Origin: Alphaproteobacteria bacterium
Lineage (GTDB): Bacteria; Pseudomonadota; Alphaproteobacteria; Micavibrionales; Micavibrionaceae
NCBI GenBank assembly: GCA_020443295.1
Contig: JAGRIJ010000006.1
Location: 1-64,000 of the forward strand
DNA: 64,000 nucleotides
Reading direction: 5' to 3'
Numbering within the stretch: the stretch's first letter is position 1; each line of letters opens with the position of its first letter. Under the pieces are notes generated by a model. That model had not been told where the DNA came from. It saw only the letters and a list, made by a program, of their open reading frames with translations, and did no database searches. The translations under genes and the position numbers were made by a program. Below are positions 1 through 64,000 of this stretch, one piece after another.

Positions 1-60
1 AGGGCGTCTTTTGGCCTCCAATTCAACCGTGTAGTCGGAGTAGACCAGATCACCGTACAT
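1..60 (-). CDS. 5' end of an unidentified gene, cut off by the window edge
   Basis: An ATG at 60-58 on the minus strand opens a reading frame of 20 codons that runs off the left edge without a stop (starts MYGDLVYSDYTVELEAKRRP). The ATG overlaps the TGA of the Wzz-like gene at 52-50 in a second frame. This suggests translational coupling in the same polysaccharide operon. Too little is visible to name a family. Confidence 0.5.
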   Translation of the reverse strand, partial: MYGDLVYSDYTVELEAKRRP

Positions 61-754
61 GTGCCGCTTCCTGCTTTCTTATTTGGATACAGGCGAGAAG
101 ATATGCAAAACAAATGCCAAGGATGAGTCCGGAGAGTCCGGAAATGCTTAGCGCATGAGGAATGTCCGGCTCAGAAAAAGATTCCGGGTCGGACGCTTTT
201 AGAAGCATTTTTTTCCTGCCCTGCAGAGCGTTTTCCGCAATGATTTTATTCATGACTGCGTTTGCAACCTTCGGCGCCAGATCGGGGCTTGTCGAAGTGA
301 AGGAAAAAGCGACCGAATTATCCTTCAGGATGGTTATCTTCAGATCCTTTCGGATTTTTTCCGCTATCTGTTCATTCAGGGGAATGCCGGGCGAGCGATC
401 GTGCTCGATTTTTTCAAGGATCCGAGAATAGACGGTGATATCCGGGTGCAGGGCCGGGTTAAAGGCGGCGCGGCGGTTCCATTGGTTCTTATCGATCAAG
501 GGGAGCAGAAATTCATCGGACCGGATAATTGTAAGAATTTTATCTTTGATTTGTTCCGGTGAGTGCGTTTCCAGTTCGGCCGGTTCATAACCCATTACCG
601 CTGCGGCACTGTAGCGCACCGACTGGAAGGCAAGAATCAGGCATCCGATTAAAAAAACGAGAAGAGCGCTGCCGAGAACAAAATTACGACGAACCCAGAT
701 CATATACAGACGGGACCTGCGGCGATTTGTCGCCATCGTCGGTGCCAATACCAT
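50..754 (-). CDS. Wzz-like chain-length / polysaccharide export inner-membrane protein
   Basis: 234 residues with one membrane segment near residues 26-48, a periplasmic stretch, and a second membrane segment near residues 205-225 followed by a short cytoplasmic tail. This two-helix layout is that of Wzz/GumC co-polymerases without the kinase domain. It is the third gene of a minus-strand run after the Wzc-like and Wza-like genes, so a role in setting polymer length or in export is inferred. Conserved sequence motifs are weak and the call rests on topology plus context. The start could also be the in-frame ATG at 736. The stop overlaps the next gene's start by several bases. Confidence 0.6.
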   Translation of the reverse strand: MVLAPTMATNRRRSRLYMIWVRRNFVLGSALLVFLIGCLILAFQSVRYSAAAVMGYEPAELETHSPEQIKDKILTIIRSDEFLLPLIDKNQWNRRAAFNPALHPDITVYSRILEKIEHDRSPGIPLNEQIAEKIRKDLKITILKDNSVAFSFTSTSPDLAPKVANAVMNKIIAENALQGRKKMLLKASDPESFSEPDIPHALSISGLSGLILGICFAYLLACIQIRKQEAAHVR

Positions 755-794
755 AGAAGCGTACTCTTACTCTGAGACACAAAGTTAAACAGGG

Positions 795-1757
795 TCAGAA
801 GAACCTTTGTTTAACCTTTATTGAATCTCCTGGCAAGATTTCCGTTGCTTCGGTTGCTTCGATTTCGGTTTTTTGGCCGTTTATATTCCGGATAATAATG
901 ATTTTATCCTTGGCTGCGCGCGGTGTGTAGCCGCCTGCAATTGCTATGGCCTTGAAGATATCAAGTTCGGGTTCATAGGGGTAGCGTCCGGGGTTTTTCA
1001 CTTCGCCCAGAATATAAAAGGGCGATAATTCCATAATCTCAACCGTCACGCTCGGGTTATTGTAGTACCCGCCTTTAATCAGGCTTTGCGCAATTTCATT
1101 TTGCAACTCGTCCTTCGTTTTTCCCTGAGCCTGAATTTCGCCGACGAGAGGGACGGTCAGGATTCCTTTCGAATCAATGCGGTATGTATTCGAGAGTTCT
1201 TCAACACCGAAAACGGTAATGCGAAGCAGGTCGCCCACATTCAGGCGGTCGACGGAACCGGCGGCTGGGGCCGGCATGATTTTTTCCGTTCCGTCCGATT
1301 GTTCATCCGGGGAATAGGGGGTGCGGTAGCCGGAGGGTTCGATATCCTGCGGCGCGCGGTTAAAAGGGCTGTCGTCCAGAGCCGCGAGAACAAAGGTTTC
1401 TTCATCCGGGGACAGGGACGCCGAGGGAGAGGGGGCGGGGGTTGCCGGACTTTGCATGCTGGTGTTTCCGTCATCGGGCGGTTCGGGAAGGAAATCCGGG
1501 AGGAGCGGGCCGGAGGGCGCCGTTTCATTTTGTTTTTGCCGGGCGGATTCAATTTCGCGCCGCGAGGCTTCGTCAACCCATTCGTTGCCTGCGGCGTCGT
1601 CTGAATCCTGCGCCGTTGGCGCTTGCCCGGACATCGCACGGAGCATCTGGTCCATGTAACCGCCGTTATCTTCGGCCTTTGCAGAGGGGGCGCCTGTCGT
1701 GGCTATTAGGAGTGCAGCGCACAGCAGAACAGAAATTCGAACAAGAGTTTTCAGCAT
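795..1757 (-). CDS. Wza/GumB-type polysaccharide export protein
   Basis: 320 residues: a signal peptide (about 1-28, ending in A-K-A), a Pro/Ser-rich low-complexity linker (about 60-165), a poly_export domain (about 170-240, beginning RLNVGDLLRITVFG) and an SLBB-type domain (about 245-310, with FYILGEVKNPGRYPY). The family forms the periplasmic and outer-membrane channel for capsule or exopolysaccharide. Classical Wza is a lipoprotein, but I see no lipobox cysteine here, so it probably matures as a soluble or differently anchored protein. It lies 83 bp after the Wzc-like gene and 40 bp before the Wzz-like gene in one transcriptional direction. Confidence 0.88.
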   Translation of the reverse strand: MLKTLVRISVLLCAALLIATTGAPSAKAEDNGGYMDQMLRAMSGQAPTAQDSDDAAGNEWVDEASRREIESARQKQNETAPSGPLLPDFLPEPPDDGNTSMQSPATPAPSPSASLSPDEETFVLAALDDSPFNRAPQDIEPSGYRTPYSPDEQSDGTEKIMPAPAAGSVDRLNVGDLLRITVFGVEELSNTYRIDSKGILTVPLVGEIQAQGKTKDELQNEIAQSLIKGGYYNNPSVTVEIMELSPFYILGEVKNPGRYPYEPELDIFKAIAIAGGYTPRAAKDKIIIIRNINGQKTEIEATEATEILPGDSIKVKQRFF

Positions 1758-1840
1758 GATCGTGCCTCAAAGAAACAGGAGGAGAGTCAAAGAATCGCAA
1801 GGAACCTTGCAGGGTCTTATTTTACCCCATTCTGCAGCGA

Positions 1841-3916
1841 TTAATGAGACTGCATTTCGGATAATTTGACTTTATTCAGAACTACGTTAGGCATGTTCCG
1901 TGCCAAACTGCGGAGAGTTTCGGCGGCTTTGACAAATTCTTCGCGGGGGGTTTTCGCCCATTCGAGAACCAGAACGACCTGATCGACCAGGCCGGCAAGG
2001 ATTTCGGCATCGGAGACGCTGAGGACCGGGGCGCAGTCGAAAATGATACAATCATATTCTTCCTTGAGCATTTCCAGAGGTTTCTGGAGCCTTCCTGCGA
2101 GGAGAAGGTCGGAGATATAGGGGCTTGATTCACCGCTGGGGATGATCGAGAGGCCGTGCTTATCCTTTACGATGATTTCCTGCAGGGGTTTTTTGCCTGC
2201 CATCATTTCATAGAAGCCGGGATGTTCGCGCACCATTGCCACGCCCGCAAGGACGGGGTCGATCGTATCCGAGTCGATCAGCAGCGTCTTCATGCCGATG
2301 TTGTTCATATAATACGCCAGCGACGCGGCCACGGTCGTCTTGCCTTCGCCGCGCCGGGTGGATGTGAAGAGAACCGTCTTGCCCTTTTCCTGCATATTCA
2401 GATGGATGAATATACGCTTGATTTCCTCTACATAATGGGAGCGGTCCTTTTTGACCACGTCAGAGATCGGCAGGCGGGCGCGGGGCAGCATTCCCAAGAG
2501 ACCAAAGCCTGAGAGCTTATATATATCCTCCCGGTCCTTAATTCCCTGATCGCCGATTTCGAGAAAGAAAATGAAGGCGAGGGCAAAGAACCCGGAAAAG
2601 GCCGTGACCGCCAGCATAATCAGAAGTTTTTTCGATCCGATGGGTTCATTGGGTTCAAAGGCCGGAGAGACGATTGCGATATCGGGACGGGTAAAGTCGA
2701 TCTGGGATTTGATTTCCTCCGATCGCGCCAAGAAGTTATCCAGAAGGTTGCTGCTGGATTGCTCTTCCTTCTGCAGGGCCTGCAGGCTGATCATTTTTTC
2801 CTGAAGGTCGTCAGCCTGTTTTTGCAGTTTCGTCAGGTTATCTTCAAGAAGGGTTTTTTGCTTGGTGGCGGTTGTCAGTTCATTTTCGATGGATTTTTTA
2901 ATATTGGCTACTTCGCGGGCGATGTCGTTGTTTACCTGCATGAGTTCCTGACGGGCGGCGATGACGTCGGGGTGGTTATTCCCAAGTTCCGCGCGGAGTG
3001 ATTGAAGTTTTTGAGCCGCTACGCTGGCGCGGGATTTCAGTTCCTGAACGAGGTGAGATTCAACGATATCGGCGATTCCGTGCGGATTGCCGTTCTGGAG
3101 CATTTCGCTGCGGGCCTGAAGATCCAGAACATGAGTGTTGATTTGCGCGAGCTGGGCGGCAAGGTCGGAAATCTGCTGGTATATGAGTTCCTGAGAGTTC
3201 CGGCCCTGAATCATGCCGTTTTCGGCCCGGAATTGCTGGACCATGCGGGATTTTTTCAGGCTTTGTTCCTTCAAATCCAAGATTTCATTCGTCAGCCACT
3301 TATCCAGCTTTTCCGCGAGGCGCTTTCTTTCCTGTTCGCGCGAGAAGACATATTGGCGGGTGTGGGTGTTGGCGATCTTGGCGGCGAGATTGGGGTCCGG
3401 CGAGCGGAAGGAAATTTCTATGACGCGGGAGGTTCCCTGTTGCTTGACGTCAAGGTGACTGAGAAAATTTTTCAGGACCTTGTAGCGTTCCGCATTATCG
3501 GCGGCTTCATCGGCAGGTGCGGCGCTTTCCGTTCCGGTTTCGGTTGAGGGGTCGGGAATATAAAGGTTGCCCTTCCAGTCTTCCTTCAGACCGAGGCTCA
3601 GGATCGTCTGACGTGCCAGACCGGGAGATGAAAGCACCTGTACCTGCGTGGGGACCGTCAGGTTGTCAAATTTCATGCCCGAGAGGATATCGTTAAAGTC
3701 CGCGAGGTTGATTTCCTGTGTTTCCAGACTTACAGAGGCCGTGGCCTGATAGATGTCCGGTTTGCCCTTGAGGTAAAAGAGCGTCGCGAGGATCGGCAGC
3801 GCCATGAGGATCAGAAGAATCCAGCGCCGCTTGTAGACGATCTTTATGATATCGAGGATGCTGGGCACCTCAATGTCTGAAGCGCTCTTACGGCGGTCTG
3901 ATCTTCTTCGTTCCAT
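1841..3916 (-). CDS. Wzc/GumC-type polysaccharide co-polymerase with BY-kinase-like ATPase domain
   Basis: 691 residues. A membrane segment near 31-50 is followed by a Wzz domain, a long Gln/Lys/Glu-rich coiled-coil region (about 195-400), a second membrane segment (about 430-452) and a cytoplasmic ATPase domain. The ATPase shows a Walker A (STRRGEGKTT), a Walker A' (LLIDSDTIDP) and a Walker B (CIIFDCAPVL), as in bacterial tyrosine kinases. The family controls polymerisation and export of polysaccharide with the Wza channel. The C-terminus (ending KLSEMQSH) has no tyrosine cluster, so the usual cycle of C-terminal autophosphorylation may not occur. It is the first gene of the minus-strand export operon. 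Confidence 0.88.
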   Translation of the reverse strand: MERRRSDRRKSASDIEVPSILDIIKIVYKRRWILLILMALPILATLFYLKGKPDIYQATASVSLETQEINLADFNDILSGMKFDNLTVPTQVQVLSSPGLARQTILSLGLKEDWKGNLYIPDPSTETGTESAAPADEAADNAERYKVLKNFLSHLDVKQQGTSRVIEISFRSPDPNLAAKIANTHTRQYVFSREQERKRLAEKLDKWLTNEILDLKEQSLKKSRMVQQFRAENGMIQGRNSQELIYQQISDLAAQLAQINTHVLDLQARSEMLQNGNPHGIADIVESHLVQELKSRASVAAQKLQSLRAELGNNHPDVIAARQELMQVNNDIAREVANIKKSIENELTTATKQKTLLEDNLTKLQKQADDLQEKMISLQALQKEEQSSSNLLDNFLARSEEIKSQIDFTRPDIAIVSPAFEPNEPIGSKKLLIMLAVTAFSGFFALAFIFFLEIGDQGIKDREDIYKLSGFGLLGMLPRARLPISDVVKKDRSHYVEEIKRIFIHLNMQEKGKTVLFTSTRRGEGKTTVAASLAYYMNNIGMKTLLIDSDTIDPVLAGVAMVREHPGFYEMMAGKKPLQEIIVKDKHGLSIIPSGESSPYISDLLLAGRLQKPLEMLKEEYDCIIFDCAPVLSVSDAEILAGLVDQVVLVLEWAKTPREEFVKAAETLRSLARNMPNVVLNKVKLSEMQSH

Positions 3917-4206
3917 ATCTTAATGTTCCGAGACTTTTTTGTGTTCAGAAAGGTGCGGCCAGAAGCAAATAAATATCCCGCAAGACACTTCGACGGGTAC
4001 TATACAATCTGTCCCGGTCCGGGCAAGCGGAATTTCCAAAATCTGCAGTGTTTTCAATCATGGGGATATCACTTTTTCATTTAATGAGTCGAGTATCTTA
4101 CATTGTGGACAAGAGTCATTGTTTCGTATAGGTTGGGTTTTCCACACCGCTGCGTCATTTTTCTTCTCTTTTTTCTGTGTTTTCAGTTACTTACAAGATA
4201 AACGGT
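3917..4206. other. Divergent intergenic region between wzc-like and beta-barrel genes
   Basis: About 290 bp between two divergently read polysaccharide genes, so it should hold promoters for both directions. AT-rich hexamers are visible (TATACAAT near 4000, TATAGG near 4128), but none pairs convincingly with a -35 element. I see no gene or terminator here. Confidence 0.4.
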
Positions 4207-5448
4207 ATGAAAAAAACCACTCTTGCCGCCCTGATATTCTGTTCCGCCGCTCTTGGTGCAACTTCCGTGCCTTTTTCCGCGCGCGCGTTCGACAAGAATC
4301 TGGTCAGCAATGTGAAGTACCGCTACAACCCGTATTACCAATCCGAAGGAGGGCGGCTGGGGACGTTTATCGTCAAGCCTGCTGTCATGCTTTTGCAGAC
4401 CTATGACGATAATATTTTCCGCGAGCATCAGGCGGACAGCGACAATATTACCGTTCTGCGGCCCGAAGTGCGGATCATGTCCGACTGGGGACTGCACGGG
4501 ATCGAGGCAGGGGCGCAGGGGAGTTTCGGGCGGTACGCGGAATTTACTTCCGAGAACTATAACGATTTTTCCTTTTATGTTTCCGGCCAGTACGACGTGG
4601 ATTACGAGACTTATTTCAAGGCGCTGGCCAAATATGAGAAGCGCCACCAGGAGCGCGACCAGCTGGAAGATCCCGGAGGGGACGAGCCGGTGGAATACGG
4701 GGTCAAGACCGTGTTCATCGGGTTTACGCGCGAATTGAGCGTTCTGCGGGTCAATGCTTCGGCGACGCACCGGGATATTACTTATGAGGATTCATCGGTC
4801 GGGAACACGATTATCGATAACAGTACGCGCGACCGTTCGCAGCAGGAGCTTGACCTGCGGATCGCTTATGGGATCAGCGATAATTACGAAGCGTTCATCG
4901 CCGGGGGATATGACCGCCGCCGTTACGACGTGGCCAGCGCCGATTTCAGGGATTCGGATTCCTATAACCTGCGGGCGGGGGTCGCGGTGAATTTCACGGG
5001 CAAGCTGCGCGGGGATATTTATGCCGGGTATATCTGGCAGAATTTCGACAGCGGGTTTGAAGATGTCGGCGCTGTGAAATACGGCGGATCGCTGCTCTGG
5101 AACGTTACCGACCTGACCTCGATCGAGGCGGGGGTGGACCGGTCGCTGATCGAGACGGTGCAGGCGGGGGCTTCATCGATCGTGCAGACGAATGTCGATC
5201 TTTCGGTTGCGCATTCGCTGCGGGATAATATTCTGGTGGAGGGGACAGCCGGATTTATCGACAATAGCTATGAGGGGAGCGGGAGCAACGATAACCACGT
5301 TTACCGCGCCGGGATGAGCGTGGTTTACAAGCCGAACGAGCATGTCAGCACGGGCGTGAAGTACGATTATATCAATCGGAAATTTGAATCCGCCTCGCGC
5401 GATTACGATAACAACCGGGTGATGGTGAACGTGCGGTACGATTATTGA
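4207..5448 (+). CDS. Outer-membrane beta-barrel protein of the polysaccharide locus
   Basis: 413 residues from the ATG at 4207; an in-frame start at 4177 would add ten unlikely residues before the signal peptide. A signal peptide (about 1-26, ending S-A-R-A) precedes a mature region rich in alternating aromatic and polar strands, ending in a C-terminal strand whose last residues are VRYDY, typical of outer-membrane barrels. Similar barrels (VpsM-like, BBP2-like) sit beside Wza/Wzc genes in many exopolysaccharide loci. A role as outer-membrane secretion or assembly partner is inferred from that. Its last codons overlap the convergent VanZ-like gene by 7 bp. Confidence 0.75.
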   Translation: MKKTTLAALIFCSAALGATSVPFSARAFDKNLVSNVKYRYNPYYQSEGGRLGTFIVKPAVMLLQTYDDNIFREHQADSDNITVLRPEVRIMSDWGLHGIEAGAQGSFGRYAEFTSENYNDFSFYVSGQYDVDYETYFKALAKYEKRHQERDQLEDPGGDEPVEYGVKTVFIGFTRELSVLRVNASATHRDITYEDSSVGNTIIDNSTRDRSQQELDLRIAYGISDNYEAFIAGGYDRRRYDVASADFRDSDSYNLRAGVAVNFTGKLRGDIYAGYIWQNFDSGFEDVGAVKYGGSLLWNVTDLTSIEAGVDRSLIETVQAGASSIVQTNVDLSVAHSLRDNILVEGTAGFIDNSYEGSGSNDNHVYRAGMSVVYKPNEHVSTGVKYDYINRKFESASRDYDNNRVMVNVRYDY

Positions 5449-5798
5449 GAGGCGTCTTGTTTTCCTGCCTCGACCCCGCTTTTGAGCAGGTAGCCGATCA
5501 GCAGTCCGCCCGCGATGCCTACGAGGTTTGCCGCCATATCGTCCACCGAGACTTCGCGTCCGGGGATGAAGCTTTGCACGAATTCAAGCCCGATACCTGC
5601 GGCGGCGAGACCGGCGCAGATGAGCGCGATGGCTTTGCCCGAACGGAATGTGAAAAACGCCCAGATGAGGATCAGCGTACAGGCCATAATGTGGATGAGC
5701 TTGTCCGTATAATAGGTGGGCAGGGGAAAGAGATGCGGCACCAGCGCGAGGACGGCGAGAATTATCAGGGCGAGCGTATAGAGGAAGGCGCGGAGCAT
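5442..5798 (-). CDS. VanZ-like membrane protein
   Basis: 118 residues with about four hydrophobic segments and the VanZ-family pattern D-K-L-I-H near residue 32 plus E-F-V-Q-S-F-I-P-G-R and V-D-D-M-A-A-N-L-V-G near 75-95. Small VanZ-like proteins are common near exopolysaccharide loci; their biochemical role is unclear. The gene is convergent with the beta-barrel gene and overlaps its 3' end by 7 bp. Confidence 0.75.
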   Translation of the reverse strand: MLRAFLYTLALIILAVLALVPHLFPLPTYYTDKLIHIMACTLILIWAFFTFRSGKAIALICAGLAAAGIGLEFVQSFIPGREVSVDDMAANLVGIAGGLLIGYLLKSGVEAGKQDASQ

Positions 5799-5900
5799 GG
5801 TGATGTGTTTCTCTGTTGGTCCGGTCGTGCGGATTTTCCATTAAGAGTCCGTTCCTTATCGGCGTCAATTCTTTTTAAGTCCGGGAGGCTCCTGTGGGTG

Positions 5901-6638
5901 CTATTCGTTGTGGTGCGTTTTTCGGGAAATAAAGAGCACGCCCGCAAAGACCAGGACCGTGACCGCGGAGGCGCTCATCGTGCCGAGATCCAGACCGCCG
6001 TGGTCCAGCGGCTTGGTCAGAAGGTCGCCGAAGGTCGCGCCGAAGGGGCGGGTGAATATAAAGGCAATCCAGAAGAGGAAGACGTGATTGATTTTTGTCG
6101 CGTAATGCAGAAGAAGGACAACGCCTATCACACCGGAGGTGACCAGCGCGCCCTGCAGGTAGGAGAGTTCGAGGTCGTCGGTGATGTAATCGCCGAAGGC
6201 CGTTCCCAGACTGTTCGAGATCAGGACGGCCAGCCAGAACATGGATTCCGGCCCGACGCGGTTAATCGGGTAGACTTTGAGGCTTTTTTCCTTTGAATGC
6301 CAGAAGGCCAGCGCGGCCAGAAGGGCCGTGACCAGAAGGAGCGAGCCCCACATGTATCCCAAATCGAGAGTCCGGTCCATCATATCGGAAATTTCGGTTC
6401 CGACGGTCGTTGTGCCGATGATGCAGGCCCAGAACAGCAGCGAGTGGAATTTATGCGCCCGGATCTGGAAGACCAGCAGCGTAAGCAGGATCGCCCCGGT
6501 CAGGCCCAGGCTCATGACATAGCCCAGATCGAGCGTCATGGAGAGCATGTCGCCCGTTGTTTCCCCCAGCGTGGTCGCCAGAATTTTCAGGATCCAGAAA
6601 TATATCGAGATTTCGGCCACTTTGTTTTCGCGGGTCAT
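5901..6638 (-). CDS. COG4705-like multi-pass membrane protein with internal repeats
   Basis: 245 residues with about eight membrane segments. Four related motifs occur at regular intervals: TLGETTGD, TVGTEISD, SLGTAFGD and PFGATFGD, each followed by a D-x-L-x-Y/G pattern (for example MTLDLGYV, RTLDLGYM, DDLELSYL). This points to an internally duplicated transporter-like fold. It resembles the uncharacterised membrane proteins grouped as COG4705 (from memory). No substrate can be assigned. It stands alone, with intergenic gaps of about 100 and 240 bp. Confidence 0.7.
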   Translation of the reverse strand: MTRENKVAEISIYFWILKILATTLGETTGDMLSMTLDLGYVMSLGLTGAILLTLLVFQIRAHKFHSLLFWACIIGTTTVGTEISDMMDRTLDLGYMWGSLLLVTALLAALAFWHSKEKSLKVYPINRVGPESMFWLAVLISNSLGTAFGDYITDDLELSYLQGALVTSGVIGVVLLLHYATKINHVFLFWIAFIFTRPFGATFGDLLTKPLDHGGLDLGTMSASAVTVLVFAGVLFISRKTHHNE

Positions 6639-6812
6639 GCTGGGGGTTCTCCGTTGTTAATGATCCTTATTTGCATTTAGAACCTGAAGCGAAGCTGAAG
6701 GCAAGGGTGAATACTTTTTTCAGCCAAACGTTGCGGGTTTTAGTTACGAGCACGGAAATCGGAGTATTCCCGTCTCTTTATTTAGGATTTTCAAGGGTTG
6801 GGAAAGCATTAT

Positions 6813-6842
6813 TTGACATATTTTTTGTTATGGCACTAGGAT
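6813..6842 (+). promoter_or_regulatory. Sigma-70-like promoter
   Basis: TTGACA at 6813-6818 and TAGGAT at 6837-6842 are separated by 18 bp. Predicted transcription would start near 6849, after the TTG at 6847, which supports the ATG at 6880 as the start of the following gene. Confidence 0.5.
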
Positions 6843-6879
6843 TGGATTGAGAATTGTAATTTTTTATGGTGACACAGGT

Positions 6880-7260
6880 ATGCGTTTCTTATCGGATTTA
6901 GCTGGCAGGGCCTCCCGATTATTTCGTTCCGGTCCAACCCATGATGACATCAAGGCCCGGATTACGGCTTTGCCGGATACGCAGAAGCAAGACTTACATG
7001 TCTATAAGACGGCGGCGGAATTATGCCGGGCGCACGGCGTATTTCCCAAAGTCGTGAATGTCGATCGGTATGTCGGGAGTGCGCTGGAAGCCCTCGGCCT
7101 TCAGTGTGTAAAAACTCCCGATGAAGTTTTGCAGTCACTTGATAAAATGACCGAAGCTTTCGGTGTTGAGAATATGCGTTTTTCCGTTATCGCTATGACT
7201 CTTGTCGATCGTCAGCAGGGCCGCGATATTGATTTTACAGGCTCTCATCTCGAACAGTGA
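6880..7260 (+). CDS. Hypothetical cytoplasmic protein
   Basis: 126 residues from the ATG at 6880 (the frame is open from a TTG at 6847, but that lies upstream of the predicted transcription start). There is no signal peptide or membrane segment. The N-terminal part is basic and the rest looks mixed alpha/beta. I do not recognise a family. It stands alone behind its own promoter-like sequence in an AT-richer patch. Confidence 0.55.
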   Translation: MRFLSDLAGRASRLFRSGPTHDDIKARITALPDTQKQDLHVYKTAAELCRAHGVFPKVVNVDRYVGSALEALGLQCVKTPDEVLQSLDKMTEAFGVENMRFSVIAMTLVDRQQGRDIDFTGSHLEQ

Positions 7261-7276
7261 TTTTTTCTTTCTTTTA

Positions 7277-8029
7277 TTATGTGTGAATCCCGCCGGAAAC
7301 TTCGATGCGCTGGCCGTTGATCCAGTTGCAGTCCCCGGAGAGAAGGGCGGCGACTGCGCCGCCGATATCATCGGGCAGACCGACGCGACCCAGCGGGGTT
7401 TGCGAGGCGATCATCTTGTTGAGTTCGGCGTTGTCGCGCACCATTCCGCCGCCGAAATCGGTTTCGATTGCGCCGGGGGCGATCGTGTTTGCCGAGATCC
7501 CGCGAGCGCCCAGTTCACGCGCCAGATACCGGGTGAACACTTCCAATCCACCTTTCATCATCGCGTAGGCAGCGAAGTTGGGGTAGCTGAACCGCGCCAG
7601 ACCGGAGGAGATATTCACGATACGTCCGCCGTCCTTCATCACGGGCAGGAGTTTCTGCGTGAGGAAAAAAGGCGCCTTGAGGTGCGCGTTTACCATGAGG
7701 TCGAATTGTTCGGGCGTGGTTTCCATGATGGACGCATGCATGCCCATGCCCGCGTTGTTGACCAGAAAGTCGAAATCGGCGCGGTTCCAGTTCTCCTGCA
7801 GCGTTTGTTTGACCGTTTCCGCGAAAGCCCCGAAGGTTCCGTGTTTCGTAACGTCGAGTTGAAGGGCGGCGGCTTTGCGTCCTGTTGCGGTGATTTCGCC
7901 GACAAGCTTGTCCGCCTCGTCTTTCCGGGAGTTATAGGTGAAGATGAGGTCCGTTCCTTTGGCTGCCAGATGACGGGCCATGTTTTTTCCCAGACCGCGG
8001 CTGCCGCCGGTGATGAGTGCGATTTTCAT
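7277..8029 (-). CDS. Short-chain dehydrogenase/reductase (SDR)
   Basis: 250 residues, the usual length for a classical SDR. The N-terminal cofactor motif is TGGSRGLGKN (TGxxxGxG), followed by N-N-A-G near residue 90, the catalytic Ser in NISSG near 139, and the catalytic Y-x-x-x-K as YAMMK. The family uses NAD(P)H to interconvert alcohols and ketones or to reduce 3-oxoacyl groups. The C-terminus resembles FabG-like sugar or acyl reductases, but the substrate cannot be told. Its neighbours give no pathway. Confidence 0.85.
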   Translation of the reverse strand: MKIALITGGSRGLGKNMARHLAAKGTDLIFTYNSRKDEADKLVGEITATGRKAAALQLDVTKHGTFGAFAETVKQTLQENWNRADFDFLVNNAGMGMHASIMETTPEQFDLMVNAHLKAPFFLTQKLLPVMKDGGRIVNISSGLARFSYPNFAAYAMMKGGLEVFTRYLARELGARGISANTIAPGAIETDFGGGMVRDNAELNKMIASQTPLGRVGLPDDIGGAVAALLSGDCNWINGQRIEVSGGIHT

Positions 8030-8179
8030 ATGTTCTCCTTGTTGCGAGGCTGATCGGGTGTGGTACAGAATTCGCCTTAAGTGCCGCCCGAGTCAAGCTT
8101 ACAGATACAGACAAGCCCGGTTTTATGGTGTATACAGGGGGTGTGATTATGGCCAGAAACAGGATGAAAGAGACAGACC

Positions 8180-8872
8180 ATGAAAAACAATACGGCTAAA
8201 GTTCAGAGCAGCCCCAGCGCCGGTCAGGGCAAGGGTGCGGAGGAGATTGTTCAACAGTTTTCGAAGTCTTTTTCATCCAGCGAGCGCGTAACGTCGCCTT
8301 ATCATTATTATGTTTTCCGTGACGCACTGCCCGAAGCGGTGGTCGATGATATTCTCGCGCTGCCGGTCGAAGCGCCGAAGGATATGGATTTTTCCAAGGG
8401 GACGCGGGAAGTCAATAACAAGCTGCGGACCTATTTCTCGCCAGATAACCAAAAGACCTGGCCGGTGTGCAAGGCGATGGTGGATGCGTTCAAGGATCCG
8501 CGCATTCTTTCCGTCATCAAAGAGGTAACGGGGCGGGATGTGAGCGAGGGGCAGCTTCGTATCGAATATTGTCAGGATACGGACGGGTTCTGGCTGGAGC
8601 CGCATGTCGATATCAGCGTCAAGCTTTATTCCATGCTGGTTTATTTGTCCGACGATCCGGCGCTTTACGATGCGGGGACGGATGTTTACGACGATACGCC
8701 CGAGCACAAGCTGGTCGCGCGCGTGCCGTATGAGCGCAATGTCGGCATGACCTTCATTCCTGCGCATAATACCTGGCACGGATTTGCCAAGCGGAAGATC
8801 AACGGAATCCGGAAATCGCTGATTATCAATTATGTGAAGAAGGAATGGCGCGCCGTTGAAGAACTGGCATAA
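8180..8872 (+). CDS. 2-oxoglutarate/Fe(II)-dependent oxygenase superfamily protein
   Basis: 230 residues. The iron-binding facial triad is visible as H142-x-D144 (in EPHVDIS) and H200 (in NTWHGF), with R211 (GIRKSL) placed to bind 2-oxoglutarate. The fold and spacing match the prolyl-hydroxylase-like 2OG-Fe(II) family. The first 35 residues are Ser/Gln-rich and probably disordered. The substrate is unknown; small-molecule or protein hydroxylation are both possible. It is divergent from the SDR gene. Confidence 0.75.
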   Translation: MKNNTAKVQSSPSAGQGKGAEEIVQQFSKSFSSSERVTSPYHYYVFRDALPEAVVDDILALPVEAPKDMDFSKGTREVNNKLRTYFSPDNQKTWPVCKAMVDAFKDPRILSVIKEVTGRDVSEGQLRIEYCQDTDGFWLEPHVDISVKLYSMLVYLSDDPALYDAGTDVYDDTPEHKLVARVPYERNVGMTFIPAHNTWHGFAKRKINGIRKSLIINYVKKEWRAVEELA

Positions 8873-8925
8873 CTCTTTCTAAGTCTTTCATTTGTATGGA
8901 TTTTTAGAGGGGAGCAGCCTAGTTT

Positions 8926-8954
8926 TTGTCACGGAACGATAAAGGGACTATAAT
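8926..8954 (+). promoter_or_regulatory. Sigma-70-like promoter of the Tiki/ChaN-like gene
   Basis: TTGTCA at 8926-8931 and TATAAT at 8949-8954 with a 17-bp spacer are close to consensus. The predicted start near 8961 leaves a leader of about 20 nt with an AAGAGGGG ribosome site before the GTG at 8981. Confidence 0.65.
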
Positions 8955-8980
8955 TATAAAAAATTCAAGAGGGGTCCGCG

Positions 8981-9892
8981 GTGGAACCACAGGCTTACAT
9001 CAACCGGGAAGTTGCCGCCGGCAAAGACATCGTCTTTGGGGAGCATCATGATTCCTTCGAGTCGACGATGGGGATGCTGGAAGAGACAGTACGGCAGAAC
9101 CCCGGCCGTATTCAGGCTGTCAGTGTTGAGTTTTCGCCCCGCCTTCAACCTTATATCGATCAGGTGGCCAGCGGTACGCTGAGCGTTGAGGATTTTACCC
9201 GGCTCTGCAGGATTTCAAACGAGCAGGAATACATGGAAATCGGGGGCGCTCTGCACGCGCAGGGACGTTTGAGCGACGACCAGTATGACAGGCTTGTCCG
9301 ATTTTCCGAGAATACTATACAAGCTGTTCTGGGCGGCACCAACAATGCCGATTATCCGCCGCAAAGGCAGGCGATCGATGTCAGCACCTACGGGGCGCTG
9401 TATTCTCTGGTCCGGACGGCGGCGGAAAAAGGCGTTCCCGTGATCGCCAGCGATCTGGGGCGTGAAGCTTTGCCGCTCAATGTTCTCGATACGATGACCG
9501 TGGCCGACCTGATTGACCGGATGGACGATACTTCCGACGGCAATCTGCTTGCGGGCAGGGTTGATTTAAATTCGCCGCAATCCATTCTTGTGCACCGGGG
9601 CGCTTTTCACCTCTGGGATCTTACGAGCGAACGGGATCCCTCGGTCAGCAATGCAGGCAAAGGCATGGATGATTATCTGGAGGCGCACGGGCGCCATGTC
9701 GTGGTGATTGGAAATTATGAGTCGACGGATGTTCTCAGCGGTGAAGTGGATTCCCTTCGCAAGGATCATGTCAGCGTCAGGGATCCTTCGGATGTCACAA
9801 TCATCAACGGCCAGCTTGTCGAGCAGCCTGATCAGGATATCGCGGAAAGAGGAATAGCCCCTGTAAGTCCGGGCGGCCTGGCTCCAAAATAA
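8981..9892 (+). CDS. Tiki/ChaN/EreA-like superfamily protein
   Basis: 303 residues from a GTG start, supported by AAGAGGGG about 8 nt upstream. Near the N-terminus is IVFGEHHDS, followed by VSVEFSP near residue 49 and ILVHRGAFHLWD near 200-211. This order of an E-H-H motif, an E-F strand motif and a late H resembles heme-binding-uptake/Tiki/erythromycin-esterase folds, where His and Glu residues line an active site. There is no signal peptide, so a cytoplasmic location is likely. The C-terminal 60 residues are polar and probably flexible. Function cannot be assigned beyond the superfamily, and that assignment is tentative. Confidence 0.55.
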   Translation: MEPQAYINREVAAGKDIVFGEHHDSFESTMGMLEETVRQNPGRIQAVSVEFSPRLQPYIDQVASGTLSVEDFTRLCRISNEQEYMEIGGALHAQGRLSDDQYDRLVRFSENTIQAVLGGTNNADYPPQRQAIDVSTYGALYSLVRTAAEKGVPVIASDLGREALPLNVLDTMTVADLIDRMDDTSDGNLLAGRVDLNSPQSILVHRGAFHLWDLTSERDPSVSNAGKGMDDYLEAHGRHVVVIGNYESTDVLSGEVDSLRKDHVSVRDPSDVTIINGQLVEQPDQDIAERGIAPVSPGGLAPK

Positions 9893-9916
9893 CATTACCG
9901 GCAACGGTCTTCACGG

Positions 9917-10819
9917 ATGTTAAAACTCTTATTTCTTGCTCTCTTTTTTCAAGCGCCTTTGGTCGCCGTTGCCGCCGGGGATGGCCCCGCTGCTCCCGTT
10001 CAGCAAAAGACGCGCAAATCTGCAGTTTCCGCGCAAGGTGAGAAAGAGTATGCCGATGGCCGCCAGATCGTCCTGAGCGGTGAGGGGACGGAGCGTATCG
10101 ACCTCCACGGCCGGTCGGCGGTTATCACCCTGAAACATTTCGGCGGTTATGCGCTGATCCTCAACGGGGGGCTTGTCGTGTTCACCGGGACGGCGCAATC
10201 GGACAAGCCCGCGCTGGAGAGCGGCGCGCAACGCGCGATCCTGAGGATTAAAAACGCGGAAGAAATCACCGGGCATGACGCCGTGATCGACGCAGGAGAC
10301 GGGCACGGGCTGGATGCGCTGATCGTCGGGAACGATGACGGGCGGCTTCCAGAGGTTCATCTGGAGCGCGTGACGCTGATCGGCGGGTGGAACAACTGGC
10401 CGTACAGGGACGGCGAATATCACGGGGACGCGCTGCAGGATTATATGGGGGTCAAGAGTTTCGAGATTCTCGATTCCGTCATCGTGGCGAATAATTCCGG
10501 GTTTATGGCTGACCCGCAGCATCCGGTCGAGACCATCACGCTCAGGAATGTGCGGTTTGAGTATGGGAAGCGCTCCAGCGGGTATACGCTTTATCTGAAA
10601 AACACGAACGCGAAGAGCGATTATGTGCCGGAGATCGTTCTGGAGAATGTGAGCGTTCAGGAACGCAAAGCGTGTTTACACAGTTCGAAATGCCCGGCGG
10701 AGATGTATTCTGTGCACCCGCCCAAGCAGCACCCCAAGGGCGCGGTGCGGAGGGGGGATGAAATCTGCTGGCCGGAAATTCCGCAGATTAAAGGGTGCGT
10801 GAAGGTGGTGGGGGAGTAG
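9917..10819 (+). CDS. Exported right-handed beta-helix-like protein
   Basis: 300 residues. A signal peptide (about 1-19, ending V-A-V-A-A) is followed by a basic linker and then repeating short beta-strand units with Asn/Gly turns, for example in RSAVITLKHF, GYALILNGG, HLERVTLIGG, FEILDSVIVANN and ETITLRNVRF. This resembles parallel beta-helix proteins of the pectate-lyase type. No catalytic signature can be named. Cysteines cluster at the C-terminus. The stop codon is immediately followed by the ATG of the ankyrin gene, so the two are probably co-translated. Confidence 0.6.
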   Translation: MLKLLFLALFFQAPLVAVAAGDGPAAPVQQKTRKSAVSAQGEKEYADGRQIVLSGEGTERIDLHGRSAVITLKHFGGYALILNGGLVVFTGTAQSDKPALESGAQRAILRIKNAEEITGHDAVIDAGDGHGLDALIVGNDDGRLPEVHLERVTLIGGWNNWPYRDGEYHGDALQDYMGVKSFEILDSVIVANNSGFMADPQHPVETITLRNVRFEYGKRSSGYTLYLKNTNAKSDYVPEIVLENVSVQERKACLHSSKCPAEMYSVHPPKQHPKGAVRRGDEICWPEIPQIKGCVKVVGE

Positions 10820-11845
10820 ATGTTCAGAAGCAAACTATTGACCGTAATTTTAGTATTTTTTGCCTTGGTCAGCCTCTTGCGCTTTGGAGTCAGTCTTTAT
10901 TTTACAGGCCTCTTTTTCGATATTGAAAAATATATCATCGAAAAAGAATTTAAGGGGGATGTTCAAAGGCATCAGGAGGCCCTTAATGCAGGCAGTATCA
11001 AATACTGTGATAACTATGTTTTTCTGCATGGGGGTATTCCAGCTAGTACATTGCAATACACCAAGTATTATAGAGTCAGCGATGGAGTTTTATATTCTGA
11101 ATTCGGTACTGAACAGATATGCACTGCAACTTTCAAATGGGATGTGTTTTTACTAGGCCGAAATATATTCAGTAAAAGTAAATATGAAACGCCGTTGACG
11201 TGCTCAACTCCGAAAGACTTGCATTGCTCTGAAAATTGTCCGGGTTTGCAGTGCGCTGTTCGCTATAATGAGGTCAGCTCAGTCAACAGACTTATTGCTC
11301 AAGGGCAAGATCCAAATAGTTTAATCTGGGGCGCGGGTCAGGTTTCGATACTTATGTACGCTGTGTATCAACGAAATTATGATATAGCCGAAATTCTGAT
11401 TGAAAATGGAGCCGATGTTAATTTCCATGATAAAGAGGGGAGAACGGCGTTATATGAATTAACAGTATCTGTGCCCCCGGATCAAATGTTTCCAGAGTTG
11501 TTCAGGCTGTTGATTGAGAGCGGCGCAGAAATAAATGCTACAGATAATGGCGGGCAAACGCCTCTATTTTGGTTATTAAATAGAATCGATGGTTTTCGTT
11601 CAGATGGAATTTCGGAGCTTAAAATGTTTCTGGAGAATGGGGCTGATCCGAATATTCAGGATATCAACGGTGATACTGCTTTTGTCTTTTATTTACATAG
11701 ACTACTGCCGAAAAAGGAAACTGTCCGGGTTCTTCTTAACTTTCACGCTGATCCATTTATTATAAACAACGAAGGAAAATCCGCTTACGATATCGCCAAG
11801 GAAAGGGCGCTAGAGGATATTGTTCAGTTGTTTGAAGAAAATTGA
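10820..11845 (+). CDS. Membrane-anchored ankyrin-repeat protein
   Basis: 341 residues. An N-terminal hydrophobic helix (about 5-35) is followed by a Cys-containing region (about 90-150) and then ankyrin repeats (about 155-335), with typical pieces such as AEILIENGADVNFHD, LFRLLIESGAEINATD, LKMFLENGADPNIQD and NGDTAF. Ankyrin repeats mediate protein binding; orientation and partner are unknown. The ATG directly abuts the previous TAG. The gene is clearly more AT-rich than its upstream neighbour, which suggests separate acquisition. Confidence 0.8.
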   Translation: MFRSKLLTVILVFFALVSLLRFGVSLYFTGLFFDIEKYIIEKEFKGDVQRHQEALNAGSIKYCDNYVFLHGGIPASTLQYTKYYRVSDGVLYSEFGTEQICTATFKWDVFLLGRNIFSKSKYETPLTCSTPKDLHCSENCPGLQCAVRYNEVSSVNRLIAQGQDPNSLIWGAGQVSILMYAVYQRNYDIAEILIENGADVNFHDKEGRTALYELTVSVPPDQMFPELFRLLIESGAEINATDNGGQTPLFWLLNRIDGFRSDGISELKMFLENGADPNIQDINGDTAFVFYLHRLLPKKETVRVLLNFHADPFIINNEGKSAYDIAKERALEDIVQLFEEN

Positions 11846-11915
11846 ATTTGGAGATTTTTTGCTCTGGGCGTGAGATTATATTCTGCCGAAATCCAAATCC
11901 CGAACGAGCACGGTT

Positions 11916-12629
11916 CTAAAACATGAGGCGTATGCCCAGCGAGCCGACCACATCATCGTTATCTTCGCCGTTATGCTTTGCGATGGACGACGTTTCGCCG
12001 AATTTGCGTTCGTACTTTACATCAATGTAGGGCGCGAACTGGCGGGTTATTTCATAGCGGGTCTGCAGGCCGATTTCTCCATCGGCGATGCCCGCCCCGA
12101 TATCCTGTTCAGGGACATCTTGCGCGTACAGGTTCACTTCCGCGTAGGGTTGTAAAATCAGGCGCTGGGTCAGCAGAAAATCGTTTTCCTCGCGCAACCG
12201 CGCGCTGACATCCCCTTCGTCGCTGATAAAGAGATGCGCTTCGGTTTCGAAATAGTAGGGGGCCAGCCCCTGAACGCCCAAGGCCAGATAAGGTGTGCCT
12301 CGGGGGCTGAAATCATAGCGGAAGCCCGCCTGCACATCCCAGAAGGTCGCGATATTGCGGCTGTAAAGCGCCCAAAGCTCGGCCTGTTCGGTTTTACCCC
12401 TTACGATCTCTCCTTCGGATTTAAGCCAGAGCTTGTTGATGTCGCCGCCCACCCAGCCATCCAGATCCCAGCTGGCGATCGGATCGTGTTGCGAGACTCC
12501 GTAGTCCGTTTCGAGAGTCAGGGCATGGAAGATCATCGGTCCCTTATCATGCATGCCGTCTTCGGCGAAGGCGGGGGAGGCCGATATGAGAAGCGCCAAT
12601 CCGGCCAGCCGTGCGGTTTTTTTAACCAT
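11916..12629 (-). CDS. copB: CopB-like outer-membrane copper resistance protein
   Basis: 237 residues. A signal peptide (about 1-22) is followed by the CopB pattern: early FHALTLETDYG, then WDLDGWVGGD, then beta strands with AELWALYSRNIATFWDVQAGFRY-type sequence, ending in a C-terminal Phe (IRLMF). CopB is an outer-membrane barrel that works with the multicopper oxidase CopA to keep copper out of the cell. The gene starts 2 bp after the copA stop, giving a tight copAB operon. It lacks the Met-rich N-terminal region found in some CopB proteins. Confidence 0.88.
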   Translation of the reverse strand: MVKKTARLAGLALLISASPAFAEDGMHDKGPMIFHALTLETDYGVSQHDPIASWDLDGWVGGDINKLWLKSEGEIVRGKTEQAELWALYSRNIATFWDVQAGFRYDFSPRGTPYLALGVQGLAPYYFETEAHLFISDEGDVSARLREENDFLLTQRLILQPYAEVNLYAQDVPEQDIGAGIADGEIGLQTRYEITRQFAPYIDVKYERKFGETSSIAKHNGEDNDDVVGSLGIRLMF

Positions 12630-12631
12630 TG

Positions 12632-14359
12632 TCAGTGTCCCCCATGCATTGAGTGGTTCATGGTTGAATGATCCATATGCGAGTGATCCATTCCGGGCAT
12701 GTCCATCATCATGTCATGGTCCATTCCCATTCCGCCCGCATTCGCGGAATCTTCGCCCTTATAAGGCTTCGCTTTCGCAGAGGCGGGAATGTCTGAAGGA
12801 TCAAGCTTTGCCACGACGACCTTGGTCATCATGCCCGACATCATGTGATAAAGCAGATGGCAGTGAAACGCCCATTCCCCGGCCTCATCGGCGGTCAGCA
12901 AGACAGAGTATGACTGGCCCGGAGGGATAATCACCGTGTGCTTGTTTGGGAGTTTTTCCATGGGCTGGCCGTTTTCAAGCTGGACGAACATGCCGTGCAG
13001 ATGCATGGGGTGAGCCATCATGGTGTCGTTGACGAATTTCAGGCGCACCCTTTCCCCGTAACGCAGTTTCATGGGGCCGGAATCTTCGTATTTCTTACCA
13101 TTCATGGTCCAGATATAGCGTTCCATATTTCCGCCCAGACGCACAAGAATTTCGCGGTCCGGCTGGCGCGTGTCTTTTTGCGTGCCGCGGTAGCGCAGAT
13201 CGTGGTAGGAGAGCGCCTTGTCCCCTTCGGGCGTTCCTGCCCTGGCCCAACCGCTGACGTTTGCTCCTTCGCTGGACATGTCCATGTCGGGCATGTCCTT
13301 CATCATGTTCTCCATGTTCATGTCAAACATGGTGAGTTGCGCGCGGGGTCTTGGTTGCGGTATTTCGCCTTTCATGCCTTCGCGCGGCGCCAGTGTGCCC
13401 AGCGCAAAGCCGGTGCGGTCAATCGGCTCGGCCACAATCGTAAAGGCTTTGTCTTCTTTGGGCGTTACGATGGCATCATAGGTTTCCGCCACGCCGAAAC
13501 GAAACTCGTCCACGGGCACGGGCTCGACGTTTTGTCCGTCTGCGGCGACCACCTGCATCTTCAGGCCGGGGATGCGGACATCATAAAAGCTCATGGCCGA
13601 GGCGTTGATAAAACGCAACCGCACGCGCTCTCCGGGTTTGAAAAGGCCCGTCCAGTTTTGCTCGGGCGTTTTGCCGTTCATCAGAAACGTGTAACCGCTG
13701 ACGTCCGACAAATCGCTGGGCGACATGCGCATCTGGTTCCACATCTTGGTGTCTTCCCATGCTGCGCCGAAGCCTTTTTTGTTCGCATCGGTGATGAAGT
13801 CGCCCACCGTGCGGCGGGCATAGTTATAATAATCCGACATCATTTTCAGGTGGCTTAAAATATCGCGGCCGTCTTCGTCGCTGAAATCCGAGAGCAGGAC
13901 GACGTAATCGCGGTCGGCCTGCACCGGGTCTTTGCCTTTTGGCGTGATGACGATGCCGCCGTGAATTCCGTCCTGTTCCTGCATCTGGCTGTGGGAGTGA
14001 TACCAGTAGGTGCCGTTCTGGCGCACCTTAAAGCGATAGGTAAAAGTCTCGCCGGGCATGATCCCCGGGAATCCGTTAAAACCCGGAACGCCATCCATCG
14101 CGCCGTCAATAAGGAAGCCATGCCAGTGAATGGAGGTCGGCTCTTTCATCGTGTTGGTGACATGAACGGCGACGTCTTCGCCTTCGGTAAAATGCAAGAC
14201 AGGACCGGGGGTCGTGCCGTTGACCGTCAGCTTCTTGACCGGATGGCCTGTCACATTCACGGTTTCACGGGCAATGGTCAGGTTATATTCGCCGGCTTTG
14301 GCCGAAACAGGGGCAAGGAACAGATAAAACATCATCAAAAAGAGGGCGGTTCTTTTCAT
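12632..14359 (-). CDS. copA: CopA-type periplasmic multicopper oxidase
   Basis: 575 residues. All copper-ligand motifs are present: IHWHGFL, TYWYHSHSQMQ, HPMHLHGMF and the type-1 site HCHLLYHMMSGMM. There are Met-rich segments near residues 345-365 (MFDMNMENMMKDMPDMDM) and a His/Met-rich tail of about 30 residues (GMDHSHMDHS). The family oxidises Cu(I) and binds copper in the periplasm. The N-terminus is a Sec-type signal peptide (MKRTALFLMMFYLFLAP) without the twin-arginine motif that most CopA proteins carry. First gene of the copAB operon, just downstream of tRNA-Leu. Confidence 0.93.
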   Translation of the reverse strand: MKRTALFLMMFYLFLAPVSAKAGEYNLTIARETVNVTGHPVKKLTVNGTTPGPVLHFTEGEDVAVHVTNTMKEPTSIHWHGFLIDGAMDGVPGFNGFPGIMPGETFTYRFKVRQNGTYWYHSHSQMQEQDGIHGGIVITPKGKDPVQADRDYVVLLSDFSDEDGRDILSHLKMMSDYYNYARRTVGDFITDANKKGFGAAWEDTKMWNQMRMSPSDLSDVSGYTFLMNGKTPEQNWTGLFKPGERVRLRFINASAMSFYDVRIPGLKMQVVAADGQNVEPVPVDEFRFGVAETYDAIVTPKEDKAFTIVAEPIDRTGFALGTLAPREGMKGEIPQPRPRAQLTMFDMNMENMMKDMPDMDMSSEGANVSGWARAGTPEGDKALSYHDLRYRGTQKDTRQPDREILVRLGGNMERYIWTMNGKKYEDSGPMKLRYGERVRLKFVNDTMMAHPMHLHGMFVQLENGQPMEKLPNKHTVIIPPGQSYSVLLTADEAGEWAFHCHLLYHMMSGMMTKVVVAKLDPSDIPASAKAKPYKGEDSANAGGMGMDHDMMMDMPGMDHSHMDHSTMNHSMHGGH

Positions 14360-14430
14360 TTATTATCCTATGAGCGGGGCGGATCGTCTTAGCATGTATT
14401 CGTGCAGGGAGTTTATATAATTACATGAGT

Positions 14431-14448
14431 CCCGTTATTTATAACGGG
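14431..14448. repeat. Perfect 8-bp palindrome between tRNA-Leu and copA
   Basis: CCCGTTAT and ATAACGGG flank a TT spacer, 3 bp beyond the tRNA 3' end and about 70 bp before the copA start. It could be a hairpin ending the tRNA transcript (there is no U-run after it) or an operator for the copper operon. Confidence 0.6.
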
Positions 14449-14451
14449 AAA

Positions 14452-14536
14452 TGGTGGGCCTGGAGGGACTTGAACCCTCACGTCCGAAGGACAACGGATT
14501 TTAAGTCCGCAGCGTCTACCATTCCGCCACAGGCCC
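14452..14536 (-). tRNA. tRNA-Leu(UAA), CCA encoded
   Basis: On the minus strand the 7-bp acceptor stem GGGCCTG pairs with CAGGCCC, followed by discriminator A and an encoded CCA (14454-14452). The anticodon loop is CTTAAAA, giving anticodon TAA. A GTCC-TTC-GGAC type long variable arm marks a class II tRNA, and the T loop reads GTTCAAG. It reads towards copA. Confidence 0.95.
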
Positions 14537-14575
14537 CCTTTGAATGTCGCCCATCATAAGCACAGAAGGGGGCCT
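14531..14575. repeat. 10-bp inverted repeat pairing the tRNA-Leu leader with the tRNA 5' end
   Basis: AGGCCCCCTT at 14531-14540 and AAGGGGGCCT at 14566-14575 are perfect inverted copies 25 bp apart. The first arm contains the first bases of the tRNA acceptor stem, so the precursor leader could pair with it. Confidence 0.7.
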
Positions 14576-14672
14576 TATGCAATCAGCGCGCACGGGAATC
14601 GGCGCGTTGCCATTCATGGCGGGCTGGTTTAAAATCAGGTTTGCCCCGGTGATATTGATGAGGTGAGAAGCG

Positions 14673-15515
14673 ATGTCGGAAGAAGACTATCAGGCCGGCC
14701 TTCGGGGCGAGACGCATTATCACGGGCAGTTATCGCAGGATTACCAGCGCGGGCTGGCCAAACGGGAGGGGCGGGCGCTTTCGCCCTCCGTGCTTGCGCA
14801 GTCCATGGGCGGCGCAGCGGGGTTCGGCCCGGGCATTATCGTTATCGGCTTTGCGATCTATCTTGGCATTTTAGTTCTTGCCTTAGCGACCTGTGTTTTC
14901 CCTGTCGGGGCCGGGCTGACGCTTCTGGCGTATTTTACGTATTACAATATTATGTATGACCGCATGGTCAACTGGCTCATGTACGCCTTCGTGTTTCTTG
15001 TGCCGGGGATTTTCATTTTTGCGGCTTCCATGCAGGTCGAGCGGGCGATGGCGGAAAACAGGCGATACCGTTTTTTCCGCACGGTCTGGCGGATGATCGC
15101 CGGCGGGTTTGTAGGGTCGGCTGTCGCACTGTTTATGACCGATCCCGGGCCGGTCATTCCCGAGAATTTATCATGGCAGATGTCTTTCCTGTTCAGTCAG
15201 GCGGCGGGGATCGCGGCCGGGGCGTTTATCATGCGGAAAATTTCACGCCGGCTGGACAGGTCTTTCGAGGGCAAGGATACGCCGCTGATGCCCAAGATCT
15301 CGCGTTTTCTGCCGCTGCCCAAATTTCCCACATCGCATATTATGGAAGACGATGAGGAGATCAAGCGCCGCCATGAAATCTTGAGCCAAAGGCTGGGCCA
15401 GATGGAGAAGGCCAACGTGTACAGCGGAGAGAAATACTTCAAGCTGCGCCACCAGGTCGCCGATCTTGAAGGGCTGATGGAATACCGGGAGAAAAAGCGG
15501 GCTGGCAAAGCCTGA
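14673..15515 (+). CDS. Multi-pass membrane protein of unknown function
   Basis: 280 residues. After a polar N-terminus (about 1-45) there are about six hydrophobic helices in two groups (about 50-125 and 145-195), then a charged C-terminal tail of about 85 residues with a likely coiled coil (EEIKRRHEILSQRLGQMEKA). A GTGAGAAGCG ribosome-site region precedes the ATG. I do not recognise the family. It converges with the MarR-like gene, 12 bp away. Confidence 0.6.
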   Translation: MSEEDYQAGLRGETHYHGQLSQDYQRGLAKREGRALSPSVLAQSMGGAAGFGPGIIVIGFAIYLGILVLALATCVFPVGAGLTLLAYFTYYNIMYDRMVNWLMYAFVFLVPGIFIFAASMQVERAMAENRRYRFFRTVWRMIAGGFVGSAVALFMTDPGPVIPENLSWQMSFLFSQAAGIAAGAFIMRKISRRLDRSFEGKDTPLMPKISRFLPLPKFPTSHIMEDDEEIKRRHEILSQRLGQMEKANVYSGEKYFKLRHQVADLEGLMEYREKKRAGKA

Positions 15516-15527
15516 CCTTCATCGTTG

Positions 15528-15893
15528 TCAGGTGGCGTTGTCGGCGGTGTTTTCTCTCTTTACATTAAAGGATCCAACCATCCGGGTCAGATTATCCATG
15601 ACCATGCGGCCCTTCGCCGTGAGGGTGATTTCCTTGCGTCTTCGTTCCTGACTTGAGACGGTTACTTTGACCAGGCCGTAAGGCTTTCCTTTCTGACGGT
15701 ATTTCGAGAGGGCGCCGACGATCCGCGAAACCGTCGAGATGGGCATGCCCGTAGTTGCGGAGAGCTGGGTGAGGGACAAGCCTTCGGCGCGGGTGATTTC
15801 GCACAGGCAGACCGCATATTGCAAGGGAAATTCCGGATCAATTTTCTGCAATTCGCCCAACAGGCGGATCAGATCCTCCAGTTCCTGTTTCAT
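15528..15893 (-). CDS. MarR-like winged-helix transcriptional regulator
   Basis: 121 residues with a winged helix-turn-helix: recognition region LSLTQLSATTGMPISTVSRIVGAL (about residues 39-62), then a wing with VSSQERRRKEITLTAKGRMV. The helix-turn-helix and the R-R-x-K-E-I-x-L-T-x-K-G pattern are those of MarR-family regulators. The protein is somewhat short for the family, so the dimerisation helices may be reduced. Ligand and targets are unknown; the gene stands alone. Confidence 0.75.
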   Translation of the reverse strand: MKQELEDLIRLLGELQKIDPEFPLQYAVCLCEITRAEGLSLTQLSATTGMPISTVSRIVGALSKYRQKGKPYGLVKVTVSSQERRRKEITLTAKGRMVMDNLTRMVGSFNVKRENTADNAT

Positions 15894-16173
15894 CTTTTTT
15901 ATCCGTACCAGCCCTTAATAATCTTCCTGATGTAACAATTATTTGAGTATATGGAATGTCTATAATAATCTCGCCCTTGCAAGTGTTGTATGAAAAAAGG
16001 GGTTTTATACCCAATTCCCATTCAACCTCCAGATAAACGGCAAAGAATTTACCGGGCGCAAAATACACATTCATCAATTGTACTCCCGACTCCATGCGAT
16101 AAAGTGCGCTGAGAGTCAATACACACGGATAAAAAAATGGTTGCATAAGTATTATGTTATATACTCATGATTG
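15894..16173. other. AT-rich intergenic region between the regulator and pentapeptide genes
   Basis: About 280 bp. It contains an AT-rich stretch with TATAATAA near 15960 that could serve a promoter for the MarR-like gene. A 102-codon minus-strand frame at 15838-16146 overlaps the regulator and has no family features. I see no convincing gene. Confidence 0.4.
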
Positions 16174-16818
16174 TCAAGAAAGGCAAAAAAACTCTGAATT
16201 GTTCTTGTGCTTTTCGGCTTCCAGACATTGCCGGACCGTTTGGAGTACAATCTGGAGTATTTGCGAGGAGGGCGTAATGAAAGGGCCGATTTTAACCGTA
16301 TTTCCGAGAATGATTACAGGTGTGTGCAGAAGGCCCCTGATAACGACCGGCGGAGAGCTGAAGGGAATTATTGATCCATCCGTTTGCAGAAAGCGGCAAT
16401 CGTGTATTTCCCTGGCGTTTACGAAGTCGAGATCCCATGCGGAAAGGGTTGAGAAAACCGAGCCGGAGAGGGTTGCCTCTGCAATCTGTGTCGCGCCGAA
16501 TAACGCGCCTTCAAAGCGGCTTAAGGACAGGTCCGATTCGCACAGGCATGCGTTGCAAAGAAGGGCATTTGTCAGATCGCAGCCGGTTAAAACCGCTTCG
16601 GACAGATTTGCTCCTGTGAGGTTGGCGCCCCTGAGGATTGCGCCCGGCATCAGGGCTCCATCAAGGTTGGCATTCGAGAGATCACAGAAGGATAGATCCG
16701 CTCCGGCCAGATTTGTGTTATCGCTTACGGCTTGCTGAACGCATTCAACCATGGAATGAAATTCTCCGGCGTAAAGCGTTCGCTTTTCAAGGTTGTTTTT
16801 TATTTCCATGAAAGACAT
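16174..16818 (-). CDS. Pentapeptide-repeat protein
   Basis: 214 residues from the ATG at 16818, chosen because AAGGAG lies about 7 nt upstream; an in-frame ATG at 16842 lacks this. Residues about 35-120 form pentapeptide repeats of the A-(D/N)-L-x-x type (for example ANLDGALMPGAILRGANLTG), predicted to fold as a right-handed quadrilateral beta-helix. Cysteines are frequent within the repeats. The C-terminal 90 residues are hydrophobic and not repetitive. Some family members protect DNA gyrase, but nothing here shows that role. Confidence 0.8.
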   Translation of the reverse strand: MSFMEIKNNLEKRTLYAGEFHSMVECVQQAVSDNTNLAGADLSFCDLSNANLDGALMPGAILRGANLTGANLSEAVLTGCDLTNALLCNACLCESDLSLSRFEGALFGATQIAEATLSGSVFSTLSAWDLDFVNAREIHDCRFLQTDGSIIPFSSPPVVIRGLLHTPVIILGNTVKIGPFITPSSQILQIVLQTVRQCLEAEKHKNNSEFFCLS

Positions 16819-17000
16819 CGTTTTCTCCTTATGATTTATCAATTTTTCTGATATTTGATATCATGCAACTAAACTTTCAATAAAATCAAATTCAATCGCA
16901 GGGAGGCCCGGTCTCTGGCTGTTTACTTTGCGGGATGGTAGGTTATTGGTTTGTGATTATACGCGCTGTTTGTCCCTAATTTGGAGCGAATCGCCTCACG

Positions 17001-18863
17001 ATGAGCGAGCAGAAACGAGAACGACCCATTCAGGCCGGGCTGGATACGATTGCCGAGGCGGTCAAAACCCTGTCCCTGACACCCGGTGTTTACCGGATGA
17101 TCGCCGGGGACGGCGAGGTTCTCTATGTCGGGAAGGCCAAGGCGCTGAAGAAGCGTGTGGCGTCCTATCTCAATTTTTCCAAACTGCCGATCCGGCTGCA
17201 GCGGATGATCGCGCAGACGCAGAAGATGGAGTTCATCACGACCCATACGGAAGCCGAGGCGCTGTTGCTGGAATCCAGCCTGATCAAGAGTTTGCAGCCG
17301 CGCTATAATATCCTGCTGCGGGACGATAAATCCTTTCCGTTTATCCTCATCCGCGAGGACCACGATTTCCCGCAGGTGCAAAAACACCGCGGGGCAAAAA
17401 GCATCAAGGGCAGTTATTTCGGCCCGTTCGCGGGGGCGATGGACGTAAACCGGACGCTGGCCATTTTGCAGCGCGCGTTCCTGCTGCGCAACTGCACAGA
17501 CAGCACATTTGCCCAGAGGCAGAGGCCGTGCCTTCAGTACCATATCAAGCGATGCACGGCTCCGTGCGTCGGCCTGGTCAGCGGGGAGGAATATGAGGCG
17601 CAGGTCCAGGGTGCGAGGGATTTTCTGAGCGGGAAGAGCCGGATGATCCAGGAAAAAATGCAGGAGGCAATGCAGGCGGCCAGCGCGGGGATGGATTACG
17701 AGCTTGCGGCATCGTACCGCGACAGGATCAGGGCGCTGACCAGCGTTCAGGCCGGCCCGGATCTCGGCGAGGCCGGCGCAGATGAGATGGACGTACTGGC
17801 GTTACACCATGAGGGCGGGAAGAGCTGCGTGCAGGTGTTTTTCTTTCGCGGCGGGCAGAGTTTCGGGAACCGTCCGTATTTTCCGCGCCATGATTCTGAG
17901 GAACCGCCGGAGGCTATTCTGGCCGCGTTTCTGGCGCAGTTCTATCAGGGCAAGCCCGTTCCTAGGGCCGTGCTGGTCAGTCATGAGATTCCACGCAAGG
18001 CGGTAATCGAGGAGGCTTTGGCCGCGCAGAGCGGGCACAAGGTTTCGATCAGCCAGCCCATGCGCGGCAAGAGGCGAAAGTTTATCGATTTCGCGCTGGG
18101 GAATGCGCGGGAGGCGCTGATGCGGCATGTGCTCTCGCAGGCGGGACAGGAAAAGCTGCTGTCCGGGGTGGCCGAGCTGTTTAAGCTTGAGGAACCGCCG
18201 GAGCGGGTCGAGGTTTACGATAACAGCCATATTTCCGGGACCAACATGGTGGGCGCGATGATCGTGGCCGGCCCGGAAGGGTTTCAAAAAAACGCCTATC
18301 GCCGGTTTAACATCAAGCAGGCGGCGGAGGCGGATGATTATGGCATGATGCGCGAGGTGCTGACCCGCCGTTTCAAACGGGCGCTCAAGGAGCAGGAGGA
18401 GGGCGTTCGAATGGTCTGGCCGGACCTGCTGCTGATCGACGGCGGGCAGGGGCAGTTCAATGTGTGCCGCGAGGTGCTGGAGGAATGCGGGGTTCTGGGC
18501 GAGGTCATGTTGGTTGCGATCGCCAAGGGGCCGGACCGCGATGCCGGGCGCGAGAAGTTTTTTATGGAGGGGCGTGCGCCGTTCCAGCTTCCGGTGAACG
18601 ATCCGGTTCTGCATTACCTGCAACGCCTGCGCGACGAGGCGCACCGGTTTGCGATCGCCGGGCACAGGGGCAAGCGCAAGAAGCAGATGGTCGCCTCGCC
18701 GCTGGACGATGTTCCGGGGATCGGCGCACGAAGGAAGAAGGCGCTGCTGATGCATTTCGGGTCCGCCAAGGCGGTGGCGGATGCCGGGATCGAGGAACTG
18801 GAGAAAGTCGAGGGGATTTCCCGGGCGGTGGCGCAGAAAATTTACGATCATTTTCATGGCTAG
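17001..18863 (+). CDS. uvrC: UvrC, excinuclease ABC subunit C
   Basis: 620 residues, the normal length. The N-terminal GIY-YIG nuclease domain reads TPGVYRMIAGDGEVLYVGKA (about residues 28-47), followed by a Cys motif (CLQYHIKRCTAPCVG near 175), a UVR motif, an RNase H-like nuclease domain with the conserved Asp in VEVYDNSHISG (about 405) and C-terminal helix-hairpin-helix motifs (DDVPGIGARRKKALL). With UvrA and UvrB it makes both incisions beside bulky DNA lesions. It is read alone. Confidence 0.97.
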   Translation: MSEQKRERPIQAGLDTIAEAVKTLSLTPGVYRMIAGDGEVLYVGKAKALKKRVASYLNFSKLPIRLQRMIAQTQKMEFITTHTEAEALLLESSLIKSLQPRYNILLRDDKSFPFILIREDHDFPQVQKHRGAKSIKGSYFGPFAGAMDVNRTLAILQRAFLLRNCTDSTFAQRQRPCLQYHIKRCTAPCVGLVSGEEYEAQVQGARDFLSGKSRMIQEKMQEAMQAASAGMDYELAASYRDRIRALTSVQAGPDLGEAGADEMDVLALHHEGGKSCVQVFFFRGGQSFGNRPYFPRHDSEEPPEAILAAFLAQFYQGKPVPRAVLVSHEIPRKAVIEEALAAQSGHKVSISQPMRGKRRKFIDFALGNAREALMRHVLSQAGQEKLLSGVAELFKLEEPPERVEVYDNSHISGTNMVGAMIVAGPEGFQKNAYRRFNIKQAAEADDYGMMREVLTRRFKRALKEQEEGVRMVWPDLLLIDGGQGQFNVCREVLEECGVLGEVMLVAIAKGPDRDAGREKFFMEGRAPFQLPVNDPVLHYLQRLRDEAHRFAIAGHRGKRKKQMVASPLDDVPGIGARRKKALLMHFGSAKAVADAGIEELEKVEGISRAVAQKIYDHFHG

Positions 18864-19334
18864 GCCCTTGGTTCCTAGTCTAAAAAGGCTAGCAGCTACG
18901 CAACCGGGTAAATAAAGTTTGTCGGGTGCCAGCCTTCTTTATTAAGATGGGAGTCTGCTGTCTGGTCCGGCATGAACTGGTCCTTCCTGCATTGGAGAGC
19001 TTTTTTCCTCGAGGTATTGAGACGGTATATGAAGAATTTTTCCAGATGGAGGTAAAAAACCTGAAAAGTGAGGCGTTTATAGGCAGTTATGGTTTCTCTG
19101 ATTTGTCGTATTTATGTATTTTTGGTGCAGAAGAATCATCGTAAAAAAATAAAAAATAGAAAAATCAAATCGATATCATTTTGTCTGGGGAAAAGTTGGA
19201 ATCGTCTCTTGCGGGTGCGAAAAACCCATGTTAGTTTTTTTCTATTCTAACATTTTTGTTCGGAGCGTTTTTCGTGGTGGGCGCAGGTGCGTGCCTGTCA
19301 TAGTCAACTGTTAATCGTGGAAAGGTGCGTCAAT
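18864..19334. other. AT-rich intergenic region before the bactofilin gene
   Basis: About 470 bp. A 72-codon frame from a GTG at 18926 shows no family features or good ribosome site and was not called. A-rich tracts lie at 19141-19170. A 7-bp inverted repeat (ATGTTAG at 19228-19234, CTAACAT at 19247-19253, 12-bp spacer rich in T) lies about 80-105 bp before the bactofilin start and could be an operator or a weak terminator. Confidence 0.45.
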
Positions 19335-20228
19335 ATGTTTCATCGCGTGAGGTCAGAGATACAGGATGGAGAGCAGAAGTCTCAGGGCCAAGCTTCTTCG
19401 CAAGAGTACAGAGAGCGGGAAGCCCGCGGCTCTGTGGTGAGCAAGAAAATCAGCCGGGAGGTTCCCAAGAGCAAGCTCGTGGAAAAGGAAATTGAGCAAG
19501 AGGAGCTTGAGCTCGACGAGGCTGAAGATCAATATGAGGATGAGCAGGACGAGGCAGAGAGCGAAAGCAAGCGCGAGAGCGCCGGTTCGCCCGCTTACGG
19601 TCCGAGCAGTTTTGTGAACGATGTCGAGATTCAAGCCCGTCCGAGCGATATCGGAACAGGAAGCTTTCAGCGCCCGTTCCAGCCCGGAGGCCGCGTTCCC
19701 GGCGTTTACCCCGGAGCGTATGCCCCTCCGCAAGCTTACGAAGCGCCGTCGACACAGACGGCTGCGGACCGTACGCTGACGATCGGGCGGGGCATCAACA
19801 TGTCCGGCGAAATCGATGCTTGTGACCATTTGGTTGTGGAAGGCACGGTTGAAGCCGCCCTGAAAGGTGCAAAAGTTCTTGAGATCGCAGAAAGCGGGAC
19901 GTTCTACGGCACCGTGGAGATCGAAGAAGCGACCATCGCAGGACGCTTTGAAGGCGATATCACGGTCAATGGCCGCCTGACGATCCGTTCAAGCGGCGCG
20001 ATTACCGGGTCTATCGCTTACCGCGAACTGGAGATCGAGGCCGGAGCGGTTCTGGATGGTAAAGTCACACCTCTTAAAGCTATGACGGACAATGTACGCC
20101 TGGAAAAGTACCGGGCCGGCACGGACGCGTCAGCGATGGCGAAAGCGAAGGAGATTATCTCCAAGCGCGAGCGGAAGGAGCCGGCCAACGTCGAAGGCGG
20201 GATTTTCGGCAAAGCCAACGCGAAGTAA
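19335..20228 (+). CDS. Bactofilin family cytoskeletal protein
   Basis: 297 residues from the ATG at 19335 (AAAGG about 9 nt upstream; the frame is open from 19287). A long acidic, disordered N-terminal region (about 25-85, rich in E/D/K) and a Pro/Gly/Tyr-rich linker (about 110-150) precede the bactofilin beta-helix domain (about 155-260), starting RTLTIGRGINMSGEIDACD and containing HLVVEGTVEAAL and GRLTIRSSGAITG. Bactofilins polymerise without nucleotide and organise the cell envelope or poles. The acidic extension is much longer than in minimal bactofilins. Confidence 0.92.
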   Translation: MFHRVRSEIQDGEQKSQGQASSQEYREREARGSVVSKKISREVPKSKLVEKEIEQEELELDEAEDQYEDEQDEAESESKRESAGSPAYGPSSFVNDVEIQARPSDIGTGSFQRPFQPGGRVPGVYPGAYAPPQAYEAPSTQTAADRTLTIGRGINMSGEIDACDHLVVEGTVEAALKGAKVLEIAESGTFYGTVEIEEATIAGRFEGDITVNGRLTIRSSGAITGSIAYRELEIEAGAVLDGKVTPLKAMTDNVRLEKYRAGTDASAMAKAKEIISKRERKEPANVEGGIFGKANAK

Positions 20229-20339
20229 TGCCTGCCGAGTGATTGTTGTCCATTGCCAGGTCTTCCAGAATGGAAGGCAGAAGGTTCGAAAAGGAAATTC
20301 GTTGTGGGACTTCACGTATGGAATAAAGGGAGCCGGGGC

Positions 20340-20360
20340 GAAAGCCTTGGCTTTCTTTTT
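20340..20360 (+). terminator. Rho-independent terminator after the bactofilin gene
   Basis: Stem GAAAGC/GCTTTC with loop CTTG followed by five T. It lies about 110 nt after the bactofilin stop, so the next gene should start beyond 20360. Confidence 0.6.
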
Positions 20361-20453
20361 AGGAACCGTTTTTCAGATTTTCTAAAAGCCCCGGATGTTC
20401 TTGTTAAAGCCGGGGAGATACAGCGCGCAGGCCAAGACCTCTTTGTTTTTTCC

Positions 20454-20873
20454 GTGTTGGTGTTTCTTCTTACTTTTTTCTGGGCGGTCAGTCCGCGCGG
20501 GCCTTCCTCTCGACTTCATCCGCTTACGGCAGAGGATTCCTTTCCGTATACGCTTTCACAGCTGCGTGAAAAGGTCAGGGGTGACGGGGATGTGCTGATC
20601 GGGGCACCGGCAGGTCTGGTTGAGAGCTTGATGGAAACGCCTGAACTGATTCGTGTCGACGGGCCCGTTTCCGTCTGGCAATACCGCACATCCGCCTGTG
20701 TTTTTGATCTTTATATGAGCACGAATACTGCGGATGCAGGGCAGAGCGCCGGGAACGTTCTTTATTCGGAAGTCCGTTCACGCGACCCGGATGCATCGGC
20801 GCCGAAGTGGTCTTCCTGCATTCCGGAGTTGCTGGAGCGGCCGATCACATTCGCGGCGCTGGATGCCGGATAA
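20454..20873 (+). CDS. Small membrane-anchored or exported protein, conserved alphaproteobacterial type
   Basis: About 139 residues if started at the GTG at 20454. The frame is open from 20253, but a terminator at 20340-20360 makes the upstream part unlikely. A hydrophobic N-terminus (LVFLLTFFWA) is followed by a domain with GAPAGLVESLMETPEL and the motif RVDGPVSVWQYRTSACVFDL. The pattern (G-P-x-x-x-W-Q-Y-R, then C-x-x-D-L) recurs in small alphaproteobacterial envelope proteins of unknown role (from memory). It ends 1 bp before the convergent nth stop. The start is uncertain. Confidence 0.45.
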   Translation: MLVFLLTFFWAVSPRGPSSRLHPLTAEDSFPYTLSQLREKVRGDGDVLIGAPAGLVESLMETPELIRVDGPVSVWQYRTSACVFDLYMSTNTADAGQSAGNVLYSEVRSRDPDASAPKWSSCIPELLERPITFAALDAG

Positions 20874-20874
20874 T

Positions 20875-21507
20875 CTAGAGATTTTTGTCTTTATACGCGC
20901 AGAGGTCCGGAACCGGGCAGGCTGAGCAGTCCGGCTTGCGGGCCTTGCAGATATAACGACCCAGCAAGATCAGCCAGTGATGGGCATGCAGCGCGAATTC
21001 GGCGGGTACGGTTTTCATCAGCGCTTCTTCGACGGCTTCCGGCGTTTTTCCCGGCGCGAGGCCCGTGCGGTTCGAGACCCTGAAAATATGGGTGTCGACC
21101 GCCATCGTCGGCTGCCTGAAGGAAACATTGAGCACTACATTTGCCGTTTTGCGTCCCACGCCGGGAAGCTTTGTCAGGGCTTCACGCGAATCGGGAACTT
21201 TGCCGCCATGATCGCGGATCAGGATTTCAGAAAGCGCGATGATGTTTTTTGCCTTGTTGTTATACAGGCCGATCGTCTTGACGTAGTCTCTGAGCTTGTC
21301 TTCTCCCAGTTCAACCATTTTCTGCGGCGAATCGGCGATCCTGAATAACGGACCGGTTGCCTTGTTGACCCCTGCATCCGTGGATTGGGCAGACAGGACA
21401 ACGGCGACCAGAAGTGTATAGGGATTTTTGTATTCCAGTTCACTCTTCGGCTCCGGGTCCCGTTCACGCAGGCGGCGGAAAAATTCATAAGTCTGATGTT
21501 TTTTCAT
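20875..21507 (-). CDS. nth: Endonuclease III (DNA glycosylase/AP lyase)
   Basis: 210 residues from the ATG at 21507 (MKKHQTYEFF), matching family length; an in-frame ATG at 21537 would add ten residues. The helix-hairpin-helix LPGVGRKTANVVL carries the catalytic Lys, the catalytic Asp is in VDTHIFRVSNR, and a C-terminal [4Fe-4S] motif C-x6-C-x2-C-x5-C is present (CKARKPDCSACPVPDLC). It removes oxidised pyrimidines in base excision repair. Convergent with the small gene before it and divergent from the Ada-like gene. Confidence 0.97.
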   Translation of the reverse strand: MKKHQTYEFFRRLRERDPEPKSELEYKNPYTLLVAVVLSAQSTDAGVNKATGPLFRIADSPQKMVELGEDKLRDYVKTIGLYNNKAKNIIALSEILIRDHGGKVPDSREALTKLPGVGRKTANVVLNVSFRQPTMAVDTHIFRVSNRTGLAPGKTPEAVEEALMKTVPAEFALHAHHWLILLGRYICKARKPDCSACPVPDLCAYKDKNL

Positions 21508-21580
21508 GGCAGCATGATAGCAGAGTCGCTCCGCCAAGAAACGGGTTGGTTTTGTTCACGGTTTGGCCTAAGGATGGGTT

Positions 21581-22486
21581 ATGAATGCTTTCCGACTGGA
21601 TATTATGGCCGAGACCATCGATTACCTTGTGGCTCATTACCGCGAGCAGCCCGATCTGGAGTTTCTGGCGCGGCGCGCCGGCTATGAATCCACCCATTTT
21701 CAGAAGATATTCAAAGAGTCCGTGGGGATCAGCCCCAAGAGGCTGATCCAGTATATGAATGCGCGTCATGCCCGGAGTTTGCTGCGCGGGGGGCATTCGC
21801 TGCTGGATTCCGCTTTATCGAGCGGTCTTTCGGGCACAGCCCGATTGCATGATTTGTTCGTTTCCTGTGAAGGAATGACGCCGGGACAAGTCAAGAACCG
21901 TGGAGCGGGGCTTGAGATCGTCTATGGCTTTCATCCTACGGTTCTGGGGGAAATCCTGATTGCCAAGACAAAGCTTGGCGTTTGCTGGCTGGGGTTTCTG
22001 GTTGAGGAGAGCCGTGATGTTCCGCTGGCGCGTATGACGGCTTTTTGGCCGGCGGCGGGTTTTATCCATGACGATGACGCCGTTCAAGGCGAAGCGGAGC
22101 AGGTTCTGGCGATCTGGCGCGGGCAGGGAAACCGGTCTAAGAAGCTGAAACTCGATCTTTACGGGACGAATTTCCAGTTACAGGTCTGGCAGGCGCTCTT
22201 ACGGATCCCGTGCGGCGAAACGGTGACTTACCGGGATATCGCAGCCGAAGTCTGCACGGAAAAGGCTTCGCGCGCGGTCGGGAATGCGGTCGGGGCGAAT
22301 CCCGTTTCCCTGCTCATCCCCTGTCACCGGGTGATCCGCGCCTCTGGAATTATCGATAATTACGCGTGGGGAAGTCCGCGCAAGAAGCTGATTCTGGCCC
22401 TGGAAGCGGATGTTTGCGCAGGGGAAGAAGAGAGATCAGAGATCGAGGACGTCCCGCATGGTATAAAGTCCCGGCTTCTGGCCTGA
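21581..22486 (+). CDS. AraC-type HTH plus O6-methylguanine-DNA methyltransferase (Ada-like)
   Basis: 301 residues. The N-terminal 100 residues are an AraC-type helix-turn-helix (LEFLARRAGYESTHFQKIFK, GISPKRLIQYMNARHA). The C-terminal half is a methyltransferase domain with FQLQVWQALLRIPCGETVTY and the active-site PCHRVI near residue 250. It takes the methyl group from O6-methylguanine onto its own cysteine. The zinc-binding Ada N-terminal phosphotriester domain is missing, so methyl-phosphotriester sensing is not expected. The last 50 bp overlap the convergent dapB gene; the C-terminal 25 residues are an extension beyond the usual domain. Confidence 0.9.
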   Translation: MNAFRLDIMAETIDYLVAHYREQPDLEFLARRAGYESTHFQKIFKESVGISPKRLIQYMNARHARSLLRGGHSLLDSALSSGLSGTARLHDLFVSCEGMTPGQVKNRGAGLEIVYGFHPTVLGEILIAKTKLGVCWLGFLVEESRDVPLARMTAFWPAAGFIHDDDAVQGEAEQVLAIWRGQGNRSKKLKLDLYGTNFQLQVWQALLRIPCGETVTYRDIAAEVCTEKASRAVGNAVGANPVSLLIPCHRVIRASGIIDNYAWGSPRKKLILALEADVCAGEEERSEIEDVPHGIKSRLLA

Positions 22487-23236
22487 AAGCCAAAGGGCTG
22501 CGCGGATCGCGCCGCGCGCGAAGAGAGAGCGGTCTGTGGCGATGTGGCCAAATTCGATGCGCTCGCCTTCGCCGTAAAACGTTACTTTATGTTCACCGAC
22601 AACATCGCCGCCCCGCGAAACGGCAAATCCTATCGCGCCCGGCGCGCGGATACCGGTTTTGCCGTGACGCGCGAAAGCGGCAACGGCGTCGAGATCTTCC
22701 CCGCGTCCTTTGGCGGCAGCTTTTCCGAGCATCAGTGCCGTTCCGGACGGGGCATCGACCTTGTATTTATGGTGTGCCTCGAAAATTTCAATATCCCATT
22801 CGACGCCCAGGCGCGCGGCGGTTTGTTCGACCTGCGCGAGAAGGATGTTGAGACCGACGCTCATGTTCGCGCTGTAGAGGATGGGCGCTGTTTTGGCGGC
22901 GGACTGGAGGGCTTTTTCATCTTCGGCATCCAAACCTGTCGTGCCGATCACAAGAGGAGTGGCGAGCGAGGCTGCGAGCGCTGCATGAGCGAGGCCCGCT
23001 CCGGGGCTGGTAAAGTCGATGATCACATCCGATTTTTTGAAGAGTTCTTCAGGGTCTTTGGTCACGAAGTAGTCAAATTTTTCTTTCTTGTCATTCTGGA
23101 TGCTTCCGCCCGCCAGTTCAAGACCGTGTGCGATCCAGCGGTCAGTCAGAAGTTCGGTTATGATCGACTTTCCCATACGGCCGCTGCATCCCGCAACGCC
23201 GACCCTGATTGTTTTTTTCTCTTTGGTTTTTTTCAT
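22436..23236 (-). CDS. dapB: DapB, 4-hydroxy-tetrahydrodipicolinate reductase
   Basis: 266 residues, normal length. The nucleotide-binding motif is GVAGCSGRMGKSI near the N-terminus, and the substrate and active-site motif is EAHHKYKVDAPSGTAL (about 155-170). It makes tetrahydrodipicolinate with NAD(P)H in the diaminopimelate/lysine pathway, supplying peptidoglycan. It lies 22 bp after dnaJ, the last gene of the dnaK-dnaJ-dapB run. Its 3' end overlaps the Ada-like gene. Confidence 0.97.
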   Translation of the reverse strand: MKKTKEKKTIRVGVAGCSGRMGKSIITELLTDRWIAHGLELAGGSIQNDKKEKFDYFVTKDPEELFKKSDVIIDFTSPGAGLAHAALAASLATPLVIGTTGLDAEDEKALQSAAKTAPILYSANMSVGLNILLAQVEQTAARLGVEWDIEIFEAHHKYKVDAPSGTALMLGKAAAKGRGEDLDAVAAFARHGKTGIRAPGAIGFAVSRGGDVVGEHKVTFYGEGERIEFGHIATDRSLFARGAIRAALWLSGQKPGLYTMRDVLDL

Positions 23237-23258
23237 CGTATTCCGCAGATTTTATGTT

Positions 23259-24410
23259 TTAGTCGCTGAGGTCGCCCCAGAATTCACGCATTTTTTTGAA
23301 GAAGCCGCTGGATTCCGGCGAGTTCTTGCTTTTTGCTCCGCCATCGTCCATCGATTCATCCAACTGCTTGAGCAGATCCTGCTGCTTTTTGCTCAGGTTT
23401 ACAGGCGTTTCAACAAAAATCTCGATATACATATCGCCGCGTGAATCGGAGCGCAAGATCGTCATTCCCTTGCCCTTGATGCGGAATTGCTGTCCGGTCT
23501 GGGTGCCGGGAGGAACTTTGACGTTGGCGCGCTTGCCCTCGATGGTCGGGACATCAACTTCTCCGCCCAGCGCGGCGCGGGTTACTGTGATCGGCACGCG
23601 GCAGTAGAGGTTTGCACCATCGCGCTTGAACAGCTTGTGCGGTTTTACGTTCAGAAGGACATAGAGATCGCCGCGCGGACCGCCGCGCTGTCCGGCTTCG
23701 CCTTCGCCGGTGAGGCGAATCCGCCGTCCTGTCTCCACCCCTGCTGGGATTTTTACGTTCAGCGTTTTATCCTTGCGGACCGTGCCCTGGCCGCCGCATT
23801 TCTTACAGGGGTTGGTGATCACGTTGCCTGCTCCGTGACAGGTGGGGCAGGTGCGTTCGATGGTAAAGAATCCCTGTTGCTGGCGGATCCGTCCCTGTCC
23901 GCTGCAGGTGGGGCAGCCCTGACTGGAGGTTCCGGATTCCGATCCCGAACCGTTGCAGGTTTCGCAGGTATCCTGCAGGGGGATTTTTATTTTTGCTTCC
24001 TTGCCGTTGTAGGCTTCCTCCAGCGTGATCTCAAGCGTGTACTGAACATCAGAGCCGCGAACCGGACCGGTGCGGCGGCGTCCGCCCATGAAGTCGCCGA
24101 ACATATCCTCGAAGATATCCGAAAAGGCGCCGCCGAAGCCGCTGAAGTCGCCTCCGGCCCCGGGGGAGGCCGCGCCCATGCTGCCATCGAACGCGCTGAT
24201 GCCGTAACGGTCGTAAGCGGCGCGTTTTTGTTCATCTTTCAGGACATCGTATGCCTGATTGACTTCCTTAAACTTTTCTTCGGCCTTCGGATTGTCCTTG
24301 TTGCGGTCGGGGTGATGCTGCATGGCCAATTTGCGGTAGGCTTTCTTGATATCCTCCGCGCTGGCGTCTTTCTCAACTCCCAGAATTTTATAAAAGTCCT
24401 TATCCGACAT
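23259..24410 (-). CDS. dnaJ: DnaJ co-chaperone
   Basis: 383 residues. The J domain (1-70) contains the HPD motif (QHHPDRN), followed by a G/F-rich region (about 75-115), four zinc-binding C-x-x-C-x-G-x-G repeats ([32 protein letters not shown]; about 145-205) and the C-terminal substrate-binding domains. It stimulates DnaK ATPase and delivers unfolded proteins. It follows dnaK with a hairpin between them that may reduce its transcription. Confidence 0.98.
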
Positions 24411-24453
24411 AGGATGAGCGGTCCTTTAAAGCTGTTCCGGATGACAATACGAT

Positions 24454-24501
24454 AAAAGTGCCGGATCTGAGAAACGCAAAGTTTTCATTTCCGGCACTTT
24501 T
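24454..24501 (-). terminator. Hairpin between dnaK and dnaJ
   Basis: A perfect 12-bp stem (AAAAGTGCCGGA with TCCGGCACTTTT) and a 24-nt loop, ending in TTTT on the minus strand, 15 nt after the dnaK stop. Probably a partial terminator or mRNA-stabilising stem that lowers dnaJ output relative to dnaK. Confidence 0.7.
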
Positions 24502-24516
24502 AATCTTGTTTGAGGA

Positions 24517-26472
24517 TCAGGCCGACTTTTTCTTGTCGTCGTCGGAATCCTCTTCCTCGATTTCGAGGTCGGTGAAATCGGCGTCGATCGTCTTGTCGTC
24601 TTCATCCATATTCACGACTTCCGGTTCGTCAGGGGACGAGGGTTCGGACATGCCGGCCTCTTTTTCCTGTGCCTTGCGGTAGGCAATTTCACCAAGTTTC
24701 ATGCTGGCCTGAACGAGAGCGTCCGTCTTGGCTTTAATTTCATCCGCGTCTTCTTCCTCGATTACGGATTTGAGGGCGCTGATGGCGCTTTCGATGGCGG
24801 ATTTATCTCCTTCCGGGACGTCGTCACCGAATTCCTCCAGACTGGATTCCGCCGAATGAATGGCGCTTTCTGCGTGGTTTTTGGCCTCAACGACCGCGCG
24901 CTTCTTCTTGTCGCTTTCGGCATTTACTTCCGCATCCTTGACCATTTTTTCGATATCGGCATCGGAGAGTCCTCCGGATGCCTGAATGCGGATTTGCTGC
25001 TCCTTGTTGGTGGCCTTGTCCTTTGCCGTGACGTGGACGATCCCGTTCGCGTCGATGTCGAAGGTGACCTCGATCTGGGGGATGCCGCGCGGCGCGGGAG
25101 GAATGCCGATCAGGTCGAACTGGCCGAGCAGCTTGTTATCCGCCGCCATTTCACGTTCACCCTGGAAGACGCGGATCGTTACCGCATTCTGGTTGTCTTC
25201 GGCGGTCGAGAAAGTCTGCGACTTCTTGGTCGGGATGGTCGTGTTGCGCTCAATCAGGCGGGTGAACACGCCGCCCAGCGTTTCGATCCCCAGCGAGAGC
25301 GGAGTCACGTCGAGCAGCAGAACATCTTTTACGTCGCCTTTGAGGACGCCGCCCTGAATCGCTGCGCCGTCGGCGACCACTTCATCGGGGTTGACGCCTT
25401 TGTGAGGCTCCTTGCCGAAAAAGTCTTTCACCGTTTCGATGATCTTGGGCATGCGGGTCATCCCGCCGACCAGAACAATATCGTCGATTTCGGAGGCTTT
25501 CAGGCCTGCATCTTTTAAAGCGGCCTTAACCGGTTCGACGGTCCGTTTAACCAGATCGGAGACTATGCTTTCCAGCTTGGCGCGGGAGAGCGCGATCTGA
25601 AGATGTTTCGGCCCTGCGGCATCAGCGGTGATGAAGGGCAGGTTGATTTCGGTCTGGGTCGTGCTGGACAGCTCGATCTTTGCCTTCTCAGCCGCTTCCT
25701 TCAGACGCTGGAGGGCGAGCTTGTCCTGACGCAGGTCAATGCCCTGTTCCTTTTTGAATTCATCGGCCAGATAGTCGATAATCCGCAGGTCAAAATCTTC
25801 CCCGCCGAGGAAGGTATCGCCGTTCGTGGCTTTTACCTCGAACACGCCATCGCCGATTTCGAGAACAGATACGTCAAAGGTTCCGCCCCCGAGATCGTAG
25901 ACTACGATGGTGCCTGCAGTCTTTTTATCCAGACCGTAGGCCAGCGCGGCTGCGGTCGGTTCGTTGATGATGCGTTCGACTTCAAGGCCCGCAATTTTTC
26001 CGGCGTCCTTGGTGGCCTGACGCTGCGAGTCGTTAAAGTACGCGGGGACGGTGATGACCGCGCGGGTCACGGTTTCTCCCAGGAAAGCTTCCGCCGTTTC
26101 CTTCATCTTTTGAAGGACCATCGCCGAGATCTGGGCGGGGGCGTATTTCTCCCCGGCAATTTCGACCCAAGCGTCGCCATTGTCGCCCTCAATAATCTTG
26201 AAGGGGGCCTTATCGCGCATGTCCTTGACCTGCGCGTCATTGAAGCGGCGACCGATCAGGCGCTTGATGGCATAAAGAGTGTTTTCCGGGTTCGTTACGG
26301 CCTGCCGTTTTGCAGGCTGTCCGACGAGGCGTTCCCCGTCTTTTGTGAAGGCCACCATGGACGGTGTCGTCCGCATGCCTTCCGAGTTTTCGATGACCCT
26401 TGGCTCCTTACCGTCCATAACAGCAACGCAGGAGTTCGTGGTTCCCAAGTCAATTCCAATGATTTTGCTCAT
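24517..26472 (-). CDS. dnaK: DnaK, Hsp70 chaperone
   Basis: 651 residues. The ATPase signature [14 protein letters not shown] is at the N-terminus, with [16 protein letters not shown] near residue 195 and [12 protein letters not shown] near 340; the substrate-binding domain and lid follow, with an acidic C-terminal tail ending DDDKKKSA. An AGAGGT ribosome site lies about 10 nt before the ATG. The 160-bp upstream gap has a TTGACT hexamer at 26607-26602 (minus) that could belong to its own heat-shock or vegetative promoter, but I see no clear -10 partner and no CIRCE element. Confidence 0.98.
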
Positions 26473-26632
26473 TTTCAGATACCTCTTTCGTTAGCGAAAA
26501 CACAGCGGCCCGTTTTGGCACCGCAGGATTTCCAAAGGTTTTACGTTCCGTTCTTCGCGGCGTAACCAATATATCATATCGCAGGAAGATGCCATAACCG
26601 AAGTCAAAAATTTTGTTTCCTGGGTGTAACTT

Positions 26633-27325
26633 TTATACCTGCGTGTCAATGTTATGACCCGGTTCAGGCGGCAGGTCGCCGTTCGTTCCTCCCGTGCCCG
26701 AGCCGCCGCCGTCTTTCACTACACCGACGCGGGCGGGGCGGAGCAGGCGATCGTGCAGCACGTAGCCCGGCTGGACCAGCTGGCAGATGGTGCCCGGAGT
26801 TTGCCCTTCCATTACCGCTTCGAACATGACTTCATGCATGTTGGGATCAAAGGGCTGGTTAAGGGGTTCGATTTTCCTGATCCCGTTGCGTTCAAACACG
26901 CTGAGCATCTCGCGTTCTGTCGCTTCGATGCCGCTAATCAGGCTTTTCAGGCGCTCGTCTTCCTGTTCGCCCTGGCCTGCGATGGCCTCGATCGCGCGCC
27001 GCAAATTGTCGGCAACGCTCAGGAGGTCACGGGCGAAACCAGAGATCGCAAATTTCGTTGCGTCCTCGCGTTCTCTTGCGGCCCGTTTTCTCATATTTTC
27101 CGTGTCAGCCATAGCGCGGAGCATCTGGTCTTTGGCTTTTTCCAGATCCTTTTCCAGCAGTTCGATGCGCATTTGATCTTCCGTCTTGCGCCCGCTGTAG
27201 TTTTGCGCGGGCGTTTCCGCAGGCGGATCCTGCGTTTGCTCAGGGCCTGCGGAGGGCTGGTCCACACCAGACGTTTCGTGTTCGCCGGGGAAATTTTCGG
27301 GCTGGTTTTTCAATGACTCGTTCAT
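26633..27325 (-). CDS. grpE: GrpE nucleotide exchange factor
   Basis: 230 residues. A polar, disordered N-terminus (about 1-50) is followed by a long helix (EDQMRIELLEKDLEKAKDQM, ADTENMRKRAAREREDA) and the beta-domain with NQPFDPNMHEVMFEAV and GYVLHDRLLRPARVGV, the GrpE family signature. It releases ADP from DnaK and senses temperature. Upstream of dnaK on the same strand, 160 bp apart. Confidence 0.97.
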   Translation of the reverse strand: MNESLKNQPENFPGEHETSGVDQPSAGPEQTQDPPAETPAQNYSGRKTEDQMRIELLEKDLEKAKDQMLRAMADTENMRKRAAREREDATKFAISGFARDLLSVADNLRRAIEAIAGQGEQEDERLKSLISGIEATEREMLSVFERNGIRKIEPLNQPFDPNMHEVMFEAVMEGQTPGTICQLVQPGYVLHDRLLRPARVGVVKDGGGSGTGGTNGDLPPEPGHNIDTQV

Positions 27326-27392
27326 CTCCGAATACCTATCCTATGGTTCAGGAGGGCTTATCCCGATATGCCTGAAAAGTCAATGTAACGCG

Positions 27393-28262
27393 TCAGTCGT
27401 TCATTCCTGGCTTCAGGGCGTAAACATCCAGAGTATAAGACTGGGTTAACGCTCCATCAGAGCCGTAAAATGTCCGTTGTGCCGTCAGCATTCCAACTTT
27501 TACGTTGTCATCGGGAGCCGAAAGCTGGTGAATGACAGATCCTCTGGGGTCCGTGTAATATTTGATGTTCATGGCCGTATCGGGAAGCGTGAACCCCTTA
27601 AGCGTTTTTGAAAGCGGGACGAGGCCCTTGCTTTCCGCAAATTTGTCAATCAACGGACCGACATCCTGATCCCTCTTGGCTCCGGGAGTATGCAGGATGA
27701 CCGTATTAGACGGGTAGAACCAGAATGTTTCGAAATATGATCCTGCCGTGCTCTGCGAAGAGAATTCGATCTTGTCCTTAGACGGATTGATTTTCGTATC
27801 GGTGTACATTCCGTACGTTTTGCTTTTCACGCCGATGGACTTGATGTTGCGGTCGATGAGTTCGTCCCTGTTCAAGCGTACGTCAAAGGTTGCCGTACGG
27901 GTTTTGATATCGCAGCTGTATGTTCCGTAGCGGACTTCATCGTTCTTAAGTTCGAATTCCGAGTCTTTCTCCAGCGAGATTTCGACCTTGTTCATGGTAA
28001 AGACTACCTTGACCTCTGGTTCGGTGACGTCGATGCACCCCGAAACTGTGCCGATATTTGACCCATGCATGATGAAATCACCCGGTGCGCCGTCAGATGC
28101 TCTTTGCACATTGACCATGTAGACGCCGCGGGGCACGAGATTTAGGCCGTCGGCAGTTCCTTCGTCCTGCATCTGGGCGTAGACAGGTCTAATTTGAGGA
28201 ACAAAGGCGGCAAGGGCAATCATTCCAGAGAAAATGAAAAGAGGTAAGCGTTTTAGTGACAT
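27393..28262 (-). CDS. Exported protein of unknown function between hrcA and grpE
   Basis: 289 residues. A signal peptide (about 1-29, ending P-V-Y-A) precedes a beta-rich mature protein with two cysteines (GCIDVTEPEV and YSCDIKTRT). No family is recognised. It separates hrcA from grpE, which are often adjacent. Gaps are 137 bp from hrcA and 67 bp to grpE, so it may have its own promoter. Confidence 0.6.
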   Translation of the reverse strand: MSLKRLPLFIFSGMIALAAFVPQIRPVYAQMQDEGTADGLNLVPRGVYMVNVQRASDGAPGDFIMHGSNIGTVSGCIDVTEPEVKVVFTMNKVEISLEKDSEFELKNDEVRYGTYSCDIKTRTATFDVRLNRDELIDRNIKSIGVKSKTYGMYTDTKINPSKDKIEFSSQSTAGSYFETFWFYPSNTVILHTPGAKRDQDVGPLIDKFAESKGLVPLSKTLKGFTLPDTAMNIKYYTDPRGSVIHQLSAPDDNVKVGMLTAQRTFYGSDGALTQSYTLDVYALKPGMND

Positions 28263-28399
28263 AGCATGAACCCAAACAATACAAAACCAGACTTACTTTA
28301 TCGTGGAATAAGCAAACAGGCAAAACTTATATGAAATTATTACCTTTTTTTCGTTTTCCAGCCCTTTATATCATTTTTTTCTAATTTACAATTTAGTGT

Positions 28400-29449
28400 T
28401 CACGCTTCGCTGAGCAAACGACCGATAATCTGCGAGGTGTAATCGACCATGGGGATGATGCGGTCATAGTCGAGGCGGGTCGGACCTATGACCCCGATTG
28501 CGCCAACAATTTTCTGATCCGTGGTTTTGTAAGGGGAAATAATCAAGGACCAGCCGGACTGGTCGAAAATCTTGTTCTCCGTGCCGATATAGATTTTGAC
28601 CCCTTCGGCGTTGCCCATGCTTTCGAGGAGACTCAGCATCATTTCCTGTTCTTCCAGATACCCCAGAAGATTCCTTGCGCGATGGAGGTCTTCAAGGGCT
28701 TTTACATCCTCCAGCAGATGAGACTGGCCGCGCACGATCATGTATCCCGAGCTTTTTGTCTTGATGTTGGTCATCGGCAGGGCAATGCCGCGCTTGACAA
28801 GATCGCTGGTGATCGCGTCGAGCTGGGTCCTGTTTTGCCGGATTTCCTCGGCAACTTCTTTTTGCGTCTGGGAAAGGGTTTTTCCGGCAAGGCGGTTGTT
28901 CAGGTAGTTCGAGGCGGCAATCAAACTGGCGGCCGGGATATTTTCCGGCACGTCCATGATCCTGTTTTCAACCAATCCGCTTTCCATAACAATAATCAGC
29001 AAAATTTTGCGCGGTTCGAGGGGCATGAACTGGATTTGCTTGATCGTGGAACTGGTTTTCGGGGCTACAACGAGACTGGCGCAGGAGCAGAGGCCGGAGA
29101 GGAGGTCGGTGGCCCTTTCGAGGACTTCGCTGAGAGTGTTTCCGGCTGCCGCGCATGAGGTTTCTATTTTTTTCCGTTCGTTCGCGGTCAACCCGCCGAT
29201 TTCCATCAGCCCGTCTATGTAAAAGCGCAGGCCATGCTGTGTAGGGATGCGTCCGGCAGAAGTGTGCGGGGCATAAAGAAGACCCAGTTCCTCCAGATCA
29301 GCCATCGTGTTACGGATGCTGGCAGGCGACAGGGCTATGCCCGCCGTGCGGGAAATGGTTCGCGATCCCACAGGCTGACCGGTTTCGAGGTAGGTATCGA
29401 CGATAAAGCGAAAGATTTCCCGCGAGCGTTCATTCAATTCCGTAATCAT
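28400..29449 (-). CDS. hrcA: HrcA heat-inducible transcription repressor
   Basis: 349 residues from the ATG at 29449 (MITELNERSREIFRFIVDTY); the frame stays open to 29614, but the extra part runs into the divergent rph gene and is not family sequence. An N-terminal winged helix with GQPVGSRTISRTAGIALSPA and SIRNTMADLEELG is followed by the HrcA dimerisation and insertion domains. HrcA binds CIRCE (inverted TTAGCACTC repeat) and represses chaperone genes. I found no CIRCE in this window, so its target is probably groESL elsewhere. Confidence 0.95.
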   Translation of the reverse strand: MITELNERSREIFRFIVDTYLETGQPVGSRTISRTAGIALSPASIRNTMADLEELGLLYAPHTSAGRIPTQHGLRFYIDGLMEIGGLTANERKKIETSCAAAGNTLSEVLERATDLLSGLCSCASLVVAPKTSSTIKQIQFMPLEPRKILLIIVMESGLVENRIMDVPENIPAASLIAASNYLNNRLAGKTLSQTQKEVAEEIRQNRTQLDAITSDLVKRGIALPMTNIKTKSSGYMIVRGQSHLLEDVKALEDLHRARNLLGYLEEQEMMLSLLESMGNAEGVKIYIGTENKIFDQSGWSLIISPYKTTDQKIVGAIGVIGPTRLDYDRIIPMVDYTSQIIGRLLSEA

Positions 29450-29542
29450 CTGCTTATCATAATTCCCGATAGTTAAATTGACAATTCCCCGCAGAGGGTT
29501 AGAGTGCCTTTCGCAACGTTTTTTACACCACGGAGAAAGAAT

Positions 29543-30262
29543 ATGGACAGACCTTCGGGGCGGATGCCCGAGCAGCTCAGGGCGGTTGAGATGGAAACGG
29601 GCGTTTCCAAGCACGCGGAAGGGTCATGCCTGATCCAGTTTGGGGACACGCACGTTCTGTGTCTTGCTACGGTGGAAACCAGGACACCCCCCTGGATGAA
29701 AAATAGCGGCAAAGGGTGGGTTACGGCAGAATACGGCATGTTGCCGCGATCCACCAATGAGCGGATGGACCGGGAGGCCGCGCGCGGAAAGCAGAGCGGG
29801 CGAACGCAGGAAATCCAGCGGCTGATCGGACGATCCCTGCGCTCGGTGGTGACTCTGGAGGCCATGGGGGAGTGTCAGGTTCGGGTGGATTGCGATGTCA
29901 TACAGGCGGATGGCGGAACCCGCACGGCGGCGATTACGGGCGGGTTTATCGCCTTGCATCAGGCCTTTAGCCATATGAAAACCGTTGGAATGATTCAAGA
30001 AATTCCGATTACGGACACCGTTTCGGCTATTTCCTGCGGGATCTTCGGAGGACAGTCCGTTCTGGATCTGGATTACGCTGAGGATTCAAACGCCGATACG
30101 GACGCCAATTTCGTCATTACCGGAAAAGGCGATCTGGTGGAAATCCAGTGCACGGCGGAGAAGGACCCTTTTACCGAGGAGCAGTTCCTGAAATTGCTGA
30201 CGCTGGCCAAGGCGGGGTGCAACGAGCTGGCCGCGCTTCAGCGCAAGACCCTGGGACTCTGA
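29543..30262 (+). CDS. rph: RNase PH, tRNA 3'-end processing phosphorolytic exonuclease
   Basis: 239 residues from the ATG at 29543 ([18 protein letters not shown]), with GGAGAAAG upstream; an earlier in-frame start at 29504 is not family sequence. Conserved parts are [11 protein letters not shown], the RNA-binding [15 protein letters not shown] and [17 protein letters not shown]. It trims 3' ends of tRNA precursors with phosphate. First gene of an rph-rdgB run, divergent from hrcA, as in many alphaproteobacteria. Confidence 0.97.
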
Positions 30263-30268
30263 AAAATT

Positions 30269-30874
30269 ATGCCGATTCTGCATCCTGACGAGAGGTTGCT
30301 GGTTGCCACGCATAATCCAGGCAAGGCACGAGAGATCCGCGATCTTCTCGGGCCGTATGTCGGGAGCGTTATAACGTCGGGCGAGCTGGGATTGGCGGAG
30401 CCGGAAGAAACGGGACGCACGTTCGAGGAAAACGCGGTTTTGAAGGCCCGAAGCGCATCGGCAGAAAGCGGGATGGTCGCACTGGCGGATGACAGCGGTT
30501 TATCCGTGAGCGCCCTGAACGGGGATCCGGGGATTTATTCCGCCCGCTGGGCGGGGCCGGAAAAAGATTTTACGCGCGCCATGGAAAAGATTCACCGGCT
30601 TCTGGGTGATTGCGAGGATCGTTCGGCCTCTTTTATCTGTGTACTTGCATTGGCGTGGCCCGATGGGCCGGTTCGGACATTTGAGGGACGGGTTAACGGG
30701 ACAATCGTATGGCCGCCCTGTGGAGAAAAGGGGTTCGGGTATGATCCTGTTTTTGTCCCTGACGGGTATTCCCGGACTTTTGCCGAAATGGAACCTGCGG
30801 ACAAGCACCGAATCAGTCACCGTGCCAAGGCTTTTGAAAAACTTCTTGCGGTCTTGTCTGCGCCTGCGTCTTGA
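30269..30874 (+). CDS. rdgB: RdgB/HAM1 non-canonical purine NTP pyrophosphatase
   Basis: 201 residues. The N-terminal substrate motif is [14 protein letters not shown], followed by [14 protein letters not shown], the catalytic [20 protein letters not shown] and the C-terminal [20 protein letters not shown]. It hydrolyses ITP, dITP and XTP to monophosphates and keeps deaminated purines out of nucleic acids. It starts 6 bp after rph, so the two are almost certainly co-transcribed. Confidence 0.97.
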
Positions 30875-31034
30875 AGATTTAGTCCTGCGATCAGGCTTGA
30901 GTGATTTTTTCTTTTCCGTAAGCGCGAAAAATTTGACTGTTGTGCGGGTTTGGGCGTATAGAAAAGCTGTATGAGGATGATCTAATTCATTCGGGTCTGT
31001 TTCATTCTTGTCTGAGCAAGATAGGAAGGTTCCA

Positions 31035-31430
31035 GTGGTTGCGGGTTTTAAAAAAAAGGTGGATGAGTATTTTCTGCTCTGCGCGCTTTGTCTGGTGTGC
31101 GGATATCCTTCTTCTTGTCTTGCCGCGAATGCCAATTTCAGCACGATCGCCAGAAATATTACGACATCCATTTCCCTGCTTCCCGGATTGCTGACGGCGA
31201 TCAGTTATCTTCTGGGGCTGGTTCTTGGCGTACTCGGAGTTTTGAAAATTAAAGATCACGTTGAAAATCCCCTGAAGACCCCCCTTCATCACGGGGCTAT
31301 CCGCCTGCTGGTCGGCGGGGCCCTGTTTTCGCTGTCCATCATTTTTGAGGCGATGCACAACACTATGGGCGTAGCCGGGGTTGCCGTTCGTGCTGCGCCT
31401 CTTTATTCCGCCTCCTTTAACGTTTCATAA
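31035..31430 (+). CDS. IcmD/DotP-like small membrane protein, orphan
   Basis: 131 residues from a GTG at 31035, chosen for the AGGAAGG site about 6 nt upstream; the frame is open from a TTG at 31008. A signal-like N-terminus (about 1-30) is followed by a membrane segment (ISYLLGLVLGVLGVLKI), the charged stretch KDHVENPLKTPLHHGAIRLL and a second membrane segment. This helix, K-x-H-x-x-N-P-x-x-x-P-L, helix arrangement is that of IcmD/DotP of type IVB (Dot/Icm) secretion systems, recalled from family sequences. No other Dot/Icm gene is in the window. It sits between rdgB and hemW, 12 bp before hemW. Confidence 0.55.
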   Translation: MVAGFKKKVDEYFLLCALCLVCGYPSSCLAANANFSTIARNITTSISLLPGLLTAISYLLGLVLGVLGVLKIKDHVENPLKTPLHHGAIRLLVGGALFSLSIIFEAMHNTMGVAGVAVRAAPLYSASFNVS

Positions 31431-31442
31431 GCGGCGCGATCG

Positions 31443-32654
31443 ATGGACAGCCAGCGTTTCATGGGTGTTTATATCCACTGGCCGTTTTGCGCGTCGAAGT
31501 GTCCCTATTGCGATTTCAATTCGCATGTCCGCGAGCGGGTGGATGAGGATGCGTGGGGGGCGGCTTACGAACAGGCGATTGACCATTACCGCGCATTGAT
31601 ACCCGACCGGGAGGTTGTATCAGTTTTTTTCGGAGGCGGAACGCCTTCACTTATGAAACCGCAGACCGTTGAGCGTATCCTTCAGAAAATCCGCAGCAGC
31701 TGGCCCAGCGGTCAGGATCCCGAAGTGACGCTGGAAGCGAACCCGACTTCTGTGGATATGGGAAAGTTCAGGGATTTCCGGTCGGCAGGGGTGAACCGGG
31801 TTTCGCTGGGGATTCAGGCGCTGGACGATGAGTCGTTAAAGTTTCTCGGGCGGGAGCACAATTCTGCAGAGGCGTTGCGTGCGATTGAGGTCGCGCAGTC
31901 GTGTTTCGAGCGGATGAGTTTCGATCTGATTTATGCGCGGCCCGGCCAGACCTCTGATCTGTGGGGGCGGGAACTGGAGCAGGCGCTGGCGTTGGCCAGG
32001 GGGCACCTCTCGCTCTACCAGCTGACGATCGAGCGCAATACACCTTTTTATATGAGACATAGCCGGGGGGAGTTCGCGATCCCCGATGAAGTCGAGGGGG
32101 CCGAACTTTATTTACTTACTCAGGATATTACCGAAAGGGCGGGACTGCCTGCCTATGAAGTGTCCAACCATGCCGCGCCGGGGCAGGAGTGCCTGCATAA
32201 CCTGATTTACTGGAAGTATTCCGATTATATCGGGATCGGACCGGGGGCGCACGGGCGTTTCCTGCTCGATGGGCGCAAGGTCGCCACGCGGGATCATTCC
32301 GCTCCTGAAATCTGGTTGGAGCGCATAGGCGAGCGGGGATGCGGGGCGCATCCACATGAAGAGATTTCCCATGCCGCGCAGATGGAAGAAGCGCTTATGG
32401 TCGGGTTCCGGCTGAACAGCGGGGTGGGGTTCAAGGATTTTCAGGAGCGGTTCGGGACGCACCCGCTTGAACTGATCCACCGGGGAAATCTTGCCCTTGC
32501 CGTTGAGGAAGGGTGGGTCAATCTTTCAGATACGCGGCTGAGCCTTACGAGGGAAGGGTTGTTGCGCTTGAACAGCCTGACCGCGTTTTTATTGCTCGGC
32601 GTTGCCAGTGCGCAAAAAAAGACAGCGGGACAATCGACTTCTCCCGCTGTCTGA
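31443..32654 (+). CDS. hemW: HemW, radical SAM heme chaperone (coproporphyrinogen oxidase-like)
   Basis: 403 residues. The radical SAM cluster motif C-x3-C-x2-C appears as FCASKCPYCDFNSH near residue 18-30, followed by FFGGGTPSLM and the SLGIQALDDESLKFLGR region, and a C-terminal HemW domain. The family was long called oxygen-independent coproporphyrinogen III oxidase-like but lacks the extra N-terminal residues of HemN and is thought to insert heme into proteins. It closes the rph-rdgB block. The last 11 codons overlap a terminator that serves the opposite strand. Confidence 0.93.
   Translation: MDSQRFMGVYIHWPFCASKCPYCDFNSHVRERVDEDAWGAAYEQAIDHYRALIPDREVVSVFFGGGTPSLMKPQTVERILQKIRSSWPSGQDPEVTLEANPTSVDMGKFRDFRSAGVNRVSLGIQALDDESLKFLGREHNSAEALRAIEVAQSCFERMSFDLIYARPGQTSDLWGRELEQALALARGHLSLYQLTIERNTPFYMRHSRGEFAIPDEVEGAELYLLTQDITERAGLPAYEVSNHAAPGQECLHNLIYWKYSDYIGIGPGAHGRFLLDGRKVATRDHSAPEIWLERIGERGCGAHPHEEISHAAQMEEALMVGFRLNSGVGFKDFQERFGTHPLELIHRGNLALAVEEGWVNLSDTRLSLTREGLLRLNSLTAFLLLGVASAQKKTAGQSTSPAV
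32614..32651 (-). terminator. Rho-independent terminator inside the hemW 3' end
   Basis: On the minus strand a 10-bp stem (GACAGCGGGA with TCCCGCTGTC, 11-nt loop) is followed by seven T (32620-32614). It is placed to end transcription of the convergent exported-protein gene, 22 nt after its stop, and lies wholly within hemW codons. Confidence 0.8.
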
Positions 32655-32673
32655 AATTTATAAACGGTTGTTA

Positions 32674-34374
32674 TCAGTAGGGCATTGCCTGACCTTCGTC
32701 ACCGGCAGCCGGTGTCTCACTGCCCGGGGCCTGTCCCGCTCCCATCGGGCCCATGCCGGGGATGTCCTTGCCGTTGATGGTCGCTTTTCCGTCGGGGGAT
32801 ACCTGGATATCAAAGGCATAGCTTGATTTTCCATTGGCTCCCGTGCCCTGCTGGCCCATGGATTTCATCGACTGAAGCTGGTTGGCTATATCGTTGAATT
32901 CATAGGCGTTCGGCAGTTTCGGGTTGTTTGCGTTTGCCTGAACTTTCGTCAGGAGTTCATCCAGACCGTCGAACTGGCCCTTGAAGTTTGCCACGAACTG
33001 CATTGCCGCGGTGGCGTCCGCCTTAACGTTTCCATTCAGGCTTGCCTTATATTCCGGGCTGCCGACATAGTTGTCTTTTACTTCTATTTCCGTTCCGGCC
33101 TGCGTGAGCATTACGGGCAACTGCATCAGAAGTCCCATTCCAGCCATCGTCCCCATTTCAGGATTCTGGGCTACGGCTTTTACCGTGTTCATGCTGCTGG
33201 TCCAGATCGACTGGATCGGAATTTTATTCGCCTTCACATCGATGTTGACCGCGTTCGGAATAATGCCTTCATATCCGGGAGGCACAGGGTCAACCATGAC
33301 ATCGTTGTAGCCGAATCCGAAATTAAAGCTGCCCGTTTCGGATTTTAGCTGGTCCAAACCAAAACCGACGAAAGCGGATCCGATTTTCAGAGCTTTCAAG
33401 GGTTCGTCGGGTCTGAAGTCGTCTTTTGGCGGGTCGGCGGAGATATCCAGATTTTCAAGGCTGTAACGAACATTCATGCCTTCGAAGTCGCTGAATCCGA
33501 GGATGCTGTTCACGATTTCCTCGATCTGGGCACCGCTGGGCGGCTGTGAGGGATTCTCGGTCATGCTTTTGAGCTTTTGACCGTATTCAATCATTTTGGT
33601 TTTGTATTCACCGGAGGGCATAGCCTTGTAGCGTTTCAGACCCGCGTCAAGTTGCAACGCGCCGATCTTGATCATGGCGTGTTCGTCCGGGATATTAAAG
33701 GAAAAATCAGACGCACGGACCGTTGTCGGACCGGTCAGCAATCCGCCTTCTTCTTCCTCAAGATTTGATTTCATCGAGAGTTCGGGGATCGTGAAGTCGG
33801 TCGTCTGGCCCATGGAGACAATGTTGAACTTCACATCCTGATAGAGCGCATCCATTTTGGTGAAGTAGCCGTATTCTTCATGGAACAGACCCGCCGTATT
33901 CTGTTTTCCGATGTTAATGTTCATCGCCATTTCGTCGGCAATTTTCATAGACAGGGTTGCCGGAAGGGCCACGGTCATCTTCCAGTATCCGGGCTTTTCA
34001 TCGGGAACGGCGTTGATTGCGGTTTGGCCAAGATCAAAAACAAATTCGGATGCGGGCGGCGTTGCCGGGGGCGTCTGGGCCTGCGCGGGGTCCTGAGGCG
34101 CAGGAGGAGCCTGTGCCATAAGGCTTTCATCAAGCTTGATCTCTACTTTGGGAAGAGTAATGGCATAATACTCGCCTTTTGGCTCCACGGCGACCTCGCC
34201 GGTGTAGACCACGTCAAACGTTCCGAAAGATTTGCTGATTTCTTTCTGGTCATTCAATAAATTAGTGAAAACCTGTTTTAAATGCTCGGCTCCCGTGGCA
34301 TCAATTTCAGCTGCCTGAGCCTTAAAGGGCACAAAAGTAATTAAAATAGCGGAAGCAAGAAGATATCTTTTCAT
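32674..34374 (-). CDS. Large exported protein of unknown function
   Basis: 566 residues from the ATG at 34374; the frame is open to 34593, but the extra residues are not signal-peptide-like. A signal peptide (about 1-20, ending KAQA) precedes the mature part, which has a Pro/Ala/Gln-rich insert (about 85-115) and a Gly/Pro/Met-rich tail. The rest is beta-rich with repeated K-x-x-x-M-x-I and G-x-x-x-D-x-L patterns. I do not recognise a family. Its own terminator lies inside hemW. Confidence 0.6.
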   Translation of the reverse strand: MKRYLLASAILITFVPFKAQAAEIDATGAEHLKQVFTNLLNDQKEISKSFGTFDVVYTGEVAVEPKGEYYAITLPKVEIKLDESLMAQAPPAPQDPAQAQTPPATPPASEFVFDLGQTAINAVPDEKPGYWKMTVALPATLSMKIADEMAMNINIGKQNTAGLFHEEYGYFTKMDALYQDVKFNIVSMGQTTDFTIPELSMKSNLEEEEGGLLTGPTTVRASDFSFNIPDEHAMIKIGALQLDAGLKRYKAMPSGEYKTKMIEYGQKLKSMTENPSQPPSGAQIEEIVNSILGFSDFEGMNVRYSLENLDISADPPKDDFRPDEPLKALKIGSAFVGFGLDQLKSETGSFNFGFGYNDVMVDPVPPGYEGIIPNAVNIDVKANKIPIQSIWTSSMNTVKAVAQNPEMGTMAGMGLLMQLPVMLTQAGTEIEVKDNYVGSPEYKASLNGNVKADATAAMQFVANFKGQFDGLDELLTKVQANANNPKLPNAYEFNDIANQLQSMKSMGQQGTGANGKSSYAFDIQVSPDGKATINGKDIPGMGPMGAGQAPGSETPAAGDEGQAMPY

Positions 34375-34492
34375 AGAGAAAATCCCTGATAGAGTAAGCC
34401 TAAATAAACCATTCCGGCACGAATTTATACAAAAACCCTTGCCGTGTCCAAGGATAAACTGCATTAATACTGGCCGTATTAAGGATTTATGT

Positions 34493-35812
34493 ATGCTGAC
34501 TTCCAAGCCTAACCAGTTTTCGCTTTCCGCCGAGGGTCTGATCCTTTGGCAACCCAAACCGGAGAATCCTCTTCCGGGCGAACCCGTTGCCAAGCTGGTG
34601 AAGGGCGATCATGCGCTCAAGCCCTTGCCGGAGATTTTGCAGAATGAGAGAACGGAAGGTGTCGATGCGGGTGAACTCAAGACCGTCCTGCAACACTGGC
34701 TGAACACCTATCTGGCCAGCGTCCTTGAGCCGCTGGTTTTTCTTGGCGTGCAGGACAGTGCGGATGAGTCCGATCCCGTCCAGCGCATCAGCAAGGCGCT
34801 TTATGACGGGCTGGGCGTTGTGCCTCGCGAAGACCTTGAGGAGTGTATCGAGACGCTTACCACAGAACAGCGCAGCGTTTTGCGGTCCAAGAAGATCAAG
34901 CTGGGGCCTTTGCTGGTGTTTATTCCTTTGCTGACCAAGCCGGCTGCCGTTCGCCTGCGCGGGTTGCTCTGGTCGCTTTACCGGGAGCGTCCGTTGCCTG
35001 CGCCTGTTCCTGCCGACGGTATTGTATCGCGAGAGATCGAGGAGGCGAGTGCCGACCGTGATTTTTTCCGGTCGATCGGTTACCCGGTTTATGGGGGCCG
35101 GATTGTGCGGATCGATATGCTCGACCGCGTGATCAACTCGATCTACGATCATGCGGAGAAGGGAAAATTCAGCGCCCGTCACGAGATGGCCGAGTGGCTG
35201 GGCTGTTCGATCGACGGGCTTTATAAAATCCTGGAGGCGATGGGGCATAAAAAAATATACGATCCCGCTGACGATCCGGACAAACAGGCCGAGAAGAACG
35301 GCGATGCCGTCGGTGAAACTCCGCAGCAGAAGGCGGATGAAGTTTCCTCTCCGGCTGCTGAAGAGGCCGAGAAACAGGTTGAAACCGAGCAGCCACAGCC
35401 GGAAAAACAAGCCGAGACCAAGCCTGAGCTTGCGGTCTTCCGGCTTAAGAAAGGCAAGGCTTTCGTTCTGGATACGGGGCCAAGAAAATTTCAGGGACGC
35501 AAGAATTTTACCGACCGGAGCGAGAAGACTTCCGCGGACGAGCAGACCTCAGGGGGCGAAGGATCGCGCAAGAGCGGAAAGCGTTTTTCCGGCGGAAAGA
35601 AAGATCAATGGAATGACGAGCCCGGTCAGAACCGCTTTACAAAGGACAAACGTTCCAAGAAAAAGAAATTCAAGGAAAGAGACCCCCGCAAAGATCATTC
35701 GCACGAGGACAAGGAGCGTCCGGCCCGTGTTATTTCTTTTGAAGCCAAAAGGAAAGAGGAGGATTCACCGTTTGCCATCCTCCAGAAACTTAAAGCCAAA
35801 GCCGATGAATAG
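34493..35812 (+). CDS. Free-standing Suv3-helicase C-terminal-like protein
   Basis: 439 residues from the ATG at 34493 (AAGGA about 8 nt upstream). Residues 1-260 match the C-terminal half of alphaproteobacterial Suv3/MgpS-type RNA helicases: FSLSAEGLILWQ, GEPVAKLVKGD, LRSKKIKLGPLLVFIPLL, KPAAVRLRGLLWSLY, GRIVRIDMLDRVIN and an LGCSIDGLYKILEAMGHKK-type end. The helicase motor domains (Walker A, DEAD-type box) are absent, and nothing upstream could supply them on this strand. The C-terminal 180 residues are Lys/Arg/Glu-rich, disordered and probably RNA-binding. First gene of an operon with a Rap1a-like protein. Confidence 0.6.
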   Translation: MLTSKPNQFSLSAEGLILWQPKPENPLPGEPVAKLVKGDHALKPLPEILQNERTEGVDAGELKTVLQHWLNTYLASVLEPLVFLGVQDSADESDPVQRISKALYDGLGVVPREDLEECIETLTTEQRSVLRSKKIKLGPLLVFIPLLTKPAAVRLRGLLWSLYRERPLPAPVPADGIVSREIEEASADRDFFRSIGYPVYGGRIVRIDMLDRVINSIYDHAEKGKFSARHEMAEWLGCSIDGLYKILEAMGHKKIYDPADDPDKQAEKNGDAVGETPQQKADEVSSPAAEEAEKQVETEQPQPEKQAETKPELAVFRLKKGKAFVLDTGPRKFQGRKNFTDRSEKTSADEQTSGGEGSRKSGKRFSGGKKDQWNDEPGQNRFTKDKRSKKKKFKERDPRKDHSHEDKERPARVISFEAKRKEEDSPFAILQKLKAKADE

Positions 35813-36218
35813 ACACGGATCAGCGTTCAAACGTTTGATCTGCGTTTTTGCCGGCCTGCTTTGTGTGGCCGTTGTTTTGTGTCCTGAAAAAGCCTATGCC
35901 GCGCGTTTTTCCGGCGAGTACCTTCTTAAAGTCTGCGCCTTGGATAAACAGGGAGAGGAAATGGTGCCCGGAGGGAAGATCGCCTGTCAGTCCTATATTT
36001 CCGCAGTTATCGATTACCACAATTTCCTGCGCACCCTTGATGCAGCCGGGCCTGACAGTTTTTGCATCCCTGACGATGTTTCCCTGAACGAGATTCAGCT
36101 TGTGGTTCTTCTTTATTTCCTGAAAAACAAGAAACTGCATAAAAATTTCATTGCGGCGCCGGGAGTGGAGATGGCTCTTATCGATGCTTATCCTTGCAAC
36201 CGTAAAAAAGGTCATTAG
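35805..36218 (+). CDS. Exported Rap1a/Tai-like protein
   Basis: 137 residues. The ATG at 35805 overlaps the previous stop by 8 nt, pointing to translational coupling; the frame is open far upstream, but that part is antisense-like shadow. A signal peptide (about 1-31, ending K-A-Y-A) is followed by the pattern F-S-G-E-Y-L-L-K-V-C, C-Q-S-Y-I-S-A-V-I-D-Y, F-C-I-P-D-D and a terminal A-x-P-C-type Cys. This resembles Rap1a/Tai immunity proteins of type VI secretion effectors. No toxin gene is next to it, so the function is open; other periplasmic proteins share the fold. Confidence 0.55.
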   Translation: MNRHGSAFKRLICVFAGLLCVAVVLCPEKAYAARFSGEYLLKVCALDKQGEEMVPGGKIACQSYISAVIDYHNFLRTLDAAGPDSFCIPDDVSLNEIQLVVLLYFLKNKKLHKNFIAAPGVEMALIDAYPCNRKKGH

Positions 36219-36229
36219 AGTCATCATTT

Positions 36230-36760
36230 ATGGACGAGCATCACAAGCGCATTATCCGCATTCACAGAGATACGCCGGATCATATCCTGCCTCTTGATTT
36301 TTACGACATGCTGATCCAGCGGTTTATCCCGCTTCTGAGCCTGACCTATGTCGCTTCGATTATCGGGGTGGCGCTGGATAAGGGACATTTTCTGCGCTAT
36401 GCCTTTATGGATAAAAGCACCTATATCACGTCGCTGTTCGTTCTTGTCTGGGTTTCCCTGCCTGCGCTGTTATGGATTTTCCTGAGGGGGAGCATTATGT
36501 TTCCGCATCTCGCGGAATTCTGGTACAAGGCGCTTTCGTTTCTACAGGCCTTGTTGATTACAGTTATGGCCGTGCTGTTCCCGGAAGCGGATATTTACGG
36601 GATGAAGGTCTATTTTATCGAAACGGTCCCGATTTTTCTGCTGATGTATTTTTTCATGGTGAAGGGGGCTATGCCCAAGCGGATCGCGTACGGCATGAAC
36701 GTGCTGGGGCTTGCCGCCCTGTTTTACGGTTCGCTGATCCATATTCTTTTCGGGACGTGA
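36230..36760 (+). CDS. Four- or five-helix inner-membrane protein
   Basis: 176 residues. A polar N-terminus (about 1-28) precedes about five hydrophobic segments (near 33-50, 65-83, 97-115, 125-142, 150-170). No family is recognised. It starts 11 bp after the Rap1a-like gene and is probably the third gene of that operon. It converges with ispB, 7 bp away. Confidence 0.6.
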   Translation: MDEHHKRIIRIHRDTPDHILPLDFYDMLIQRFIPLLSLTYVASIIGVALDKGHFLRYAFMDKSTYITSLFVLVWVSLPALLWIFLRGSIMFPHLAEFWYKALSFLQALLITVMAVLFPEADIYGMKVYFIETVPIFLLMYFFMVKGAMPKRIAYGMNVLGLAALFYGSLIHILFGT

Positions 36761-36767
36761 GCGTGGC

Positions 36768-37787
36768 TTAGTGGGTTCGCGTAAGGATAAAATCCGCCAG
36801 ATCGGAGAGAGTTTCCCTTAACGGGTGTTCGGGAATGACAGATGCGGCCTGCCGGGCTTCCGCAATATAAGTTTCGGCCAGTATCCTGCTTTTTTTCAGG
36901 GCGTCGTGGCGTTCCATAAGTTCGAGGGCCGCTTCGAAGTCTCCCTCCGCGATGATTTTTTCCTCGATCGTTCTTTGCCAGAACGACCGTTCGCGCACAT
37001 CTGCGTTTTCGACGGCGAAGATGACGGGGGCGGTCATTTTTCCTTCCTTGAAGTCGTCACCGATCTCCTTGCCCAGAATTTTCGAGTCGGCCGTATAATC
37101 GAGCATGTCATCCACAATCTGGAAGGCGATGCCGATTTTCATGCCGTAGTCGCGCATGGCCTGAACCTGTTTTTCGTCCGCTTCCGTCAGGACCGGGCCG
37201 ATCTGACAGGAGGCGGCAAACAGGGCCGCGGTTTTTGACCGCACCACATCAAGGTAGGCGGGCAGGGAGGTTTCTATATTGTTCGATGTCGTCAATTGCT
37301 TCACTTCGCCCTGGGCGATAACAGCCGCGGCGTCGGAGAGGATGGCGAGGACCTCCAGCGAGTCGCATTCCACCATCAGCTGAAAGGATTTTGAGAACAG
37401 GTAGTCGCCAACCAGAACGCTGGCCTTGTTGCCGAAGATCAGGTTGGCGGCTTTCTGGCCCCTGCGTTCCGCGCTTTCGTCAACAACGTCGTCATGCAGC
37501 AGGGTTGCCGTGTGAATGAATTCCACGGCGGCGGCCAAAGGGTAGGTCTTGGGCATCGGTGCGCCATAGATGGCTGCGCCGGCAAGGGTCAGCAGGGGGC
37601 GAATTCTTTTCCCGCCTGCGGCGATCAGGTAGCGGGCCAGTTGCGGGATAAGCGGAACATCGGATTCCATACATTTGAGAATCCTCTCATTTACCTGGCG
37701 CATATCCCGTTCCAGAACCGCGGACAGGTGGTCCAGAGGGCTGGAGGGTGCCGGGAGTTTGTCCCTTTGTGCACTGGGTCTTTGCAT
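36768..37787 (-). CDS. ispB: Polyprenyl diphosphate synthase (octaprenyl/decaprenyl type)
   Basis: 339 residues. Both Asp-rich prenyltransferase motifs are present: LLHDDVVDESAERRG (about residue 97) and FQIVDDMLDYTAD (about 225). GGKRIRPLLTLAG precedes the first. The family builds the long polyprenyl tail of ubiquinone from farnesyl diphosphate and isopentenyl diphosphate. Chain length cannot be read directly; the small residue A-T before the first DD box permits long products. Confidence 0.93.
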   Translation of the reverse strand: MQRPSAQRDKLPAPSSPLDHLSAVLERDMRQVNERILKCMESDVPLIPQLARYLIAAGGKRIRPLLTLAGAAIYGAPMPKTYPLAAAVEFIHTATLLHDDVVDESAERRGQKAANLIFGNKASVLVGDYLFSKSFQLMVECDSLEVLAILSDAAAVIAQGEVKQLTTSNNIETSLPAYLDVVRSKTAALFAASCQIGPVLTEADEKQVQAMRDYGMKIGIAFQIVDDMLDYTADSKILGKEIGDDFKEGKMTAPVIFAVENADVRERSFWQRTIEEKIIAEGDFEAALELMERHDALKKSRILAETYIAEARQAASVIPEHPLRETLSDLADFILTRTH

Positions 37788-37885
37788 AAAGTCTTAAAAC
37801 AGTTTTTCAAACCATGGGCAAGAGGAATAAAGTATTATGGCACAACAAGCAGCGGCCATACTTGTTTCAGCATCTTTACGCATGG

Positions 37886-38545
37886 TCAGCCATTGACCTG
37901 AAAGGGAGTTTTTTTCTTCTTGGTTTTTTTCGGATGAGTTTTGTAAACTTTCTTGAAATGTTTCGTTTCCTGTTTGGGTTTTTCCTCATCCGATTCCGAC
38001 TGATCTTCACTTTCTTCAGATTTGTGCTTTTTATCCGCTATATCTTCAGGTGTTGAAAAACTGCGGGTCTGCATTTGCTGTGTGTTGTTCCGGGATTGAT
38101 AGCTCTGGAGAATCCCCGCCATGCCTCCGGGCCGTTGCTGCGAGTCCGCCGTAGTGGTTTCCTCGTCTTCATAATCGTCTTCTTCCTGCTCTGAGGCTTG
38201 CTGTTCCTGTCCTTCCTCATAGACCCCGGCAGCCAGCGCCTTGTATTTTTGCCATATCTTGTTTTCAGGCTGATCCTTGCTTCTTTTTGCCGGGCCACCT
38301 ATTTCTTCTCTGGGGGCAGGAGAGGGGGAAGCCTGTTCTGCGGTCTGGCTTGAGCCGTCCTCTTTTTCTCCCTGATTCTTTTTAATGTTTTCGATCAGTT
38401 GTCTCTTCACATCTTCGGGGAGTTCGTAAGAGCGGGTCTGCATGGCCTTGTCGTTGCCTGTCATTTCTTCCGCACGGGCTTTTTGCGCGGAAAACCCGCA
38501 CAGGGCTGTTGCACACAGAAGAACCGGAATAAATTTCTTGATCAT
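37886..38545 (-). CDS. Exported charged low-complexity protein with duplicated motif
   Basis: 219 residues from the ATG at 38545 (MIKKFIPVLLCATALCGFSA); the longer open frame to 39013 is antisense to the GNAT gene. A signal peptide (about 1-27) is followed by a Glu/Gln/Lys/Ser-rich mature protein with an acidic stretch (EEDDYEDEE) and a very basic C-terminus. The motif MQTRSYELPEDV near residue 34 recurs as MQTRSFSTPEDI near 165. No family is recognised. Probably intrinsically disordered in the periplasm. Confidence 0.5.
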   Translation of the reverse strand: MIKKFIPVLLCATALCGFSAQKARAEEMTGNDKAMQTRSYELPEDVKRQLIENIKKNQGEKEDGSSQTAEQASPSPAPREEIGGPAKRSKDQPENKIWQKYKALAAGVYEEGQEQQASEQEEDDYEDEETTTADSQQRPGGMAGILQSYQSRNNTQQMQTRSFSTPEDIADKKHKSEESEDQSESDEEKPKQETKHFKKVYKTHPKKTKKKKTPFQVNG

Positions 38546-38602
38546 GGGTATAAACTCTTGCAGGTTAAGCCAGATATCCTCAATCGCCGCTTGTAGCATA
38601 GA

Positions 38603-39145
38603 ATGAACGACCAAAAACCGCAAGAATCTCCCGTTTATATCTCTCCGGCCAAGGGGGATAAGGCTGTGGGCGAGTTCTGGAATGTTCTGGAACAGGCCGG
38701 GCTGATCCATGACCGGGAGTATTATGAACGCTGCCTGGAGCGGCAGGAGAGAGGCGAGATGGAGGTGCTGCTCGCCTGCCTGAAAGATCAAGGCACGGTT
38801 ACGGGGTTCTGTCTTCTGAACTGGCGACCCAAATATGCCTATTTTCAAAGAAGCGGCATTCCGGAAATTCAGGATCTGAACGTCCTTCGCGATTACCGCA
38901 GGCAGGGAGTCGGGCGCGCCGTTATCGAATATTGTGAGGAAACGGCCCGGAAGAAGGGGTGCAGGGAAATGGGAATCGGGGTCGGGCTGGACAGCCGGTT
39001 CGGGGCCGCGCAACGGCTTTATGCCCGTATGGGATACATTCCCGACGGCTCGGGTATCAGCTATGACCGCAAGCAGCTTGCATGCGGGGATTTCCGGCCA
39101 ATTGACGAGAATTTATGCCTGATGATGACCAAAGCCCTTTTTTAG
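38603..39145 (+). CDS. GNAT family N-acetyltransferase
   Basis: 180 residues. The acetyl-CoA binding motif A reads LNVLRDYRRQGVGRAVIEYC (R-R-Q-G-V-G-R-A), followed by the motif B region RFGAAQRLYARMGYIPDGSG. This is the GNAT acetyltransferase fold; the substrate is unknown. It is divergent from the exported charged protein, 57 bp away, and stands alone. Confidence 0.85.
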   Translation: MNDQKPQESPVYISPAKGDKAVGEFWNVLEQAGLIHDREYYERCLERQERGEMEVLLACLKDQGTVTGFCLLNWRPKYAYFQRSGIPEIQDLNVLRDYRRQGVGRAVIEYCEETARKKGCREMGIGVGLDSRFGAAQRLYARMGYIPDGSGISYDRKQLACGDFRPIDENLCLMMTKALF

Positions 39146-39247
39146 GGGGTTTTCTGGCACATTTATTGAATTAAGAGCTTTCGTTTTGGAAAGCAAATAT
39201 GCTAAACCGTGAGCGAAATTCCTGACTGTATGTAAGGAGAGTAATCG

Positions 39248-41956
39248 ATGACCAAGTGGGTTTACAGCTTCGGAAAAGACAAGAACGAAGGCGACCGCAC
39301 GATGCGGAATCTTCTGGGGGGGAAGGGATGCAACTTGGCCGAAATGGCTTCCCTTGGATTACCTGTCCCACCCGGCTTTACGATTACCACAGAGGTCTGC
39401 ACCTATTATTATGCCAATAAGAAGACTTATCCAGACGCCTTGAAGACGCAAGTCGAGGACGCGCTGAAGGCTGTTGAACAGTCGGTGGGCGTGGCATTTG
39501 GCGATGCCCAAAATCCTTTGCTTGTTTCGGTGCGGTCCGGCGCGCGGGTTTCGATGCCGGGGATGATGGATACGGTTCTCAATCTCGGGCTTAACGATAC
39601 AACGGTGGAAGGGCTGGCGAAAAAGTCCGGTAACGAGCGTTTTGCGTGGGATTCGTACCGCCGGTTCATTCAGATGTATTCCGATGTCGTGCTGGGGCTG
39701 GACCATCACGACTTCGAGGATATTCTCGATACTTATAAACGCGATAACAATGTTTATCAGGATACGGAGATCCCTTCACAGGGCTGGAAGGAGATCGTCG
39801 GGCAGTATAAAGCGCTGGTTGAAGAAGAGCTGGGCAAGCCGTTTCCCTCTGATCCCTATGAGCAGCTCTGGGGTGCGATCGGCGCGGTGTTCCAATCCTG
39901 GATGGTTCCGCGTGCCGTAACCTACCGCAAAATTCACGATATTCCGGAAGACTGGGGCACCGCGGTTAACGTGCAAGCCATGGTGTTCGGGAATATGGGC
40001 GATGATTGCGCGACCGGGGTTGCGTTTACGCGCGATCCTTCGACGGGGGAGAATTATTTCTATGGCGAGTATCTCGTCAATGCGCAGGGCGAGGACGTGG
40101 TCGCAGGTATCCGTACCCCGCAATCCCTGACCAAGAAGGGACGCGAGAAGGAAGGCAGCAGTCTGCCCTCCATGGAAGAGACGATGCCTGAGGTATTCGC
40201 GCAGCTTTGCGTTTTAAGGGACAAGCTGGAACAACATTTCCGCGATATCCAGGATATCGAGTTCACGGTTCAGAGCGGTATGCTTTACATGCTGCAGACC
40301 CGGACCGGAAAGCGGACTGCGGCTGCGGCGCTGAAGATTGCGGTGGATATGGTGAAGGAAGGATTGATCACCGAGGAAGAGGCGCTGCTGCGCATCGATC
40401 CGGAGGCGCTTGACCAGCTTTTGCACCCCACTATTGATCCGAAGGCGGAAAAGAAAGTCGTTACGCGCGGGCTTCCCGCTTCTCCGGGAGCAGCATCCGG
40501 GCGTGTCGTTTTTCTGGCTGATGAGGCTGTCAGCAAGGCGCATGAAGGGGAGAAGGTCATTCTCTGCCGTCAGGAAACCAGCCCCGAAGATATTCACGGG
40601 ATGCATGCCGCACAAGGGATCGTGACCTCCCGTGGGGGGATGACCTCCCACGCCGCCGTCGTGGCGCGCGGGATGGGCAAGCCCTGTGTTGCCGGGGCGG
40701 GCGAGCTTTTCATCGATGTCCAGCACAAGATTATCCGCAAGGGCGATGTTGAAATCCGCGAAGGCGATATGGTGACGATCGACGGATCATCGGGCGAGGT
40801 TATTCTCGGCGCGGTGAAGACGATCCAGCCGGAACTGTCCGGCGATTTCAAAACGCTGATGAAGTGGGCGGATGCCCGCCGCCGGATGGCGGTGCGGGCG
40901 AATGCCGAAACGCCTCTTGACGCGCAGACGGCGCATGATTTTGGCGCTGAAGGGATCGGGTTGTGCCGGACGGAGCATATGTTCTTCGATGCCGACCGCA
41001 TCCAGAATGTGCGCGAGATGATTTTCGCTTCCAGCGAAGATGACCGCCGCAAGGCTTTGGCCAAGCTTTTGCCCGAACAGCGGGGAGATTTCGAAAAGCT
41101 GTTTACGATCATGAAAGGGTTGCCGATTACGGTCCGGTTGCTTGATCCGCCGTTGCACGAGTTCCTGCCGCATGACGAGGCTGATGTCACGACATTTGCC
41201 AAGACCGCGAAGCTGGATCTGGACGATGTCAGACAGCGCCTTTCAGAACTCAAGGAAACCAACCCCATGCTGGGGCATCGCGGGTGCCGTCTGGGGATTA
41301 CCTATCCGGAAATCTATGAGATGCAGGCGCGGGCGATTTTCGAGGCCGCCCTGAATGTCGCCAAGGGTTCGGGTGAGAAGGTGATCCCGGAAATCATGAT
41401 TCCGCTTGTTTCCACGCGCAAGGAGCTGGAGCTGATGCGGGATGTGGTTGAAAAAGCCGCCGAGAGCGTTTTCAGCGAAAAGAAAGCGAAAGTCCAATAC
41501 ACGGTTGGGACGATGATCGAGTTGCCGCGTGCGGCGCTGACCGCCGATCAGATTGCCGAGTGTGCCGATTTCTTCAGCTTCGGGACCAACGATTTGACCC
41601 AGACGACGCTGGGGATGAGCCGGGACGATGCAGCGAACTTCCTGCCTTCCTACACGGACAAGGGGATTTTCGAGCGCGACCCGTTCGTTTCGATCGACCG
41701 TGAAGGGGTTGGCGCACTGGTGGAAATCGCCAAGGAGCGCGGACGCAAGACTAACCCGTCGTTGAAACTGGGGATTTGCGGGGAGCATGGCGGCGATCCG
41801 TCATCCATCGAATTCTGCGAAACGGTTGGGCTGGATTACGTTTCCTGTTCGCCTTACCGTGTCCCGATTGCCCGGCTGGCAGCTTCGCAGGCGGCGATCC
41901 GGCAGGGAAAGCAGAAAACCGTGAAACTTGAGAGCAAAGCCGTAGCGAAGGGCTAG
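39248..41956 (+). CDS. ppdK: Pyruvate, phosphate dikinase
   Basis: 902 residues, normal to slightly long. An N-terminal ATP-grasp domain (GGKGCNLAEMASLGLPVPPGF) is followed by the phosphohistidine swivel domain with GGMTSHAAVVARGMGKPCVAG (catalytic His near residue 460) and a PEP/pyruvate-binding TIM barrel ending in FFSFGTNDLTQTTLG and GICGEHGGDPSS. It interconverts pyruvate, ATP and phosphate with PEP, AMP and pyrophosphate. A TAAGGAGAG site precedes the ATG. The gene is read alone. Confidence 0.98.
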   Translation: MTKWVYSFGKDKNEGDRTMRNLLGGKGCNLAEMASLGLPVPPGFTITTEVCTYYYANKKTYPDALKTQVEDALKAVEQSVGVAFGDAQNPLLVSVRSGARVSMPGMMDTVLNLGLNDTTVEGLAKKSGNERFAWDSYRRFIQMYSDVVLGLDHHDFEDILDTYKRDNNVYQDTEIPSQGWKEIVGQYKALVEEELGKPFPSDPYEQLWGAIGAVFQSWMVPRAVTYRKIHDIPEDWGTAVNVQAMVFGNMGDDCATGVAFTRDPSTGENYFYGEYLVNAQGEDVVAGIRTPQSLTKKGREKEGSSLPSMEETMPEVFAQLCVLRDKLEQHFRDIQDIEFTVQSGMLYMLQTRTGKRTAAAALKIAVDMVKEGLITEEEALLRIDPEALDQLLHPTIDPKAEKKVVTRGLPASPGAASGRVVFLADEAVSKAHEGEKVILCRQETSPEDIHGMHAAQGIVTSRGGMTSHAAVVARGMGKPCVAGAGELFIDVQHKIIRKGDVEIREGDMVTIDGSSGEVILGAVKTIQPELSGDFKTLMKWADARRRMAVRANAETPLDAQTAHDFGAEGIGLCRTEHMFFDADRIQNVREMIFASSEDDRRKALAKLLPEQRGDFEKLFTIMKGLPITVRLLDPPLHEFLPHDEADVTTFAKTAKLDLDDVRQRLSELKETNPMLGHRGCRLGITYPEIYEMQARAIFEAALNVAKGSGEKVIPEIMIPLVSTRKELELMRDVVEKAAESVFSEKKAKVQYTVGTMIELPRAALTADQIAECADFFSFGTNDLTQTTLGMSRDDAANFLPSYTDKGIFERDPFVSIDREGVGALVEIAKERGRKTNPSLKLGICGEHGGDPSSIEFCETVGLDYVSCSPYRVPIARLAASQAAIRQGKQKTVKLESKAVAKG

Positions 41957-42025
41957 GGTTTGGTCCTTCGTATCATTTTCACGGTCCTTCGGTTATAGTT
42001 TCTGCTTAGCAAGGAGGGTTTTTTT

Positions 42026-42682
42026 ATGTCCCGATTCAACGTTCTGGTTTTCAGTTTCATGTTTTTATGTCTGGCTACTCCGGCGCTGGCCGTGTGGGAT
42101 TACAATCCTTCGCCCCAGGGCGGTCAAAACGCTCAAACAAAGGATGATGAGCCCGATCCTATCAAAACGAGGCCCCCCGAGCTTATTGCGTATTGTAAAA
42201 AGCTGCCGAAGAAAAGCCAGCCGGAAAAAACGTGCGCGTGCCTCAAGGACGCTTACGAAAGCAGCATGTACCAGCGGAATAAAGGCCGTGTGGGCATTTA
42301 CAAGCAATGGGTCAAAAAACTTGATGATGTGACCAAAAAACTTCAGACGGCGGAGGATCCCAATCTTTTTGGCACTGTCGACCAATTTTGCAGCCGGTGG
42401 TTTGGCGATCTGGATAAAATTGAAGCCGGGAACGGGATGACCCGAGATGAGGCTGTCCTGAAACCGAAATTCAAAACGGAGGAAGAAAAGATCGCTTATA
42501 TGCAAAGCAACAGAGAGCTGAAAATGAAGTCTAAGGGGCTCAGCGATCAGTATTGCAGAGCCAATGCGGAGGTGGCCGTTTACCAGAGGCTTTTAAGGGA
42601 AGATCCTTTTCAGGACAGGCCTGACAGCGACGTTTACCAAACCCTTCGATTTCACAAGGCCTGTCATACCCCGACACATTGA
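42026..42682 (+). CDS. Exported Cys-containing protein of unknown function
   Basis: 218 residues. A signal peptide (about 1-22, ending P-A-L-A) precedes a Lys/Gln-rich mature protein with conserved-looking Cys positions (AYCKKL, TCACLKDAY, QFCSRWF, QYCRAN, KACHT). An AAGGAGGG ribosome site lies about 7 nt before the ATG. No family is recognised. Convergent with ygfZ, 10 bp away. Confidence 0.6.
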   Translation: MSRFNVLVFSFMFLCLATPALAVWDYNPSPQGGQNAQTKDDEPDPIKTRPPELIAYCKKLPKKSQPEKTCACLKDAYESSMYQRNKGRVGIYKQWVKKLDDVTKKLQTAEDPNLFGTVDQFCSRWFGDLDKIEAGNGMTRDEAVLKPKFKTEEEKIAYMQSNRELKMKSKGLSDQYCRANAEVAVYQRLLREDPFQDRPDSDVYQTLRFHKACHTPTH

Positions 42683-42692
42683 TCGCTTTCGG

Positions 42693-43487
42693 TCAGGGGA
42701 GGGGAATGAAACCGGGAAACGGTTCGTTTTCCTGCTTTCCTGTTATCCTGTCTGAAACGTAAGCGTCTTTCAGCAGCGCCAGACCCCAGCCGGAACAGGA
42801 CGATCTCATTTCCCCGGCATTTTTTCCGTTTATCGTTACGGGGGTTCCCGGTTCCGGGAGGTGCGGGCCGCTGACCGTGTAGAGATGTTTTTTGGCCAGA
42901 CCCCGGTAGTGCATACGGGCTGTGAGTTCCTGACCCATGTAACAGCCTTTGTCAAAAGAGATGCCGTTCAGCCGGTCGATGCCGCATTCCATCAGGGTGG
43001 AGTTTTCGGGGATCATATCGCGGCTGCCGTCGGGTATGCAGAGCCTGATGCGGTGCCGGTCCCAATCGGTAAAAGGCTTTTCGGTAAGGCCTGCGGGCCG
43101 GGTGAACGCGCGCGCACCCATTTCCGGATGGCGGGGGTCGGGGCTACCTGTTTGCGGAATTCCGATCCCTGCAAAAACGGTTACGGGCGTTTGAGTTTCT
43201 ATCTGGATGTCTGCGCGCAGCCTGTAGATATTCAGCCGTTTGGCGAGGTCTTGTGCGCGTTCGCCGCCTTCACTGTCGAGCAGGATTGCGCCATTTTCCT
43301 CGCTGATAAAAAAGTCGTGCAGGAATTTTCCGTTCGGTGTAAGCAGGCAGGAATAGATCAGAGGTTGCCGATCGAGAAAATCAATGTCGTTGGTGATCAG
43401 ACCCTGCAGAAATTTCCGGCGATCCGTCCCCGATATTCTGATCAGGCCCCGGTTTTCCAGTTTTGTGAAAAAGCCCTGCTGTGCCAT
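42693..43487 (-). CDS. ygfZ: YgfZ/GcvT-like folate-binding protein (Fe-S cluster protein maintenance)
   Basis: 264 residues from the ATG at 43487 (MAQQGFFTKLENRGLIRISG), with AAGG about 7 nt upstream; the frame is open to 43553 but would run into the divergent gene. The hallmark K-G-C-Y-M-G-Q-E motif (DKGCYMGQELTARMHYRG) is present near residue 190, and an N-terminal folate-binding region KFLQGLITNDI. YgfZ supports repair or maturation of Fe-S enzymes such as MiaB. The start codon is 13 bp from that of the divergent GT9 gene. Confidence 0.92.
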   Translation of the reverse strand: MAQQGFFTKLENRGLIRISGTDRRKFLQGLITNDIDFLDRQPLIYSCLLTPNGKFLHDFFISEENGAILLDSEGGERAQDLAKRLNIYRLRADIQIETQTPVTVFAGIGIPQTGSPDPRHPEMGARAFTRPAGLTEKPFTDWDRHRIRLCIPDGSRDMIPENSTLMECGIDRLNGISFDKGCYMGQELTARMHYRGLAKKHLYTVSGPHLPEPGTPVTINGKNAGEMRSSCSGWGLALLKDAYVSDRITGKQENEPFPGFIPLP

Positions 43488-43500
43488 GATCTGCCTTGTC

Positions 43501-44466
43501 ATGAATACGATCCCGGATTGTAAGCATATTTTGTTCATTACTTCCAGCCGCATCGGAGATGCCGTGCTTTCGACCGGGATTTTGCGGCATGTTGCGGAAA
43601 CCGATCCGCAGGCGAGAGTGACGGTTGTGTGCGGGAAGCTCGCCGTTTCGCTGTTTGAAGGATATCCGCTTCTTGAAAGAGTGATTTCTCTTCAGAAGCA
43701 GAAATATAACGGACACTGGTTCGGGTTGTGGCGTATTGTTTTTTCCAAGCGCTGGGATCTTGTGATCGATCTGCGCAATTCTGTCGTCTCGAGACTGATC
43801 TTTGCGCGGCAGCGCCGTTTGTTCGGGGGACAGATCGATAAGTCGCGGCACAAGGTCGAGCAGGCCTCGCAACTGATGGGGCTTTCTTCCGTTCCTTCGC
43901 CGATGCTGTGGTTCAGTGAACAACAAAAGGTCAAGGCGAGGGCGTTTATTCCTCCCGGAGCGCCTGTTCTGGGGGTCGGACCTACGGCAAACTGGGCGGG
44001 TAAGACGTGGCCGGCGGAACGCTTTACCGAGGTTGTGACATGGATGACGGGGCCGGACGGCGTAATGCCCGGCGCGCGGGTGGCGGTATTTGCTGCGCCG
44101 GGGGAAGAGGCGGATGCACAGAAGGTGCTCAGGAGTCTTCCGCAGGACCGGCAAATCGATCTGATCGCCAAGGCCGATCCGGGGACGGCGGCAGCGGCAC
44201 TGAGTTTGTGCGATTTTTATCTTGGTAACGATTCCGGGCTGATGCATTGCGCTGCGGCGGCGGGTGTGCGGACGCTGGGGCTTTTCGGGCCGAGTTATCC
44301 GCGGCTTTACCGGCCATGGGGCGATCATTGCCGCTTCGTGTCCACGCCTGAGACATTCGATGAACTGATCGCCTTTGAAGGCTACGATCCAAAGACGACA
44401 GGAACGCTTATGGGGAGCTTAAGCGTCGATGCCGTTCAGAGCGCCATTCTTGATATGTTCAAATGA
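43501..44466 (+). CDS. Glycosyltransferase family 9 (heptosyltransferase-like)
   Basis: 321 residues from the ATG at 43501; the earlier in-frame ATGs lie inside ygfZ. The N-terminal HILFITSSRIGDAVLSTGIL is the GT9 signature, followed by GPTANWAGKTWPAERFTEVV and the nucleotide-sugar motif FYLGNDSGLMHCAAAAGVRTLGLFGPS. GT9 enzymes add heptose or related sugars to the lipopolysaccharide core. The acceptor is unknown here. A bidirectional terminator follows 9 bp after the stop. Confidence 0.9.
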   Translation: MNTIPDCKHILFITSSRIGDAVLSTGILRHVAETDPQARVTVVCGKLAVSLFEGYPLLERVISLQKQKYNGHWFGLWRIVFSKRWDLVIDLRNSVVSRLIFARQRRLFGGQIDKSRHKVEQASQLMGLSSVPSPMLWFSEQQKVKARAFIPPGAPVLGVGPTANWAGKTWPAERFTEVVTWMTGPDGVMPGARVAVFAAPGEEADAQKVLRSLPQDRQIDLIAKADPGTAAAALSLCDFYLGNDSGLMHCAAAAGVRTLGLFGPSYPRLYRPWGDHCRFVSTPETFDELIAFEGYDPKTTGTLMGSLSVDAVQSAILDMFK

Positions 44467-44475
44467 TCTCAAAAG

Positions 44476-44503
44476 AAAACAGCCTGTTAAGACAGGCTGT
44501 TTT
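44476..44503. terminator. Bidirectional rho-independent terminator
   Basis: A perfect 12-bp stem (AAAACAGCCTGT with ACAGGCTGTTTT, loop TAAG). T-runs follow on both strands (TTTT rightwards, TTTTCTTTT leftwards). It ends the GT9 gene and the convergent exported-protein gene. Confidence 0.9.
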
Positions 44504-44526
44504 CAAAACTCAGAGTGATGAAAATT

Positions 44527-45039
44527 CTACTGGTTCAAACCATCATAATCGGTGGTTTTCGTCATGCCTTTCTTCAAGCGGTCGGCATATTTGACGTGCG
44601 CGTCGAGATAATTTTCGCGCGACTGATACGCCACATCATAAGGGACGTATTTGATACGCTCCCAGCCTTTGGAAAGCATACAGCCTTCAAAATCCTGATA
44701 ATCGGAGTGTTCGGCGAAAAGCTGTTCGTCACGTTCCGGGGTGTCCCACCCGGCCAGACGCATTTCATCTTCGCTCAGGACCAGGCCATCCGCATATTCG
44801 GGAATTGCATTCTTGACCGCGCCAAGACGCTCAAGTTCGCGAAGTTCAACAACGCAGCGGGCAATGTCGCGGTTCAGCATCTGCTGAGCTTTGGGGCCAC
44901 GAAGGAAAATCGCCGAGGAGGTGCTCACTCTCTGCCAGTATTGTCCCAACGCATCGATCCGGTCATTAATGGACTCGGCGTAGGCAGGGAAAGACAGGAA
45001 CAGAACAGCGGCAAAAATCAGGGGAGAACGCATAATCAT
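44527..45039 (-). CDS. Small exported protein of unknown function
   Basis: 170 residues. A signal peptide (about 1-21, ending P-A-Y-A) is followed by a helical region and the motif FEGCMLSKGWERIKYVPYDVA near residue 118; a second Cys is in IARCVVEL. The C-x-x-x-x-G-W pattern recurs in small envelope lipoproteins, but no lipobox is seen here. Function unknown. It shares the bidirectional terminator with the GT9 gene. Confidence 0.6.
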   Translation of the reverse strand: MIMRSPLIFAAVLFLSFPAYAESINDRIDALGQYWQRVSTSSAIFLRGPKAQQMLNRDIARCVVELRELERLGAVKNAIPEYADGLVLSEDEMRLAGWDTPERDEQLFAEHSDYQDFEGCMLSKGWERIKYVPYDVAYQSRENYLDAHVKYADRLKKGMTKTTDYDGLNQ

Positions 45040-45109
45040 CGCAAAATCTTCACTTAGTTTTTAAAAACCTATAAAACAATAACAATTCTAGAGGCTTGGC
45101 TCAATATAT

Positions 45110-46969
45110 TTATTTAGTTATCTCATCTTTCGTTGCGGATGGTGCAGGTTTCGGCTCCATCCACCACGTTTCCATAACCATTCCGTAGAGCGGAATTTTG
45201 TCCGGAGTGCGGATGGATTTGTCGTAGGCCACATCGTCTAAACCCGTGTAAAACAGCGGGATTACGAAGTATTCGGAGAGAAGGATGCGGTCGATGGCGT
45301 GGGCGTGGGCCGTGAGATCTTCGTAGGTTTTTGCGTTGGCAATTCCCTTGATTAAATTATCCAGAGCCGGGTTGCAGATGCCTGCAAAATTAAAGCGTCC
45401 GTCTTCCCCGGCGGCCTTGCAGCTCCAGTAAATCGCCTGTTCAGTTCCCGGCGAAAGGCTGTTTTGCCAATAATAAAACAGGATATCGTAGTCATAGCGG
45501 TTTTTCCGGTTCTCAAAATTCGCGGCATCCAGAAGGCGTGTCGTCAGGCTGATTCCAAGTTTTTCCAAGCTTTTTGCGTAATTCAGGGTCATTTTTTCGT
45601 CTTGCGCGGTGATGAGGATCACTTCGAAGGACAGGGGTTTTTTTGTTTCCCTGTTCACGCGCTGCCCGTTTTCCACAATCCATCCGGCTTCGCGCAGCAG
45701 GCGGTCGGCTTCGCGAAGGCGGGAACGGAGCGGGCGGGTGTCGGGGTCTTCCAGTTTTTCCTGAAAAACCATCGGGGAAAGCTTGCTTTTCCATGGCTCA
45801 AGCAGGTTTTTTGCCGCTTCCGAGAGGGGGCCGGATCCATCGAGAGATGAGTTTGGGAAAAAACTCCTAATTCTTTTGCCGGAGCCGAAGAACAGGTTTT
45901 TTCCGATCCATTCGGAGTCGAGAGCCAGAAAGAGCGCTTTTCGCACCCTGATATCGTTCAACGGAGCCCGGCGCATGTTCAGGATGAAGCCCTGAACGCG
46001 TTCGGGTCTGCGGTGGGGAATTTCCTTTGTGACAATCCTGCTTTTATCGATGTCCTTATATGAGGTGAACCATTTGGCTATATCGAATTCGCGGCGAACA
46101 TTCAGGTCCCCTTTTTTGAACGCTTCGAGGGAGACACCGTCGTCTCGATAATAGTCGTAAACGATCCTGTCGAAATTATAATGCCCCGCATTGGGAAGAA
46201 GGTCTTTGGCCCAGTAATTTTTAACCCGTTCATATACGATCCGGCGCGGGTTATCGACGATTGCGATTTTATACGGGCCGTTGGTGAGAGGCGGGTCGAG
46301 GACAGTTTCCTCGAAATCGCGGTTTTCCCACCATTTTTTCGAGAGGACGGGCATCATGGCGAAAATCATCACGGTTTCCCGCTCATAGCCGGGGGCGAAG
46401 TGGAAATAGACGGTCCTTTCGTTCTTTTTTTCTGCCTTATCGGCCTGTTTGTAGATGCGCTGCATGTTGGGGCGCCCGTGTTCCTTAAGCGTTTCGTAAG
46501 AAAAGAGCACGTCATCGGCAGTGATGGGGGTGCCGTCGTGAAAGCGGGCGGCGGGGTTTAGTGTGAATGTTACGGAGGAACGGTCGTCAGGGATTTCCGC
46601 ATGTTCGGCAATGAGGGGGTAAAGCGTGAAGGGCTCGTCCCAGACGCGGGCCATCAGGCGGTCGTAAATGTAGCTCAGGTCCTGAGCTGGAACACCCTTA
46701 ATCGCAAAAGGATTTAAGGTATCAAACGATCCCGTGGCGCCGATTTTCAGGGTTCCGCCTTTCGGGGCGTCCGGGTTGGCGTAATCCAGATGGGTGGCCG
46801 AGGGGTCGTATTTCGGAGTTCCGTGCATGGCAAGCCCGGTGTACCGGGAGGGGGCGTCAGGCGCGGAAATTCCGTCCGCATAGGAAGAAACCGCTGACAG
46901 GGATAATACGAAATAGGTTATAATACAGAGAATAGCAGAGTTTTTTGGGATAAGCTGGATCATGGACAT
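45110..46969 (-). CDS. Periplasmic peptide-type ABC-transporter binding protein (YejA-like)
   Basis: About 619 residues from the ATG at 46969 (46963 also possible). A signal peptide (to about 30, ending S-S-Y-A) is followed by the family-5 solute-binding pattern: FAMHGTPKYDP-like region, GGTLKIGATGSFDTLNPF, RFHDGTPITADDVLFSYETL and later LNDIRVRKALFLALD. YejA-type proteins bind oligopeptides, including microcin C-like and cell-wall peptides. No permease or ATPase genes are adjacent, so it is an orphan binding protein. It is divergent from the macrodomain gene and their start regions overlap. Confidence 0.85.
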   Translation of the reverse strand: MSMIQLIPKNSAILCIITYFVLSLSAVSSYADGISAPDAPSRYTGLAMHGTPKYDPSATHLDYANPDAPKGGTLKIGATGSFDTLNPFAIKGVPAQDLSYIYDRLMARVWDEPFTLYPLIAEHAEIPDDRSSVTFTLNPAARFHDGTPITADDVLFSYETLKEHGRPNMQRIYKQADKAEKKNERTVYFHFAPGYERETVMIFAMMPVLSKKWWENRDFEETVLDPPLTNGPYKIAIVDNPRRIVYERVKNYWAKDLLPNAGHYNFDRIVYDYYRDDGVSLEAFKKGDLNVRREFDIAKWFTSYKDIDKSRIVTKEIPHRRPERVQGFILNMRRAPLNDIRVRKALFLALDSEWIGKNLFFGSGKRIRSFFPNSSLDGSGPLSEAAKNLLEPWKSKLSPMVFQEKLEDPDTRPLRSRLREADRLLREAGWIVENGQRVNRETKKPLSFEVILITAQDEKMTLNYAKSLEKLGISLTTRLLDAANFENRKNRYDYDILFYYWQNSLSPGTEQAIYWSCKAAGEDGRFNFAGICNPALDNLIKGIANAKTYEDLTAHAHAIDRILLSEYFVIPLFYTGLDDVAYDKSIRTPDKIPLYGMVMETWWMEPKPAPSATKDEITK

Positions 46970-47537
46970 AGTGATATCAAACTCCGGGCATGCCCGGAAA
47001 CCCTTTCTGCATAAAATCAAGCTGGTGCAGGGAAATATCGTCGATCAGGAGGTCGATGCGATCATCACGGTGGTTCCCAAAAATCTTGAGCATGTCGGCA
47101 GCCTGAACCGAGCGATTTTCGATGCGGCGGGACATAAGCTTGACGATTTTATCCTTGAAAATATCTACAAGCCCAAAGTCGGAGATGTTTATGCTGTGCC
47201 GGGCTTTAATCTGAAAGCCCGGCATGTGCTGATCGGGGTGATGCCGTATTTCCGGACGGATTTCGATAAGAGCGAGCACTACCTGACCAATGTGACCCGT
47301 AAAATTATGGAGCTTGCGCGGTGCATGTTTTTGCAGAAGATCGCCTTTCCGCCTATCGCTTCGGGCAAGAACGGCTATCCGCGGGCAAAGGCCGCGCGGC
47401 TGATTGTTCACGGTATTGTCGACCGGCTTGATTCCGCGATCGAGGAGGTAAGGATCGTCTGTCCGGACAGCAAGAGCCTGATCGATTTTCAGCACAAGCT
47501 GACAACTGTGGGATGGGACGAGCAGTTACGCGGCTGA
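46962..47537 (+). CDS. Divergent macrodomain-like protein
   Basis: 191 residues. Residues about 25-170 have the macrodomain pattern: LVQGNIVDQEVDAIITVVP, then LNRAIFDAAGHKL, KVGDVYAVPGFNLKARHVLIGVMP, FLQKIAFPPIASGKNGYPRAKAA. The usual catalytic N-A-A-N is replaced by V-V-P-K-N, and the glycine loop G-G-G-V-x-x-A-I by V-G-S-L-N-R-A-I. ADP-ribose binding may remain, but hydrolase activity is doubtful. Its start codon overlaps the divergent binding-protein start region and its 3' end overlaps the YwqK-like gene by 12 bp. Confidence 0.75.
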   Translation: MDIVISNSGHARKPFLHKIKLVQGNIVDQEVDAIITVVPKNLEHVGSLNRAIFDAAGHKLDDFILENIYKPKVGDVYAVPGFNLKARHVLIGVMPYFRTDFDKSEHYLTNVTRKIMELARCMFLQKIAFPPIASGKNGYPRAKAARLIVHGIVDRLDSAIEEVRIVCPDSKSLIDFQHKLTTVGWDEQLRG

Positions 47538-48275
47538 CTCTTTCGAGTCGCCAAAGATTTCCGGAGGGAAGGTTCTGCGGTTTGAATCTTCGCGCGGGTC
47601 GTAAGGGGGCAGGGCCTGGTCTCTTCTTTGTTCCTGAATATAGATGGTTTTCGGAACTTCGCGGTCGTGGATATAGAATTTCGGATATCCTTCCGCCAGT
47701 TTCCCGTCTTCCTGCCAGTGTCTTTCAATACCGTGTAAAAAACCGTTGTTCCACGACCGTTCGCCCAGAACGGTTTTCTGGTCCGGGTTCAGCCACCATT
47801 GGAAGCCATGAAGCTTGCTGTTGAGCAGGGTGTGAATTTCAGCGATGAATACATTTCCCTCCTCGTCCTGATTTCGCCAGATATCATAACCGGTTCCTTC
47901 GTCGAGGGTGTAGGCTCCCATCAGGGTTCCATCAATCGTCCACTGTTTTGCCGTGCCGTGGACGCGTCCGTTTTCGTATGGCTCGCACAGGCTGAGCTGT
48001 TCCGGCTTGTACCAGTACCACGTGTATTCCATGCCGTGTTTGCGCATGTTCTTCATCGGGGTTTCGATGATGAGACGGCCTTCGTGATCGAATTGGCGGT
48101 AGCCGACAAGCTCGCCATCAAGAATATATTCGCGGCGCTCGTAGTGGATCGTTCCGCCCTTTTCGCGCGCGTGTTCATCTTCGGTATAAAATGAGACGAC
48201 CTTTTCTTCCGCTTCCGGCGGGATATCCGACTGGTAGGCGTTTTTCGCCGCCGGCTTTTCGATCATCAGCGTCAT
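47526..48275 (-). CDS. YwqK/MORN-type repeat protein
   Basis: 249 residues from the ATG at 48275, which overlaps the stop of the adenosine kinase-like gene (ATGA), indicating translational coupling. Repeats of the type R-x-F-D-x-E-G-R-L, E-x-T-x-W-x-K-P, Y-E-N-G-R-V-H-G-x-x-K-x-W and W-N-N-G-F-L-H-G-x-x-x-H-W resemble YwqK/MORN-like beta-hairpin units (about residues 30-215). The C-terminus is charged and disordered. Function unknown; in some genomes such proteins are annotated as antitoxins, which is not supported here. Convergent with the macrodomain gene. Confidence 0.65.
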   Translation of the reverse strand: MTLMIEKPAAKNAYQSDIPPEAEEKVVSFYTEDEHAREKGGTIHYERREYILDGELVGYRQFDHEGRLIIETPMKNMRKHGMEYTWYWYKPEQLSLCEPYENGRVHGTAKQWTIDGTLMGAYTLDEGTGYDIWRNQDEEGNVFIAEIHTLLNSKLHGFQWWLNPDQKTVLGERSWNNGFLHGIERHWQEDGKLAEGYPKFYIHDREVPKTIYIQEQRRDQALPPYDPREDSNRRTFPPEIFGDSKESAA

Positions 48276-49267
48276 GCAGCCACGAGTTCCTTGAGGCTTT
48301 TCTGCGGACGCGGGCCGATATGGCTGATGACTTCCGCCGCAGCTATTGCGCCGAGGCGTCCGCATTCCTCAAGCGTTCTGGCATGGGTAAATCCATGAAG
48401 GAACCCGGCTGCGAACTGATCGCCCGCGCCTGTCGTATCGACGACTTTGGGAACGGGAACTGCCGGGATCACGATCTCCCGTCCTTCGGAAATAATCACC
48501 GCCCCTTTTTCACTGCGGGTCAGGACCGAGACTTCGCAATGCGAATTGACGGCGTTTTTGGCATCCTCGAAATCGTTTTGCATGTAGAGGGATTTTATTT
48601 CTTCCTCGTTTGCGAACAGGATATCCACGTGGTTTTGCACAAGGTTCAGGAAGTCGTGTCTGTGCCGGTCTACGCAGAACGGGTCGGAGAGGGTCAGCGC
48701 GACACGGTGACCGGATATGTGCGCGCATTCGGCGGCACGGATGAAGGCCTGCTTGGCCAAATCCTTGTCAAAGAGATATCCTTCCAGGTACGTGATACTC
48801 GCGGAGGCAATAATATCGGGTTCGATGTCCTGCGGGCCGAGTTCGACGCTGGCTCCCAGATATGTGTTCATGGTGCGGTGCCCGTCCGGGGAGACCAGAA
48901 TCATACACCGTCCGGTCGGAGCCCCGGCGATAAGGGGCTGGGTCATGTGCTCCATGCCGATTTTACGCATATCTTCGCGAAAGGTTTTCCCCAGTTCGTC
49001 GTCAGCGACTTTGCCGATAAAGGCGCCGATCCCGCCGAAAGAGGCGAAGCCCGCCATCGTGTTGGCGGCCGACCCGCCGGAGGTTTCCAGCCGGCCTGGC
49101 ATTTGCGTATAGAGTTCGATCGCGCGGTTCTGGTCGATCAGCGTCATTGCGCCGCGTTCCATTCCGTATTTTGCGCATTGTTCATCCAGAAAGGCGTCAT
49201 CGACCTGTGCGAGGACGTCCACGAGAGCATTTCCAACGGCAACCACGCCCAGTGCAGCTTCTGACAT
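48272..49267 (-). CDS. PfkB-family adenosine/nucleoside kinase
   Basis: 331 residues. The PfkB ATP-binding and catalytic motif is VVDTTGAGDQFAAGFLHGF (Asp of GAGD as base), and the N-terminal region has VAVGNALVDVLAQVDDAF and the GGSAANTMAGFASFGG substrate motif. Among PfkB kinases the sequence looks closest to adenosine kinase. It lies upstream of the YwqK-like gene with a 4-nt overlap. Confidence 0.88.
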   Translation of the reverse strand: MSEAALGVVAVGNALVDVLAQVDDAFLDEQCAKYGMERGAMTLIDQNRAIELYTQMPGRLETSGGSAANTMAGFASFGGIGAFIGKVADDELGKTFREDMRKIGMEHMTQPLIAGAPTGRCMILVSPDGHRTMNTYLGASVELGPQDIEPDIIASASITYLEGYLFDKDLAKQAFIRAAECAHISGHRVALTLSDPFCVDRHRHDFLNLVQNHVDILFANEEEIKSLYMQNDFEDAKNAVNSHCEVSVLTRSEKGAVIISEGREIVIPAVPVPKVVDTTGAGDQFAAGFLHGFTHARTLEECGRLGAIAAAEVISHIGPRPQKSLKELVAA

Positions 49268-49348
49268 ACTTTATTTTCCGTTTCTTGTACGTTTGTGAAA
49301 AATATTGTTTTATCTCTTACAGGAAAACCGCAGCAAAGGGCAATTCCA

Positions 49349-49972
49349 ATGGCCGCAAAAAAGCGCAAAAAAAAGACGGAAGGCACGGATTTCAGGATAA
49401 AAGTCGTTGAAAGCGCGCTGGAACTGGCGGTGGAGAAGGGGTGGGCGGATGTAACGCTCCGTGATGTCGCGGAGCGGAGCGGGGTTTCGCTCCCCGAGTT
49501 GTATGAGCATTTCGAGGACCGTTACGATATTCTGTGCGCGCTGGGGCGGATGATCGACCGGAAGGTGCTGGAGGGGATGTCTTCGGGGACCCATGATGAA
49601 ACACCCATGCGCGAGCGGTTGTTCGATCTGCTCATGGACCGGTTCGAAGTGTTGAACAATTATCGAGAGGGCATCAAGGCTATCCTGAAATCCTTTCGCG
49701 CGGAGCCCAAGCTTGCGGTTCTTCAAATGCCGCACCTGTGCCGTTCGATGAGCTGGATGCTGGAGGCGGCAGGGTCGGATGCGAACGGGCTGACTGGCGC
49801 GGTAAAGGTGGCCGGGCTGACCGGGATCTATGTAAAAGTTTTGCGGGTGTGGTGCGAGGATGAAAGCCCGGACCTCTCCAAGACGATGGCCGCGCTGGAT
49901 CAGGCACTGGGACGGGCCGAGGCGGCGGTCAATACGATCAAGGGCCGAGGAAGAAGCGCCGAGAAGGACTAA
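49349..49972 (+). CDS. TetR-family transcriptional regulator
   Basis: 207 residues from the ATG at 49349 (AAAGGG about 8 nt upstream; the frame is open from 49295). A very basic N-terminus (AAKKRKKK) precedes a TetR helix-turn-helix (WADVTLRDVAERSGVSLPEL-type, about 30-60), then a helical ligand domain. The C-terminal half also resembles COQ9-like helical proteins. Divergent from the kinase; its targets may include that gene or the RnfD-like operon downstream. Confidence 0.8.
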   Translation: MAAKKRKKKTEGTDFRIKVVESALELAVEKGWADVTLRDVAERSGVSLPELYEHFEDRYDILCALGRMIDRKVLEGMSSGTHDETPMRERLFDLLMDRFEVLNNYREGIKAILKSFRAEPKLAVLQMPHLCRSMSWMLEAAGSDANGLTGAVKVAGLTGIYVKVLRVWCEDESPDLSKTMAALDQALGRAEAAVNTIKGRGRSAEKD

Positions 49973-50053
49973 AGATTTTTTGATTTTTTTCCAAGGGTCT
50001 TTGATTCCGCGTCGTCTTACGGGTGTTACAGGTGTTTATCGGAGGGGGCGTTT

Positions 50054-50917
50054 ATGGCCGGACAAGGGATCATTTCAAAGCTTATGCGCGATCCGCGGCA
50101 TTTTCAGATTTTGACCCTTTTATCTCTTGTGGGGCTGCAGATGCATCTGGCGGATTTCGGACCCAGCCTTGGCGTGATTGTTCTGGCCATCGGCGGGTGT
50201 TTGTTTTTCCAGATCCTTTTTTCCAGGATTTTTTCCGTTCGTCTGGATTTGCGCAGTCCGCTGATCAGCGGGCTTTCTCTTAGCATTCTACTGAAGTCTT
50301 CCCTGTTGTTGACGTATCCGCTGGCCGCGCTGATTGCGGTGGGAAGCAAATTCCTGATCCGGTACCGGGGCAAGCATGTGTTCAATCCGACGAATCTTGC
50401 GATCGTCGCACTGACGCTGGCGATGCCGGCTTATGCCTGGATCTCGCCGGGGCAATGGGGGCAGGCGGTCTGGCTGATCTTTTTCCTGGGGTGCGCCGCC
50501 CTTCTGGTTCTTTACCAGATCCCGCGCTGGGATATGGGCCCGATGTTTCTTGCGATCTGGGCCGTTTTGTTGTTCGGACGCGCTTTGTGGCTTGGCGATC
50601 CGATAGCGATCCCGGTTCATCAAATCCAGAGCGGTGCGCTTCTTATTTTCTGTTTTTTCATGATTTCCGATCCAAAGACCATTCCCGACCGTTTTACCGG
50701 GCGCCTGATTTTCGGGATGATGGTCGCCTTGATCGCCTATTACATTCAGTTCGGACTATACAGAACCGACGGGCTTTTGATTTCACTGGCGCTTGTCAGT
50801 GTTTTCACCCCCCTGATCGACCTTTTGCTTCCGGGCAGCGGGTATAATTGGGGCGACCGTATTCAAAGACACACAGCAGCAAAGGAGACACCGATATGCG
50901 CACTTCCCACCCCTTAA
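50054..50917 (+). CDS. RnfD/NqrB-like membrane protein, orphan, without flavinylation threonine
   Basis: 287 residues with about nine membrane segments. The NqrB/RnfD pattern KHVFNPTNLAIVALTLAMP (about 115) and FFMISDPKTIPD (about 205-215) identify the family. Active RnfD and NqrB carry FMN on the threonine of S-G-A-T; here the site reads QSGALLIF, so Thr is replaced by Leu and covalent FMN is not expected. No other Rnf/Nqr gene is near. It overlaps the start of the DUF2330 gene by 22 bp, so the two are one operon. Confidence 0.75.
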   Translation: MAGQGIISKLMRDPRHFQILTLLSLVGLQMHLADFGPSLGVIVLAIGGCLFFQILFSRIFSVRLDLRSPLISGLSLSILLKSSLLLTYPLAALIAVGSKFLIRYRGKHVFNPTNLAIVALTLAMPAYAWISPGQWGQAVWLIFFLGCAALLVLYQIPRWDMGPMFLAIWAVLLFGRALWLGDPIAIPVHQIQSGALLIFCFFMISDPKTIPDRFTGRLIFGMMVALIAYYIQFGLYRTDGLLISLALVSVFTPLIDLLLPGSGYNWGDRIQRHTAAKETPICALPTP

Positions 50918-52320
50918 AGTTTTTCGGAAAGGCAAGCTTGTGCCTTTCGCTTCTTGGTGCGGGGCTGGCGCTCGGCACATTACCGGCGCAGGCGTTTTGC
51001 GGCTTTTATGTTTCCAAGGCGGATTCGAGCCTCTTTAACAGCGCCTCCAAGGTGATTGTCGCTCATGCGGATGAGCGCACGGTGATTACGATGGCAAATG
51101 ATTTTCAGGGGGATCTGGACGAGTTCGCCATCGTCATTCCCGTGCCTGAGGTCTTGAAGAAAAACCAGATCCATGTGGCGGAGACGCGGCTTGTCGACCA
51201 TATGGACGCTTACACGGCGCCGCGGCTGGTGGAGTATTTCGATCCCGATCCGTGCCAGCCCCCCATGCGGGAAATGATGGCGATGAGCGCGATGGACAGC
51301 GTCGGCGCTTCGGCTCCTGCGGAAATGAAAAAATCCGCCGGGTCTTTAGGCGTTACCATTGAGGCGGAATACACAGTCGGAGAGTACGATATCGTGCTTC
51401 TTTCCGCGAAGGAAAGCCAAGGGCTTCTGACCTATCTGAATCAGGAAGGCTACAAGCTGCCGCGCGGGGCGGAGAAAATTCTGGGCAGCTATATCAAGCA
51501 GGATCTCAAATTCTTTCTTGCCAAGGTGAATCTGGAGGAGCAGAAGAGCACAGGTTACACTTATCTCCGTCCGCTGCAGATCGCGTTCGAGTCGCCCAAG
51601 TTCGTTCTGCCGATCCGTCTTGGAACGCTGAACGCCAAAGGACCGCAGGATTTGCTGCTTTATACGCTGACCCGCAACGGGCGCGTGGAAACGGCGAATT
51701 ACCGGACGGTGAAAATCCCCTCCAACATGAATATTCCGACCTATGTGAAGAACGGAAGTGAATTCGGAGAATTCTACAAGGCCATGTTCGATACCGCCGT
51801 GAAAAAAGAGAATATGAAGGCCGTGTTCCTTGAATACGCCTGGAATATGGGATGGTGCGATCCTTGCGCGGCCGATCCGATTCCCAACGAGGATCTGCTG
51901 ACTCTCGGGGCGTGGTGGATCAGCCAGCCGCCCGTTACATCCAACTGGCAGAACCGGGGCATCATGCCTCCGCAGCAGGCCCCGCAGGTTTTCGTCACGC
52001 GGATGCATGTGCGCTATGACGCCGACCATTTCCCCGAGGATCTTGTTTTGAAAGAAACCGGAGACACGGAGAATTTCCAAGGCCGTTATGTTCTGCAGCA
52101 TCCCTGGACGGGGGCCGTCAATTGCACGCAGGGACAGGAGTATCTGCGGAGCCTGCCCGCGCGGTTCGAGCAGGAAGCCAAGACCATGGCGATGCTGACC
52201 GGGTGGGATATCAATGATATCCGCCGGAAAATGAAATCCAACGGTCAATCGCCCGAGCCGGGTCCCGGTCCTGGTCCCGAGCCGAAGCCATGGTGGGATG
52301 ATATGTGGAATAAACAGTAA
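50896..52320 (+). CDS. DUF2330-domain exported protein
   Basis: 474 residues from the ATG at 50896, chosen for AAAGGAG about 9 nt upstream; a longer frame starts at 50848. A signal peptide (about 1-34, ending P-A-Q-A) is followed by the DUF2330 pattern: FCGFYVSKADSSLFNSASKV, DEFAIVIPVPEVL, and WCDPCAADPIPNEDL near residue 315. The C-terminal 30 residues are Pro/Gly-rich. Function unknown. It is coupled to the RnfD-like gene, which suggests a joint membrane-periplasm role. Confidence 0.85.
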   Translation: MRTSHPLKFFGKASLCLSLLGAGLALGTLPAQAFCGFYVSKADSSLFNSASKVIVAHADERTVITMANDFQGDLDEFAIVIPVPEVLKKNQIHVAETRLVDHMDAYTAPRLVEYFDPDPCQPPMREMMAMSAMDSVGASAPAEMKKSAGSLGVTIEAEYTVGEYDIVLLSAKESQGLLTYLNQEGYKLPRGAEKILGSYIKQDLKFFLAKVNLEEQKSTGYTYLRPLQIAFESPKFVLPIRLGTLNAKGPQDLLLYTLTRNGRVETANYRTVKIPSNMNIPTYVKNGSEFGEFYKAMFDTAVKKENMKAVFLEYAWNMGWCDPCAADPIPNEDLLTLGAWWISQPPVTSNWQNRGIMPPQQAPQVFVTRMHVRYDADHFPEDLVLKETGDTENFQGRYVLQHPWTGAVNCTQGQEYLRSLPARFEQEAKTMAMLTGWDINDIRRKMKSNGQSPEPGPGPGPEPKPWWDDMWNKQ

Positions 52321-52336
52321 GCCCCCTCTTGCTGCG

Positions 52337-52371
52337 AGAAGGGCTGGCTTTCATGCCAGCTCTTCTTTTTT
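52337..52371 (+). terminator. Rho-independent terminator overlapping the ribokinase-like 3' end
   Basis: A 12-bp stem with one G-U pair (AGAAGGGCTGGC with GCCAGCTCTTCT, loop TTTCAT) followed by six T. It ends the DUF2330 operon, and its right arm encodes the last residues of the convergent PfkB kinase (E-E-L-A). Confidence 0.8.
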
Positions 52372-53292
52372 GGGGTCCTTGAGCTTGTTGATTACAGCGT
52401 CGATTTCTTCGAGCGTCGGGAAAGCAGAAAGCGTGCCGAATTTCGTGCAGGTCAGCGTTGCAGCGATTCCGGCGCGTTTCATCGCGCGGGGCAGGGTATG
52501 CCCGGCCTGAATGCAGGCGGCAAAGGTGCCGGTGAAGGAATCCTCCGCCCCGGATGTATCGACAATTTCCATTCCTTCCAGCGCGGCGACCGACCAGCCG
52601 ACGCCCTTTTCACTGACGGCTACGCAGCCGCGGTCGCCGATTGTCACGATGCAATTGAGGTGTGCGGATTCGGCCAAAACCTTCGCGAGTTTCAGGGCGT
52701 CGTCCTGGGCTTTCAGGCCAAGGGATTCGCACAGACGTCCGGCCTCGACACGGTTGACAATGAGGTAATCCAGATTTTTCAGCGTGCTGAGTTTCAGATC
52801 TACGGATGGCGCAAGGTTTAGAATGGTCACAGCCCCCTTGCTTTTGGCGCGTTCCAAAAGGACACCGTTTTGCTCGGCGTTAACGTCTGTTTGAAGGAGG
52901 AGGAGGTTTTTTCCGCTCAAGCTGCTTTCCGGTATTCTATCCGCCGAAATGTTTGCGTTTGCTCCGGTAAAGGTTATTGTTTTTCGTTTTCCCGCTTTTT
53001 CAATCGTCTGAACGATGAGGCCGGTCGGCGTTTCTGTTTTCGACAGGCTGCTTGTCCGGATGTTTTCCCGTTCCAGGGTTTCCAGAATTACCTGACCGTA
53101 GGGGTCGTTTCCTATGGCGCCGATGAGGCTGATCTCGGCTCCGGTCCGCGCTGCGGCTACGGCCTGGTTCAGGGCCTTTCCGCCGGGAACGATCTCACAT
53201 ACTTCAGTATGTTGGCTTTCCGGGCCGTTTTTTGCGTTTCCAACCGGTTTTACGCGGATTTCCGTTGAGATATGACCAAAGTCAAGGATCAT
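52351..53292 (-). CDS. Ribokinase-like PfkB-family kinase
   Basis: 313 residues. Features are the PfkB substrate motif VPGGKALNQAVAAARTGAEI and the catalytic region VDTSGAEDSFTGTFAA near residue 250. The catalytic loop is G-A-E-D rather than the usual G-A-G-D: the Asp is kept, but the second Gly of the oxyanion hole is Glu. The enzyme may be weak or altered. Ribose phosphorylation is a guess from overall similarity. It is divergent from hemA. Confidence 0.8.
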   Translation of the reverse strand: MILDFGHISTEIRVKPVGNAKNGPESQHTEVCEIVPGGKALNQAVAAARTGAEISLIGAIGNDPYGQVILETLERENIRTSSLSKTETPTGLIVQTIEKAGKRKTITFTGANANISADRIPESSLSGKNLLLLQTDVNAEQNGVLLERAKSKGAVTILNLAPSVDLKLSTLKNLDYLIVNRVEAGRLCESLGLKAQDDALKLAKVLAESAHLNCIVTIGDRGCVAVSEKGVGWSVAALEGMEIVDTSGAEDSFTGTFAACIQAGHTLPRAMKRAGIAATLTCTKFGTLSAFPTLEEIDAVINKLKDPKKEELA

Positions 53293-53377
53293 ATGAGGAT
53301 AAGCCCCTATCGGTTATAATGAGTGCAGGTTTTTCATGTTACTCTAAAAAGAATGTCGAGCTTGAAACAGGAATTCC

Positions 53378-53391
53378 TTGATCTTGCTCAA
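53378..53391. promoter_or_regulatory. FNR/CRP-family-like dyad at the hemA promoter
   Basis: TTGAT-CTTG-CTCAA differs from the FNR consensus TTGAT-N4-ATCAA at one position. It overlaps the -35 hexamer of the putative hemA promoter, 42 bp upstream of the ATG. Confidence 0.5.
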
Positions 53392-53406
53392 TATCAGGAA
53401 TAATAA
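53378..53406 (+). promoter_or_regulatory. Putative hemA promoter
   Basis: TTGATC at 53378-53383 and TAATAA at 53401-53406 with a 17-bp spacer. A start near 53413 would leave a leader of about 20 nt with an AAGG site before the ATG at 53433. Confidence 0.45.
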
Positions 53407-53432
53407 GAGTCCCAGAAAAGGCAAGGCCGTTT

Positions 53433-54656
53433 ATGACTATAAACTACAATCACGAATTTCAGAATTGTGTTGACGCCGTTAAAAAAGAGGGGCGTTACCG
53501 CACGTTTGCCACCATGGAACGGATTGCGGGACGGTTTCCCCGGGCAAAATACCATGCGCCGGACGGTTCCGTCCGTGAAGTTACTATCTGGTGCAGCAAT
53601 GACTACCTTGGTATGGGGCAGCATCCGGTCGTGCTGAAGGCCGCGCATGAGGCCTTGGATGCATGCGGCTCCGGGGCAGGGGGGACCCGTAATATTTCCG
53701 GGACGACCCGTTACCATGTCGAACTGGAGGATTCTCTGGCTGACCTGCATAAAAAGGACGCGGCTCTGGTCTTTTCCTCCGGCTATGTTGCGAATCAGGG
53801 CGCGCTGGGGACTTTGGCGCGCCTGTTGCCCGATTGCGTGATTTTTTCCGACGAGTTGAACCATGCCTCCATGATCCATGGGATGAAGGAGAGCAAGGCG
53901 GAGAAGAAAATTTTCCGTCATAACGATGTCGAGCATCTTGAAGAGCTTCTCCGATCGGTTGATCCGAAGCGTCCGAAGATGATCGCGTTTGAGTCCGTCT
54001 ACTCGATGGAAGGCGATATTGCCCCGATCAAGGAAATCTGTGATCTGGCGGATCAATATAATGCCATGACCTATCTGGATGAAGTTCACGGTGTGGGGCT
54101 TTACGGTCCGCGGGGTGGCGGTGTTGCCGAGGAGCGGGGCCTGATGGAGCGAATCGATATGATCGAGGGGACATTCGGCAAAGCGTATGGATGTATGGGC
54201 GGTTTTATTACCGGCAGCGCGCCGGTCGTGGACGCCGTGCGGTGTTACGCGTCGAGCTTTATCTTTACGACCAGTCTTCCCCCGACAGTACTTGCTGCTG
54301 CGCTGGCTGCGGTCGAGCATCTCAAAGTTTCAGATGTCGAGCGTATGCGGATGCGAAGAAATGTCGAGATGTTTAAGGATCTTCTGACGCGTGCGGATTT
54401 GCCTTTCCTGCGCGGAGAGAGCCATATCGTGCCCCTGATCGTCGGGGAGCCTAATTGCTGCCGCGAAGTCAGCGAGATCCTGATGCGTGATTACAATATT
54501 TATGTCCAGCCGATTAATTATCCGACCGTTCCCAAGGGTACAGAGCGCCTGCGCCTGACTGCGACGGCGGCTCATTCCATGGATGATGTCAGGTTTATGG
54601 CCAATACGCTCGAGCAGCTTTGGAACAGCCATCATGCGCTGAGGGCTGTGGCCTGA
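53433..54656 (+). CDS. hemA: HemA, 5-aminolevulinate synthase (C4 pathway)
   Basis: 407 residues, normal length. It has the alpha-oxoamine synthase PLP fold: [14 protein letters not shown] near residue 52, [21 protein letters not shown], and the PLP Lys in [16 protein letters not shown] (about 250). It condenses succinyl-CoA and glycine to 5-aminolevulinate, the first step of heme synthesis in alphaproteobacteria. An FNR-like dyad overlaps its promoter. Followed by a bidirectional terminator. Confidence 0.98.
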
Positions 54657-54680
54657 TTTTTCTGACTACCCTGAAATTTA

Positions 54681-54705
54681 AAAAGGCGCGGTAAACGCGC
54701 CTTTT
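54681..54705. terminator. Bidirectional rho-independent terminator after hemA
   Basis: A perfect 10-bp stem AAAAGGCGCG/CGCGCCTTTT with loop GTAAA. Rightwards it ends in TTTT; leftwards in TTTTTAAATTT, serving the convergent YjfB-like gene. Confidence 0.9.
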
Positions 54706-54728
54706 GTCATCAGATCGCTGTTTTTTTA

Positions 54729-54902
54729 TCAGGCTTTTATATCGAGACGTCCTCCCCTGCCTGAGGCCGGGGTTACGGTTATCGATTCTTCAAGGATTTT
54801 TGCCACCTGCTGGGCCTGCTGTGCATTCTGTTTGATTACAGATAACGCCACATTCTGTCTGGCCAGAGCGGTCTCAGCAGCGATTGCGTATGGAACATCC
54901 AC
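54729..54902 (-). CDS. YjfB-like putative motility protein
   Basis: 57 residues from a GTG at 54902, supported by AAAAGGAG about 7 nt upstream. The protein starts MDVPYAIAAETALARQNVAL, continues with a Gln-rich amphipathic helix (VIKQNAQQAQQVAKILEES) and ends in GRGGRLDIKA. This order, an M-D-V start, a single K-Q helix and an R-x-D-I-K-A end, matches the small YjfB family annotated as putative motility proteins (from memory). No flagellar genes are nearby. It ends at the terminator shared with hemA. Confidence 0.75.
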   Translation of the reverse strand: MDVPYAIAAETALARQNVALSVIKQNAQQAQQVAKILEESITVTPASGRGGRLDIKA

Positions 54903-55052
54903 AGTAAAACTCCTTTTTACCTTTCTTTATACTACCATGGTTTTTATTAAAAATCGTTAATAAGTGCTCAAAATCGGGTTTTTTCCACGGCGATCCGGTT
55001 CAAAAGTTGGGCATTATTTTCCATACGGCGTTGTTTGAGGCGAGCATAAATC

Positions 55053-55070
55053 GTAACATTTATTTGTTAC
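55053..55070. promoter_or_regulatory. 12-bp dyad upstream of the metallopeptidase-like gene
   Basis: GTAACA and TGTTAC are perfect inverted repeats with a 6-bp AT spacer, about 50 bp before the ATG at 55119. It may be an operator; no T-run supports a terminator. Confidence 0.4.
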
Positions 55071-55118
55071 TTACATAGGGAATCATACTCCGTGGGCAAT
55101 CCGCAGGGGGCAGCGAGC

Positions 55119-55550
55119 ATGGATACACGGCAAATTATCATGAGCTATACTGTTCCGCCGAGCGTCGATGATCTTCAGGCGCTGTCCGCCAGTATTTTCG
55201 AGGATTTGCCAGAGGAATTACTGGAATTTTGCGAGGAATTGCAGATTACCGTCGAGGATCTGGTGGATGAGGCGACGGAGATTGAGCTGGAGCTTGAGGA
55301 CCCTTACGAGTTGCTGGCTCTTTACAGAAACGGCAAGGAAATTTCCCCCGGCGTCGAGAAGAAAACCGCGGAAAATACTGATGTTCTGGTGCTTTACCGC
55401 CGGGCTGTGCTGGATGTCTGGTGTGAAACGTGCGAGGATTTTTCAAAGCTTTTGCGGCAGATCATGATTGAGGAGCTGGGGCGGCGGTTCGGGTTTTCTG
55501 ATACGGAGATCAATGAAATGGCGAAACGCCATTATCAGGGCCTTTTCTAA
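55119..55550 (+). CDS. Minimal metallopeptidase-like (DUF1025-type) protein without zinc motif
   Basis: 143 residues from the ATG at 55119, with AGGGGG about 8 nt upstream; the frame is open from a GTG at 55092. It follows the minimal MMP-like family layout: FEDLPEELLEFCEEL, ITVEDLVDEA, LELEDPYELLALY, VLVLYRRAVLDVWCET and then IMIEELGRRFGFSDTEI. Family members have H-E-x-G-H-H at this last position. Here the three His are E, R and R, so zinc binding is lost. It is probably a non-catalytic derivative. Start of a two-gene region with the Cys-rich exported protein. Confidence 0.7.
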   Translation: MDTRQIIMSYTVPPSVDDLQALSASIFEDLPEELLEFCEELQITVEDLVDEATEIELELEDPYELLALYRNGKEISPGVEKKTAENTDVLVLYRRAVLDVWCETCEDFSKLLRQIMIEELGRRFGFSDTEINEMAKRHYQGLF

Positions 55551-55664
55551 GCCCTTGCTGATCGGCTTTCGGGGCGATAAAAATTTACAGGAAACTAGGC
55601 AGAGGCTTTTTTTGTGTGCTAAAGTAACTTGTTGTATAGGTAAACTTTTTCGGGGCTTAAGGTT

Positions 55665-56723
55665 TTGTTCTCCTTTTTAAGAACATACGCGCTTGTTTGT
55701 TTGTTTACTCTTTATGCCCCGGCAGCTTTTGCTGCGGCTGCCGTTCCCCCAACATGCGATGCCGATTTCTGGGACGTCCTCCGGGCCCGGGCATGGGAAG
55801 AGGCCAACCGGGAGATTACGCAGAATCAGAACCTGATCGCCAAGCCGGACAGCGTTCTTTCCTATATCTGCTGGGATAATTACATGGACCATCTGGCCCG
55901 GTATTCGGAGAATGGCGGTCCGGAGGATCCTGACGGGGTCGGGGGGATCTTTTACGATCTTTACGTGCTGATCCGGCAGATTCCCGGCGCTCTTGATCCG
56001 GATCTGACTGACGGGCTGGATATGAACAGCGTGCTTGAGATTCTCATTCTCGATTCTCTTACCGACGGTGTTTCGGCTTTATCGATCCTTGATGCCGGAG
56101 GTCTTACGGCAGCGGCCTGCGGACGCGATTATTATATCGATGCCAATTTCGATCATACTTTTCTGGGTGGCCGGAGTGGAATCAGCCAGGCGCTGAGCAG
56201 CAGCATCAGCGATTCGAATTATACCTGCAACCGGATGCGCCAAGTCTGGGACGTCGCCAAGTGTTACAATTTCCAGACCCGCTCGCATGATGCGTTCTTT
56301 ACTTTCGATCAGTACCGCGCCCACGAAGCCGCTGACAGGGATTACAGGGAATTGCCGACGGAATGTACCGATCTGGATACCGATCTGGCGCACGTCCTCT
56401 GTAATTATATTATTCATGGAACACCGCCCAATATTCTGGGAAGTGCCGGCTGGCCCTGGTCGGGGGGTGCTCCGACCGTGTGGACTACCGCTTATCCTGC
56501 CGCTAACCCCAATCCCGGCGCAGCGGGCGGGGCTGATAGCACGCTTTCCTATTTCAATTTGCTCGATCCCACGGCCTGCGGGGGGTTGACTCCTGTCAAG
56601 ACCGGGGTGATCGTGGCACGGCCGAATTCTGGGACGTCCTATACGGACGCCGTGTGTACGGCGCCCGGGTGTTGGTATCAGCCCGGGGGCAGTGTTGCCG
56701 CCGCAGGGTCCTGTAATCCCTGA
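55665..56723 (+). CDS. Exported Cys-rich protein of unknown function, TTG start
   Basis: 352 residues. No ATG or GTG opens the frame before the signal peptide; the stop at 55641 limits the start to the TTG at 55665, with CGGGG about 9 nt upstream. A signal peptide (about 1-24, ending A-A-F-A) precedes a mature protein with about 11 Cys and the motifs CDADFWDVLRARAWEEANRE and ITQNQNLIAKPDSVLSYICWD. I recall proteins with this D-x-x-x-x-R-A-x-x-E-x-x-R-E-x-x-Q-N-Q-N-L pattern in alphaproteobacteria with Icm-type loci, but cannot confirm it. The C-terminus is Gly/Pro/Ala-rich. Confidence 0.6.
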   Translation: MFSFLRTYALVCLFTLYAPAAFAAAAVPPTCDADFWDVLRARAWEEANREITQNQNLIAKPDSVLSYICWDNYMDHLARYSENGGPEDPDGVGGIFYDLYVLIRQIPGALDPDLTDGLDMNSVLEILILDSLTDGVSALSILDAGGLTAAACGRDYYIDANFDHTFLGGRSGISQALSSSISDSNYTCNRMRQVWDVAKCYNFQTRSHDAFFTFDQYRAHEAADRDYRELPTECTDLDTDLAHVLCNYIIHGTPPNILGSAGWPWSGGAPTVWTTAYPAANPNPGAAGGADSTLSYFNLLDPTACGGLTPVKTGVIVARPNSGTSYTDAVCTAPGCWYQPGGSVAAAGSCNP

Positions 56724-56732
56724 TTTTTTTCT

Positions 56733-58709
56733 TTATTCTTTTAAGCCTTGCAGCATGATCGCCGACATCCGCCGGGCGAAGGCACCGGGGTCTTCCAGCG
56801 GCTCTCCTTGCAGGATGAATGCCTGATCAAGAAGCAGGTTTGCCGCTTCCTCGATATTCTCTCCTTTTTCCGCCATTTGGGCGATCCTGATGATCAGAGG
56901 GTGTTTCGCGTTGATCTCCAGAACCGGCTTTGTGTTGCTTTCGTATTTCTGGTGGATTTTCAATACGCGTTCCATGTGCATGTCAACGCTGTTATCCGCC
57001 GCAACAAGGCAGACCGGTGAATTGGTCAGACGCTGGGACTTCCTGACATTCTGAATTTTTCCCTGAAGAAGGGAGGCGAGGCGTACGATGAGCGCACCGA
57101 TATTCGCGGTTTCCGGCTCTTTATCGCTGCTTTTTTCGGTTTCGGCCGGGTCCTGTTTGTCCCCCGGCGTGTCGAACGTGTCGAGATTCACATTCCCTTT
57201 CGTTATGGATTTGAAGGGTTTCCCGTCATAATCCAGTACTTTCTGAAGCCAGAAATCATCAATCGTGTCCGTGAGAAAAAGAACTTCGAGCCCCCGGGCG
57301 CGGAACCCTTCGAGTTGCGGGCTGTTGCGCAGGCCGGCAAGGGATTCGCCCGTAATATAGTAAATATTCTCCTGTCCTTCTTTCATGCGGGAGACGTAGT
57401 CTTCAAGGTTTGTGAGTTTTTCACCGCTATCGTGAGTCGAGAAGAAGCGGCAGACTTTCAGCAATTCAGCGCGCAGCTCGGGCGCATCGTAGAGCCCTTC
57501 TTTCACTACGGAACCGAACTGACCCCAGAGGCTTGAGAATGTCGGCGGATCTTCGCGGGAGAGTTTATCAAGATCGGAGAGAATGCGTTTGGCTACTGCC
57601 GAGCGGATCTTGCTTACGACCGGGTTGAACTGCAGGCTTTCGCGGCTGATATTCAGGGGCAGGTCTTCGCTGTCGATAATTCCGCGCACAAAACGCAGCC
57701 ACGGATACATGAGCGTATTTACATCCTCGGAAATAAAAACGCGGCGTACGTACAGCTTTACAAAGTGCCGGCGCGAGGGATCGAAGAGGTCCCACGGGCG
57801 CAGAGTTGGAATATAGAGCAGGGCGGTGAATTCGATTTTTCCTTCCGCTTTCCAATGCGCGGTCATCAGCGGTTCATCGAAGCCGCCCGTCAGATGCCGG
57901 TAGAATTCAGTATATTGTTCCGCGCCGATTTCCGACTTCGGGCGCATCCACAGCGCGGAGGCGGTGTTGAGCTTTTCCGACTGGTCGTGTTTTGTGTCAT
58001 GAGGAGTGCCCAGAAAGATCGGAACGCTGATATGGTCCGAATACATCTGGACCGTCAGCTTGATTTTATCGTCGATCAGAAAATCGCAGGCTTCGTCTTT
58101 CAGATCGAGCTTTATGGCTGTTCCGCGTTCGCCGTCAAGCCATTGGGCCTGTTCTTTACCGGCCTTTGTTACGGTGTATCCTGAGCGCCCGTCGGACTCC
58201 CACAGCCATGCCTGTTTTTCCCCGGCCTTGCGGCTGACCACGCGGATACGGTGGGATACCATGAAGCCAGCATAAAAGCCGACCCCGAACTGACCGATCA
58301 GTTTAAGATTCCCTTCACCTCCGCCCTGTTCCTTCATCTGTTTCATCAGCGCTGCCGTGCCGGATTTGGCGATGGTTCCCAGATTGTCAGCGAGTTCTTC
58401 ACCGTTCATCCCGATGCCGTTATCGACAACGGTCAAGGTGCGGTCGCTCGTATCCTTGAACACGTGGATCCTGAAATCGGGATTGTCTTTAGCAAGGTCC
58501 GGGTTGCCAATCGAATCATAGCGCAGGCGGTCGCAGGCGTCGGCGGCGTTCGAGATCAATTCGCGCAGAAAGACCTCGTGATTCGTGTACAGCGCGTTCG
58601 CAACAATATCGAGCAGGCGCGCAACATCAGCGCTGAAGGATTTCGTGTTTTCCCCTGAACCGGGAGGGGGCGTTTCCCCTTGATTCTTCTGTGTCGCGTT
58701 TGCATTCAT
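56733..58709 (-). CDS. htpG: HtpG, Hsp90 chaperone
   Basis: 658 residues. The N-terminal GHKL ATPase domain has FLRELISNAADACDRLRY and VVDNGIGMNGEEL, GQFGVGFYAGFMVS, followed by the middle domain (RRVFISED, GIIDSEDLPLNISRE) and a C-terminal dimerisation domain. A 25-residue polar extension (MNANATQKNQGETPPPG) precedes the domain. It remodels client proteins together with DnaK. Convergent with the Cys-rich gene, 9 bp away. Confidence 0.97.
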   Translation of the reverse strand: MNANATQKNQGETPPPGSGENTKSFSADVARLLDIVANALYTNHEVFLRELISNAADACDRLRYDSIGNPDLAKDNPDFRIHVFKDTSDRTLTVVDNGIGMNGEELADNLGTIAKSGTAALMKQMKEQGGGEGNLKLIGQFGVGFYAGFMVSHRIRVVSRKAGEKQAWLWESDGRSGYTVTKAGKEQAQWLDGERGTAIKLDLKDEACDFLIDDKIKLTVQMYSDHISVPIFLGTPHDTKHDQSEKLNTASALWMRPKSEIGAEQYTEFYRHLTGGFDEPLMTAHWKAEGKIEFTALLYIPTLRPWDLFDPSRRHFVKLYVRRVFISEDVNTLMYPWLRFVRGIIDSEDLPLNISRESLQFNPVVSKIRSAVAKRILSDLDKLSREDPPTFSSLWGQFGSVVKEGLYDAPELRAELLKVCRFFSTHDSGEKLTNLEDYVSRMKEGQENIYYITGESLAGLRNSPQLEGFRARGLEVLFLTDTIDDFWLQKVLDYDGKPFKSITKGNVNLDTFDTPGDKQDPAETEKSSDKEPETANIGALIVRLASLLQGKIQNVRKSQRLTNSPVCLVAADNSVDMHMERVLKIHQKYESNTKPVLEINAKHPLIIRIAQMAEKGENIEEAANLLLDQAFILQGEPLEDPGAFARRMSAIMLQGLKE

Positions 58710-58741
58710 ATGTGTCTATATGGCCTTGTTTTCCGCAAGAA

Positions 58742-59347
58742 TCAAGGGTAAAGACGCTGAATGACCCATAGTCCCGTTCCGGTTTTTCGGTATTGAAAAC
58801 GATCATGGAGGCGATCGGGATGGCTCCACCAGAATTCGATGGTCCGGGGCTTTAATATGTACCCTGTCCAGTAGGGCGGGCGGGGGACAGAACCGCTTTC
58901 CGGATATTTTTTTACATATTCGTCCAGTTTTTGGTCCAAAATGGACCTATTTTCCAACGGGCGCGATTGCTGCGAGGCCCAGGCACCGATCCTGCGGTCG
59001 TAGGGACGGGTGGCAAAATATTCGTCCGTCTCTTCATCCGGGGCTTTTTCCACAATTCCCTCGACGCAAATTTGCCGTCGCAGAGATTTCCAGTGGAAAC
59101 ACAAGGCGGCCTGCGGGTTTTCGGCCAAGTGCAGCCCTTTAAAGCTCTGTTCGTTGCTGTGAAACTTAAATCCTCTTTCATCCGCCTGCTTCAGCAGAAC
59201 CATGCGAACCCGCGGCATTCCGGCTTTGGAGGCTGTTGCCAGTGCCATGGCATCGGGATCGTTCGGCTCGCTTTTTTGTGCCTCATTGTACCATTTATGG
59301 AAAAAATCGAGCGGGTCTTGCGGGAGGGCGTCTTTTTCAGGGACCAT
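58742..59347 (-). CDS. pdxH: PdxH, pyridoxamine 5'-phosphate oxidase
   Basis: 201 residues from the ATG at 59347 (MVPEKDALPQDPLDFFHKWY); an in-frame ATG at 59386 would add 13. FMN-binding and substrate motifs are visible: RMVLLKQADERGFKFHSNEQ, AALCFHWKSLRRQICVEG and the C-terminal EFWWSHPDRLHDRFQYR. It oxidises pyridoxine or pyridoxamine 5'-phosphate to PLP. Downstream of htpG's start, 32 bp apart on the same strand. Confidence 0.96.
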   Translation of the reverse strand: MVPEKDALPQDPLDFFHKWYNEAQKSEPNDPDAMALATASKAGMPRVRMVLLKQADERGFKFHSNEQSFKGLHLAENPQAALCFHWKSLRRQICVEGIVEKAPDEETDEYFATRPYDRRIGAWASQQSRPLENRSILDQKLDEYVKKYPESGSVPRPPYWTGYILKPRTIEFWWSHPDRLHDRFQYRKTGTGLWVIQRLYP

Positions 59348-59464
59348 AAAAATACTTTCTGTGCGAATAGTTTTTGCTCTATACACGTAGCATTGTCATG
59401 CCGCGATACAAACGGCTATATTACTAACATTCGGTGTTTAATGCAGAAGCAAAGGTATAAGTGG

Positions 59465-59944
59465 ATGAAAAAGTTAGCACTTGTGAGCATGCTCGTGGGT
59501 TCTTTGGCCCTGATGGGATGCGAAACGATTGATGGTACGCACAATAAGCAGTTGGTGGGAACGGGAAGCGGCGCTCTGATCGGCGGTATTCTCGGGTCCA
59601 AGATCGGCGACGGTTCCGGACAGCTCTGGGCGACCGGTGCGGGGGCCTTGCTCGGTGCGCTGATCGGTAGCGAAATTGGACAATCGCTGGACAAGGCTGA
59701 CCAGCAATATGCTTCGCAAGCCAATTATCAGGCGACGAGCGCGCCTATCGGCGAGCCTGTGAACTGGAGCAATCCCGAAAGCGGGAACCATGGGCAGGTC
59801 ATTCCCACCCGTGAAGGCACCAGCGCAAGCGGTCGTTACTGCCGCGAATTCCAGCAGACGATCTATGTCGGCGGCCGCGAGGAATCGGCTTACGGCGTGG
59901 CTTGTCAGCAGCCTGACGGTACATGGCAGATCGTCAATAATTAA
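59465..59944 (+). CDS. Glycine-zipper (17 kDa surface antigen type) lipoprotein
   Basis: 159 residues from the ATG at 59465 (an in-frame ATG at 59441 is also possible). The lipobox LALMGC predicts lipidation at Cys 19. A glycine-zipper region follows: GTGSGALIGGILGSKIGDG and GAGALLGALIGSEIGQSLD (about 32-75), then a domain with YCREFQQTIYVGGREESAYGVAC. This is the rickettsial 17 kDa antigen/Gly-zipper 2TM family, outer-membrane associated and of unclear role. A terminator follows 18 bp after the stop. Confidence 0.88.
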   Translation: MKKLALVSMLVGSLALMGCETIDGTHNKQLVGTGSGALIGGILGSKIGDGSGQLWATGAGALLGALIGSEIGQSLDKADQQYASQANYQATSAPIGEPVNWSNPESGNHGQVIPTREGTSASGRYCREFQQTIYVGGREESAYGVACQQPDGTWQIVNN

Positions 59945-59962
59945 TCCGTCCAAGAATACAAG

Positions 59963-60000
59963 AAAGAGCCGCGCTTTTGTTGCGGCTCTTTTTCTTTTTT
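59963..60000 (+). terminator. Rho-independent terminator after the glycine-zipper lipoprotein
   Basis: A 10-bp stem AAAGAGCCGC/GCGGCTCTTT with 9-nt loop, followed by a T-rich run to 60000. It ends transcription just before the convergent large orphan gene. Confidence 0.88.
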
Positions 60001-60002
60001 TT

Positions 60003-61553
60003 CTATTTGATTGAGTTCGGGCTGACAAAGCGGGAGAAATTTCCGCTCGTGTCCTGGTTGTCCGTATTGGATTTTTGCTCAAGGGCCGCGAATGTTTCCT
60101 GCAATTTTCTGAAGGTTTCCTTGATTATCGCGATATCTTCGGTTTTGTCCGGTATCGCTGCGATAAAATCCTGGGAGATGAGGCGGCCTTCGCGTCTCTG
60201 CCTGAAAATATACCGCGCAAAATTTCTGATACTTTCCCAGCCGACCCGCGGTTTCTGCTGCTCGTAGATGCTCAGGAGCCGGGTTTTCTGCTGGTTGATC
60301 GTTTTCGGATCGGCCAGCATCAATTCGTCGCTTACGGCGATCAGGGCATGAGCCGTCCAGCCTACAGGGTTTCCAGTCATCAGTTTGGCTCCTTGGGCGG
60401 CGGCTTCGTTCAGGAAAAGCTTGTAATCTTCGGGAACGCGCACCCGTTCGAGGCATTTTTTTACACTTTCGACGCCCAGCTTATCATGAACGCGTATGTT
60501 CATTTCCTGATCCGCGAAGGGATTAAAATCGTTCAGGCTGGAGAAAATTTTCGGTTTGATCTGCATGTGTTCGGCAACCATGTCGGCAATCGAGCGCACA
60601 TATGTATTTTCGTTGGTGTAGATCGCTGCGCCCAGAATGGTTTCAGGATCGTAGCCGCACCATGCCATTTCCTGTGCCGGGGTGCAGAAGGCCCGCCATT
60701 GCTTGATGGCCGATAGTTTGTAGGTCATGCCGATTTCCTTGGTCATGCGGATAGCCTGCGGCAGCGTTTTTTCCTTTTTATTCGACATTTTCAGGCTTTC
60801 GTGGAGCAGCAGTTCCAAGGTTTCCAGACAAATCGGGAAGGGGTATTTTTCGGAGATAAAACCTAGCTGGGGCGTTAGCGTATCGTGCATTCTCTGGATC
60901 CCCAGCGCCTTGATTGTGTCCTCGCTGCCGTGGAGGGCCTGAAAGCTGGCGGAAAAAATATCTGCCAGAAGGTTGCGGTGGTAGAATTCCTGCGTTTCAA
61001 GATTTGTGCGGATGACGCCGTCCTCTATTTTCAGGCGGGATTCGGGGCCGTGTTCGGGTTTTGTCTTCCCGGAAGGATTATCGGCCGCTTCAGAGGACGA
61101 TAGTTTGATTGTCGGCAGGGTTCCCGCATCTTTGAGACTTTCGGTCTGGGCCTGGCGGTAGTCGTCGTAAAGCGCGAGCGCATGCCAAACCATATGAAGA
61201 GAGTGGTTTTTAAGATCTTCCTGAGTTTTGAACCGATCGGCATTGACGAAGAAGACTGCAAGGGCCTGGGTTGTGCGGAAGAACCCCAGAATTCCGGGGT
61301 TACTGTGCTCCACGAGGCCGACAAAGGACGAGCGGTTGCCCGTTATTTCCCGGTCTTTGCTGTTCTGGATATAGTCGATGATCATCTGTCCCGCCGGGTG
61401 CTCCAGAATGCCTTCCGTTTCCCGCATCAGGGCTTTTTTCCGTTTTTCCTCTTCGTGCACAATGAATGTCAGGCTCAGCTCTGGGAAGCCGGACTGGATC
61501 TGCCTGCCTATCACTTTGCAAATATGGGTAGCGGTTTTAAGGTCGACAGACAT
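60003..61553 (-). CDS. Large cytoplasmic protein of unknown function
   Basis: 516 residues with no signal peptide or membrane segment and a mostly helical composition. His-containing stretches are HSLHMVWHALALYDDY near residue 117 and FYHRNLLADIFSASFQALH near 190. A Ser/Glu-rich linker lies near 150-175. I do not recognise a family; a metal-dependent or protein-binding role is only a guess. It stands alone, convergent with the lipoprotein gene and divergent from fabI. Confidence 0.6.
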   Translation of the reverse strand: MSVDLKTATHICKVIGRQIQSGFPELSLTFIVHEEEKRKKALMRETEGILEHPAGQMIIDYIQNSKDREITGNRSSFVGLVEHSNPGILGFFRTTQALAVFFVNADRFKTQEDLKNHSLHMVWHALALYDDYRQAQTESLKDAGTLPTIKLSSSEAADNPSGKTKPEHGPESRLKIEDGVIRTNLETQEFYHRNLLADIFSASFQALHGSEDTIKALGIQRMHDTLTPQLGFISEKYPFPICLETLELLLHESLKMSNKKEKTLPQAIRMTKEIGMTYKLSAIKQWRAFCTPAQEMAWCGYDPETILGAAIYTNENTYVRSIADMVAEHMQIKPKIFSSLNDFNPFADQEMNIRVHDKLGVESVKKCLERVRVPEDYKLFLNEAAAQGAKLMTGNPVGWTAHALIAVSDELMLADPKTINQQKTRLLSIYEQQKPRVGWESIRNFARYIFRQRREGRLISQDFIAAIPDKTEDIAIIKETFRKLQETFAALEQKSNTDNQDTSGNFSRFVSPNSIK

Positions 61554-61709
61554 GACGTTATTATCAAAGCGCTTTTTCCGGGCGGTATGAAATAAAGAAG
61601 CATCTTATCAGAAAAATTTCTGGGTATAAAAGGTCATGACGTTTGGCCTCTAGACGCACAGGCTGAAATGTGTAGGATACGAAGGATCAAACAACAGTTT
61701 TCATGACGT

Positions 61710-62564
61710 ATGACAATGAGTGAAGTGTTAAAAGGAAAACGCGGTCTGATCATGGGCGTGGCGAATGAACGTTCGATCGCCTGGGGAATCGCGGAAGAAG
61801 CCGTTCATCAGGGTGCAGAGCTTGCCTTTACCTATCAGGGTGAGGCGCTGGAAAAGCGCGTCAGGCCGCTGGCGGATAAGGCCGGATCGAAGATCGTCCT
61901 GCCGTGCGATGTTACGGACGAAGCGAGCGTTGATGCCGTGTTCAAGGCGCTTGAGAAAGAATGGGGACAACTGGATTTCCTTGTCCATGCCATCGCTTTT
62001 TCAGACAAGAACGAACTGGACGGGCTTTACCTGAACACCAGCCGGGCCAATTTCCTGCGAACGATGGATATTTCGGTTTATTCTTTCACCGCGGTGGCGC
62101 AGCGTGCGTATCCGCTGATGAAGGAGAAGGGTGGGAGCCTTCTGACCCTGACTTATTACGGGGCCGAGCGCGTGATGCCGCATTATAACGTGATGGGTGT
62201 GGCGAAGGCCGCCTTGGAGGCCAGTGTGCGTTATCTGGCTGCCGATGTCGGCAAGGATAATATCCGCGTCAATGCGATTTCCGCCGGGCCGATTAAGACG
62301 CTGGCCGCCAGCGGGATCGGTGATTTCCGTTATATCCTGAAATGGAACGAACTTAATTCCCCGCTGCGCCGGAATGTTACCATCAATGAAGTTGGCCGTG
62401 CCGGGCTGTTCCTGCTTTCCGATCTGGGCAGCGGCGTGACGGGCGAAGTGTTGCATGTCGATGCCGGGTATCACACGGTAGGCATGGTGGCGGTCGATTC
62501 CGCCGCGCAGACGGCAGAATTGCTGCAAGGGATTGCTCCAAAAACCTCGGAGGAGGCCGCGTAA
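61710..62564 (+). CDS. fabI: FabI, enoyl-ACP reductase (NADH)
   Basis: 284 residues; the ATG at 61716 is equally good and no clear ribosome site decides. The N-terminal cofactor region is GKRGLIMGVANERSIAWGIA, and the catalytic pair is Tyr in YYGAERVMPHYNVMGVAK (Y-x6-K). It performs the last reduction in each fatty-acid elongation cycle and is the triclosan target type. A six-codon frame at 61703-61723 overlaps the start. First gene of a run with YciI, a thioesterase and aroC. Confidence 0.95.
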   Translation: MTMSEVLKGKRGLIMGVANERSIAWGIAEEAVHQGAELAFTYQGEALEKRVRPLADKAGSKIVLPCDVTDEASVDAVFKALEKEWGQLDFLVHAIAFSDKNELDGLYLNTSRANFLRTMDISVYSFTAVAQRAYPLMKEKGGSLLTLTYYGAERVMPHYNVMGVAKAALEASVRYLAADVGKDNIRVNAISAGPIKTLAASGIGDFRYILKWNELNSPLRRNVTINEVGRAGLFLLSDLGSGVTGEVLHVDAGYHTVGMVAVDSAAQTAELLQGIAPKTSEEAA

Positions 62565-62876
62565 GTGCCCCAGTTCGTCGTTATCGCGCGCGACGCGAAG
62601 GATGAGGGGGCGCTGGAGCGCCGGCTGGCAGCGCGCGAGGCGCATATCAAGGCGTGCGATCTTGCCGTTGAAACGGGGCAGCAGATTTACGGCGCGGCGC
62701 TTCTTTCCGACGATGGCAAAATGTGCGGTTCGGTCATGGTGTTCGACATGGAATCCCGCGCCGCGCTTGATGCCTATCTCAAGAACGAGCCTTATGTGAT
62801 GAACAAGGTGTGGGGGGAGATTGAGGTCGTTCCCTGCAAGACCGGGCCGAGTTTTACGAAGTTCCTGCCACAATGA
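62565..62876 (+). CDS. YciI-like protein
   Basis: 103 residues from a GTG that directly follows the fabI stop. It has the YciI ferredoxin-like fold pattern: FVVIARDAKDEGALERRLAAREAHI, GAALLSDDGKMCGSVMVFD and AALDAYLKNEPYVMNKVWGEIEVVPC. Members are small dimers with a conserved His/Asp pair of unknown or lyase-like function. Overlaps the thioesterase start by 4 nt (ATGA). Confidence 0.88.
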   Translation: MPQFVVIARDAKDEGALERRLAAREAHIKACDLAVETGQQIYGAALLSDDGKMCGSVMVFDMESRAALDAYLKNEPYVMNKVWGEIEVVPCKTGPSFTKFLPQ

Positions 62877-63334
62877 TCTGGTTTAAATCCTATAGTCTCG
62901 ATTATCTGGAAGGTTTGCGGAACGCCAATATGGGCGAGTATCTGGGGATCGCATTTACCGATCTTGGAGACGATTATCTTTGTGCGCGGATGCCCGTGGA
63001 TAAAAGGACGACGCAGCCGTTCGGAATTCTGCACGGCGGGGCGAGTTGCGTTCTTTCCGAGACGCTGGGCAGCGTGGCGGCGTGGATGTGCATTGACCCG
63101 GACAAGGAGCGCGCGGTTGGGCTGGAGATTAACGCCAACCATATCCGCGCGGTGACGGAGGGCTTTGTTGTCGGCAAATGTTCGCCCCTGCATATCGGGC
63201 GGCGCACGCATGTCTGGCAGACGGATATCACGGAGGAGGGCACGGGCAAGCGGGTAGCGATCTCGCGGCTGACGGTGGCGATCATCGAGCAGGGCACTTT
63301 GTCCGCGCAAAAAGAGAAAGTTATTGTAAAGTAG
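62873..63334 (+). CDS. Hotdog-fold thioesterase (PaaI/YdiI-like)
   Basis: 153 residues. The hotdog signature is QPFGILHGGASCVLSETLGS (HGG, with the downstream Glu as catalytic residue), followed by NANHIRAVTEGFVVGKCSPL. It hydrolyses acyl-CoA or aryl-CoA thioesters. It overlaps the YciI gene by 4 nt and lies 19 bp before aroC, so the four genes from fabI form one operon. Possibly a menaquinone- or phenylacetate-type esterase, but the pathway is not shown. Confidence 0.85.
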   Translation: MIWFKSYSLDYLEGLRNANMGEYLGIAFTDLGDDYLCARMPVDKRTTQPFGILHGGASCVLSETLGSVAAWMCIDPDKERAVGLEINANHIRAVTEGFVVGKCSPLHIGRRTHVWQTDITEEGTGKRVAISRLTVAIIEQGTLSAQKEKVIVK

Positions 63335-63353
63335 TTTGGATTAAGAGGTATTT

Positions 63354-64000
63354 ATGTCGGGTAACCGTTTTGGCACATTGTTTCAGTATCAGAGCTTTGG
63401 CGAGAGCCACGGACCCGCTATCGGTTGCGTCGTCGATGGCGTGCCGCCGCGCATAAACTTAAGCGAGGCGGACATACAGTTCTGGCTGGACCGCAGGAAG
63501 CCGGGGCAGTCGCGGCATACCACGCAGCGGCAGGAACCGGACAGAGTCGAGATTTTGTCGGGCGTATTCGAGGGGCAGACAACGGGGACGCCCATCGGGC
63601 TGCTGATTCATAACGTCGATCAGAAATCCAAGGATTACGGGGATATCAAGGACAAGTTCCGGCCCGGCCATGCGGATTATACCTATTTTAAAAAATACGG
63701 CATTCGCGATTACCGCGGCGGAGGCAGGTCTTCGGCCCGCGAGACGGCGATGCGCGTGGCGGCGGGTGCCATCGCGCGCAAGGTTCTGGAAGCGCAGATT
63801 GGGGCGCAGGCGAAAGTGCGCGGTTGCGTGGTGCAGATCGGCACTGAGAAGATCAGCCGCGATGCGTGGAACTGGGAGGAGGTGGAGCGCAACCCGTTCT
63901 GGTCGCCGGATGCTAAGGCTGGCAAGGCCTGGGAAGGGTATCTTGATTCCATCCGCAAGAAGGGTTCGAGCGCCGGGGCGCTGGTGGAGGTTCATGCGTC
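63354..64000 (+). CDS. aroC: AroC, chorismate synthase (5' part; continues past the window)
   Basis: 215 complete codons to the window edge; the family is about 360 residues, so the 3' part is missing. The ATG at 63354 has AAGAGG about 5 nt upstream. Conserved parts are [40 protein letters not shown] and [20 protein letters not shown]. It makes chorismate from 5-enolpyruvylshikimate 3-phosphate using reduced flavin, the last shared step of aromatic amino-acid synthesis. Confidence 0.97.

Follow-up and report, generated by a model that had tools for sequence, protein, structure and literature searches.

The gene at positions 55119-55550 (+) of the 64,000-nucleotide stretch of DNA analysed here (the window) encodes a zinc-site-less homologue of the Zincin_1 family (PF06262): both zinc-binding His of the mini-zincin active site have been lost, the fold and the catalytic Glu are kept, and the gene is retained under purifying selection rather than decaying. 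Judging from the homologues compared below, the loss appears to be concentrated in the Micavibrio-type order (Micavibrionales) and to be order-wide rather than the property of one odd gene. Predation is known for M. aeruginosavorus.

The reading frame, called intact in the preliminary description, is open from ATG to TAA and specifies 143 amino acids plus stop, with IMIEELGRRFGFSD forming part of the product. A possible ribosome-binding stretch, AGGGGG (55105-55110, +), lies 8 nt 5' of the ATG by direct reading of the sequence, and a GTG at 55092 is also possible as the start. Residues 38-134 match the Zincin_1 profile with an E-value of 3.2e-18 and 65.9 bits, above the curated cut-off of 22.4, so that family membership is indicated both by the score and by the mini-zincin fold described below; a search of NCBIfam returned nothing usable (E 0.14). 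The closest solved relative is the Acel_2062 mini-zincin (3E11), which belongs to the same Pfam family (PF06262, or DUF1025), has the same compact fold and is similarly acidic (pI 4.29, against 4.19 for the window protein). On alignment, VVHEIAHHFGIDD in 3E11 corresponds to MIEELGRRFGFSD in the window protein. The former HExxHxxGxxD motif reads EELGRRFGFSD (residues 118-128; 55470-55502, +), or EExxRxxGxxD in the terms of the Asp-zincins, whereas 3E11 retains HEIAHHFGIDD. The two zinc-binding His of HExxH expected in an Asp-zincin are thus replaced by E118 (at the first ligand, H1) and R122 (at the second, H5); the catalytic Glu (E119; codon 55473-55475, +), the turn Gly (G125) and the third-ligand Asp (D128) are present, as in 3E11. 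This agrees with the replacement of H-E-x-G-H-H by E-E-x-G-R-R that had been noted from the sequence alone, here placed at E118, E119 and R122.

The preliminary description had also named two findings that would refute it, and neither of them was made. The motif does not lie elsewhere in the protein, and a displaced copy was excluded, as H138 is the only His present; for the same reason histidines cannot rebuild a substitute zinc site. An active paralogue had been suggested as a further check: a profile search of the assembly of origin (2.56 Mb, 87 contigs) gave a single PF06262 match and revealed no second copy there, and each matching genome of the order likewise has one match. The profile did match in Caulobacter vibrioides, which served as a control. 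A Cys-based zinc site was considered separately. The protein has three Cys (C38, C102 and C105), and C102 is invariant in a 30-row alignment; because C105 varies in the same alignment, no conserved Cys site is supported.

The fold itself was examined with an AlphaFold2 model computed from the window protein and 75 natural homologues (pLDDT 84.3, pTM 0.80), in which pLDDT falls below 50 at both ends and at residues 76-83 and is weak at 141-143. Both the helix on which the two His once stood (residues 108-123) and the final one (128-136) are predicted. Foldseek with this model returned only 3E11 at E <= 0.001 (1.7e-6), and VIA-align likewise placed 3E11 on top (Z 10.7 over 108 residues, with an rmsd of 3.5), so that the earlier claim of a well-kept fold stands. 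The topology also resembles that of the metallo-endoribonuclease YbeY (1XM5, Z 8.9; 1OZ9, listed as AQ_1354, Z 8.3). YbeY requires a three-His metal motif. The window protein, with H138 alone, lacks this motif of the YbeY/UPF0054 proteins, and YbeY was absent from its Pfam matches up to E 1. Another YbeY scored 6.9, selecase 6.8 and TTHA0227 (2EJQ) 7.7 (rmsd 4.0 over 97 residues); because Z values below 8 may reflect a common arrangement only, such rows were given no weight, with the exception of 2EJQ. The latter belongs to the same family, has a matching fold and retains the Asp-zincin motif, into which four residues are inserted (PMC3890501).

How far the motif break extends was assessed over 149 homologue rows, made distinct on the aligned segment, of which 101 came from the Micavibrio-type order and 48 from elsewhere. 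The full HExxHxxGxxD motif occurs in none of the 101 order rows versus all 48 others, every one of which reads H-E-H-G-D at the motif positions; given the absence from all 101, the break in the window gene is not a matter of chance. Because the 48 were best-scoring matches, biased toward intact motifs, the remaining 31 class matches were fetched, and further phylum loci were added to the correction: two of the 31 end before the motif and 26 of the 29 readable ones are intact, as are 64 of 64 newly fetched loci in the phylum sample. It is from these counts, inside and outside, that the loss appears concentrated in the order. One class locus outside the order (L217) carries Glu as the third ligand. 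Two further loci outside the order were observed in small genomes, one having lost both His (L219; 1.8 Mb, G217) and the other the first His (L222; 1.2 Mb, G165), each with the Glu retained. Across the 149 rows, all 148 that can be read at the catalytic position have the Glu there, the remaining one being an X.

Single members with a broken motif were known before: the mini-zincin paper counts 80 of more than 500 homologues as lacking the full motif, many through a change of the third ligand (PMC3890501), and a DUF1025 survey gives 76% of members as carrying HExxH (PMC3650047). Among the papers listed by our searches of the open-access literature, none reported a zinc-less PF06262 protein in Micavibrio or an order-wide motif break with an invariant Glu. 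The order-wide break and the invariant Glu, together with the survival of the third-ligand Asp in the window's member, go beyond the preliminary description.

Within the order, the ligands appear, from the aligned rows, to have been lost piecemeal and by several routes. On the basis of identity and record titles, rows L082-L141 were assigned to the window's family (f1), L142 and L145-L161 to other alphaproteobacteria (L160 being titled Stygiobacter), L143 to f7 and L144 to f5; the rows of these groups that were sampled in the tree fell where assigned. In the 75 rows of the window's family, H1 is Glu in 72 and Gln, Ala and Leu in one each, and the catalytic Glu is kept in all 74 readable rows. 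The H5 position is far more varied (Arg in 36 rows, Gln in 14, Asn in nine, Lys in six, Thr and Ala in three each, Ser in two, Gly and His in one each), a basic residue standing there in 42 rows, R122 included. The motif Gly has become acidic in 72 rows (D 47, E 25, G 3), and the third ligand is Asp in 44, Glu in 30 and Ala in one. The sister family f3 (14 rows) follows another course, keeping H1 in eight rows, H5 in nine and the Asp in none, and all seven rows of f5 carry Gln at H1.

A tree of 89 rows and 122 columns, computed with the motif columns left out and with the window-family rows thinned from 75 to 39 and the others from 48 to 24, recovered the Micavibrio-type order as a single clade (SH-aLRT 99). 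The window's family formed one side of a branch with a support of only 68, and 39 of the 86 inner branches are open. On this tree H1 changes nine times, H5 23 times, the Gly 12 times and the Asp 21 times, and the catalytic Glu not once. Within the order (65 rows) the median position changes 14 times, with H5 (22) and the Asp (21) above it and H1 (8) below; only nine of 133 positions never change, namely I6, P14, P31, R94, R95, L98, D99, W101 and E119. We regard this as the most telling result: E119 is fixed and the ligand positions move, so what constraint the former active site still bears is focused on the Glu rather than on the ligands. A counterweight is that the window's family has adopted Glu at H1, and the invariant E119 could be structural.

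We consider it somewhat probable that the window protein is a retained 'pseudo' mini-zincin, in which the ligands were lost piecemeal, the fold was kept, a salt bridge took the place of zinc, and the protein works by binding rather than cutting. The zinc ligands would have gone stepwise within the Micavibrio-type order, leaving intact the small alpha/beta fold together with its cleft. H95, H99 and D105 of 3E11 have side chains that point to the site of the metal (PMC3890501); because these three converge at one point, E118, R122 and D128 should meet there as well, and by homology they would form an acid-base-acid cluster. The resulting Glu-Arg-Asp salt bridge would hold helix and turn together in place of the zinc ion, an arrangement that cannot be the rule everywhere, because the basic residue at H5 is found in only 42 of the 75 family rows. 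The protein would then act through binding, with the old substrate cleft, including Glu119, which never changes, and the helix of R94, R95, D99 and W101, holding a partner protein or peptide. A point against the proposal is that three of the 101 order rows retain both His, the Asp being lost in those. A lineage that keeps the gene without its zinc motif implies that the remaining need should not require zinc; the job of the window protein most likely needs none, and its role is probably non-catalytic. There are precedents in pseudo-metallopeptidases and other pseudoproteases, which have lost active-site residues, retain the fold and act via protein-protein interaction (PMC11266112); the terms PF06262, M103, mini-zincin and zincin do not occur in the part of that review that is available.

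A second feature of the family may bear on such binding. The window protein ends in the tail KRHYQGLF (residues 136-143; 55524-55547, +), whose RHYQGLF is extra relative to 3E11; the short tail of the window's family takes the form RHYQGML. The pattern xH.Q is matched by 59 of the 75 family rows, and 66 have a His within the last 12 residues. No xH.Q was seen in 26 sister-family tails or in the 20 listed of the 48 other tails, and one f7 row (L038) has RH in its tail. Since the C-terminal Tyr carboxylate of 3E11 binds the active-site His95 (PMC3890501), the tail of the window's family starts beside the old cleft, where an RHYQGML-like tail would sit as a plug or docking peptide; by analogy with 3E11, docking at the old cleft is thus plausible. 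A shared C-terminal tag was also considered and rejected, because the encoded tail pattern occurs only once in the genome.

The best lead for the process involved comes from gene neighbourhoods. At a distance limit of 2.5 kb, the zincin gene and a gene for pterin-4a-carbinolamine dehydratase (PF01329) form a head-to-head pair at 40 of 63 class loci (a sample that includes two order genomes, one of them head-to-head), and in 37 of these 40 pairs no more than 400 bp separates the matched stretches. The same arrangement holds for 29 of 50 loci of the window's relatives, 17 of 35 in its own family. Examples of the pair are G008:C6:175261-176124 and L044:4950-5767, and no report of such a PF06262-PF01329 pair was among the papers listed by a search of the open-access literature. 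In the class sample, PF01329 is present in 58 of 62 zincin-bearing versus 38 of 80 zincin-free genomes (Fisher p 1.9e-9, uncorrected for kinship and genome size). As zinc-less relatives are still found head-to-head with PF01329, the ancestral locus has, in many members, persisted beyond the loss of the zinc site; in others the zincin has outlived the locus. Indeed, the dehydratase is no obligate partner, since the two genes are not adjacent in the window's genus and nine of the 50 zincin-bearing relatives have no PF01329 match at all.

The pairing, found whether or not a member has the zinc motif, is also an argument for another explanation, namely that PF06262 proteins were never peptidases: a metal-independent job would be done everywhere, the His of other members would be there to sense or store metal or to stabilise the fold, and losing them would have changed little. 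The mini-zincin paper, in its available portion, describes no zinc in either solved member, 3E11 or 2EJQ (the latter reported with Mg), and gives peptidase activity as unproven for both in 2014 (PMC3890501). Against this stands the almost perfect conservation of the motif outside the order (48 of 48 rows, 26 of the 29 readable class loci and all 64 phylum loci), and because a useless motif would hardly be held so strictly, we regard the explanation as possible but unlikely. A further proposal, which we rate as rather unlikely, is that the selected function of the family is not proteolysis; here the order would have broken the zinc site, with a salt bridge in many members, and the invariant Glu would centre a peptide or ligand site tied to pterin-4a-carbinolamine dehydratase through the class-wide head-to-head pair.

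Somewhat less likely still is a converted site, in which E118, E119, D128 and possibly H138 would bind another metal (e.g. Mn, Ca or Mg), so that the protein would retain a metal chemistry of hydrolytic or regulatory kind. An altered metal site would fit the good conservation of E118 (72 of 75 rows; eight changes against a median of 14), and acidic residues likewise prevail at the catalytic Glu (74 of 74 readable rows) and the third ligand (Asp or Glu in 74 of 75); the common C-terminal His (66 of 75 rows) and the very acidic character of the protein (pI 4.19) point the same way. However, 42 of the 75 family rows, that of the window protein (R122) included, have a positive charge at the centre of the site, which should repel a cation.

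That the window gene is retained, and is not a pseudogene, had already been proposed, and comparison across genomes supports this. PF06262 is found in 128 of 142 order genomes, one match each and with no internal stop in the match row. Compared with two genomes of the same genus, the window gene gives dN/dS values of 0.104 and 0.139 by the Nei-Gojobori method, at a partly saturated dS of 1.0-1.3. Its neighbours, compared with L135, give 0.048 (hemA), 0.059 (the small gene at 54732), 0.081 (htpG and the secreted-looking gene at 55665) and 0.102 (pdxH), which places the zincin near pdxH and htpG; a PfkB neighbour has no match in L135 and hence no value. Decay toward loss, for which the six window-family genomes of 104 without a match could speak (G059, G060, G072, G013, G085 and G028, by loss or incomplete assembly), is hardly credible in view of the stop-free rows, the dN/dS of 0.10-0.14, the nine positions invariant over the order and the fact that M. 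aeruginosavorus ARL-13 has been called 'almost completely devoid of pseudogenes' (PMC3189940).

A retained 'pseudo' mini-zincin would be of wider interest, as PF06262 is widespread and its function is given as unproven in the accessible part of PMC3890501. A lineage without the metal motif, but with a selected gene and a kept Glu, amounts to a natural separation-of-function experiment, and its zinc-less orthologues make the question of whether a mini-zincin is a peptidase directly testable. The break of the motif also speaks against annotating the PF06262 genes of the order as metallopeptidases.

Some further observations concern the surroundings of the gene. In Magnetospirillum-type loci, a LonC-like AAA_32 protease gene lies 3' of an intact zincin (e.g. 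L148:6141-8846). None of the 58 relatives of the window gave a match to AAA_32 (PF13654), and in the class sample it occurs in 31 of 62 zincin-bearing versus 20 of 80 zincin-free genomes (Fisher p 0.0027, uncorrected for kinship and genome size). The idea that the zincin had lost a protease partner was dropped, because half of the zincin-bearing class genomes live without AAA_32.

In the window, the zincin is flanked by hemA, a small minus-strand gene, a gene for a secreted-looking protein and htpG (hemA and htpG being read from their translations). Conservation of the flanks was counted over 60 family loci, several of them with short flanks. The small gene (54732-54926, -; 65 codons, dN/dS 0.059, no Pfam match) is found at 26 of the 60, and its product presumably resembles small YjfB-like motility proteins. 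The secreted-looking protein (55665-56723, +), with a signal-peptide-like start, several Cys and no Pfam match, is encoded at 21 of 60, and a DUF2330 protein (50848-52320, +; PF10092, 4.5e-80) at eight of 60. The htpG gene adjoins at 56733-58709 (-). The C-terminal domain of HtpG is itself a weak fold match of the window protein (VIA-align Z 5.1), and its likeness to 3E11 is noted in the available text of PMC3890501; that a protein of this fold is encoded next to htpG is probably a coincidence.
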